DNA from: Candidatus Alcyoniella australis
GTDB taxonomy: Bacteria; Lernaellota; Lernaellaia; JAVCCG01; Alcyoniellaceae
Assembly: GCA_030765605.1 (NCBI GenBank)
Contig: JAVCCG010000063.1
Location: forward strand, 1 to 37,653
Direction of reading: 5' to 3'
Length of the DNA stretch: 37,653 nt
Shown here: in pieces, positions 1-37,653 of the stretch
Numbering within the stretch: position 1 is the stretch's first letter
Layout of the letters: every line of letters starts with the position of its first letter
Translations under genes and position numbers: made by a program
Notes under the pieces: generated by a model
Told to the model about the DNA's origin: nothing
Databases searched by the model: none
The model's input: only the letters and a program-made list of their open reading frames with translations

Positions 1-22
1 CAGGCCGATGTAAAGTTGCATT

Positions 23-105
23 GGGCTGTCCTCCTCAAAGTTTGTGCCGTATGAGCACGTTTAACGTTTGAGGCTGTTTTATCAAACAGACCTCGAGGAC
101 AGCCC
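23..105. other. Three-way-junction-like inverted-repeat structure
   Basis: A perfect 11-bp outer stem pairs GGGCTGTCCTC (23-33) with GAGGACAGCCC (95-105). Inside it, CTCAAA (34-39) pairs with TTTGAG (67-72), enclosing GTGC (44-47) with GCAC (55-58). A second arm, CTGTTT (74-79) with AAACAG (84-89), has a 4-nt loop. The result is a compact three-way junction that folds on either strand. Plus-strand sequence after the outer stem is TCTTTC, a poor terminator tail. I tested the hammerhead and TPP-riboswitch cores by eye and saw neither. It could be a structured RNA, a leader of a minus-strand gene beyond the window, or a mobile-element end. Confidence 0.4.
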
Positions 106-170
106 TCTTTCATGTATACGCAGCAATACTCGCGATCGGACAATGCACGTTGACCAACGATGATCGCCGC

Positions 171-238
171 GACGCGGGGCTGGTCGTTGAGCAATGATGA
201 TTGTACTGCGCGAGTTTTGCGGGCACCTCAAAGGTGCC
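171..238 (+). repeat. CMA-hairpin element, copy A
   Basis: A 50-nt arm (171-220) ends in GCGCGAGTTTTGC and is followed by hairpin GGCACCT-CAA-AGGTGCC (222-238). It is the outer member of a tandem pair with copy B, downstream of the epimerase gene on the minus strand. TCGTT and AATGA inside the arm can form a second small stem. Confidence 0.7.
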
Positions 239-293
239 CCCGGCGAGCCTTCACACAAAGATCGTTTTTTTTACCCCACCTCCCCGATCTTCC

Positions 294-354
294 GACGCGG
301 GGTGGGTCGTTGCTCAATGATTATCGTGCTGCGCGAGTTTTGCGGGCCCCTCAA
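294..354 (+). repeat. CMA-hairpin element, copy B (right hairpin arm lost)
   Basis: The 50-nt arm (294-343) closely matches copy A, including CGTTG and GCGCGAGTTTTGC. It continues with GGCCCCT-CAA, but the complementary right arm is missing: the epimerase stop codon (360-362) lies where it should be. Just upstream is CTCCCCGATCTT, which also flanks copy E, so the family has conserved outer flanks. Confidence 0.6.
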
Positions 355-359
355 CTCAC

Positions 360-1364
360 CTACGCTCGGATATATCCGTGCTCGCAAAACCAGTCGTAGG
401 CGCGGCGGATGGCGTCGGCCACCGGGCTTTGCGGCAGGCCCAGCTCGTCGATCGCCTTTTGCGGGGTGAAGTACTGAGGCTCAAAGCTGAGCTTGATCGA
501 AGCCGCGTTGACTTCAGGCGCTGTGTTCGTCGCCCGGCCCCAGAGGTCGGCGGCCAAGCCCACGCCGCGCGACAGCCAGCGGGGAAGCGGGCCCAGCGGT
601 TTGCGGCTGCCGATCGTTTCGGCGATCAAGGTGAATATCTCGCCATAGCTCAGGTTGCCATCGGCGTTGGCCAGCAGATACGCCTCGCCGGATTGGCCCT
701 TTTCACAGGCCAGGATCAGGCCGTGGCACACGTCCAGCACGTCGACGATGTTGTTGCCCCCCGACGGGTAGAGCAGGGTCTTGCCGGCCTTTGACTCGAT
801 AATCATCGTGCCCGACGTGGGCCGCACGTCCCACGCGCCGAACATGTAGGTCGGGCAGCCGATTACCACGTCGAGCCCTTTTTTGGCGAACGCCAGCGCC
901 GTATCGTGCGCCTCGCGTTTGGTCAGCGAGTATGCGTTGCCGTACTGCGCGTAGTCGAAGGGGACCGTCTCGTCGGAGGGGTTCTCGCGGCTGCGCATGC
1001 CGATCACGCCGTTGGTGGAAACGTGCACCACGCGCTGCACGCCCGCGTCCATGGCGGCCTGCATCACGTTGGCCGTGCCCTCGGAATTGACCTGTCGCAT
1101 CTGCGGCAAGTAACCGTTCCAGGTCGAGACCAAGCCCGCCGCGTGAAAGACGCGGTCGCAGCCCTGCATAGCGCGGACCAGCGAATCCGGGTCGGTGATG
1201 TCGCCTTGCACCCGCTCTACATCCAGGTCGTCCAGCGCCAAGGTTTTTGACGATTGGCGCACCAGGACCTTGACCTGCTCGCCTTGTTCGCCGACGAGAA
1301 GCCGCGTCAGATTACCGCCGACCAAACCCGTAGCGCCGGTCACCAGGATCTTGTTGCCACCCAT
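360..1364 (-). CDS. NAD-dependent epimerase/dehydratase (extended SDR, HpnA/DFR-like)
   Basis: The 334-residue protein is an extended short-chain dehydrogenase. A Rossmann motif TGATGLVGG lies at residues 9-17 and the catalytic YxxxK is Tyr145-Lys149 (YSLTK), with Ser/Thr near 116-117. The order of motifs, including GAWDVRPT and a C-terminal W-F-x-x-G-Y ending, resembles hopanoid-associated sugar epimerase HpnA and dihydroflavonol-4-reductase-like enzymes; the substrate cannot be read from sequence. Its ATG lies 4 nt after the stop of the upstream kinase-like gene, so the two are probably co-transcribed. The stop abuts repeat copy B. No hopanoid genes are in the window, so the symbol hpnA is not used. 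Confidence 0.85.
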   Translation of the reverse strand: MGGNKILVTGATGLVGGNLTRLLVGEQGEQVKVLVRQSSKTLALDDLDVERVQGDITDPDSLVRAMQGCDRVFHAAGLVSTWNGYLPQMRQVNSEGTANVMQAAMDAGVQRVVHVSTNGVIGMRSRENPSDETVPFDYAQYGNAYSLTKREAHDTALAFAKKGLDVVIGCPTYMFGAWDVRPTSGTMIIESKAGKTLLYPSGGNNIVDVLDVCHGLILACEKGQSGEAYLLANADGNLSYGEIFTLIAETIGSRKPLGPLPRWLSRGVGLAADLWGRATNTAPEVNAASIKLSFEPQYFTPQKAIDELGLPQSPVADAIRRAYDWFCEHGYIRA

Positions 1365-1368
1365 TTTT

Positions 1369-2070
1369 TTAAGCTGTCTTGAATTTGTAACGGATTTTGA
1401 TTGCGGCCTTGATCATCTGCGCCGCGTCGGTAAACGACAGGTGGCCGGTGTTGATCACCAGGTCGTAATGCACAGCGTCGGCGATGTCCGCGTTGAAGTG
1501 CTGCATGGCGAAGCCCTTGCGGTCGTGGGCCTTGCTCTGGATGAACTTTTCCGCGTCCGAAAGGCTGATGGTGTAGCGCTTGGCCACGGCCTGGGCCCTT
1601 TTCTCCTTTGGTGCGACCACGCGCACGCGAAAGCAGGCCTCGGGCGGAATCAGGAAGTTCGCGCCGCGGCCGATGATCACCGCGTCGCCGCGCTGTCCGA
1701 TGGTGAACAGCACTTTGGCCAGGTGCTTGATGTACAGGTCGGGCCACAGGTAGCGGTCGGTGAAGAACGCCAGGATCCAGTTATCCATCAGCTTGTTCTG
1801 GCGCTCGTCCAGGGTTTTAACCACTTCCTCGCGCATCTGGGCGCTGGCCGCGATACGCTGGATCAACTCGCGGTCGAACACGTGCAGCCCCAGCAGGTCG
1901 GCGACCTCGCGGGCCACGATCTTGCCGCCCGATCCGGGCTCGCGCGAGATGGTTACAACCGGCTTGGGCGGCTTGTCCTGGGGCTTGGTCTGCAGCCATG
2001 TCGACCAGGCTCCGGCCTTCTCGTCGACTACTTTCTCGATGCTGGGATGCGAGCTGCTCCTGTTTGGCAT
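1369..2070 (-). CDS. Cytidylate-kinase-like family protein
   Basis: The 233-residue protein matches the cytidylate kinase-like family (Pfam Cytidylate_kin-like). A P-loop-like SREPGSGGKIVA lies at about residues 43-54, followed by FDRELIQRIA and a GRGANFL segment typical of this family. It probably phosphorylates a nucleotide or small molecule in the cytosol, but it is not the housekeeping Cmk, and members of this family are mostly uncharacterised. It is the first gene of a two-gene minus-strand unit with the epimerase. About 74 nt separate it from the TPR gene upstream, so it may also be read from that transcript. Confidence 0.8.
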   Translation of the reverse strand: MPNRSSSHPSIEKVVDEKAGAWSTWLQTKPQDKPPKPVVTISREPGSGGKIVAREVADLLGLHVFDRELIQRIAASAQMREEVVKTLDERQNKLMDNWILAFFTDRYLWPDLYIKHLAKVLFTIGQRGDAVIIGRGANFLIPPEACFRVRVVAPKEKRAQAVAKRYTISLSDAEKFIQSKAHDRKGFAMQHFNADIADAVHYDLVINTGHLSFTDAAQMIKAAIKIRYKFKTA

Positions 2071-2144
2071 TGGGCCCTCCCTGCCGGCTGTACGTCAGTG
2101 GTTATGCGCGATCAATTTATCTTAGCCTGGCCGTCGATCGCTTG

Positions 2145-5100
2145 TCACGGCTTCTGGTAGAGCGTCTCCAGGAACTGTTTGGCGTCCTGGACCACCTCGT
2201 CGCATTCGCCCGTGGGAGTGTTGTCCACGATGTCGCGGAAGCGCTTCTCCGACTCGTCGATCTCGCCCTGCTGGAAGAAGATGCGGCCAATGGAGCTTTG
2301 GGCCCAAGCGCGTTGACAGCGGTTGGGGCTGAACTTGACCACCACCTCGTACTTGGCGATCGCCTCGCTGGGGCGGTTTTGCTGCCACCACAGGTTGCCC
2401 AGGGCCTGGGAAGCGTCGGCCTGGGCCTGGGGATTGTCCGGGTGCGCCGCGAGGATCTTGAGCAGCTGCGCCTCGTGCTGCTCGACGTTGCCCAGTTGCT
2501 GGTAGAGGTTGGAGATCGCGAACAGCGCCGAGACCGCCTGGGGCTGGCCGGGCCAGTTGTCGGCCACGTATTGGTATTTGGCCATCGCCTCGGGGAACTT
2601 CTGTTCGGACATAAACACGTTGCCCAGGCCGATGTGTGCGTCGAGCACCGAGCTTAAGTTGTTGGCGTAGTCTTTGATGATCCGGTTATAGATCTCGCGC
2701 GCCTCGGCGTATTTTCCCTCGTCGCTGAGGATCTGCGCCTTGGTGTGCAGGGCCCAGGCAGCCTGAGGATAGTCGCCCCAACCGGTGATCAACCCATCGA
2801 GGTAGCGCAACGCCAAATCGGTCCGATCCTGAGCCCGGGCGCCGTTGGCCGCGCTGAGACGGATGTTGAGCTGCGGGTTGAATTCGGATGGGTAGTCCGC
2901 GGCGATCTCGGCCAGCAGCGCGTCGACCTTGGTCCAGTCGCCGTCGTCGATGTACAGGCCGGCGAGGATCTCCAGCGCGGTGCCCGCGCGTCCCGGATCG
3001 GGGCTGACCTTTTGGGCTTGGCGCAGGTATTGTTCTGCCGCGCGGTTGTCGCCGCGTTCGCGTGCCACCTGGCCCAGCCCCATCTGCGACTCGACCTGGG
3101 CGCCGGGGAAGTTTTTAAAATCGCGCGCCAGCGAGTTGTAGACCCGCTCGGCCTCGTCCAGGCGTCCGCGCTCGCGCAGTACGCGGCCGAGGTTGATCGC
3201 CGCTGATTGTCGTTGGTCGCGGTTCTCGCCTTTCTCGAAGATTTCGCGGAATCCGCTGATCGCCTCGTCCCAGCGGCCCTGCATCAGCGCCAGGTTGGCC
3301 AGACCCATCCGCGCCTCGGCCTTGGCTCGCGGATCCTCGGGGAACTCGCTGCCGATCCGCTCGTAGGCTGTTTTGGCCTTGTCAAACTCGTTGCGCTCCA
3401 TGTGAATCTGGGCGATGCCGCTCAGGGCGTTGAGCGCGAACTGCGGGCCGGGACAGGATTTAACAACTTCTTCCAGTGCGCCCAGCGCCTCGGCGTAGTG
3501 GCGGTTGAAGCGCAGGGTGTTGGCGCGGTTGAGCTTGGAGTCGCAGAGGAACTGCGCGTTGTCCGGGTAGAGCTGTCCGAGCTTTTGATAGATCTCCACC
3601 GCGTCGTCGAAGCGGCCGGTCTGGCTGCGGATTTGGGCGATGCTCGACCAGGCCCAGAACGTAGTGTTCGGATCGCACCCGCCCTGGGTAATCTTGGTGT
3701 AGTACTCCTCGGCCTGCTCGTAGTCGCGGTCGGCGAGAATAATCCCGGCGATGCCCAGTTGGGCCGAGCAGCGCGTGGCCGCGTTGTCGGCAAAGCGCTC
3801 GATCAGCCGCTCGTAGGTGGCGATGGCGTCCTTGCTGCGGCCCAGCCCCTGCTGGGTGCCGGCGATGGAGTTGAGTAGGTCGATCTGGCGGTTGCCGTCG
3901 GCCTCGCCGCGCAGCATTTCACGGTAGAGGGTCAACGCCTTGTCCCCGCGACCCGAACGGCGATAGACCTCGCCCAGGGTCATGCGGGCCGAGTAGGCGG
4001 TGGGCGAGCCGGCCGGGGCGTTGCTCAGCAGTTGCTCGAGCACCTGCTCGGCGCGCTGGGCTTGGCCCTGGTCCATCTTCATCCGCGCCAGGGCGATGCG
4101 CGCGGAGTTGCGCTGGTTGGAGTTCTGGCTGGTCTCGATGATCTTGTTCAGCAGCGCCTCGGCGGTCTCGAGGTCGCCCTGGGACTGAGACACGCTGGCC
4201 AGCCCGGTGCGCGCGTCGTCGAGAATCCCCTGGTTGTCCGGAAATTCCTTGATCGTCAGCTCGAAGGCTGCCTTGGCCTGGTCCAGCCGACCGGCCTCGA
4301 GCAGCGCCTGACTGCGCGAGAGCAGGGCGTGGCTGCGGTTGTTGGGCTCCAGGGAACGCTGGACCAACTTGTCGTAGAGCGCGATCGACTCGTCGAACTT
4401 CTGTAGATTGCGCAGGGCCTGGGCCTGCTCGAACAGCGCGTTGAGCCAGGACTGGGAGCCCTCGGGACTGCTCTGCGCCAGCTCGGCATAGACCTTGACC
4501 ATCCGGTCGCGGTCGCCGGTCTCGCCGTAGGTGGTGGCGATGGCGGTTTTCAAACTATTGCGCGTGCCCTGGTCCGGGGCGATTTGCAGCGCCTGCTGGT
4601 AGAGCCCGAGCGCCGCGTCGAACTCACCGCGCTGGCGCATCAGCGAGGCCAGACCCATGGCCCCGGCCACGCGCGCGTCGACGTTGGTGAACTCGTCCAT
4701 CAGCCGACGATAGGTCTTTTCAGCCAGCGCGGTTTCGCCGCGCGAGACGTGGATGTCGGCGATTGCCGAGAGCGCGCGCACCTGCACGCCCTCGTCGTCG
4801 TACCTGTCGAGAATCGCGCGAAAGCGCGCCAGGGCGTCTTTGTAGCGACTGCGTCGGGTGCTGATGTCGGCCAAGGCGAACTCGACGTTCTGCACCAGAC
4901 CGATGAGCTGCGGGTAGTCCTCGACGATCTTGGCGAAGAGCGCCGCGGCCTCGTCGTGGCGTCCCATGTTCGAGAGAATCTGCGCCTGGGCGTTGAGCGC
5001 GTTGGCCTTGCGACGCGGATCGTCGGCCCGCTGTGCAACCTCGCGGTAGATCTCCAGCGCCTCGGGCATCCGTCCCTGTGAAGCCAGGGCCGAGGCCAGG

Positions 5101-8100
5101 TCCACTCGGCAGTCCAGGTGGGCGCTTCGATCGTTGGGGAACATCTCGACGTAGCGCGCCACCCATTGGCGGGCCTGATCGACCTGCCCCATCGCGGAGT
5201 AGACCCGCACCAGGGCGCGGATCGAGTCGGCCTTGCCGCGCTCGTTCACGGTCGTGTCGCCGACCAACTGCTGGTAGATCGCCAGCGCCTCGTCGCGGCG
5301 ACCGACGTTCTCATAGAGCATGCCCAGGCCGAAGCGCACTGTGGTGCGCCCCAGCGGATTGCGCTCGAGCTCGGGCGACTGGAGCATCTGCTTATAGAGC
5401 TGCTCGGCGCGTTCAAACTCGCCGGACTCGACGTAGGTCTGGGCGATGTTGTCCGCGGCGGTCATCCGCACGTCGTCGGGTAAAAAGGTCTTACGGGCGC
5501 GGATCTGCTCGTAGAGCGCGATCGCCTCGGCGTGACGGCCGTTATGGCGATAGGCCGCGGCCACGGCGTTTTCCGCGTTGGAAATCGCCATCACCTCGGC
5601 CGGATGGCGCTGCCGCAGGTCGGCCAGTCCGCGCTCGGCCCCGGCCACGTCGCCCATTGAGGTGAAGACCGAGATCATTGCCTCGAGCGCCACGCTCTCG
5701 CGCTGGCCGTCCACGCGCTGGACCACCTGACGGTAGGCCTGCAGCGCTTCGGGGTAGTTGCCCTTGCGCGCCAGCATGTTGGCCGACTCCAGCTCGGCGT
5801 CGATCTGCGCCGCGGCGTCGGCCGGGAAACGCCGGACGATCTCCTGCTTGACCTGGTCCATCTTTTCGATTTGGTCCAGCTCGGAGTACAGCCGCAGTAG
5901 GGCGTTGAGCGCGCCGGTGGCCTTGGAGGGCTGCGGGCTTTGGGCCAGCTCGATGTAGATCTGCTCCGCGGCCTCCATGTCGCCGCGGCGCTTGGCCAGC
6001 TCGGCGAGGTTCATCCGCGCCGAGGTCACCACGTCCGGGCTCGATTCAAAGCGCTCGATCACCGCGCCGTAGGCCGCGGCCGCCTTGCCCTGGGAGTCGT
6101 TGGCGTCGTCGCGCAGGTGAATCTGGGCGATTTGGTTCTGGACGTCGAGGAAAATCGCCGGGTCGTCGGTCTGCGCGGCGATCTGGTTGTAAAGCTTGAT
6201 CGCCTCGTCCGGTCGGCCCAGGGTGTCCTCCAGCCGCGCCAGGCCCATCCGCGCCTGGGACGCGTCGCGCCCCTCTGGCTCCCCGTTTTGGATCACGCGC
6301 TGATACAAAGCGCGCGCCTGATCGAAGCGGCCGAGCTTGATCTGGAGGTCGGCCAGCGAGAGCAGCGCCCGACCCTGCACCACCGCGGCCAGACCCGAGT
6401 CCACCGCCTTTTTCAGCAGATCCTCGGCGCGTTCCAGATCGCCCGAGCGCGCCACGTTTTCGGCCAGGTCGATCCGCGCCTTATCGCGGATTGCCGGTTG
6501 GTCGTCGAACTTTTCGATTAAGAGCTGATACTGCTCCTGGGCTAGATCAAAGCGCCCCTGGTTGGCGTAGAGCCCGGCCAGCGCCTCGCGCGCCCAGGAG
6601 ATATCGTTGCGCCGCGGGTACTTGTCGATCACCTGCTTGAAGCGCTGCTCGGCCTCGTCGTAGCGCCCGACCGACGAGTAGTAGTTGGCCAACGTCAGGT
6701 CGGCGGAGATCGTCGAGCTGATGTCCGCGGGCTTGGAGTTGCGGATCTCGTCGGCGATCTTCTGCGCCTGCTCGGGCTTGCCGATCTCGGTGTAGAGCAC
6801 CACCAGTCGGCCGCGGGCCTGGACCGCCGGCGGCTTGCCTTTGAACTGCTCGGCGATCTTGCGGTTGAGCTCGATCGCCTTGTCGTACTCGCGGCGGTTG
6901 GCGTGGAAGTTGGCCTCTTCGGTCATTGCGCGCAGTCGCGCCTGCTCGTTCTCGCCGTAGCGCTGCTGCAACTCGTCGTAGATCGCCTTGGCCTCGTCCG
7001 AGCGGCCGGATAGGTCGTAGATTTTGGCGATGCGGATGTAGGCCTCGATCGCCTGCGGGTAGCCCGGCCAGTCGTTGATCAGCTCGCGGTAGACCTTTTC
7101 GGAATCGTCGTAACGGCCGCGGCCCAGCAGGTTGTCGCCGGTGCCCAGCAGCGAGCCGACCACCTCGTCGTCGTACCCGGCGAACTCTTTTTTAACCCGG
7201 TCGAAACAGGCCTGGGCCTGCTCGTAGCGGCCGTTCTGGTTGAGCACCTGCCCCTTGGCCAGCAGCGCCCGGGCCTGCTTGCGCGTGTCGGGGTACTTCT
7301 CGATGGTCACGTCGTAGAGCTTGACCGCCTGCTCGTACTCGCCGTTGGCCACGGCCTGCTGGGCGCGGCTCATCAGCGTGGTGAAGTTCCAGTTGGTGGG
7401 GCTGGTCAGGTAGTGCCAGGCGCCGAAGCCCACCGCGCAGACCACTACCAGCAGCACAAGCTTGGCCACGTGGCTGCGATAGACGAAGCGCGCGGCACGG
7501 CGCATCAGGAACATGTTGATCGTTGCGCCGCGTTCCTGCAGCTGGTTGAGGAACTGCTCGCTCAGGCCCGATACCGACTTGAAGTTGGCGCGCTGGACAG
7601 CGACGTCCTCGAGCTTGCAGTCGATGAACTCGGCAATGGCAAAGGTCGCGCGTTCCAGCTTGGCCCCGCGCAGATCAACGCGCTCGAGCAGTGCGTTGCC
7701 AAAGTCGGCGCGCCCGGCGTCGACCCCGCTTAAATCGCAGTCGGTGAGCGTGGCCAGTCCCAGGTCCGCGCCCTCGAGCTTGGCCTGGGCCAGCCCGGCA
7801 TTGGTCAGATGGGCGTTTTGCAGCACCGCGCCGCTCATTTCGGCCTTGGCCAACGCGACCTGGTTCCACTCCACGTCGCTGGCGTCCGCGTCGGTCAGCA
7901 CGGCTCCGGTCAGCTCGAGCTTGTCGCCCTTGGTCTTGGCCAGGTCCGCGCCTTTGAACGATGCGCCCGCAGCCCGCAGGCCGTCGATCCGAGCGCCGGT
8001 AAGGTAGCAGTCGTTGAACTTGGCGCCCGCGGCGCTGACGTTGGTCAGCACCGCGCTACGCAGGTTGGCCTCGGACAGATCGGCGTTGTCTAAATTGGCT

Positions 8101-8324
8101 CCGGTCAGATCGCAGCCCGAAAGGTCGGCCGAGCCGAGCTTGGCCCCGCTCAGGTCGGCGCCCTTGAGCGAGCAACGGCTGAGCACGGCACGACTGAGGT
8201 CCGCACCGCTTAGTTTGGCTCCGTCGAGTTCGGCCTTCTTCAGGTGCAGTTTGGGCGCTTCGATGCCTGACAGGTCGTCTCCGGCTTTGACCTTGGCGAC
8301 GAGCTGTTCGGGGCTGATGCTCAT
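2145..8324 (-). CDS. Giant pentapeptide-repeat / TM / TPR protein
   Basis: The 2059-residue protein has three parts. Residues about 25-250 are pentapeptide repeats (A-D/N-L-x-x units such as ADLSG, ANLDN, GADLS), predicted to form a right-handed quadrilateral beta-helix. Residues about 288-306 form one transmembrane helix, preceded by a basic RRAARFVYR stretch that predicts a cytoplasmic N-terminus. The remaining 1,740 or so residues are continuous TPR-like units (A-x-x-x-Y-x-x-x-x-x-x-x-P), roughly 45-50 by length, predicted outside the membrane. No catalytic domain is visible, so a scaffold role is likely but unproven. ATG at 8324 has AGGAG about 9 nt upstream. A promoter and an 8-bp dyad precede it. 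Confidence 0.9.
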   Translation of the reverse strand: MSISPEQLVAKVKAGDDLSGIEAPKLHLKKAELDGAKLSGADLSRAVLSRCSLKGADLSGAKLGSADLSGCDLTGANLDNADLSEANLRSAVLTNVSAAGAKFNDCYLTGARIDGLRAAGASFKGADLAKTKGDKLELTGAVLTDADASDVEWNQVALAKAEMSGAVLQNAHLTNAGLAQAKLEGADLGLATLTDCDLSGVDAGRADFGNALLERVDLRGAKLERATFAIAEFIDCKLEDVAVQRANFKSVSGLSEQFLNQLQERGATINMFLMRRAARFVYRSHVAKLVLLVVVCAVGFGAWHYLTSPTNWNFTTLMSRAQQAVANGEYEQAVKLYDVTIEKYPDTRKQARALLAKGQVLNQNGRYEQAQACFDRVKKEFAGYDDEVVGSLLGTGDNLLGRGRYDDSEKVYRELINDWPGYPQAIEAYIRIAKIYDLSGRSDEAKAIYDELQQRYGENEQARLRAMTEEANFHANRREYDKAIELNRKIAEQFKGKPPAVQARGRLVVLYTEIGKPEQAQKIADEIRNSKPADISSTISADLTLANYYSSVGRYDEAEQRFKQVIDKYPRRNDISWAREALAGLYANQGRFDLAQEQYQLLIEKFDDQPAIRDKARIDLAENVARSGDLERAEDLLKKAVDSGLAAVVQGRALLSLADLQIKLGRFDQARALYQRVIQNGEPEGRDASQARMGLARLEDTLGRPDEAIKLYNQIAAQTDDPAIFLDVQNQIAQIHLRDDANDSQGKAAAAYGAVIERFESSPDVVTSARMNLAELAKRRGDMEAAEQIYIELAQSPQPSKATGALNALLRLYSELDQIEKMDQVKQEIVRRFPADAAAQIDAELESANMLARKGNYPEALQAYRQVVQRVDGQRESVALEAMISVFTSMGDVAGAERGLADLRQRHPAEVMAISNAENAVAAAYRHNGRHAEAIALYEQIRARKTFLPDDVRMTAADNIAQTYVESGEFERAEQLYKQMLQSPELERNPLGRTTVRFGLGMLYENVGRRDEALAIYQQLVGDTTVNERGKADSIRALVRVYSAMGQVDQARQWVARYVEMFPNDRSAHLDCRVDLASALASQGRMPEALEIYREVAQRADDPRRKANALNAQAQILSNMGRHDEAAALFAKIVEDYPQLIGLVQNVEFALADISTRRSRYKDALARFRAILDRYDDEGVQVRALSAIADIHVSRGETALAEKTYRRLMDEFTNVDARVAGAMGLASLMRQRGEFDAALGLYQQALQIAPDQGTRNSLKTAIATTYGETGDRDRMVKVYAELAQSSPEGSQSWLNALFEQAQALRNLQKFDESIALYDKLVQRSLEPNNRSHALLSRSQALLEAGRLDQAKAAFELTIKEFPDNQGILDDARTGLASVSQSQGDLETAEALLNKIIETSQNSNQRNSARIALARMKMDQGQAQRAEQVLEQLLSNAPAGSPTAYSARMTLGEVYRRSGRGDKALTLYREMLRGEADGNRQIDLLNSIAGTQQGLGRSKDAIATYERLIERFADNAATRCSAQLGIAGIILADRDYEQAEEYYTKITQGGCDPNTTFWAWSSIAQIRSQTGRFDDAVEIYQKLGQLYPDNAQFLCDSKLNRANTLRFNRHYAEALGALEEVVKSCPGPQFALNALSGIAQIHMERNEFDKAKTAYERIGSEFPEDPRAKAEARMGLANLALMQGRWDEAISGFREIFEKGENRDQRQSAAINLGRVLRERGRLDEAERVYNSLARDFKNFPGAQVESQMGLGQVARERGDNRAAEQYLRQAQKVSPDPGRAGTALEILAGLYIDDGDWTKVDALLAEIAADYPSEFNPQLNIRLSAANGARAQDRTDLALRYLDGLITGWGDYPQAAWALHTKAQILSDEGKYAEAREIYNRIIKDYANNLSSVLDAHIGLGNVFMSEQKFPEAMAKYQYVADNWPGQPQAVSALFAISNLYQQLGNVEQHEAQLLKILAAHPDNPQAQADASQALGNLWWQQNRPSEAIAKYEVVVKFSPNRCQRAWAQSSIGRIFFQQGEIDESEKRFRDIVDNTPTGECDEVVQDAKQFLETLYQKP

Positions 8325-8364
8325 AGAAATACACTCCTAGACCGCATTCTTTATAAGAGTTCTA

Positions 8365-8387
8365 TTGCGGGCACAATCCGCCCGCAA
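8365..8387 (-). promoter_or_regulatory. 8-bp perfect dyad in the leader of the TPR gene
   Basis: TTGCGGGC (8365-8372) and GCCCGCAA (8380-8387) are perfect inverted arms around 7 nt. It sits between the predicted promoter and the ATG of the TPR gene and has no T-run on either side. An operator or mRNA hairpin is more likely than a terminator. Confidence 0.4.
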
Positions 8388-8420
8388 GAATCTCGTCATT
8401 CTTATTACTAATCCGGGCTA

Positions 8421-8450
8421 AAACTATCGTTCACCCTGGAAACCTGTCAA
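8421..8450 (-). promoter_or_regulatory. Candidate sigma70 promoter for the TPR gene
   Basis: On the minus strand TTGACA (8450-8445), an 18-nt spacer and TAGTTT (8426-8421). The -35 box overlaps the stop codon of the preceding glycosyltransferase gene. The predicted leader is about 90 nt and contains the 8365-8387 dyad. Confidence 0.4.
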
Positions 8451-9379
8451 GGAAGCGGCTCGACCCCCAACCTGCGCGGCGAGACCAGCCTACGCGCCAG
8501 GGGATACAGCGCGCGGATCATCCAGGCGTGCCAGCCCAGGCGCAGGCCCAGATCGCCCCAATTGCGCGCCGCGTCGTAGGCCGCCAGGGCCTGTTCGCGC
8601 TGACCGTCGCGCGCCAACAGTTGGCCGCGTACGTGATGCAGCACGACCAGCCGCTGTCGCAGCGGTTGCCAGGTTGCCAGATCGGCGCGGCCGTCGGCCG
8701 CCAGGCTGTCTTCGAGCACCGCGCTTTGGGCGGTGATGCTCGCCAGATAATCGGCGCCGAATCCGGCCCGTCGCAGACGCCGCCGCACCAACGGCCGCGG
8801 TTCGAGCTCGCAGGGGCCGGCCGCGGCCAGCCGCAGCCAGAGGCGGTAGTCTTCGCAGGGTTGGAAGTCCTGCTGAAAGCCGTGCTCCAGGTCGCGGAAC
8901 GCTTCGGCGCGTACCACCACCGACGATGTGGGCAGGAAGTTGTCGAGCAGCAGCGCCGGGTAGATCCGGCCCGCGATCACCGCGCGGTCCTGGTGCAGCA
9001 ATCCCAGCGGGCGGTCCAGACGGTCGACCAGCTCGGCGTCGGAAAAGGCCAGCACGGCCCTTTGATTGCGCCGCAGCAGCTCCAGTCGCGGCTCCAGGCT
9101 GTGGGGCAACCATTCATCGTCCGCGTCGAGAAAAGCCAGCAGCTCACCGCGGGCCGCCTCGGCCCCGAGGTTGCGCGCGGCGGCCGGGCCCTTGCCCGCG
9201 CCTTGGAGCACCCGCACCCGCGAGTCCATCCCGTCCACGGCCTCGCCCGAGCCGTCGGAGCTGCAATCGTCGATCACCAGCACCTCGGCCACATCCGCGT
9301 CCTGGCTGAGCACCGAACGTACCGCGGCCACCAGCATCGGCCGGGCGTTTTTGACCGGGATGATTACCGAGACCTGCAA
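8447..9379 (-). CDS. Family 2 glycosyltransferase
   Basis: This is a GT-A fold transferase of about 310 residues. The N-terminus reads QVSVIIPVKNARP, followed by VIDDCSSDGS and the metal-binding DAD (about residues 85-87) in AFLDADDEW. It probably transfers a sugar from a nucleotide-sugar in surface glycan assembly. The longest frame starts at 9487 but would overlap asnB by about 97 nt with non-GT residues. A TTG at 9379, 11 nt past the asnB stop, gives a standard GT2 start and is preferred, although its ribosome site is weak. It is the last gene of the GT4-GT2-asnB-GT2 operon. The C-terminal third is specific and has no clear match. Confidence 0.85.
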   Translation of the reverse strand: MQVSVIIPVKNARPMLVAAVRSVLSQDADVAEVLVIDDCSSDGSGEAVDGMDSRVRVLQGAGKGPAAARNLGAEAARGELLAFLDADDEWLPHSLEPRLELLRRNQRAVLAFSDAELVDRLDRPLGLLHQDRAVIAGRIYPALLLDNFLPTSSVVVRAEAFRDLEHGFQQDFQPCEDYRLWLRLAAAGPCELEPRPLVRRRLRRAGFGADYLASITAQSAVLEDSLAADGRADLATWQPLRQRLVVLHHVRGQLLARDGQREQALAAYDAARNWGDLGLRLGWHAWMIRALYPLARRLVSPRRLGVEPLP

Positions 9380-9389
9380 CGTCTGGTCG

Positions 9390-11129
9390 CTATTCCGACG
9401 ACGGCTTAAACCGCCAGTCGGGGAAGAAGTTGCGGAACCACAGCTCGAGGCAGACCAGGGTGTAGCTGTGACGATCGAACTGGCCACGCTGTTCGCGGCC
9501 GCCGGGCTCGATCCGCGCGTGCAGCGATTCGATCAGCTCGCGGGCCCAGACCGACAGCTCGCCGGTCAGCCAGCGGTGAAAGGGCACCACCAGCCCCTTC
9601 TTATCTTTGCGGTCGATCACCGGGTCGGGGACGATCCCCCGCGCCACCTTGCGCAACAGGACCTTGGTGCTGAAGCCGTCGATCTTCATTTGATTGGGCA
9701 GGCGGAAGCCGAACTCGACGATGCGATGGTCTAAAAACGGGCAGCGGTTCTCCAGGCCGTAGGCCGAGGCCGCGCGGTCGTTCATCTGCAACAGGCTGGG
9801 CAGGCCCACGTGCAAATCGGCGTAGCCCATGCGGTCGACGATCCCCGTGTGGTTCGAGAACAGCCGCTCGATCAGCTCGCGCGGCTCGCCCGGCCCGGTG
9901 GACGAGCGGCTGATCAGCTCGAAGTAGCGGTGCGCCGGGTCGCGGAACGTGTTTTCCGACCAGAAGTAGCGCGCCAGATCGTGGTACGAGCTCAGCTGCG
10001 GCGCGCGCGACATCTCGTGCTCGAGGTTCATCAGCAGGTAGCGCACGTAGCCGCCGAAGGTCTCGTCCGCGCCCTGGCCGCCGAGGATCACCTTGACCCG
10101 CTCGCGGGCCTTGCGCGCCAGCGAGAACTCGCCCAGCGGCGAGGCCGTGGCGATCGGCATGTCCAAGTTCCAGACGATCTTGGGCAGCATTTCGCGCATC
10201 TCGTCGGGGGTCGGCGTGACCTCGACCAGTTCGATTTTGGCGTGGCGCGCCACCATTCGGGCGTACTCGATCTCGGCGAAAGCCTCGCCCAGGGGGAAGT
10301 GACACGAGTAGGCCAACTGCGGTCCCGAGAGGCAGGCGATCAAGGCCGAGTCCAGGCCGCCGGAGAGGAACATCCCCACGGGCACGTCGGCGATCATCCG
10401 CAGCTTGACCGAGTCCTCGAGCAGCCAGCGCAGCTCGTCCACCGCCTGCTGCTCGTCCTTGATCGGGTCGCCTTGGTCCAGCAGATCCCAATAGCGCCTC
10501 TCCTCGAGCCGCTTGCCGTCGAACAGCAGGTAGTGGGCCGGGGGCAGGGTCTTAATCCCCTTGAACAAGCTGCGCTCGCCCACCGCGGCGTCAAAGGTCC
10601 AGAAGTGTTCGTCAATCTCGGGCTCGCTTTGAAACTGCGTGAGCAGGCTCTTGACCTCGGAGGCCAGAAACAGCCCCTCGGGTCGCAGGCTGTAGTACAG
10701 CGGCTTTTCGCCTATCCGGTCGCGGGCCACCAGCAGCCGTTGGCCGTCGTAGAGTGCAAAGGCGAACATCCCGTTGAAGTGCTGAAGGCAGTCGACGCCC
10801 CACTGCTCGTAGGCGTGGACGATCACCTCGGTATCGCTGTTGGTGCGAAACTCGTGGTCAGCCTCGAGCTCGGCGCGCAGTTGCTTGAAGTTGTAGATCT
10901 CGCCGTTGAACACCACCACGATCGAGCGGTCCTCGTTGAACATCGGCTGCGAGCCGGTGACCAGATCGATCACCCGCAGCCGCCGCACGCCCAACTGCAC
11001 CGGGCCCTCGCGCCAGATCGCCTCCTCGTCCGGGCCGCGGTGGGCCAGGATGCGGGTCATCGGCCCCACGTCCGGTCCCTGGTCGGGAGGGAAGTCTTTG
11101 GTGGTCCAGATTCCTGCGATACCGCACAT
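9390..11129 (-). CDS. asnB: Asparagine synthase (glutamine-hydrolysing)
   Basis: The 579-residue enzyme has both AsnB domains. The N-terminal glutaminase begins MCGIAGIW, so Cys2 becomes the nucleophile after Met removal, with RGPD (31-34) and NGEIYN (75-80). The synthetase domain carries the ATP-binding loop SGGLDS (256-261). It makes asparagine, or amidates a related acid, using glutamine and ATP. Length is normal. The ATG shares one base with the stop of the upstream GT2 (TGATG) and has GAGGAA just before it. AsnB paralogues embedded among glycosyltransferases often belong to exopolysaccharide clusters, so a role in glycan amidation is as plausible as amino-acid supply. Confidence 0.93.
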   Translation of the reverse strand: MCGIAGIWTTKDFPPDQGPDVGPMTRILAHRGPDEEAIWREGPVQLGVRRLRVIDLVTGSQPMFNEDRSIVVVFNGEIYNFKQLRAELEADHEFRTNSDTEVIVHAYEQWGVDCLQHFNGMFAFALYDGQRLLVARDRIGEKPLYYSLRPEGLFLASEVKSLLTQFQSEPEIDEHFWTFDAAVGERSLFKGIKTLPPAHYLLFDGKRLEERRYWDLLDQGDPIKDEQQAVDELRWLLEDSVKLRMIADVPVGMFLSGGLDSALIACLSGPQLAYSCHFPLGEAFAEIEYARMVARHAKIELVEVTPTPDEMREMLPKIVWNLDMPIATASPLGEFSLARKARERVKVILGGQGADETFGGYVRYLLMNLEHEMSRAPQLSSYHDLARYFWSENTFRDPAHRYFELISRSSTGPGEPRELIERLFSNHTGIVDRMGYADLHVGLPSLLQMNDRAASAYGLENRCPFLDHRIVEFGFRLPNQMKIDGFSTKVLLRKVARGIVPDPVIDRKDKKGLVVPFHRWLTGELSVWARELIESLHARIEPGGREQRGQFDRHSYTLVCLELWFRNFFPDWRFKPSSE

Positions 11130-11842
11130 CAGCTTTTCCTCAGGCGTCGGCGCACGATGCGAAACCTCCAGAGGGCCAGCGGGAGGTCGACCAGCGACTT
11201 AAGCGCGAAGCGCAACGGGCTGGTGATGAAGCTCTGGCCCGCGAAGCGCGGGTCGAATACGATCGAGACCTGGGCGATCCTCAGCCCCAAGGAGGTCACC
11301 GCGATCCCGATGAAGTGCTGAAAATAGCGCAATCCCTCGGAGGTGGCCAGAATCCGTAGCCAGACCGCGCGCGATGCAAGAATGAACCCGGACTTGTTGT
11401 CGCGCAGTTTGGTGCCGAAGATCAGGTTGAGCAGCCAGCTCAGGCCCGCGGTCATCACGCGGCGCAACGCGCTGCGCTCGGGCTGCTGCTCGCGGCGGCC
11501 CTGGACCACGTCGACGTCGCCGCGCTCAAAACGCGCGAGGAGCAGCGGCACGTCCTCGGGCCGGTACTGCATGTCCGCGTCGATGGTCGCCACCAGCTCG
11601 CCGCGCGCCGCGAGCACTCCCGAACGCCAGCCGGCGACGATCCCGCTGTTCTGCGCATGGTGTACGGCCTGTACGCGCTCGCTGTTCGCCGCGGCCTCGT
11701 CGATCTGCCGGGCCGTGCCGTCGGAACTGCCGTCGTTGACCAACACCAGCTCGCCATCGACCCCTGCCTGCTCCAATGCGCGCAGGGTCCGCTCCACCAG
11801 CGGGGCGACGTTGCCCTGCTCGTTGAAACACGGGGCGATCAC
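11129..11842 (-). CDS. Family 2 glycosyltransferase (dolichyl-phosphate-mannose-synthase-like)
   Basis: The GT-A fold shows IAPCFNEQGN, LVNDGSSDGT and the metal-binding DAD (88-90) in ATIDADMQYRPED, the pattern of DPM1/DPG-type GT2 enzymes that load a lipid carrier. No C-terminal membrane segments are clear. The start is uncertain. GTG at 11842 would cut off the first beta strand. The frame is open upstream to the stop of the GT4 gene, without ATG, TTG or other GTG; a CTG at 11854 would give the family-typical start M-K-L-T-V-I-A-P-C. The gene lies between GT4 and asnB in one operon and overlaps asnB by one base. Confidence 0.85.
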   Translation of the reverse strand: MIAPCFNEQGNVAPLVERTLRALEQAGVDGELVLVNDGSSDGTARQIDEAAANSERVQAVHHAQNSGIVAGWRSGVLAARGELVATIDADMQYRPEDVPLLLARFERGDVDVVQGRREQQPERSALRRVMTAGLSWLLNLIFGTKLRDNKSGFILASRAVWLRILATSEGLRYFQHFIGIAVTSLGLRIAQVSIVFDPRFAGQSFITSPLRFALKSLVDLPLALWRFRIVRRRLRKS

Positions 11843-11926
11843 CGTCAGCTTCAGCGTCCGCCGCCCGTCCGCGGAGTTGATCCGCCTGGTTGTGGGTTGT
11901 GCGCAGCGCTGCTGGGCATCTGCGGC

Positions 11927-13078
11927 TCAGGCGCGCCGGGGGGCCAGGTCGCGGTAGATGTCCAGGGTGCGCCGGACCATCTTGTTCTCGCAGAAACGGC
12001 TCGCCACGAACTCCCGACCCCGACGGCCCATCTGCTCGGCCTCCTGCGGATGGTCGATCATGTAGAGGATCGCCTCGGCCAGAGCCCGTGGATCTTTGGG
12101 CGGCACCAGCAGTCCGCTGCGGCGATTCTCGATGATCTCCGGCGTGCCGCTGGTGAGCGTGGCCACTGAGGGCCGCTGCATGGCCAGTGCCTCAAGCAGG
12201 CTGATCGGGTGCCCCTCCCACAGCGAGGAGAGCACGAACACGTCCAGCGCGGCCAGCGCCTCGGGCATCTGCTCGCAGGCCCCGGCGAACCTCAGCTCGC
12301 CGTTGAGCCCCAGGCTGCTCGCGTGTTGTTTGAGCTTGGGCAGCAGCTCGCCCTCGCCGATCACCACGAAGCGCGCGTCCGGACGGCTGCGCGCCACCAG
12401 CCGTGCGGCCTCGAGAAAATCCTCGACTCCCTTTTGCGGCACCAGCCGCGCCACGGTCCCCACCAACGGCGCGCCGTTGGCGCAATCCCAGCCGCTGCGC
12501 ATGCTCCGGCGTCCGCCGTTTTGCAGCGCCGGGTCGAAGCATTCGAGGTCCACGCCGTTGTTGATGGTCTCGATTTTATCGGCCGGGCAGATGCCGTTGT
12601 TCACCGCGTACTCGCGGTCGAAGTCCGAGACCGAGATCAGCCGGTCGTGCATCCGCGCCAGCATCCGCTCCACCTGGCGGTAGAACAGCTTGCCCGCGCC
12701 GGACATCTCCTTGTTGAAGCTGAACCCGTGCACCGTGTAGATCGAGCGCCGACGGCCGCCGAGCAGTTGGGCCAGGCCGCCGAACCAGCCGGCGCGCGTG
12801 CCGTGCATGTGGAGGATATCCACATGGCGCTCGTTGATCAGCCGCCCCAGCCGCCAGATCGCGGCCAGGTTCAGCCGACTGCACATCAAATCAATATCGA
12901 CGAAATCAAAGCCTTCGGCGCGCAGCCGATGGGTCAGCGGACCCTCGTCGGTGGCAACGATGGTCGTCTTGAAGTCAGGCGGACGCAATGCCTTTACCAG
13001 GGAATACAAGTGTCCCATGCCGCCGCCGATCTTGGCGGTATTGATCACTTGCAGAATATGGATCGATCCATTACTCAC
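11927..13078 (-). CDS. Family 4 (GT-B) glycosyltransferase
   Basis: About 383 residues. The N-terminal Rossmann-like domain has INTAKIGGGMGHLYSLVKAL. The C-terminal GT4 domain shows VARLVPQKG, VVIGEGEL and EGHPISLLEAL, the E-x7-E motif of retaining GT4 enzymes. It probably adds a sugar to a lipid-linked glycan in the cytosol. The longest frame starts at 13414 but runs over the divergent gene. GTG at 13078 is chosen because GGAGAG lies 8-9 nt upstream and the protein then starts at the expected first strand. It is the first gene of the operon, with its own promoter (13110-13137). Confidence 0.88.
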   Translation of the reverse strand: MSNGSIHILQVINTAKIGGGMGHLYSLVKALRPPDFKTTIVATDEGPLTHRLRAEGFDFVDIDLMCSRLNLAAIWRLGRLINERHVDILHMHGTRAGWFGGLAQLLGGRRRSIYTVHGFSFNKEMSGAGKLFYRQVERMLARMHDRLISVSDFDREYAVNNGICPADKIETINNGVDLECFDPALQNGGRRSMRSGWDCANGAPLVGTVARLVPQKGVEDFLEAARLVARSRPDARFVVIGEGELLPKLKQHASSLGLNGELRFAGACEQMPEALAALDVFVLSSLWEGHPISLLEALAMQRPSVATLTSGTPEIIENRRSGLLVPPKDPRALAEAILYMIDHPQEAEQMGRRGREFVASRFCENKMVRRTLDIYRDLAPRRA

Positions 13079-13109
13079 GGTAAACTCTCCAATGCGCCCC
13101 AGAACGAAC

Positions 13110-13137
13110 AGTTTAGCATCGAAAAACCCCCAAACAA
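13110..13137 (-). promoter_or_regulatory. Candidate promoter of the glycan operon
   Basis: On the minus strand TTGTTT (13137-13132), 16-nt spacer, then TGC-TAAACT (extended -10, core 13115-13110). The sequence CGATGCTAAACTGT is nearly repeated before the gene at 18561 (CGATGCTAAGCTGT), which supports a shared promoter type. Confidence 0.4.
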
Positions 13138-13199
13138 AGCGGGGCGCAACGCCGCGCAACTCCATGGTTCGCGACCGGTACGCACGCCGATGCCCCGCG

Positions 13200-13228
13200 T
13201 TGACAGTCTGGGGGGCATCGGGTAGTTT
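13200..13228 (+). promoter_or_regulatory. Candidate sigma70 promoter for the GT-C gene
   Basis: TTGACA (13200-13205), 17-nt G-rich spacer, TAGTTT (13223-13228). The predicted start is about 34 nt before the ATG at 13269. The same -35/-10 pair precedes the TPR gene on the other strand. Confidence 0.45.
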
Positions 13229-13268
13229 CCATTGACCCTGGACCAGCAATGTCAGCCGAAGATTAGAA

Positions 13269-14900
13269 ATGGGCAACATGGCTAAAAAAACGGCGATATG
13301 CACTGCGATCGTGCTCGCCGCTATCGTCTTGACCCATCTGCCCGCATACTTCGCCTTTTTCGTCTCGGATGATTTCGTCCTTATCGAGCACACCCACGAA
13401 CAACCGGCGGCCAAATTCTGGGACGGCGCGGATCGCGCTGGATTCGCGCAATATCAGCCGCTGACCCTGAGCAGTTTCGTCTGGAGCTACAACAGCTTCG
13501 GCCTTAACCAGCGCGGCTACCACTTGGTCAACCTCGGCGGCCTGCTGCTGGCGACCCTGGGGCTGCTGCTGCTGGCGCGACGGCTGATCGGCTCGTGGGC
13601 CGGAGCAGCGGCAACGGCCGCGCTGTTTGGTCTGCACCCGTTGACCGCCGCGGCAGTGGGCTTTATCTCCGATCGCGGACGGCTTTTCGCCGCGGCCCTG
13701 GCATTGGTCTGCCTGGCCTGCGCAACCTGGGCGATCGAGCTTTCCAGGCGCAGCCGTGGGGCGGCGTGGGGCCTGGCCTGGCTGGCCGCGCTTTGCGCGG
13801 CAGGGGCCGTGCTGTGCAGCCCCGAGGCGCTGTGGCTGGCGCTGATGCTGCCGCTGCTGGCCTTGCTCCCTCAATCCGACGAGAACGCTGTCGAGCCGCG
13901 CAATCTGCTGTGGGTCGCGCCCGCAGCGCTGCTGGTCGCGGCCCTGGGCCTGGGTCTGGGATCGCTTGTTCAGGGGCCGGCCGGGCTGTTCGATCTGCAT
14001 CTGCGACCGGGGCTGTACGTGCTGCGCAACCTGGCGCGCGCAGTGCAACTGTGCGTGCTGCCGTTGCGGATCGAGGGGGCGCTGGAGTTCGCCGTGGCCT
14101 GGCAATTCCTGCTGTTCCCGCTGGCGTTGCTGGCGGCTGCGGCCGGGTTCTGGTTCGCGGCGCGCTGGGCCGGATCGCGGCCGCTGATCGGCGCGGCCGG
14201 ACTGCTGTTGTTCGGATTTACGCCGGTGATGTGCGAGGAGCCGCGCCTCGGGCTGCTGATCGTACCCGCCGCGGGGATCTGCCTGGCTGCCGGAGCGCTG
14301 TTCGACCGCGCCTGGCACAGCGTGCGGCTGCAACGCGTCGCCCTGGTCGCGCTGGTGGCCCTGGGATTGGCGGCAGCGGCGGGCTCGGTGGGCGAATCCC
14401 TGGGCTGGCTGCGCGCCGGAGCGCTGTCCAAGCAGACCGTAATGGCGCTGGTTCACGGCTCGGGCAAGACCGACCAGCCGCGTCAGGCCTACGCCTTGAG
14501 CGTGCCGGATAATCTCGACGGCCGATTCGTCATGCGCAACGGCGTGTTTCAGGCCTGCCGGTTGTTTCACGGCCCGCGCAACCTCTATGTGGAGCGCTGG
14601 CTGAGCGTGGGCCTGGACCGCGAGGGCCGCGGTGCGCTGCGCGTGGAGCGGCCGTTGCCCACGCGCTTCGTGGTCAGCGCCCTGCCTCCGACGCGCTACC
14701 TGCTGCTGCCCGATGGCTCGCGCGCACACAAACAGGGTGACGAAGTGCAACTGGGCGGCGTAACCTATCAGCTGCTGGAGCTGGGGCATCCGTTCAGCCC
14801 GACCAAGGTCCAACTCGACGTGCCGCCCCAATGGCTGTTGGAGCAAAGTCCGGACCTCTACCTTTTCTCCGACGGCGCTTTGCGGCGGCTGGAGGATTGA
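13269..14900 (+). CDS. GT-C fold membrane protein, TMTC/DUF1736-like
   Basis: The 543-residue multi-spanning protein has an Asp-Asp pair in the first external loop (SDDFVLIEH, near residue 33) followed by YQPLTLSSF, GYHLVNL and GLHPLTAAAVGFISDR. This is the pattern of bacterial proteins related to TMTC O-mannosyltransferases and other polyprenol-sugar-using GT-C enzymes. About ten hydrophobic segments follow, then a soluble C-terminal domain (from about residue 400). It probably transfers a sugar outside the membrane; donor and acceptor are unknown. TPR repeats common in TMTC proteins are absent. Its stop shares a base with the next ATG (TGATG). Confidence 0.75.
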   Translation: MGNMAKKTAICTAIVLAAIVLTHLPAYFAFFVSDDFVLIEHTHEQPAAKFWDGADRAGFAQYQPLTLSSFVWSYNSFGLNQRGYHLVNLGGLLLATLGLLLLARRLIGSWAGAAATAALFGLHPLTAAAVGFISDRGRLFAAALALVCLACATWAIELSRRSRGAAWGLAWLAALCAAGAVLCSPEALWLALMLPLLALLPQSDENAVEPRNLLWVAPAALLVAALGLGLGSLVQGPAGLFDLHLRPGLYVLRNLARAVQLCVLPLRIEGALEFAVAWQFLLFPLALLAAAAGFWFAARWAGSRPLIGAAGLLLFGFTPVMCEEPRLGLLIVPAAGICLAAGALFDRAWHSVRLQRVALVALVALGLAAAAGSVGESLGWLRAGALSKQTVMALVHGSGKTDQPRQAYALSVPDNLDGRFVMRNGVFQACRLFHGPRNLYVERWLSVGLDREGRGALRVERPLPTRFVVSALPPTRYLLLPDGSRAHKQGDEVQLGGVTYQLLELGHPFSPTKVQLDVPPQWLLEQSPDLYLFSDGALRRLED

Positions 14901-16609
14901 TGAAAGCGCGACTGATTAAGCTGGCGCTGCTGCTGGCCGCGCTGACGCTGCTGGGCAGCTGCCTGGTCGGCCCCTCCGAGCAACCCGCGGCGCCGCTGTG
15001 CCCGGCGGAGACCGGTCTGCTGCTCGAGATCCGCGACCCGTTGGGTACGCTGGAGCTGATCGGCGGCAGCCAAACCTTTGAGGCGCTGGCCGCGAGCAAC
15101 GCCGTAAGCCCGCGCATGCGAATCTTCCAACAGAATCTGGTGGCCAAACGATCCGAGTTGCGACTGCTCTCGGCCGCGGTCAAGCGGATCAACATCGCGG
15201 TGCTCTGGGACGACCCGCGGGTGGTCTACCCCTTTGAGCTCGGCCCGCCGGTGATCGCGCTGCTCGACGTGGGCGTGCTGCGCCGACCGGTCAAGTTCGT
15301 GCTCACGGCGATGAGTAAGGGCGGCAAGGTCTACGGCGTGCAGATCCGCGATCACCTGGTGTTCCACGCCAAGGGGGTCTCGATCGCCTTTGTCGCGGAC
15401 CAGATCGCTATTGGCTCCAGCCCGCGGATCAACGCGCTGCTCGAGGTCTACGACGGAATCCGCGGCGGGCTGCTCGACGCGCACCCCAATTGGGCCGATC
15501 TCGCGCTGTGGGCCGATCCCGAGGCCGACGTCACCGGCTATTTGTTCGACGGCCGGCTGATCCGGCTCAAACAGGACACGCTGCCCGACCTGCCGATCCG
15601 CATTCCCGACCTGGTCGACATCGAGGCCCTGGACGGCGCGGTGCTCAACGCCTTTATCAAGGACGAGGGCCCGCTGCTGCGCGGCACGATCCTCCAGCGC
15701 GAGGGGCGCTCGTTCCTGCGGCTGCTCGACCTGTCGCGCGGCGAGCCCCAGGCCAAGTACTACCTGACCGACGATGTGTTCTCGGCGATGATCCTGCGGC
15801 TGTCCAACCCCACGCAGCTCGCGCCGCTGCTCAGCGGATTGCTGCGCGGCCAGGGGATCGGCCGGGCCGCGTCGGATGCCGAAGACACATCGCGGGCCGA
15901 GGCGATCCGCGCCAGCCTGCTGGACACCGCGATCACCGCGATGCTGGCCCAGATCGACCACGAGCTGGCGGTGTTCACCCTCGAGCCGGGCGGCCCGCGG
16001 GTGCTGTTCATCCTACTTAAAGAGGTCGAGGCGGCGCAGACCGTGGTACGCGTACTCGGCCGCGCCTCGGGCGTGCGCGATTTTACCGTGCCGCCCGACG
16101 GCGAGATCGGCAGCGTTCAGATCGGGCAGTCGCAGGTCAACGTGCTGTTGCGCGGACGCAAGGTGCTGCTAAGCGGCGACGCCCAGGCTTTGCGTCGACT
16201 CGACCAGGATCGCAATCCTCAGTCGCTTCCCGAGTCGGTCGGCGCGGCCTACGAGTACGTCGATCCGGACGGTTCGCTGCTGCTGGTCTGGGACCTGCTG
16301 CGCCAGCTCGAGAGTCAGGACAAGATCACCGGCGCGGGCCGCGAGCTACTGCGGGAAAACTGGCGCGGACACTTTGCCGCCGGGTTCACGGTCGAGCCCG
16401 ACCGCACCGAGATCTCGGCCTACCTGCCCCTGGAGCTGATGCTCGGAACGCCCCCCGGTTGGTGGGAGCGCCAGACGATGACCTGGTTGCACACGCTGTT
16501 CTTCTTGCTGCGGGCCGTGGGTTGGACGCTGGCCTGCCTGCTGCTGTGGCTGACGATCCGTCAGCTGCGGGCGATCAGGCGGCTGCGCGCTGAAAAAGCC
16601 GAGCGTTAA
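14900..16609 (+). CDS. Lipoprotein with C-terminal membrane helix, unknown function
   Basis: The 569-residue protein starts with a type II signal: basic MKARLIK, hydrophobic run, and LLGSC with Cys21 as lipidation site. The body (30-510) has no motif I recognise; it is rich in short alternating strands and could be DUF3352-like. Near the C-terminus is a transmembrane helix (about 530-555) followed by a basic tail, so both ends would be membrane-attached. The ATG at 14900 overlaps the upstream stop by one base with GGAGG 6 nt before it, a strong sign of translational coupling with the GT-C gene and possibly a joint function. Confidence 0.75.
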   Translation: MKARLIKLALLLAALTLLGSCLVGPSEQPAAPLCPAETGLLLEIRDPLGTLELIGGSQTFEALAASNAVSPRMRIFQQNLVAKRSELRLLSAAVKRINIAVLWDDPRVVYPFELGPPVIALLDVGVLRRPVKFVLTAMSKGGKVYGVQIRDHLVFHAKGVSIAFVADQIAIGSSPRINALLEVYDGIRGGLLDAHPNWADLALWADPEADVTGYLFDGRLIRLKQDTLPDLPIRIPDLVDIEALDGAVLNAFIKDEGPLLRGTILQREGRSFLRLLDLSRGEPQAKYYLTDDVFSAMILRLSNPTQLAPLLSGLLRGQGIGRAASDAEDTSRAEAIRASLLDTAITAMLAQIDHELAVFTLEPGGPRVLFILLKEVEAAQTVVRVLGRASGVRDFTVPPDGEIGSVQIGQSQVNVLLRGRKVLLSGDAQALRRLDQDRNPQSLPESVGAAYEYVDPDGSLLLVWDLLRQLESQDKITGAGRELLRENWRGHFAAGFTVEPDRTEISAYLPLELMLGTPPGWWERQTMTWLHTLFFLLRAVGWTLACLLLWLTIRQLRAIRRLRAEKAER

Positions 16610-16703
16610 CCCGGATTATCCATGAGGGTTCGTCGACGAAGCGCGCAAGGCGCTGCAAATACAAGAAAGCGCTCCAAGCTCAAAGTACAACGATGATCTG
16701 CAC

Positions 16704-16771
16704 GACGCGGTACGGTTCGTTGACAAACGACCAGAGCGATACGCGAGTCTTGCGGGCGGCTCAAAGCCGCC
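16704..16771 (+). repeat. CMA-hairpin element, copy C
   Basis: A 50-nt arm (16704-16753) ends in ACGCGAGTCTTGC and leads into hairpin GGCGGCT-CAA-AGCCGCC (16755-16771). Compared with copy A, four stem positions differ on each side with pairing kept. TCGTT-GACA-AACGA in the arm can form a second stem. The hairpin ends 6 nt from the stop of the M50 gene, which runs towards it. Confidence 0.75.
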
Positions 16772-16777
16772 TCCGCG

Positions 16778-17860
16778 CTACCCCGTAATCTCGAACGGCG
16801 TGGGGATAAACGTCAGCACGAACAACACAAGACAGGCTGCGGCGAGCAGCTTGTTGCGCAGGTTCGGCGGGCGCTGCAGGTCGACGGTCGAAGGGTGGTC
16901 CAGGCGCACCATTGCCACGATCATCGACCACACCACCCAGTTGTTGGTCGAGGAGAAGCTCTCGCCGAACATCGCGGCGACCACGAACGCCGCGGCCGCG
17001 ATCAGGTAGATCCTTCGCAGCCGGCGCGCGGCCGCAACCTTGCCCGCCGGCTGCAGGGCCAGGGCCAGAGCGGCGGCGCAGACCAGGGTGCCCAGCAGCA
17101 GGTGCCAGACCGAGACAAAGGCCGGATCGCCGAACACGCCCCACAACGCCAGCCCGACGAAGGTCAGACGGCTGATCTTGGCGTGATGCTTGCCCAGCAC
17201 GCCGTAGACCACGTGTCCGCCGTCGAGCTGCCCGGCGGGGAACAGGTTGAGGTTGGTCACGAACAGCCCGATCCAGCCGGCAAAGGCCACCGGGTGAAGG
17301 TAGACCGTATAGCCCGCGGGCGGCGTGCCGAGGATCGCATCGGTCAGATACTTAATCAGCAGGCTGTCGCCGAGCATGAACTGCGTGCCCGCCGCATCGG
17401 GTTCGATGCTGCTTAGCGCCAGGCCCACGGCCAACAGCGGCACGGCCACAACCGCGCCGGCCAGCGGACCGGCCGCGCCGATGCGCAGCAGCACCGAGCG
17501 GTCGCGCACGGCCGAGCGCATGCGGATCACCGCGCCGAAGGTTCCGACCAGCGGCGGCCCGGGGATGAACAGCGGCAGGGTCGAACGCACGCTGTTGCGG
17601 CGCGCCAGCAGGTAGTGCCCCAGCTCGTGGGTGCCCAGGATCGCCAGCAGCGTAGCGGCGAACGGCCAGCCGTGCAGCAGCCGGCCGGGCTCTCCGGCGT
17701 TGATGCTGCCAGCGTAAAGCGTGGTGATTACCGTGGCGCAAAGCAACAGCAGAGCGGTCGAGGGTCGATCGAACGCGGCCGAACTACGGGCCTTGATTCT
17801 CAGACCTAGCCGGCGGTGTTGTCCCGATTGCGGCTGTGGTGGAAGCGACGGGTTGCTCAA
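16778..17860 (-). CDS. M50 (site-2 protease family) membrane metalloprotease
   Basis: The 360-residue polytopic protein has zinc motif HELGH (78-82) in a membrane segment and the third-ligand motif NLFPAGQLDGGH (205-216). Both are complete, so it is probably active. The family cleaves transmembrane substrates, often anti-sigma factors; no partner is evident here. No PDZ or CBS domain is seen. The long frame begins with TTG at 17860, 22 nt after the dksA-like stop, without a good ribosome site and with no ATG nearby, so the start is uncertain by about 20 residues. It is the last gene of a minus-strand unit. Confidence 0.85.
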   Translation of the reverse strand: MSNPSLPPQPQSGQHRRLGLRIKARSSAAFDRPSTALLLLCATVITTLYAGSINAGEPGRLLHGWPFAATLLAILGTHELGHYLLARRNSVRSTLPLFIPGPPLVGTFGAVIRMRSAVRDRSVLLRIGAAGPLAGAVVAVPLLAVGLALSSIEPDAAGTQFMLGDSLLIKYLTDAILGTPPAGYTVYLHPVAFAGWIGLFVTNLNLFPAGQLDGGHVVYGVLGKHHAKISRLTFVGLALWGVFGDPAFVSVWHLLLGTLVCAAALALALQPAGKVAAARRLRRIYLIAAAAFVVAAMFGESFSSTNNWVVWSMIVAMVRLDHPSTVDLQRPPNLRNKLLAAACLVLFVLTFIPTPFEITG

Positions 17861-17882
17861 GGAAGGACGCTCGATGCGCGGG

Positions 17883-18254
17883 TCATTCGCGGAAGGCTCG
17901 TTCCTTTTTCTCCTGCTCCTGCTTGCAGTTGATGCACAGCGTGGCCACCGGTCGCGCCATCAGCCGCTTGGTGGCGATATCCTCGCCGCAGGCCGCGCAC
18001 ACGCCGTAGGTGCCGTCCTCGATCTGCTTGAGGGCCTTTTCGACTTTGTTCAGCAGCATGCCCTCGCGGTCGCGGATGCGCAGGTTCAGGTTCTGATCGA
18101 TCTCGTCGGTGGCGACGTCGACCTCGTCCCCCTCGGGCTCGTCGATGATCCGCCTGCTGTGCATTTGGTCGCGCGTCTCGGTGGCGCCCTGAATCAGGCC
18201 CTCGCGTCGTTTGAGGAGAATATTGCGGAGCTTATCAAGGTCTCTTTTTCTCAT
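17883..18254 (-). CDS. DksA/TraR family zinc-finger protein
   Basis: The 123-residue protein has a helical N-terminal region with acidic residues (DEVDVATDEIDQ, 43-54) and a four-cysteine zinc finger at Cys86, Cys89, Cys107 and Cys110 (CAAC...CINC). DksA-type proteins bind RNA polymerase through the secondary channel and work with ppGpp. Length and layout match small DksA-like proteins of deltaproteobacteria. AAGGA lies 8 nt before the ATG at 18254, and the upstream gene stops 4 nt before the ATG. Whether it is the true DksA or a paralogue cannot be judged. Confidence 0.88.
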   Translation of the reverse strand: MRKRDLDKLRNILLKRREGLIQGATETRDQMHSRRIIDEPEGDEVDVATDEIDQNLNLRIRDREGMLLNKVEKALKQIEDGTYGVCAACGEDIATKRLMARPVATLCINCKQEQEKKERAFRE

Positions 18255-18258
18255 GGCG

Positions 18259-18561
18259 TCATCCTTCGATCGCGCGGGCGAGAAACTCGCGCAGCGCCGG
18301 CGAAATGTAGACCCGCTCCAGGTCCAGGCGGCCCAGCTCCCTGCGAAGCACGCCCAGTCGAGCGGAGATCGGCAGTCGGCGGTCGACCAGCAGCAAACGT
18401 TCTCCGCGCCAAGTGCCCAGCGCCCCTGTCCGCGGTCCGTCCTCGGCGATCGTCTCGTAGCTGACCCTTACTCCCAGGCGTTCAGCCAGACCCTCGAGCT
18501 GCCCCAGCAGCCGAGCGTCGCGGCTTGACGAATCGGCGGTACGCAACCTTGCCACCATCAT
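18259..18561 (-). CDS. Small conserved protein of unknown function
   Basis: About 100 residues with no domain I can name with confidence. The pattern is LGQLEGLAERLGVRVSYE, then a strand-rich middle ending LLLVDRRLP, then LGVLRRELGRLDLERVYISPALREFL. I recall similar small proteins beside dksA-like genes in deltaproteobacteria. A longer frame starts with TTG at 18600; the tandem ATGs at 18561 and 18558 are preferred because a promoter (18566-18596) would start transcription almost at the ATG. It precedes the DksA-like gene by 4 nt. Confidence 0.6.
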   Translation of the reverse strand: MMVARLRTADSSSRDARLLGQLEGLAERLGVRVSYETIAEDGPRTGALGTWRGERLLLVDRRLPISARLGVLRRELGRLDLERVYISPALREFLARAIEG

Positions 18562-18565
18562 CGAC

Positions 18566-18596
18566 AGCTTAGCATCGTAACGTATGTCCGTGTCAA
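18566..18596 (-). promoter_or_regulatory. Candidate promoter giving a near-leaderless mRNA
   Basis: On the minus strand TTGACA (18596-18591), 19-nt spacer, TGC-TAAGCT (core 18571-18566). The expected start falls at or beside the ATGs at 18561 and 18558. The spacer is longer than ideal; the extended -10 TGC may compensate. Confidence 0.3.
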
Positions 18597-18617
18597 ACAA
18601 GGGAGCGCCCAGGCCGC

Positions 18618-19925
18618 CTAGCGCGCGTCTTTGGCGCAGCGGAAGCCCAGGCAGAATGTCTTAAACGACTCGTTGTCAACCACCAGAAGCGCGTTGACCG
18701 TGACCAACTGCGAGCTCAGGACATAGCTGCCGCCCTTGAACATGAACGGTCCGCCGTCGTTGCCGACCGTGGGCTTGATCCACTCCGAGACGTTGCCCAC
18801 CATGTCCAGACAGCCGTAAGGCGAACGGCCCTCGGGAAAGGCGTCCACCGGCGTTACCGTTCCGCGACCGGTTTCGAGGCTGTTGCAGCGTCCGGACCTG
18901 AACTGGTCGCCCCAGGGGTAGGTCCGACCGTCGCTCCCCGCCGCGGCCAGCTCCCACTCGGCCTGGGTGAGCAGGCGCTTGCCCGACCAGGCGAGGTAGG
19001 CTGAGACGTCGTCCATGCTGATCCAGACCACGGGGCAGCGATCCTTGCCCGAGAGGAAGCGATCACGGTCGAGCCAGTCCTCGGGGATCCGGTGATTGGT
19101 GGCCGTTAGGAACTCGCGATAGCGCTCGTAGGTCACCGGCTCGTAGTCGATCAGGAACGGCGCGACCTGTAGAGCTTTGCCCTGGGCGTTTCGGCTCAGC
19201 TTCCCGCCGGGCACGTAAACCATTCCCGCGGGAACTTTCAGACCGTCGGGCGGCGGCGCTACGATCGGTGGCGGTTGCTGCGGCTGGCGGATCTCGACCG
19301 GCTTTGCCGCGGGTCGTTCGACGGGCTGTGCTGCTGGCTTGGCTGCGGCCGGTCTCAGCGGCTGCGGGACCGGTCGCGGCTTGTCCAGAGGTTTGGATAC
19401 CGGCCGCGGCAGCGGTTTGACATCGGCTGTAGGCTCGACCTTGACCTCGGACTTGGGCTTGGCCGCCTTGGGCTGCGCAGCCCGCCGGGCTTTGTCCTTG
19501 GCTTGTTCAGCCGCCTGGGCCTTGGCCTTGGCCTCGACCTTAGCCTTGAGCTCTGCTGGAGGCTCGATCTTCTCCGGCGGCTGCTGCTTGAACAGATGGC
19601 CGCAACCCGGGCAGAATTTCGCCTCGTTGCTTACTTTACGACCGCACTCGGGACAGGAGACGATCGTGCGTTTGCGCGGTGCGAATTTCTTCGGGTCGTA
19701 GCGCGACTTGGTTTGCGGGATGCCCTCTGGGGATTCTTTCTTGCTGCCCAGGCTTTTCTCGATCTCGTCTTGGAACAGGTGCCCGCAACGCGAGCAGAAG
19801 ATCGCCTGGAGTACGCCCTGGAATCCGCAGGCCGGACACAGTTTGGGCAACGCGGACTTACAGCGGCGACACTGTTTCGCGGTATCGAAGTTGGCCGCGT
19901 GGCATTGAGTACAAGTAATCGTCAT
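18618..19925 (-). CDS. Zinc-ribbon protein with FGE-sulfatase-like domain, catalytic cysteines missing
   Basis: The 435-residue protein starts with three four-cysteine zinc ribbons: Cys5/8/19/22, Cys30/33/44/47 and Cys91/94/105/108. A Lys/Ala/Pro-rich linker (about 115-230) follows, then a formylglycine-generating-enzyme-type domain (about 235-435) with KRLLTQAEWELAAAG, YPWGD, DMVGNVSEW, FKGGSY and LGFRCA. In sulfatase-activating enzymes two cysteines follow GGSY; here that segment is GGSYVLSSQLV with none. It is therefore probably a structural or binding member of the family. No signal peptide is present, so it is cytosolic. It is likely the first gene of the unit leading to dksA and M50. 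Confidence 0.85.
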   Translation of the reverse strand: MTITCTQCHAANFDTAKQCRRCKSALPKLCPACGFQGVLQAIFCSRCGHLFQDEIEKSLGSKKESPEGIPQTKSRYDPKKFAPRKRTIVSCPECGRKVSNEAKFCPGCGHLFKQQPPEKIEPPAELKAKVEAKAKAQAAEQAKDKARRAAQPKAAKPKSEVKVEPTADVKPLPRPVSKPLDKPRPVPQPLRPAAAKPAAQPVERPAAKPVEIRQPQQPPPIVAPPPDGLKVPAGMVYVPGGKLSRNAQGKALQVAPFLIDYEPVTYERYREFLTATNHRIPEDWLDRDRFLSGKDRCPVVWISMDDVSAYLAWSGKRLLTQAEWELAAAGSDGRTYPWGDQFRSGRCNSLETGRGTVTPVDAFPEGRSPYGCLDMVGNVSEWIKPTVGNDGGPFMFKGGSYVLSSQLVTVNALLVVDNESFKTFCLGFRCAKDAR

Positions 19926-20000
19926 CGTAGTGCTTCAGCCCTATGTTACCCAAGGGGCGGGCCCCGCGCAATCGATAGCTATTACCGGATGTAACGCGCG

Positions 20001-20012
20001 GATAATATTATC
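20001..20012. promoter_or_regulatory. 12-nt perfect palindrome, possible operator
   Basis: GATAATATTATC is its own reverse complement. It lies in the divergent region between the FGE-like gene (starts 19925) and the RHH regulator (starts 20158). It is AT-rich in a GC-rich genome, so a binding site is plausible, but no second copy was seen. Confidence 0.3.
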
Positions 20013-20042
20013 AACATTATTCCCCTCCCCAACCTTACCTTC

Positions 20043-20106
20043 GTCGCGGAGAGCATGAACCACAAGCATGGTTGCTCGCGTGCCATGCGGGCACCTCAAA
20101 GCTGCC
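20043..20106 (+). repeat. CMA-hairpin element, copy D (imperfect)
   Basis: The arm is shortened to 46 nt (20043-20088) and ends TGCTCGCGTGCCATGC. The hairpin is GGCACCT-CAA-AGCTGCC (20090-20106) with one C-C mismatch. AACCA and TGGTT within the arm can pair. This copy lies in a divergent intergenic region and does not follow a gene end. Confidence 0.55.
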
Positions 20107-20123
20107 ACCTCCCCCGCTTTATG

Positions 20124-20151
20124 TTGACAATGTATTGCGTTGTATTACAAT
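20124..20151 (+). promoter_or_regulatory. Strong promoter with overlapping operator-like palindrome; leaderless start
   Basis: TTGACA (20124-20129), 16-nt spacer, TACAAT (20146-20151). Counting seven bases from the -10 end puts +1 at 20158, the A of the ATG, so the mRNA is probably leaderless. The palindrome TTGTA-T-TACAA (20140-20150) covers the -10, and CAAT-GT-ATTG (20128-20137) covers the spacer. Both suit binding of a small dimeric repressor such as the RHH protein encoded next. Confidence 0.55.
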
Positions 20152-20157
20152 CCGTCC

Positions 20158-20574
20158 ATGAGCAAGCAACTCACGAAGCGACCTACAGCCAAACCCGTGT
20201 CCGAGCCCGAGCGCGAGCGCATGGACCGCGTGCTTCAGGCGCGGGTCTCGGAGTCGCTCTACCGCCAGTTGGCCGAACAGGCCGCGCGACTGCGGGTGCC
20301 GGTAAGCAACCTGGTTCGCAACATCCTCGAGGACTCCACGCGGTTCCTCGGGCACATCGTGGACGGCGGATTCGAGATCGTCCAGGCGCTGAACCAGCAT
20401 GCCAGCGAGGCCGAGCTCGACGCTGTGCTCGGCTGGCAACCGATGAGCGCCAACAAGCAGATGGAATGTGCGCACTGCGGCGCGACGATCGCCAAGGGCG
20501 ACGAGGCGCTGCTCAGCGTAGGCGCACCCGGCGGCCGCTCCTACGTGATCTGCAAGAAATGCAAGGAGGACTGA
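20158..20574 (+). CDS. RHH DNA-binding protein with C-terminal zinc ribbon
   Basis: The 138-residue protein combines a ribbon-helix-helix region at 25-59 (VLQARVSESLYRQLAEQA, then VPVSNLVRNILED) with a zinc ribbon at Cys104, Cys107, Cys132 and Cys135. RHH proteins bind palindromic DNA as dimers through the first strand. No partner toxin gene is adjacent, so a plain regulator is likelier than an antitoxin. No ribosome site precedes the ATG, in line with a leaderless transcript. Palindromes over its own -10 suggest autoregulation. The stop overlaps the next gene's ATG by one base, so it should be co-expressed with the lipase-like gene. Confidence 0.75.
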   Translation: MSKQLTKRPTAKPVSEPERERMDRVLQARVSESLYRQLAEQAARLRVPVSNLVRNILEDSTRFLGHIVDGGFEIVQALNQHASEAELDAVLGWQPMSANKQMECAHCGATIAKGDEALLSVGAPGGRSYVICKKCKED

Positions 20575-21320
20575 TGGACGCGATTTTGCAAGCCCAATCT
20601 GCGGCGCGCAAGGTCGGCTCGGGCCTGCGCGGAGTCCTGGCCAAGGTCAATCCCGACGTCTGGCGCGAGCTGGCCTGCGTCTCGTCCATGGCCTACACGC
20701 TGGTGATTCCCAAGCGCGAACGGGTGATCGCCCGCGACGACGACGGCCGCACGCCGGTGGTGCTGGTCCACGGCATGGGCGGCAATCGCGGCACCTGGAC
20801 CATGCTGCGCGCGTTTCTGCGCCTGACGGGCCATCGCCGAATCTACGCCATGGGCTACGAGGACGGCTCGGTCGAGGAGCTGGCCGAGCGGCTGACCGAG
20901 TTCGTCGAGTCGGTGCGCGAGGTCACCGGCGAGGACCAGGTCGACGTGGTGGCGCACTCCCTGGGCGGGCTGATCACGCGTTACGCGATTCAGCGGCTGG
21001 GCATGGACGGCCACGTGCGCAAGCTGATCACCCTGGCCACGCCGCATCAGGGGAGCTACACCGCGGAGTACGCGGACACCGTGCAGACCCGGCAGCTGCG
21101 GCCGGGCAACCCGCTGCTCAAGGATCTCAACTCCGACGACTGGTCGCGCTACTCAACGCCCCTGATCTGTATCTGCTCGGACCGCGACGTATACGTGGTG
21201 CCCAACGAGCTGATGCGCCATCCCCAGGGTGAGAACCTGTTCGTGCCCAACCTGGCGCACACCCAATATTTAATCTCGCCCGCGGTCTTCCGTCTGGTGG
21301 CCCAATCCCTGGCGCAGTAG
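20574..21320 (+). CDS. Alpha/beta hydrolase, lipase-like
   Basis: The 248-residue protein has the oxyanion-hole motif VVLVHGMGGNRGTW (62-75) and nucleophile Ser129 in VVAHSLGGL (125-133). A likely acid lies near SDRD (about 200-203) and a His near LAHTQYL (about 234). This matches triacylglycerol-lipase/PGAP1-type hydrolases acting on lipid esters. No signal peptide is seen, so it is probably cytosolic. The ATG shares a base with the upstream stop and has AAGGAGG 4 nt before it, far stronger than the start of the regulator gene. Confidence 0.82.
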   Translation: MDAILQAQSAARKVGSGLRGVLAKVNPDVWRELACVSSMAYTLVIPKRERVIARDDDGRTPVVLVHGMGGNRGTWTMLRAFLRLTGHRRIYAMGYEDGSVEELAERLTEFVESVREVTGEDQVDVVAHSLGGLITRYAIQRLGMDGHVRKLITLATPHQGSYTAEYADTVQTRQLRPGNPLLKDLNSDDWSRYSTPLICICSDRDVYVVPNELMRHPQGENLFVPNLAHTQYLISPAVFRLVAQSLAQ

Positions 21321-21368
21321 CTCGCGCGCGTCGTATTTTTCTCTGCGCTACCCGCCGTGGTAGCATCG

Positions 21369-21878
21369 ATGATCAACATGAAAGAACAGCTGCTTGCTCT
21401 TGCCGCCAAGACGGCGATCAACCATTACCCGCCCTATCGCGGATCGGGCGCCAGGGTAAGGCAAATCTCCCCGGATTTCCGACTGGTGGTCGTCGAACTG
21501 CCGCTGAACTTCCGCACCCGCAATCTGGTGGGCACGACCTTCGGCGGCAGCATGTATACTGCCGTGGATCCGATTTACATGATTATGTTTAAAAAGGTGC
21601 TGGGCGAGGATTACGTGGTCTGGGACAAGGCGGCCTCGATCAAATTTCTGCGCCCGGGCAAGACCACCCTGACAGCGCGTTTCGTGATCTTGCAACAGGA
21701 GTTGGAACAGATCAAGCAACTGATCGAGGACGGTAAGCCAATCCAGCGCACCTACCGCATCGAGCTTCGGGACGCATCCGGAACAAGCTGTGCGGAGGTC
21801 GAGAAACTACTGTACTTCAACAAACAGGATCCACAGCGCAAACAGCGTATTCGCTCATTGTTCAGCAGACTGTTCTGA
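21369..21878 (+). CDS. DUF4442 hotdog-fold protein (thioesterase-like)
   Basis: About 169 residues matching the DUF4442 branch of the hotdog superfamily: GTTFGGSMYTAVDPIYMI (GG-x-MY-x-x-D) and WDKAASIKFLRPGKTTL. These proteins resemble acyl-CoA thioesterases and often sit with fatty-acid genes, but activity is unproven. ATG at 21369 is used; ATG at 21378 and GTG at 21357 are alternatives, none with a strong ribosome site. It lies 48 nt after the lipase-like gene and 14 nt before the MBL gene, in one unit. Confidence 0.75.
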   Translation: MINMKEQLLALAAKTAINHYPPYRGSGARVRQISPDFRLVVVELPLNFRTRNLVGTTFGGSMYTAVDPIYMIMFKKVLGEDYVVWDKAASIKFLRPGKTTLTARFVILQQELEQIKQLIEDGKPIQRTYRIELRDASGTSCAEVEKLLYFNKQDPQRKQRIRSLFSRLF

Positions 21879-21892
21879 AGGGAGACCACTCC

Positions 21893-22882
21893 ATGTCGTA
21901 TCGCATCTCGCCGATCTGGTGGCCCCTGCTGGCCGCTGCCTCGCCCGCCCTGGCTCCGCTGATGGCCCTGCGCTACAAGCGCTACAGAGCCAACTGCACC
22001 CTGGCCGAAAAACAGAACCGAGAACGCCTGGCCCAGGCCGAGCCCCTCGATCTTCCGGCGCTTAAAACGCTGGAGCTCACCGCGCTCGTAGAACACGCCG
22101 TTGATCCGGGATTCAAGGGCGAGGCGGGGGTCAGCTATCTGCTGCGTAGCGATCGCGGATCGCTGCTGTTCGACGTGGGTTTCGGCGATCAGTACGGCAC
22201 ACTGGCGCACAACGTCGAGCGCCTCGGCCTGTCGTTGGACGACGCGGCGGCGCTGGTGATCTCGCATTTGCACCTGGATCACATGGGCGGCATGAAGGCC
22301 CAGCGCGCGGGTCGCGTGGCCGTGCCGCCGCGCATCGGCCTGCCGCCGGAGATCCCCTGCTTCGTGCCCGACGAGGTCGACGTGGGGACCATGGAAAAAC
22401 ATTTAGTGGATCGACCGCAACTGCTGGCCGCGGGCCTGGGCTCCACCGGCCCGCTGGCACGGCCGCTGTTCTTCCTGGGGATGTGTCAGGAGCAGGCCCT
22501 GGTGGCGCGCCTCGAAGGGCGCGGCCTGGCCGTGATCACCGGCTGCGGCCATCCGACCATCGAGCTGATTCTGCGGATGGTGCGCAAACTCAGCGACGAG
22601 CCGATCAAGCTGATCGCCGGCGGCCTGCACTTCCCGATCAGCGGCAGTCGCAACGCTCCGGCGGGCATCCAGTTGCAGAGCCTGGCCGGCACCGGGTATC
22701 CGCCCTGGCGCGCGATCAACGATCAGGACCTTTCGCGCACCATCGCCGCAATCAACGATGTGCAGCCCGAGCGCTTGCTGCTCTCGGCCCACGACACTTG
22801 CGACCGCTCGCTGGAGCGAATGCGCGTCGAGCTCAACGCCGAAGTCGAAGTGCTGCGCGCCGGAGCGAGCTACAAGATTTAA
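21893..22882 (+). CDS. MBL-fold metallo-hydrolase (COG1237-like)
   Basis: The 329-residue protein has a hydrophobic N-terminal segment (about 8-26) and a metallo-beta-lactamase fold with HLHLDH (His125, His127, Asp129, His130) and GCGHPTIELI near residue 220. The latter resembles the GCSH motif of the branch related to archaeal dihydropterin-ribofuranosyl-aminobenzene phosphate synthase. It is a probable metal-dependent hydrolase of unknown substrate, perhaps membrane-attached. AAGGGAG lies 8 nt before ATG. It ends the RHH-lipase-hotdog operon, and repeat copy E follows its stop by 15 nt. Confidence 0.82.
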   Translation: MSYRISPIWWPLLAAASPALAPLMALRYKRYRANCTLAEKQNRERLAQAEPLDLPALKTLELTALVEHAVDPGFKGEAGVSYLLRSDRGSLLFDVGFGDQYGTLAHNVERLGLSLDDAAALVISHLHLDHMGGMKAQRAGRVAVPPRIGLPPEIPCFVPDEVDVGTMEKHLVDRPQLLAAGLGSTGPLARPLFFLGMCQEQALVARLEGRGLAVITGCGHPTIELILRMVRKLSDEPIKLIAGGLHFPISGSRNAPAGIQLQSLAGTGYPPWRAINDQDLSRTIAAINDVQPERLLLSAHDTCDRSLERMRVELNAEVEVLRAGASYKI

Positions 22883-22897
22883 AACAGCGTGGCTCGC

Positions 22898-22964
22898 GGC
22901 AGCTTGGAGCTGCCACAAAACACGCGCAGTACGATGGTCGTAATCCAACGTGCCACTCCGCGTC
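22898..22964 (-). repeat. CMA-hairpin element, copy E (inverted)
   Basis: On the minus strand a 50-nt arm starting GACGCGG (22964 down to 22915) ends in CTGCGCGTGTTTTG and meets hairpin GGCAGCT-CCA-AGCTGCC (22914-22898). The hairpin lies 15 nt beyond the stop of the plus-strand MBL gene, so orientation flips together with the gene. The outer flank CTCCCCGATCTT is shared with copy B. Confidence 0.75.
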
Positions 22965-23013
22965 GAAAGATCGGGGAGAGTGCTGATGCCCCGGCGAGCA
23001 GGTGGGGTGGGCA

Positions 23014-23045
23014 GGCGGCGCCTGCATGTTCCATGCTGCGCCGCC
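23014..23045. repeat. Long hairpin-forming palindrome
   Basis: GGCGGCGC (23014-23021) pairs with GCGCCGCC (23038-23045), and after a small internal loop GCATG (23024-23028) pairs with CATGC (23032-23036) around a TTC loop. It is 13 bp of GC-rich stem without a following T-run on either strand. Confidence 0.5.
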
Positions 23046-23189
23046 GTCTCTCCTCCCCCGCGCTCGGCAAAGATCAGTTTGAGATTTTTCCTACTAAGCT
23101 CAAAGGCGATGCAATTGTGTGCGCGGGGGATTGATCAGCGGGTTCTCATCCGAAAATAGGGCAAAAAAAACCGTAATTGGCGAAGCCGG

Positions 23190-23255
23190 GCGGCTATGAG
23201 CCGCTGCAAGGCTCGCATATTTCCCGGATCGTTTAGCGTCGATCTATACCGCGTC
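23190..23255 (-). repeat. CMA-hairpin element, copy E2 (inverted)
   Basis: On the minus strand a 50-nt arm (23255-23206, starting GACGCGG, ending TGCGAGCCTTGC) precedes hairpin GCGGCT-CAT-AGCCGC (23204-23190). It stands head-to-head with copy F; the two share three bases at 23253-23255. Confidence 0.65.
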
Positions 23256-23321
23256 GCGGAGATTATCGTTGAGCCAAGAGTTTGGTCCGCTTGCGAGTTT
23301 TGCCCCCGGCTCCAAGCCGGG
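23253..23321 (+). repeat. CMA-hairpin element, copy F
   Basis: A 51-nt arm (23253-23303, ending TTGCGAGTTTTGC) and hairpin CCCGGCT-CCA-AGCCGGG (23305-23321). The stem sequence differs strongly from copies A and C but pairs fully. Its right edge is the point where homology of the O-methyltransferase remnant stops. Confidence 0.7.
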
Positions 23322-23555
23322 CAACGCCTTGGCGATCCAATAGGCCGAGTAGCCAAAGCCCGATCCCAGCTCGAGCACGTTGCGCGCGCCGCCGAGCTTG
23401 ACCAGCATGTGCAACAGCATGCCCACCTGCGGCCCGACGATCGGGAAGTCGCGTTGCGCGGCCAACCGTTCCATCTCTAAAAGCGGCGGATCGGCACTCT
23501 GCCGCTGGGAATCGATGTACTCCTCGATTCGCGGATCGACCGGAATTACGTCCAC
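23319..23555 (-). pseudogene. O-methyltransferase, 3' part lost at repeat copy F
   Basis: About 79 residues match the start of a SAM-dependent O-methyltransferase (PF01596 type): PPLLEMERLAAQ, DFPIVGPQVGMLLHML and the SAM-binding motif I VLELGSGFGYSAYWIAKALP. The family is about 200-220 residues. After Pro79 the frame continues only through repeat copy F to a stop at 23244, so motifs II and III and the C-terminal half are gone. It starts with GTG at 23555, 2 nt after the wrbA remnant stop, which points to a former two-gene operon. It is not expected to be functional. Confidence 0.75.
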
Positions 23556-23557
23556 GA

Positions 23558-23722
23558 TCAGCCCACGAGCTTGCGCGTTATCCGGGCCACGTGTTCGCCC
23601 TGGAAACGCGCGATGCGCAACTCGTTCTCGCTGGGCGAACGCGAGCCGTCGGCCCCAGCCACGGTCGATGCGCCGTAGGGACCGCCGCCCGAGATCTCGC
23701 CGCTCTCCATCAAGTCCGCCTC
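23558..23722 (-). pseudogene. wrbA: C-terminal remnant of a WrbA-type NAD(P)H:quinone oxidoreductase
   Basis: Translation on the minus strand ends [17 protein letters not shown], then [17 protein letters not shown] and KLVG before a TGA at 23560-23558. This is the characteristic C-terminus of flavodoxin-like WrbA. Only about 55 of the usual 200 residues remain. An in-frame TAA at 23734-23732 lies just upstream, and no earlier part of the protein is found, so the 5' three quarters are lost. The frame is otherwise intact, which suggests a recent deletion. Confidence 0.8.
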
Positions 23723-23832
23723 CCGTCGAATTTATTTACTCAACGGCAGGCTATCGCCCAATCGCTTTGGCATTTATGCGGAATGTCATATGCAGCTTAG
23801 AGCCGCCGCCCGTTGTCTGTAACCCAGGTGCG

Positions 23833-24228
23833 TCAGCGCAGTCGAATTTGGCTCAGTCCCAAGGTCCCCTTGTCGCCGTCGTTGTACTGAATATCGTACT
23901 TGTTGCCGTTGATCGCGCCGACCGTGCCCGGGTAAAAGCGGCCGTCGGACCACTGGGCGATTACCTTGGTTCCGACCTGCACGTCGGCGGCCGCGGGCAC
24001 CATGTCCACGGCGATCTGCATCAGGGCGCAGCACTTCTGGTCGCCGTCGTCGAACAGGATCTGGAAGCCCGCGGCGCAGGGGCCGGTGACCTTGCCGTGA
24101 AACCAGCCGTTGGACGTCCACTCGGCGAACACGGCGGTTCCCGGATCGATTTTTTTATCCGAACCCAGGGCCAGTCCGGCGATTAAAAACGAGCAGACAA
24201 TCACGCAGATCAACAGGCAACGTTTCAT
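23833..24228 (-). CDS. Secreted protein with two Tudor-like domains
   Basis: The 131-residue protein has a signal peptide (MKRCLLICVIVCSFLIAGLALG). Two related units of about 45 residues follow. Unit one reads FAEWTSNGWFHGKV, then FDDGD; unit two reads IAQWSDGRFYPGTV, then YNDGD. The W-x-D/N-G-x-F/W-x-G-x-V plus DGD pattern is that of Tudor-like (DUF4537/agenet-type) small beta barrels, best known for binding methylated ligands in eukaryotes. Export in a bacterium argues for another ligand. Cysteines in unit one could form a disulfide. GGGGAA lies about 7 nt before ATG. Confidence 0.7.
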   Translation of the reverse strand: MKRCLLICVIVCSFLIAGLALGSDKKIDPGTAVFAEWTSNGWFHGKVTGPCAAGFQILFDDGDQKCCALMQIAVDMVPAAADVQVGTKVIAQWSDGRFYPGTVGAINGNKYDIQYNDGDKGTLGLSQIRLR

Positions 24229-24354
24229 CGAATTTCCCCGTAAAGGTTGGTTGGCATCAGCTTTTGATCAATATCTATCATGTACCGCGCGTTGCGGGCA
24301 ATTGCCGCGGCTGTGCTATATTTTTGCCGATCAGACCCGGTTCGGAGGAAGACC

Positions 24355-25131
24355 ATGGAGAAAATCAGGCTCGATTTACCGCCCGTGGGGGTCAGACTCT
24401 ACAGCGAGCGACCGGCGTGGTCCGACGAGATCCCGCTGTTTCGCGGCATCAGCTATTGCGACGCGGTGCGCGAGGTGACTTCGGGAACGGAGCTGTGGGT
24501 CGAACGCGAGTCGCTGACGACCTGTCAGTGGGCGCCGATCGCCCTGGGGTTCGATGCGCCCGCGGAAGGCTCGAGCTTTGAGCAATCGATCAAGCCGCGG
24601 GCGGTCGATACGGTGGGGATCTACCTGGCGCGTCTGGACGAGTTCAACCCCGAGATCGAGCCGCAGGTCGTAATCGTACGCAATATGGCGCCCACGCTAC
24701 GCTCGATGATCGAGCTTTTGGGCAAACAGGCGGCGGCCTGGGAGTACGCGGACGAGGGCGGGCTCTCGACCAGCGCGCTCAAGGTTTTATTCGAGGACAA
24801 TCCCGGCTGGCGCGGCCATTTGTCGTTGGGAGTAAACCGCGTTCTGGCCAAGCTCGACAACGTTCCGGGCTGGCAAGGTCTGACCAAGCTGATTTTCAGC
24901 AGCCGACCGGCCACCGTGCTGTTCGATCATCTGATCAAACGCACCATGGCCGACATGTCGATCTGCCGCAATTCCACCGTGGTGCCCATGCTCTCGGGCA
25001 AGGTCAACGTCTCGTATTTTTGCACCGGCGGGATTTCCTGGGGCCGCAACAATCCGCTGCACCTCACATCGGGTTGGCCCTGGGAACTGTGGCAAACGAT
25101 CGAGCCGCGGTTGGACTATTTGCGGCGATAG
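24355..25131 (+). CDS. DUF169 family protein
   Basis: The 258-residue protein matches DUF169: PPVGVRLYSERP near the start, a cysteine-rich pattern (YCDAVREVTSG, TTCQWAPIALGF, CRNSTVVPML, YFCTGGISWGRNN) and no signal peptide. The biochemical role of DUF169 is unknown; the conserved cysteines suggest metal or redox cofactor binding. ATG at 24355 is preferred over the longer frame because GGAGGA lies 5 nt upstream. A TATATT at 24317-24322 may be its -10. Its last 16 nt overlap the end of the convergent glycosyltransferase gene. Confidence 0.75.
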   Translation: MEKIRLDLPPVGVRLYSERPAWSDEIPLFRGISYCDAVREVTSGTELWVERESLTTCQWAPIALGFDAPAEGSSFEQSIKPRAVDTVGIYLARLDEFNPEIEPQVVIVRNMAPTLRSMIELLGKQAAAWEYADEGGLSTSALKVLFEDNPGWRGHLSLGVNRVLAKLDNVPGWQGLTKLIFSSRPATVLFDHLIKRTMADMSICRNSTVVPMLSGKVNVSYFCTGGISWGRNNPLHLTSGWPWELWQTIEPRLDYLRR

Positions 25132-26717
25132 ATGTCGAGCACGATCGGCGAGCGACCCACCGGCGGAAGCTCGCCCACCACCAGCCGCGGCTGACGCCCC
25201 TGCTCGGCCAGCAGCGCGGCCTCGCGCTGATAATCGGTTTGCAGCAATGACTCCAGTTTCCCGATAAACCAATCGGACGGATCGTCGCGGATCACCAGCG
25301 ACGAGGGCAGCCGCATTCTGACCACGTAGCGCGGCTGATTGCGCTCGATCTGTTCGAGCACGCGCTGCCGCAAGCGGGGCGAGTCGGGATGCTGCTCGAT
25401 CAGCGGCGCGGTGAACGCGATGCTGCTGGCGAGTCGGCGCCGGGCGTGATAGGCGAACTGCGGCTCCGAGCCCAGCACGTAGACCGTCTGTTCGGGGTCG
25501 GTGTTCTCGGCCAGGTACGCGCCGACCAGCTCGCCCTCGACGAACGGATTAAGCCCGAACATCGTCCTTGACAGTTCGTTTCCGCTCAGCCGATACAGCG
25601 GCCATTGGGCGGCCGTGGGAAAGACGAGCAGCAGCAGAAGGATCACGCAGGTCGAGACGCGCCGGTAGCTCTCGCCCAATCCCGAGGCTGCGGTAATATC
25701 GATCAACTTGTCGCCGCCGATTGCGGCGAGCATACACAGCGGCGGCAGCAACTGCTGAAAGTAGTGCGGTGTGTAGCGGCCCGAGGCCGAGACGCCGATA
25801 AAGGCCGAGAGCAGCCAGGCCGGAGCGAACCAGGCCGCGGCGCGTTTTTTATCCGTGCGCCGCAACAGCGTCACTGCGCCGATGGACGCCACGGCGAGCA
25901 GGGGCAGGTCGCGGGCGAGCATGCCGCGCGACAACGCCTCGTACGCCAAGATGCGCCAGCGCTGATCCAGGCCGATGGACGAGGAGTATCCGACGTTGTA
26001 GCCCAGGGCCCAATAGATCAGCTCCGATGCGGACCCGCGACAGGCGAAATAGGCGAGGCATAGGGCCAACGTCAGGCCAAAACCCGCGCCGACCAGCGCC
26101 AGGCCCGCAAGTCGTTGGCGCGTACGGCCGGCGGCGAGCCAGACCAGCGCCAGGATCGGCAGCCCCTCGGTCAATGCAACGGGCTTGAACAGCGCGGCCG
26201 CGCCGATCAGCGCTCCGCACAATACGTAGCGCCACGGCTGCCGGTCGTGTTCGTCTCGCGGCAGGCTCAGCAGCGCGGCGATGATCAGCAATGCCATGTA
26301 TTGCTCGACGTTGGCCGAAAAGCCGAAGTAAGCCGGAGCAACCTGGGTCAGCGCCAGCAGCGCGGCGGCGATACAGGCTGCACGCGTTGTGTACCACTTG
26401 CGCGTCAAACGAAAGATCAGCAGCGCGCAAAGCACTGTGACCGCGATCAAGGTGGCGTGGATCGCCCTGGTTCCTCCGCCAAGAGCTAGGGCCAGGCCGT
26501 AGACTGCGAAGATCCCGGGCGGCTTGGAATCGACCACATCGACGTAGAGCCGCTCGCCATCGAGTGCGCGCCAGGCGCCGTAGGCGTACATCCCCTCGTC
26601 GCGATCAAGGGGCACATCAAGCGCTGCCAAACGCAACAGCACAGCGGCGAGCACAGCGAACAAGGCGACTGCGGCCCACAGGCGCGATCGGCCGTCGAGT
26701 ATCGAAGCCTTGAGCAT
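25116..26717 (-). CDS. GT39/ArnT-like membrane glycosyltransferase (GT-C)
   Basis: The 533-residue polytopic protein has the GT39-type motif DRDEGMYAYGAW in the first external loop (about 39-50), then YVDVVDSKPPGIFAVY and many hydrophobic helices. A soluble C-terminal region (about 380-533) contains VYVLGSEPQFAYHARR. The family transfers sugars from polyprenyl phosphate carriers to proteins or lipids outside the membrane. The start ATG at 26717 is followed at once by a basic segment and the first helix. Repeat copies G1-G3 lie upstream. Confidence 0.82.
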   Translation of the reverse strand: MLKASILDGRSRLWAAVALFAVLAAVLLRLAALDVPLDRDEGMYAYGAWRALDGERLYVDVVDSKPPGIFAVYGLALALGGGTRAIHATLIAVTVLCALLIFRLTRKWYTTRAACIAAALLALTQVAPAYFGFSANVEQYMALLIIAALLSLPRDEHDRQPWRYVLCGALIGAAALFKPVALTEGLPILALVWLAAGRTRQRLAGLALVGAGFGLTLALCLAYFACRGSASELIYWALGYNVGYSSSIGLDQRWRILAYEALSRGMLARDLPLLAVASIGAVTLLRRTDKKRAAAWFAPAWLLSAFIGVSASGRYTPHYFQQLLPPLCMLAAIGGDKLIDITAASGLGESYRRVSTCVILLLLLVFPTAAQWPLYRLSGNELSRTMFGLNPFVEGELVGAYLAENTDPEQTVYVLGSEPQFAYHARRRLASSIAFTAPLIEQHPDSPRLRQRVLEQIERNQPRYVVRMRLPSSLVIRDDPSDWFIGKLESLLQTDYQREAALLAEQGRQPRLVVGELPPVGRSPIVLDIYRRK

Positions 26718-26825
26718 GTCAGCCTTATACGACAGTTAACACGCGGAGAGCCAGTCCGACCTGTTGTTAAACCGTTTATCAGATACGCAAACGCAGCAGA
26801 CTTGCGGTTCGACGAAGGTTGCTAT

Positions 26826-26890
26826 GCCGCGAAGTTCGGCGTTGCTTTACGACCAGCGTTCTGCGCGTGTTTTGCCGCGGCTCATAGCCG
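26826..26890 (+). repeat. CMA-hairpin element, copy G1
   Basis: A 50-nt arm (26826-26875, ending CTGCGCGTGTTTTGC) is followed by the shorter hairpin CGGCT-CAT-AGCCG (26878-26890). Most degraded member of the three-copy array. Confidence 0.6.
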
Positions 26891-26959
26891 GGCGCGGGGT
26901 GGATCGTGGAGCTGCGACCATGGTCCGCTCGCGTGCCATGCGGGCACCTCAAAGGTGCC
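26891..26959 (+). repeat. CMA-hairpin element, copy G2
   Basis: A 51-nt arm ending CTCGCGTGCCATGC, as in copy D, precedes hairpin GGCACCT-CAA-AGGTGCC (26943-26959). It begins at the last bases of G1 and is followed by GCCGGAACAGGTC, shared with the tail of G3. Confidence 0.7.
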
Positions 26960-26996
26960 GCCGGAACAGGTCAGTGCCTTAGCATTAAGGTGTGCC

Positions 26997-27064
26997 GTCG
27001 CGGCGAGGGTCGTTGAGTTAAGACCCTTTTGCTGCGCGAGCTTTGCGGGCACCTCCAAGGTGCC
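26997..27064 (+). repeat. CMA-hairpin element, copy G3
   Basis: A 50-nt arm (26997-27046, ending CTGCGCGAGCTTTGC) precedes hairpin GGCACCT-CCA-AGGTGCC (27048-27064). GGGTC and GACCC in the arm form a second stem. The hairpin ends 12 nt from the stop of the diacylglycerol-kinase-like gene running towards it. Confidence 0.75.
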
Positions 27065-27076
27065 GTCGGAACAGGT

Positions 27077-28084
27077 CTACACTTTAGCTTGAAGGTGCCG
27101 CCGGAAGTCCAGCACGTCCACGGTGAACTCCGAGACCCGCAGGTCCAGATCCTTGTGGTAGCCCTCGGGATCTCCGCCGAGCTGGAACGGCGCGTCCTGC
27201 TCGAGTTCGAGGCGCACCTGCTTGACCAGGAAATAGTGCAGATCGGGGTGCTCGTAGACGCCGCGCCAGACCTTACGGATGTTGGCCAGCAGCTTGGGCA
27301 CCGGCGGGTTGCCGATCAGCAGTTGGCAATAGCCGGGTATGCTCGTGGCAAACGGGAAGACATTGAGCTTGAATCCGTAATAGTTGGTTGTGCCAAAGCC
27401 CGCCATCAGCGCATCGCCCTGGAAGATCGTCTCGCCCTTGCCGACATTGAGTTCCTCGCGCCCCTTGGAGTGCGAGATGCGATAGATCGGCTCGTCGGAC
27501 ATATTGATCGCGCGAATTTTGAAGTGCATGTTGCTGGTCAATACCTTGGGGATCGACTTGGTGGCCAGCGCGATCAGGTAGCCCCAGAGGCTGTTGGCGA
27601 CCTTCCACGTAAAGCCCTTGGAGAAGCGCCGCTTGAATTCGATGTAGTCGTTGAGCACCATCGCGTCCACGCCGAAGCCGCCGAAGTGGAACAGCCGATC
27701 CTCGGCCTCGAGCATGTTGAACGTGCCGAACCGCAGCTCGTGCTCGTGCTTCTGCCGCAGTTCCCAGATCGGATTGACCTTGGGCGGCACGTTGAGCAGC
27801 CCGGCCCAACCATTGCCGGTGCCCAGCTTGAGCAGACCGAAACGCGGCATGCTGTAGTCGCCGCCCTCCGCGTTGTACGCTTTGATCTTGAGGTGGACCT
27901 GCTCCATGATCCGCATCGCGGTGCCGTCGCCGCCGCCGCAGAGCACGAGCGGATAGCGCTTTTGGATGATCTCGTCCAGGCTCTGGTCGGACTGTTCGAT
28001 GGTCTGGGTAACGTACAGATCCTCGACGTCCACATGTTGGGAGATCATCTGCAGGGTCGACTTGGAGACCTTGCGCGCACACAT
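27077..28084 (-). CDS. Diacylglycerol kinase-like lipid kinase
   Basis: The 335-residue protein has the DAGK-catalytic signature CGGGDGTAMRIM (49-60) and LLKLGTGNGWAG, followed by the second lobe with GGFGVDAMVLNDY and the C-terminal GDPEG motif. It should phosphorylate a lipid or sphingoid alcohol at the membrane. ATG at 28084 is the only normal start, but upstream codons in frame read ITIKNFAVAVN, which resembles the missing first beta strand. A rare ATT start at 28117, preceded by GGGGG, is possible. The last codons run to within 12 nt of repeat copy G3. Confidence 0.8.
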   Translation of the reverse strand: MCARKVSKSTLQMISQHVDVEDLYVTQTIEQSDQSLDEIIQKRYPLVLCGGGDGTAMRIMEQVHLKIKAYNAEGGDYSMPRFGLLKLGTGNGWAGLLNVPPKVNPIWELRQKHEHELRFGTFNMLEAEDRLFHFGGFGVDAMVLNDYIEFKRRFSKGFTWKVANSLWGYLIALATKSIPKVLTSNMHFKIRAINMSDEPIYRISHSKGREELNVGKGETIFQGDALMAGFGTTNYYGFKLNVFPFATSIPGYCQLLIGNPPVPKLLANIRKVWRGVYEHPDLHYFLVKQVRLELEQDAPFQLGGDPEGYHKDLDLRVSEFTVDVLDFRRHLQAKV

Positions 28085-28277
28085 ATTGACCGCAACGGCA
28101 AAGTTTTTAATCGTAATCCCCCGTTTAGCCCGAAATATCTTTCCAGTCTGTTTTTAACACCTGACACAATAGCCAAAAGCTGTCAACCGCCCTCGTGACC
28201 GGGCTTGAGCGCTAAGCCCATTAAAAAATGCGGACTGGCTGATAACGCTTCGCTACATTATTATTGCACAACACATC

Positions 28278-29738
28278 ATGGTGAAGCTGAGCAAACCGAA
28301 GCTGTCGGACCTGGTCAACCTGCTGATCATCGCCCTGCCGATCGGGGCCTGGATCGAGGGGCTCGTTCGCGGCAGCGGCGCGTCGCTTTGGCTGCGCGAC
28401 TGGCTGCTCTCGAGCCTGGCCACATTGTCGTTCCTGATCGTTTTTTTAAACGTGATCAGCAGTCATGGTTACCTCTGGGTCCTGGCGCTAATCGCGATAA
28501 TCTGCGCGCTGCACGGCCTGCGCGTGGCCCGTCGGCCCCACTTTATTCGGAAATTCCTGAGAGCAACGGTCTGGACGATTTTCTTGTTCTGGAAGTACAC
28601 GGCGATCATCTTCACTCTTGCTGGCTGGTGGGTGCTGGCGATCAAAGTGCCGGGCTGGACATCGTTGATCGCGCTGTGCTGGCTCGCCGTGTACCTGGAA
28701 TTTCGCACTCTGAAATTTGTGCGCCGCAGTATCGCGGGCCTGATCGGCCTGACCTCGCTGTTGCTGTGCCTGCTGCTGCAAGTCCATGACTACTGCGGAG
28801 CCTCGCCGACCAAGCCCAAAAACATCTTCGGCAGATGCGGCACCTATGACATCGTGGACAACGGGCGCGGCCTGTTCGTTGTCGCTTTACGTGCCAGGTT
28901 TGCTCGCAGTCTCCAACCCAACGCAGAGTGGTCCCTTCTGGAAAAGACCGACTCGCCCCAACGGATGACCGTCGACCGCCTGACGGGCGATATCCTGCTG
29001 GCCAACTACGGCGGGGGTTGGATCACGGTGTTCGATGGCACGAACATCGAGACGATAAGAACCTGCCCAGAGCCGGTGGATATTGCGATCGACCAGGATC
29101 GGCGGCGGATGTACGTGGCCTGCGAGCGGATTGGCGTAATGCCGGTCTACGACCTTGACGGCGAACACGAACTGATCGAGACCCGGGACTCGCAGATCTT
29201 ATCCGTCAGCCTTTCTTTGGACCAGAAACGGCACAGACTCTACGCCACCTCGGAGATCCTCTGGGGCGCGCTAGAGGCCTTTGACCTCGACAGCGACTCG
29301 CACAGCGTGATCTACCCTGGGTTGCTCGTCTGGGGCGTGGCTGTGGACGAACTTACCGGCAACGTCTGGGTCGCCCGACCGCTGGCTGGACTGCTCGAGG
29401 TCTACGACCCTCAGCTGCACAAACTGGCCTCGGTGCGGGTGGGCACCTCGCCGCGCGATCTGGCGATCGACCCACAGCGACGGGTGCTGCTGGCGGGCAA
29501 CTATTTCTCGGGCACCGTGGCTGTTGTCGACCTGGACCAAATGCGGCTGGTCCGGCGACTGCGCGTGGGGCGCTACAGCCCGCTGCCGCTGCTCACCGGC
29601 GTGTACGTGGGCACGGACGGCTGGTGGTACGCAGCGGACCGCCACGGGGTCTGGCGCATCAGGCCCAGCCTGCCGCCTGAGCCGGACGCCGATTGCTGGC
29701 CGCCGGAGATGTCGCCGGTGCCGGAGCTGGTCCTGTGA
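28278..29738 (+). CDS. Membrane protein with extracytoplasmic beta-propeller (paralogue 1)
   Basis: The 486-residue protein has about five hydrophobic segments in residues 10-175 and then a beta-propeller-like region (about 185-470). Its repeating blades read MTVDRLTGDILLANY, IAIDQDRRRMYVAC, LSLDQKRHRLYATS, VAVDELTGNVWVAR and LAIDPQRRVLLAGNY, a YVTN/NHL-like pattern. It is probably a sensor, binding or scaffold protein; no catalytic residues are evident. ATG at 28278 has a weak ribosome site. It is followed after 1 nt by a close paralogue. Confidence 0.75.
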   Translation: MVKLSKPKLSDLVNLLIIALPIGAWIEGLVRGSGASLWLRDWLLSSLATLSFLIVFLNVISSHGYLWVLALIAIICALHGLRVARRPHFIRKFLRATVWTIFLFWKYTAIIFTLAGWWVLAIKVPGWTSLIALCWLAVYLEFRTLKFVRRSIAGLIGLTSLLLCLLLQVHDYCGASPTKPKNIFGRCGTYDIVDNGRGLFVVALRARFARSLQPNAEWSLLEKTDSPQRMTVDRLTGDILLANYGGGWITVFDGTNIETIRTCPEPVDIAIDQDRRRMYVACERIGVMPVYDLDGEHELIETRDSQILSVSLSLDQKRHRLYATSEILWGALEAFDLDSDSHSVIYPGLLVWGVAVDELTGNVWVARPLAGLLEVYDPQLHKLASVRVGTSPRDLAIDPQRRVLLAGNYFSGTVAVVDLDQMRLVRRLRVGRYSPLPLLTGVYVGTDGWWYAADRHGVWRIRPSLPPEPDADCWPPEMSPVPELVL

Positions 29739-29739
29739 G

Positions 29740-31176
29740 ATGAGAAAGCCCAAGGGCGCGGACCTGGTCAACCTGCTAATCGTCACGTTGCCGATTGCGG
29801 CCTGGCTCGAGGGGCTCGTTCGCGGCAGCGGCGCGTCGCTTTGGCTGCGAGACTGGCTGCTCTCGGGCCTGGCCACGGTGTCGTTCCTGATCGTTTTTTC
29901 CAACTTGACCAGCAAGCACGGCTACCTCTGGGTCCTGGCGCTGGTCGCGATAATCTGCACGCTGCACGGCCTGCGCGTGGCCCGTCGACCCAACGATCCG
30001 CGTGGTTTCTTACAAACCGCCGGTCGGACGTTTATCACGTTTTGGAAATACGTGGCCATCGTCTTCGTGCTCGTGGGCTGGTGGGTGCTTGCGATCAAGT
30101 TTCCGGGCTGGAGCGCGCTGATTGCGCTTTGCGGGCTTGCCGCCTACCTGGCGACCCGCGAGCGCGCCTTTGTCCGTCGCAACTTCGCCGCGATGCTCGG
30201 AGTGGCTTCGCTGTCGCTATTCATGCTGTTGCAGGTCCACGAGTTCGCAACGGCCCAGACCGCGGGCGGCGTGCGGATCTTCGAGCGTTACGGCGCCTAC
30301 GACATCGCGGACAACGGACGCGGGCTGTTTGTGGTCACCGCGCGCCATCCCGACGCCTTTAGGCTGATGCCCAACCAAAGCTGGCAGGACGTACAGCAGG
30401 CCTACAATCCACAGCGGATGGCGGTCGACCGCCAAACGGGCGAGATCCTACTGGCGAACTACCTCGGATCGCGGATCACGATCTTCGACGGCATTCAATC
30501 CGAGACGATCAAAACCTGTAGATGGCCGGTGGACATGGCCGTCGACCAGGACCGGCGGCGGTTGTACGTGGCCTGCGAGGGGATCCAGGAGCTGCAAGTC
30601 TATCAGCTCGACGGCGACCGCTCGCAAATCGACGCATGGTCCTCGCAGATCATGTCGTACAGCCTGGCTCTGGATCAGGTGCGGCACAGGCTCTACACCA
30701 CCTCCGAGATCCTCTGGGGCGCGCTTGAGGCGTTCGACACAACGGACGGCTCGCGCAGCAAGATCCACCCCGGGCTGATTGTCTGGGGCGTGGCCGTGGA
30801 CGAGCTGACCGGCAACGTCTGGATCGCCCGACCGCTGCCCGGAGTGCTCGAGGTCTACGACCCGCAGCTGCGCAAACTGGCCTCGGTGCGCGTGGGCACC
30901 TCGCCGCGCGATCTGGCGATCGATCCGCAGCGCCGGGTGCTGCTGGCGGGCAACTATTTCTCGGGCACCTTGGCCGTGGTCGACCTGGACCAAATGCGGC
31001 TGGTCCAACGCCTGAGCGTGGGGAGCTACAGCCCACTGCCGCTGCTCACCGGCGTGTACGTGGGCACGGACGGCTGGTGGTACACCGCGGATCGTTCGGG
31101 GGTCTGGCGCATCAGGCCCAGCGTGCCGCCCGAGCCGAACACCTACGGCTGGCCGCCGTCGCCAACCGGACTATAG
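29740..31176 (+). CDS. Membrane protein with extracytoplasmic beta-propeller (paralogue 2)
   Basis: The 478-residue tandem paralogue of the preceding gene has the same layout: MRKPKGADLVNLLI, five or so membrane helices, then propeller blades such as MAVDRQTGEILLANY, MAVDQDRRRLYVAC and LAIDPQRRVLLAGNY. The first 75 and last 120 residues are very similar to paralogue 1, about a dozen changes in the last 120, whereas the middle (about 80-190) is clearly diverged. ATG at 29740 lies 1 nt after the upstream stop; longer frames to the left are not used. Its stop lies in CTATAG, which also provides the stop of the convergent radical SAM gene. Confidence 0.78.
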   Translation: MRKPKGADLVNLLIVTLPIAAWLEGLVRGSGASLWLRDWLLSGLATVSFLIVFSNLTSKHGYLWVLALVAIICTLHGLRVARRPNDPRGFLQTAGRTFITFWKYVAIVFVLVGWWVLAIKFPGWSALIALCGLAAYLATRERAFVRRNFAAMLGVASLSLFMLLQVHEFATAQTAGGVRIFERYGAYDIADNGRGLFVVTARHPDAFRLMPNQSWQDVQQAYNPQRMAVDRQTGEILLANYLGSRITIFDGIQSETIKTCRWPVDMAVDQDRRRLYVACEGIQELQVYQLDGDRSQIDAWSSQIMSYSLALDQVRHRLYTTSEILWGALEAFDTTDGSRSKIHPGLIVWGVAVDELTGNVWIARPLPGVLEVYDPQLRKLASVRVGTSPRDLAIDPQRRVLLAGNYFSGTLAVVDLDQMRLVQRLSVGSYSPLPLLTGVYVGTDGWWYTADRSGVWRIRPSVPPEPNTYGWPPSPTGL

Positions 31177-32613
31177 ACGGGAATTAATGAAGCGCAGCAC
31201 GCGCGGTATGATCGCGCTGTTGACCCACAGCTTCCTAAAACGCAGACGGGTGATCGGGTAGCACAGTCTGGTGATCCAGCGAAACAGGGTCGAGCGCACG
31301 AACAGGTACGAGGGATTCATCATTAGCGAGAGAAAGTACAGCCGGACCAGAAACCGCCGCTGCTTCTGGTCGACCCAGGTCAGGTCCAGCCGGTCGGCCT
31401 CGCCCCAATTGTAGTGACTCCAGTACTCGATGGTCTGCGGCGGCTCGAATCCGTAATCGCGTTGCACCAGCTTGAACAGCTTGGTCCCCGGATAGGGCAG
31501 CAGCATTTTAATGGTGCCGCAGTCGCACTGCGGATTGTGCTCCTTGAGCCGGTTCATCAGGTCCACCGACTGCTTGATGTCCTCCATGCTCTCGCCGGGA
31601 AAGCCGGACATGAAGTTGTAGGTCGGCTTGATGCCGGCGTTGCGCAACGTCTGGTTGATCTCGAACAGCTTGCCGAAGTCGACCCGCTTATCGATCAGCT
31701 CCTGAATGCGCTCTGATCCGCTCTCCACGCCGATGTTGATTACCTTGCAGCCGGCGCGCGCCAGCAGCTTCAGATCGTCGGGCCCCAGCTTGTGCGTGGT
31801 GGCCACGTCCGCGCCGAAGATCGAGAACGTCCTGTCGTTGTCCTGCTCGATCAGCCGCTGGCAGATCGCCAACACGCGCCTGATGTCGACCATGATGTTG
31901 TCGTCCATCAGCTGGAAATGCTTAATGCCGTACTCGCGCTCGAACATCAGGATCATCCGCACGACCCAGTCCACGCTATAGGCGCGCCAGGAGCGCTGGT
32001 AGACCGTACTCTGGTAACAATAGGCGCAGCTGTTGGGGCAGCCGCGGGAAGTTAGAAGGGTGATCGCCGGGCCGTATCCGCCGTTCTCGATGTAGTTGCG
32101 CATGTCGACCAGGTCCAGCCGCAGATCCTCGATCTGCGCCAAGTCGATCTGTTCGGCCAGCCGTCTCTCGTTTGGCGGTGGAACGGGATCGCCGCGCCGC
32201 AGCAGGCCTTGGACCCCCCGGTCGTTGCCCGCGATCAGCTCGCGCAGGGCGATCTCGCCCTCGCCGCGAATCAGGTAGTCCGCGCCGCCTTGTTCCAGCG
32301 CCAGCTCGGGCAGTTGAGTGGGCAGCACGCCGCCCCAGACCACGGCCGCGTCGCTTTGCTCGTGTACCTGCGCGGTGATCTGCGCCGCGTGTTCGAGCTG
32401 CTTGCCGATCATGCAGGTAATGCCGACCCAGGCCAGGTCCGGCCCCAGATAGCTTTGCAGCGGGCGGTCCTCAAAGCGCAAGTCGCAGATCTCCACGTGC
32501 AGATCGCGCGGCAATGCCGTGGCCAGACTGATCAGATGATACGGTGGTGTCCTGTCGCCGATGATCCGTTTACCAAACGGATTGACCAACAAGACGCGAG
32601 AGCCCTTGGTCAT
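31171..32613 (-). CDS. B12-binding-domain radical SAM protein
   Basis: About 480 residues. An N-terminal cobalamin-binding-like domain (LLVNPFGKRIIGDRTPPY, VVWGGVLPTQLPE, DYLIRGEGE) lacks the DxHxxG cobalt-ligand motif, as in many of these proteins. The radical SAM core has RGCPNSCAYCYQS, with cluster cysteines at about 192, 196 and 199, and later INIGVESGSERI. The family covers methyltransferases and cyclases on lipids and natural products, so the substrate is unknown. ATG at 32613 is chosen over GTG at 32637 because AGGGAAG lies just upstream. A C-terminal basic helical region may touch the membrane. Confidence 0.85.
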   Translation of the reverse strand: MTKGSRVLLVNPFGKRIIGDRTPPYHLISLATALPRDLHVEICDLRFEDRPLQSYLGPDLAWVGITCMIGKQLEHAAQITAQVHEQSDAAVVWGGVLPTQLPELALEQGGADYLIRGEGEIALRELIAGNDRGVQGLLRRGDPVPPPNERRLAEQIDLAQIEDLRLDLVDMRNYIENGGYGPAITLLTSRGCPNSCAYCYQSTVYQRSWRAYSVDWVVRMILMFEREYGIKHFQLMDDNIMVDIRRVLAICQRLIEQDNDRTFSIFGADVATTHKLGPDDLKLLARAGCKVINIGVESGSERIQELIDKRVDFGKLFEINQTLRNAGIKPTYNFMSGFPGESMEDIKQSVDLMNRLKEHNPQCDCGTIKMLLPYPGTKLFKLVQRDYGFEPPQTIEYWSHYNWGEADRLDLTWVDQKQRRFLVRLYFLSLMMNPSYLFVRSTLFRWITRLCYPITRLRFRKLWVNSAIIPRVLRFINSRL

Positions 32614-32724
32614 GCTCGCTTCCCTGGTGTTAACCACGGATGTTTTAGGAGATTCACACTATCTGAATCAAACGAAGATTGCCATTGAGAGGAATACAAT
32701 GGGGGAAAGATCCCCATTCGTTTA

Positions 32725-32789
32725 TCGCGCGGTGGCCCTTTGCATTAGGGCCAGCGAATTACGCGAGCCATGCTGCGGTTCCAAGCCGC
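32725..32789 (+). repeat. CMA-hairpin element, copy I1
   Basis: A 49-nt arm (32725-32773, ending ACGCGAGCCATGC) precedes hairpin GCGGTT-CCA-AGCCGC (32775-32789), which keeps pairing with one G-U. The arm itself holds a perfect 7-bp hairpin TGGCCCT-7 nt-AGGGCCA (32733-32753), the clearest case of the first stem. Confidence 0.7.
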
Positions 32790-32817
32790 CGCGAGTTGTG
32801 CTGCGGCTCAAAGCCGC
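32790..32817 (+). repeat. CMA-hairpin element, copy I2 (partial)
   Basis: Only the box GCGAGTTGTGC and the hairpin GCGGCT-CAA-AGCCGC (32803-32817) are repeated, directly after copy I1. The hairpin ends 6 nt from the stop of the DUF1571 gene, which runs towards it. Confidence 0.65.
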
Positions 32818-32823
32818 CCCGCC

Positions 32824-33603
32824 CTACTGCCCGATCTTGCGTAGTTCGAACAGCGCATCGTCGATCAGCGGGTCGATCTCGAACGACATAAACCGATAGC
32901 TGCCCCAGACCCGGTCTTGCAAGTCGACGTACTCCAAATGCAGCGGCATGCCGCTGCCCAGATCAAAGGCCATGTTCAGCCGCCTAAATTTCAGGCCGTC
33001 GGCCTGATCGTCGCCGATCAACACGCTGTAGCGCTTGAGCCGGTGCCCGGGCATGCTGCGCTGGTCAATGCCCAAGACCTCGACCCGGCAGCCGCCGAGC
33101 TCGCGGGCCCGGTCGTAGAGCCCCTGGGCAAAGTCCAGCTGCTTGCCGAAGTCGTAGTCGATCATGCGAAAGTGGTGCGGATAGAGCGTATCGGCAAAGG
33201 CGCTGTCGAGCCTGAAGCGCAGCACTCCGAACAGGCCGCGCAGTCCGGTCTCCAAAACCAGGAAGTGGTCCGGCCCGTCGCGGGACTCGACATACGAGGC
33301 CTGCATTCCGGCGTTCCCGCCGCCGGGCAGCCAACGCACGTACATCCGCAGCGGCGATTTGTCGAAAACCACGAAGATCCGCTCCATCTCGCTGGTGCGT
33401 CCGCGAACCAGCTCGCGCACCTCGACCATTGCACTGTAGTTTTGCAGCACATCGTAGGCCGCGTGGGCGCGCAGCAGCGATTGGTCGAGCTGCTCGCGCG
33501 GCGTAGGCGATTCGGCCGGCGGCGCGTCGGGCCGCGCGACCGGCGCACACAGCAGTAGGGCCGCGAGCAACGCACAGGCCGCGATCGAGCGCATGCGACG
33601 CAT
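32824..33603 (-). CDS. DUF1571 family exported protein
   Basis: The 259-residue protein has a signal peptide (MRRMRSIAACALLAALLLCAPVA) and then the DUF1571 pattern: LQNYSAMVEVRELV, MERIFVVFDKSPLRMYVRWL and GMQASYVES. The fold resembles LolA/LppX-type open beta barrels that hold lipids, so a periplasmic lipid-handling or envelope role is likely. ATG at 33603 is used (33594 is an alternative). GGAGGAG, about 12 nt upstream, lies inside the last codons of the small membrane peptide gene, so the two are probably coupled. Confidence 0.75.
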   Translation of the reverse strand: MRRMRSIAACALLAALLLCAPVARPDAPPAESPTPREQLDQSLLRAHAAYDVLQNYSAMVEVRELVRGRTSEMERIFVVFDKSPLRMYVRWLPGGGNAGMQASYVESRDGPDHFLVLETGLRGLFGVLRFRLDSAFADTLYPHHFRMIDYDFGKQLDFAQGLYDRARELGGCRVEVLGIDQRSMPGHRLKRYSVLIGDDQADGLKFRRLNMAFDLGSGMPLHLEYVDLQDRVWGSYRFMSFEIDPLIDDALFELRKIGQ

Positions 33604-33608
33604 ACTCG

Positions 33609-33716
33609 CTAGCGCTCCTCCCAGGCGGCGACGCCGGACCGGCGCAGGGCCCAGAGCGGCGTGCCGATCAGCACCAGCAGGATTATCAACCAGGTTAAAA
33701 TGCGTACCGACTTCAT
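33609..33716 (-). CDS. 35-residue single-pass membrane peptide
   Basis: A short frame on the minus strand starts ATG at 33716 and stops TAG at 33611-33609. It encodes MKSVRILTWLIILLVLIGTP followed by LWALRRSGVAAWEER: a basic start, one hydrophobic helix of about 16-18 residues, then an amphipathic tail. Its last Glu-Glu-Arg codons form the GGAGGAG ribosome site of the DUF1571 gene, and its stop is 5 nt before that ATG. An AAGG lies before its own ATG. Hydrophobicity and coupling support a real gene; no homologue is known to me. Confidence 0.55.
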   Translation of the reverse strand: MKSVRILTWLIILLVLIGTPLWALRRSGVAAWEER

Positions 33717-33785
33717 TGGTAACCTTGGAATTTACTCGTCAGCGGGATTTTGCTCAAGCCGTTGTTCCCGCGTAATCTGATATCC

Positions 33786-35207
33786 ATGATCAAACGCCAC
33801 GCCGCGCTCTTGTGGATCATCGCGCTGCTCGCGCTGTACGCCTGCCTGGCCTGCTGCCAAGGCGCGGACGATGACGACGACGTCATGGACGATAGCAGCG
33901 ACGACGACGACGTTGTGGACGATGACGACGATCAACCCGATGACGACGACCTGGGCGACGATGATCAGCCCGACGACGATGATGACGATGGTCCCTTTTA
34001 CGCGGACTTCCTGCGCTTTTGGCAGACCATGGACCAGGGGTACGCCTACTTCACGCATAAGAGCATTGACTGGGACGCGGCGTTCGAGCGCTACGCGCCC
34101 TTGGCCCGTGTGCAGAATGATCGGGCGCAGTTCAGCCTGCTGATCGCGCAGATCACCGCCTCGCTTGGCGATTCGCACACCTGGTCCACGCTGGCCGGCG
34201 TGCCCGCGGACCTGTTGCCCGACCGCACGCCCACCGGCGTGTGCCTCGAACGGATGGACGGCGCGGTGTACGTCACGCGCCCCAGCGTCCAGGCCGCGGG
34301 ATTGGAGCCCGGCGACGAAGTGCTGCTGATCGACGGCGAGACTCCGGACGAGCTGCTGGAGCGCGCCATGGACTGGGAGGGCTGCTCGTCGCCGCAGTGC
34401 TGCGACTTCTGGCGCCTCTCGCACGTCGAGCGCTTCAGCGCGGGCGCGGATCAGGTGCAGTACACCGTGGAACGCGCGGGGCTGGAGTTGCAGTTCAGTG
34501 TGCCGCGCAACGGCGAAAGCTTTGGCGCTTGCACGCCCCAGCCGCTGCTCGACTTTCTGGCCGACGCCCAGGGCGAGGTGTTGCGCTACAAGCCGCTGGG
34601 CGCGGACCTGGGCTACCTGCGCCTGACCACGCTCAACTCCGGCTATGAGGAGCAGATCCTCTCCGAGCTCGACGCGGCGCTGGCGCTGTTCTCCGGGCGC
34701 GACGGCATTGTGTTCGACGCGCGATACAACCGCGGCGGCTCGGACTTGGTGGCGATGTCGGTGTTGGCGCGCTTTCTCGACCGGATCGTCACGCCCGCTT
34801 TTTTCCGCTACAAAAGCGGGCCGGGCCACGACGATTTCACCCTCTGGATCCCCCATCCCGTGCTGCCGGGCAACGATCCGAACTCCCTGGACGTGGTGTT
34901 CCTGATTAACGGCGCGTGCATCAGCGCCGGCGACTTCTTTGCCGCGGCCGCGAGCTACGTGCAAAGCTTCAGCGTGCTGGGCACGACCTCCTGCGGGGGC
35001 ACGGGAGCGCCGCGTAGCGACACCCTGCCCGACTCGGGGATCGTCTATCGCTACTCGCAGATGCAGCGCCGCTATCAGCGCACCGGCGAGCAGATCGAGG
35101 GGATCGGCGTGGCGCCGGAATACAACGTGCCCAGCGACCCGCTGGACCTGGCTGCGGGCGTCGACACCCAGCTCGAGGCGGCGGCCGCGCTGTTGCGCGC
35201 ACGCTGA
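33786..35207 (+). CDS. Lipoprotein S41-family peptidase with polyaspartate linker
   Basis: About 473 residues. A type II signal peptide (MIKRHAALLWIIALLALYAC, lipidated at Cys20 or Cys23/24) is followed by an Asp-rich linker at about 28-68 in which most residues are Asp. The protease part (70-473) has a PDZ-like segment (VQAAGLEPGDEVLLIDG) and the S41 core with FDARYNRGGSD and FLINGACISAGDFFA, in which the Ser of ISAG is the likely nucleophile. It probably cleaves proteins at the cell surface or in the periplasm. ATG at 33786 has no strong ribosome site. Poly-Asp lipoprotein linkers are common in some deltaproteobacteria-like genomes. Confidence 0.82.
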   Translation: MIKRHAALLWIIALLALYACLACCQGADDDDDVMDDSSDDDDVVDDDDDQPDDDDLGDDDQPDDDDDDGPFYADFLRFWQTMDQGYAYFTHKSIDWDAAFERYAPLARVQNDRAQFSLLIAQITASLGDSHTWSTLAGVPADLLPDRTPTGVCLERMDGAVYVTRPSVQAAGLEPGDEVLLIDGETPDELLERAMDWEGCSSPQCCDFWRLSHVERFSAGADQVQYTVERAGLELQFSVPRNGESFGACTPQPLLDFLADAQGEVLRYKPLGADLGYLRLTTLNSGYEEQILSELDAALALFSGRDGIVFDARYNRGGSDLVAMSVLARFLDRIVTPAFFRYKSGPGHDDFTLWIPHPVLPGNDPNSLDVVFLINGACISAGDFFAAAASYVQSFSVLGTTSCGGTGAPRSDTLPDSGIVYRYSQMQRRYQRTGEQIEGIGVAPEYNVPSDPLDLAAGVDTQLEAAAALLRAR

Positions 35208-35236
35208 GCGATTCGGGGCTGGTCCGTTGACAGCTG

Positions 35237-35266
35237 TTGAACGCCGAGCCGGGCCTCGGGTATAAG
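35237..35266 (+). promoter_or_regulatory. Candidate promoter for the acyl-CoA synthetase gene
   Basis: TTGAAC (35237-35242), 18-nt spacer, TATAAG (35261-35266), about 120 nt before the chosen ATG. A TTGACA at 35227 is too far from the -10 to be its partner. Confidence 0.35.
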
Positions 35267-35392
35267 GGTTATACAGCTACGCCTGACAACTCCATTGAGC
35301 CGGTGCATCTTTGACCCAGGCTTGATTTCGCACAATCGCGCGCATTCGACAAATCATTGTCAAAACAGCCCGAACTATTGGTGGGGGCGGCG

Positions 35393-37180
35393 ATGCAGTA
35401 CAGGTCCATGGGCCAGGTGTTTTACGAGCGCGTCCAGCGGCTGGGCGAGCGCGAGGCCTACCGTTACAAGCAAGACGACCAATGGATCTCGGTCGACTGG
35501 ACCGGGTTCGGCCGCCAGGTGCGCAACCTGGCGCTGGCCCTGCTCGAGACCGGCCTGACCAAAGGCGACCGCGTCTGCGTACTGTGCAACACCCGTCGCG
35601 AGTGGGAGCTTTCCGACAAAGCGATCACGCTGTTCGGCGGAATCACCGTGGGCATCTACCAGACTTTGCCGTCGAGCCAGATCGAATATCACGTGGCGCA
35701 TTCCGAGGCCAAGGCGATCGTGATCGAGGACAGTGCGCAGTTCCACAAAGTGCTCGAGGTGCTCGAGCGCTGCCCGACCCTGCAAACGCTGATCGTGATC
35801 GACCCCGAGGGCTGCCAGGGCACGGGCTTCCATCGCTTTTACGAAATGCTCGATGGCTCTGACGAGCGCGAGCAGCGGCTGGGCGCACGCCTGGACGAGC
35901 TGGCCGCGAGCGTCGAGCCCAGCGACCCGGTGACCTTCATCTACACCTCGGGCACCACCGGCCCGCCCAAGGGCGCGATCATCACCCACTACAACCTGAT
36001 GAGCGAGGGCGAGTGGCTGGCCGTGGAGAACAAGGTCACTCCCGACGACCTGACCCTGACCTGGCTGCCCTTTGCCCACATCTTCCAGCGCGCCACCACG
36101 GCCGCGGGCACCTGGGGCGGCGCGGCCACGGCCTTTGCCGAGTCCATCGACAAGCTGATCGCCAACCTGGGCGAGGTCCGGCCGACGATCTTCTACAGCG
36201 TGCCGCGGATCTACGAGAAGGCTTACGCCAAGATCACGGAGAACGCCGAGTCCGGCGGCGCGGCCAAGGCCGCAATCTTCCATTGGAGCATGGGCGTGGG
36301 CCGCAAGGTCAGTCGGCTGAAGCAACACGGCAAGCCCGTGCCCGCGCTGCTAGGCGCGCAGTACGCCCTGGCGCGACGCCTGGTGTTCGACAAAATTAAG
36401 ATGCTCTTCGGCGGACGGATTCGCATGGTGGCCAGCTCGGCCGCGCCGATCTCGCCCGAGATCCTCGAGTTCTTTCACGCCGCGGACATCCTGACCCTCG
36501 AGGCCTACGGCGCCACCGAACTCACGGCCGCCATCACCTTCAACCGGGTGGACGACTATCGCTTCGGCACCGTGGGCAAACCCGGCGGCGGGATCAAGAT
36601 CAAGATCGCCCACGACGGCGAGATCATGGTGCACGGGCCGATGGTCTTCCAAGGCTACTTCAAGGAACCGCAGATGACCGCCGAGGTGCTTGACGACCAG
36701 GGCTGGTACGCCACGGGCGGCGTGGGCGAGATCGACGCCGACGGCTTTCTCAAGATCACCGACCGCAAGAAGGACATCATCGTCACCTCCGGCGGCAAGA
36801 ACGTGGCCCCGCAGAACATCGAGGGTCTGATAAAACAAAGCGTGTACATCAGCCAGGCGATGGTCCACGGCGACCGCCGCAACTACCTGACCTGCCTGCT
36901 GACCCTCGACGAGGAGCACGTCAAGTCCTGGGCCGCAAGCGAAGGCCTGCCCATTGACGACTGGGAACTGCTGTGCTCCCACGCCCAACTCGGCGAGCTG
37001 ATCCAATCCGAGGTCGATCGCGCCAACGCGCAACTGGCCAAGTTCGAAACAATCAAGAAATTCCGAATCATTCCAATCGACTTCAGCGTTGAATCCGGCG
37101 AACTGACCCCCACGCTCAAAGTCAAACGCAAAGTCGTCACAGATAAGTACAAACACCTGCTGGACGAGATGTACTTGTAA
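35393..37180 (+). CDS. Long-chain acyl-CoA synthetase (AMP-forming)
   Basis: About 595 residues. The AMP-binding signature FIYTSGTTGPPKGAIITHYN is near residue 185, followed by LPFAHIFQR, YGATELTAAITF and a C-terminal GGKNVAPQNIE and LTPTLKVKRK. This is the FACS/FadD15 type that joins long-chain fatty acids to CoA with ATP at the inner membrane. Length is normal. ATG at 35393 is used because a GGGGG ribosome-site-like run lies just before it; TTG at 35357 would add 12 residues. Together with the lipase-like and hotdog genes it suggests fatty-acid use, though they are not in one operon. Confidence 0.92.
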   Translation: MQYRSMGQVFYERVQRLGEREAYRYKQDDQWISVDWTGFGRQVRNLALALLETGLTKGDRVCVLCNTRREWELSDKAITLFGGITVGIYQTLPSSQIEYHVAHSEAKAIVIEDSAQFHKVLEVLERCPTLQTLIVIDPEGCQGTGFHRFYEMLDGSDEREQRLGARLDELAASVEPSDPVTFIYTSGTTGPPKGAIITHYNLMSEGEWLAVENKVTPDDLTLTWLPFAHIFQRATTAAGTWGGAATAFAESIDKLIANLGEVRPTIFYSVPRIYEKAYAKITENAESGGAAKAAIFHWSMGVGRKVSRLKQHGKPVPALLGAQYALARRLVFDKIKMLFGGRIRMVASSAAPISPEILEFFHAADILTLEAYGATELTAAITFNRVDDYRFGTVGKPGGGIKIKIAHDGEIMVHGPMVFQGYFKEPQMTAEVLDDQGWYATGGVGEIDADGFLKITDRKKDIIVTSGGKNVAPQNIEGLIKQSVYISQAMVHGDRRNYLTCLLTLDEEHVKSWAASEGLPIDDWELLCSHAQLGELIQSEVDRANAQLAKFETIKKFRIIPIDFSVESGELTPTLKVKRKVVTDKYKHLLDEMYL

Positions 37181-37194
37181 CTCAAGGATTATTA

Positions 37195-37223
37195 TTGACA
37201 TTCTGACTGCGGGGTGCTATCCA
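37195..37223 (+). promoter_or_regulatory. Candidate promoter of the last gene
   Basis: TTGACA (37195-37200), 17-nt spacer, TATCCA (37218-37223). The predicted leader of about 75 nt contains CGGGTAT (37229-37235) pairing with ATACCCG (37284-37290) and an inner hairpin TTGC-5 nt-GCAA (37242-37254). Confidence 0.35.
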
Positions 37224-37303
37224 ACCTGCGGGTATGTCGCATTGCGGCTCGCAAAATTGCTGGGGCGTGCTCTGTCCTCGGAAATACCCGTGGGATAAAT
37301 ATC

Positions 37304-37653
37304 ATGAACAAGATTTACCCCCTGCGCCTATTGCCGCTTGCACTGTTGTGTTTATACTGTTTTAGCGGATGGCGGATCTCCGTCGATGGCAATGTCGATT
37401 TATTTCATATTTTCAGCACCTTTGACATCCTAATGAATCTGGCCTGGGTCTGCCTGGGGATCGTGATTTTCGCCCTGGTTTTTCCCCTTAGCAACGAGAG
37501 TAAAAATCGGGGCCGACACTGGATTATTATCGCGTTGCTTGTCGGATTCTCGGCGATAGTCCTCATGCGCTACGCGCCGGATCGGACTGCTTCCACCGTA
37601 TGGCCCGCTTCATATAAAACCATAACCATTTGGATCGGGATCAATCTCGCCGG
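37304..37653 (+). CDS. Partial membrane protein, cut by window end
   Basis: An open frame runs from ATG at 37304 to the end without a stop, giving 116 codons. It encodes MNKIYPLRLLPLALLCLYCF, then two further hydrophobic segments (DILMNLAWVCLGIVIFALVF and WIIIALLVGFSAIVLM) and the beginning of a fourth. It is a polytopic membrane protein I do not recognise. GGGATA lies about 8 nt upstream. Base composition is more AT-rich than most neighbours, and a promoter with a foldable leader precedes it. Confidence 0.65.
   Translation, partial: MNKIYPLRLLPLALLCLYCFSGWRISVDGNVDLFHIFSTFDILMNLAWVCLGIVIFALVFPLSNESKNRGRHWIIIALLVGFSAIVLMRYAPDRTASTVWPASYKTITIWIGINLA

Follow-up and report, generated by a model that had tools for sequence, protein, structure and literature searches.

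A methyltransferase gene stump joined to a truncated REPIN-like repeat composite in Candidatus Alcyoniella australis

A gene for an O-methyltransferase in Candidatus Alcyoniella australis ends at the hairpin of a palindromic repeat. The best explanation, to which we give roughly a two in three chance, is a short-homology deletion beside the repeat that removed the 3′ part of the gene together with the right arm of the element, the adjacent wrbA gene having lost its own part separately. We therefore regard the locus as most likely an instance of ordinary genome decay at a repeat, and do not read it as showing that the repeat transposed into the gene; the event is of a known kind and this is a new example of it. 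The sequence considered, here called the window, is 37,653 nucleotides long and is the whole of one contig (C63) of a 157-contig draft assembly.

The open reading frame at 23244–23555 (reverse strand) encodes 103 amino acids from a GTG start. Residues 28–79 match positions 14–67 of the 204-position Pfam profile PF01596 (Methyltransf_3; E=4.9e-7), which exceeds the curated cut-off and includes the N-terminal part with SAM-binding motif I. The match falls well short of the full catalytic domain (about 204 profile positions), and because positions 14–67 alone are covered we take the frame to be a remnant rather than a working member of the family. Full-length homologues reach 208–211 residues, or 208–210 in genomes of the same class, and those from three of these genomes (G002, G004 and G006) are 54–61% identical to the stump over 73–74 residues. 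The alignment runs without large gaps up to Ala-Leu-Pro, after which the homologues continue PDGEV.CTD and the window frame reads GLEPGAKLAS, which is repeat-derived. The gene thus accounts for codons 1–79 (23319–23555, reverse strand), through the SAM-binding motif LELGSGFGYSA, while codons 80–103 and the stop (23244–23318, reverse strand) are repeat, the frame GLEPGAKLASGPNSWLNDNLRDAV lying inside a plus-strand unit at 23252–23319. This agrees with the preliminary description, which had ended the homology at Pro79, on the last triplet of a hairpin, and assigned the rest of the frame to the repeat: Pro79 is the CCC at 23321–23319, the final stem triplet of the hairpin at 23305–23321. A profile search of the assembly (4.29 Mb, 98% complete) found no 3′ part of the gene elsewhere, a search for homologues found no short relative of the 103-residue form, and a search of viral contigs turned up nothing related to the fragment. 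In the present assembly, then, the gene is truly truncated.

Directly upstream lies a second stump, at 23564–23719 (reverse strand), corresponding to residues 148–199 of the NAD(P)H:quinone oxidoreductase WrbA (NF002999, E=8e-18, profile positions 148–199 of 200). It shares 63% identity with the complete protein of G006. Its 66 bits lie below the curated cut-off of 141 bits for a full-length match; the N-terminal three quarters are gone and the last 52 residues are left. A family search of the 98%-complete assembly found neither the 5′ part nor an intact wrbA elsewhere. At the wrbA-side break, positions 23716–23835 match no repeat of the genome beyond chance level; a weak 17-nt hairpin-like match at 23792–23808 (E 0.22 over the window) was not counted as a repeat unit. 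The two stumps are cut on both sides, by at least two losses. Because no repeat corresponds to the break in wrbA, the repeat accounts for at most one of these, and gene decay at the locus does not depend on it. A 131-residue protein with matches to Pfam Tudor-type domains, unusual for a bacterium, is encoded at 23833–24228 (reverse strand).

The repeat belongs to a large family with units of about 69 nt, each closed by a CGCG/CGCG stem and carrying two hairpins, one inner and one terminal. Terminal stems differ between copies (for instance GGCACCT/AGGTGCC, GGCAGCT/AGCTGCC, GGCGGCT/AGCCGCC and CCGGCT/AGCCGG), and over 44 distinct copies 98.9% of the cells of this stem are paired, with changes on both sides in 43 cases; slid controls score far below the structure of the whole unit. 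Searching with a covariance model yields at least 154 units here and none in the six other genomes of the class. With the family confined to one of the seven class genomes tested, and with its paired stem changes, it may prove more interesting than the gene remnant. Inverted pairs of units are common, with the centre CCGCGWCGCGG (about 16 pairs aligned), and at several loci the identity between copies of the pair reaches about 98% over 135 nt. There are also head-to-tail arrays with a period of about 64–69 nt (in the present genome, G000, at C119:139743–140260, C98:89884–90289 and C112:13235–13565). Units occur in the window at 170–238, 293–354, 16703–16771, 20042–20106, 22898–22965, 23189–23319, 26828–27064 and 32726–32790, and no Rfam family is found there. 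The pair at the methyltransferase gene (copy F, 23188–23322) consists of unit matches at 23256–23189 (reverse strand) and 23252–23319 (forward strand) around the centre CCGCGTCGCGG at 23249–23259. As single-stranded DNA it is predicted to fold into two terminal hairpins on a central stem (−33.8 kcal/mol, z −4.3), of which the right one, CCCGGCTCCAAGCCGGG, occupies 23305–23321.

In behaviour the family works like the REP/REPIN repeats, for which REPINs have been proposed as pairs mobilised by RAYT transposases (Bertels and Rainey 2011, PMC3116915). As in those systems, there are many short hairpin units, often in inverted pairs with hairpins flanking a spacer that folds, and the genome carries a single RAYT gene: one Y1 transposase (C95:13478–13834, reverse strand) passes the RAYT model NF047646 with 100.6 bits against a cut-off of 80, and is the only match to a REP-associated tyrosine transposase in the genome. 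However, the present units are about 69 nt long with two hairpin regions, and their terminal stems differ from copy to copy through compensatory changes. We tested for flanking of the RAYT gene and for a constant tag and found neither, so membership in REP/REPIN is not established: the 3.36-kb RAYT locus has no unit within 1.5 kb (the nearest listed on that contig are about 4.5–9 kb away), and the bases at the hairpin outer edge vary among 77 units, with no constant GTAG-type tag. An earlier survey (PMC3733652) records intragenic REPs, dimers that sit within larger palindromes, stem variation in some families, and CGTC families that no RAYT flanks. Many of our units start with CGTCGCGG or CGACGCGG, which may recall the GTAG- and CGTC-tagged repeats of that work, but these starts lie at the far end of the unit from the terminal hairpin.

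The pair sits within a larger element. This host is MITE-like: about 295 nt long, present in multiple copies, and with terminal inverted repeats of about 27 nt (GCGCTCGGC...ATCAGTTTGAGATT). Intact copies without the pair, of 295–296 nt, occur on contigs C69 (L134) and C151 (L135), with partial copies elsewhere, and a 375-nt version bearing the pair is found on C67 (L127), where the pair stands in place of about 58 nt of the host and is not a simple addition to it. Comparison with these three copies places the left arm in the window at 23060–23187 (forward strand), its terminal inverted repeat starting with GCGCTCGGC at 23060; a single further unit lies to the left of the composite at 22898–22965 (reverse strand; nhmmer, 59.4 bits). 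Left arm and pair closely match C67. As the window has exactly the same junction between left arm and pair as C67, the pair must have reached the locus already nested in the MITE-like element. On C67, C5, C92 and C119 the right arm starts after the right hairpin with GGGCAGCGCCTTTGAG; at that position the window has GGGCAACGCCTTGGCG, part of the methyltransferase. The right arm has no match anywhere in the contig. The hairpin is accordingly not the true end of the larger element, and the right arm is missing. Evidence that the repeat has spread lies in its copy number of at least 154 units, in composites that are nearly the same at separate loci, in its nesting within a MITE-like element and in the presence of a RAYT gene.

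The junction itself can be examined by aligning the window to the C67 composite. At 23319–23330 the two share 12 nt with 11 identical, the methyltransferase reading AAGGCGTTGCCC where the hairpin and the start of the right arm read AAGGCGCTGCCC. The former encodes Lys-Ala-Leu-Pro, of which Ala-Leu-Pro is common to the homologues. Part of the match may be coincidental. Past the stem edge the window sequence GGGCAACGCCTT agrees with the usual continuation GGGCAGCGCCTTTGAG at seven of eight bases (23323–23330), which has a probability of about 6e-4 by chance for this composition. The shared sequence means that the breakpoint can be placed to about 12 nt at best. The preliminary description had the gene cut exactly at the edge of the repeat; Pro79 does end the stem, but the exactness is partly a product of the shared sequence, and the hairpin edge is not the end of the element. 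Since both the right arm and the 3′ part of the gene are absent, both were lost at one junction, inside the shared sequence. A truncated element combined with microhomology is the signature of a deletion and not of a clean insertion.

We envisage a gene pair, wrbA and the methyltransferase, that originally lay next to a composite of the MITE-like element and its nested REPIN-like pair. A deletion would then have joined methyltransferase codons 76–79 to the base of the right hairpin through some 4–12 nt of shared sequence, taking the 3′ part of the gene together with the right arm of the element. In bacteria, palindromes favour deletions that arise when short repeats slip against each other. 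The event here probably came about through slippage, or through template switching, past the hairpin. The loss of the 5′ three quarters of wrbA would be a separate event. On this account the locus is a readable history of decay, with a nested insertion followed by a short-homology deletion through gene and repeat. The mechanism and the order of events are inferred, as is deletion in preference to translocation: the ancestral order was seen in no close relative, so the two are not separable. Deletions adjacent to mobile elements were reportedly frequent in the Lenski experiment (PMC11708052), and the present gene loss likewise ends at an element, though here this is a non-autonomous repeat that is itself truncated at the junction.

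To see how genes generally meet these repeats, we surveyed coding frames adjoining unit edges at a sample of loci, some twelve frames in total. Among ten that were scanned, six have a Pfam domain whose C-terminal end is complete or nearly so, one has an MFS match that is uninformative on truncation, and three have no Pfam match. In 6 of 11 frames examined (edges L070, L068, L015, L006, L008 and L143) the unit edge itself completes a TAG stop, where TA comes from the gene and G is the first base of the element hairpin, which suggests that the element preferentially inserts at NTAG stop codons or is preferentially retained there. The methyltransferase edge has no such context. Given the six complete domains and the six TAG edges, adjacency to a gene end is normal for the element, and among the genes adjoining units at the sampled loci the methyltransferase is the exception. 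The truncation had been offered as evidence of mobility or of genome-rearranging activity, but it is not evidence of mobility: an intact gene next to an element, which the preliminary description itself had named as counting against it, is what we see in the six C-terminally complete frames. That a gene ends at a repeat is no proof of transposition when most of the adjoining genes checked end intact, and the evidence here shows neither insertion of the element into the gene nor rearrangement driven by it.

The same observations bear on the other ways in which the junction could have arisen. The preliminary description had left a choice between insertion with loss of the 3′ part and a recombination breakpoint, and it is the breakpoint that the truncated element and the 11 of 12 shared nucleotides favour. 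Entry of the pair or composite into the methyltransferase gene, with the 3′ part lost in the same event, is rather unlikely: the replacement of about 58 nt of the MITE-like element by the pair on C67 makes insertion with local loss seem possible for this family, and the genome encodes a RAYT, but the pair arrived already nested in an element whose right arm is missing at the locus, and the edge differs from the exact TAG stops seen at 6 of 11 gene-abutting edges. Homologous recombination between copies of the pair (by translocation, inversion or gene conversion) could instead have placed the left arm beside a pair that already abutted the methyltransferase, the 3′ part having been lost earlier or lying in an assembly gap. 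The high similarity of pair copies at several loci (up to about 98% over 135 nt) would allow this, and the hairpin/right-arm junction common to C92 and C119 and to C67 and C5, whose unit bodies differ, suggests past exchange. It nevertheless needs more steps than a single deletion, the assembly holds no 3′ part anywhere, and we consider it improbable. We are similarly doubtful of a more active process, in which the RAYT or a hairpin nuclease cleaves the hairpin base and so makes deletions that trim adjoining genes to the hairpin edge; were it correct, the methyltransferase stump would be one of its products.

Two further explanations were weighed. A chimeric join at the repeat might arise in a draft of 157 contigs, where several copies of the unit lie near contig ends, but is very unlikely here. 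The junction of repeat and gene is unique sequence at the repeat edge, and the differences private to the window relative to C67 (23175, 23248 and 23324) are spaced 73–76 nt apart, below the usual read length. They leave no run within the pair identical to C67 for more than 75 nt, so that a chimera formed inside the pair is unlikely at normal read lengths, and both stumps are truncated wherever a join might fall. It is more improbable still, to the point of being negligible, that the 103-residue product is a genuine short protein under selection. Its 79 codons have no internal stop or frameshift, the start is at the normal position and the coding score is positive; against this, about 130 residues are missing, including D..DK and DN segments invariant in four aligned full-length homologues, no short homologue was found, and the neighbouring wrbA is likewise a stump.

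For the deletion that we prefer, the ancestral arrangement is only inferred, as no close relative was found in the class genomes or in a scan of the species genome collection. The neighbouring metallo-beta-lactamase gene is 48–51% identical to genes in two genomes of the class, unlinked there to the methyltransferase. The best of 40 metallo-beta-lactamase loci in the species genome collection reaches 56% over the full protein, and these loci contain no repeat units, wrbA or methyltransferase. Elsewhere in the window, at 28278–31176, lie two tandem paralogous genes that are 72–90% identical in blocks 1453 nt apart.
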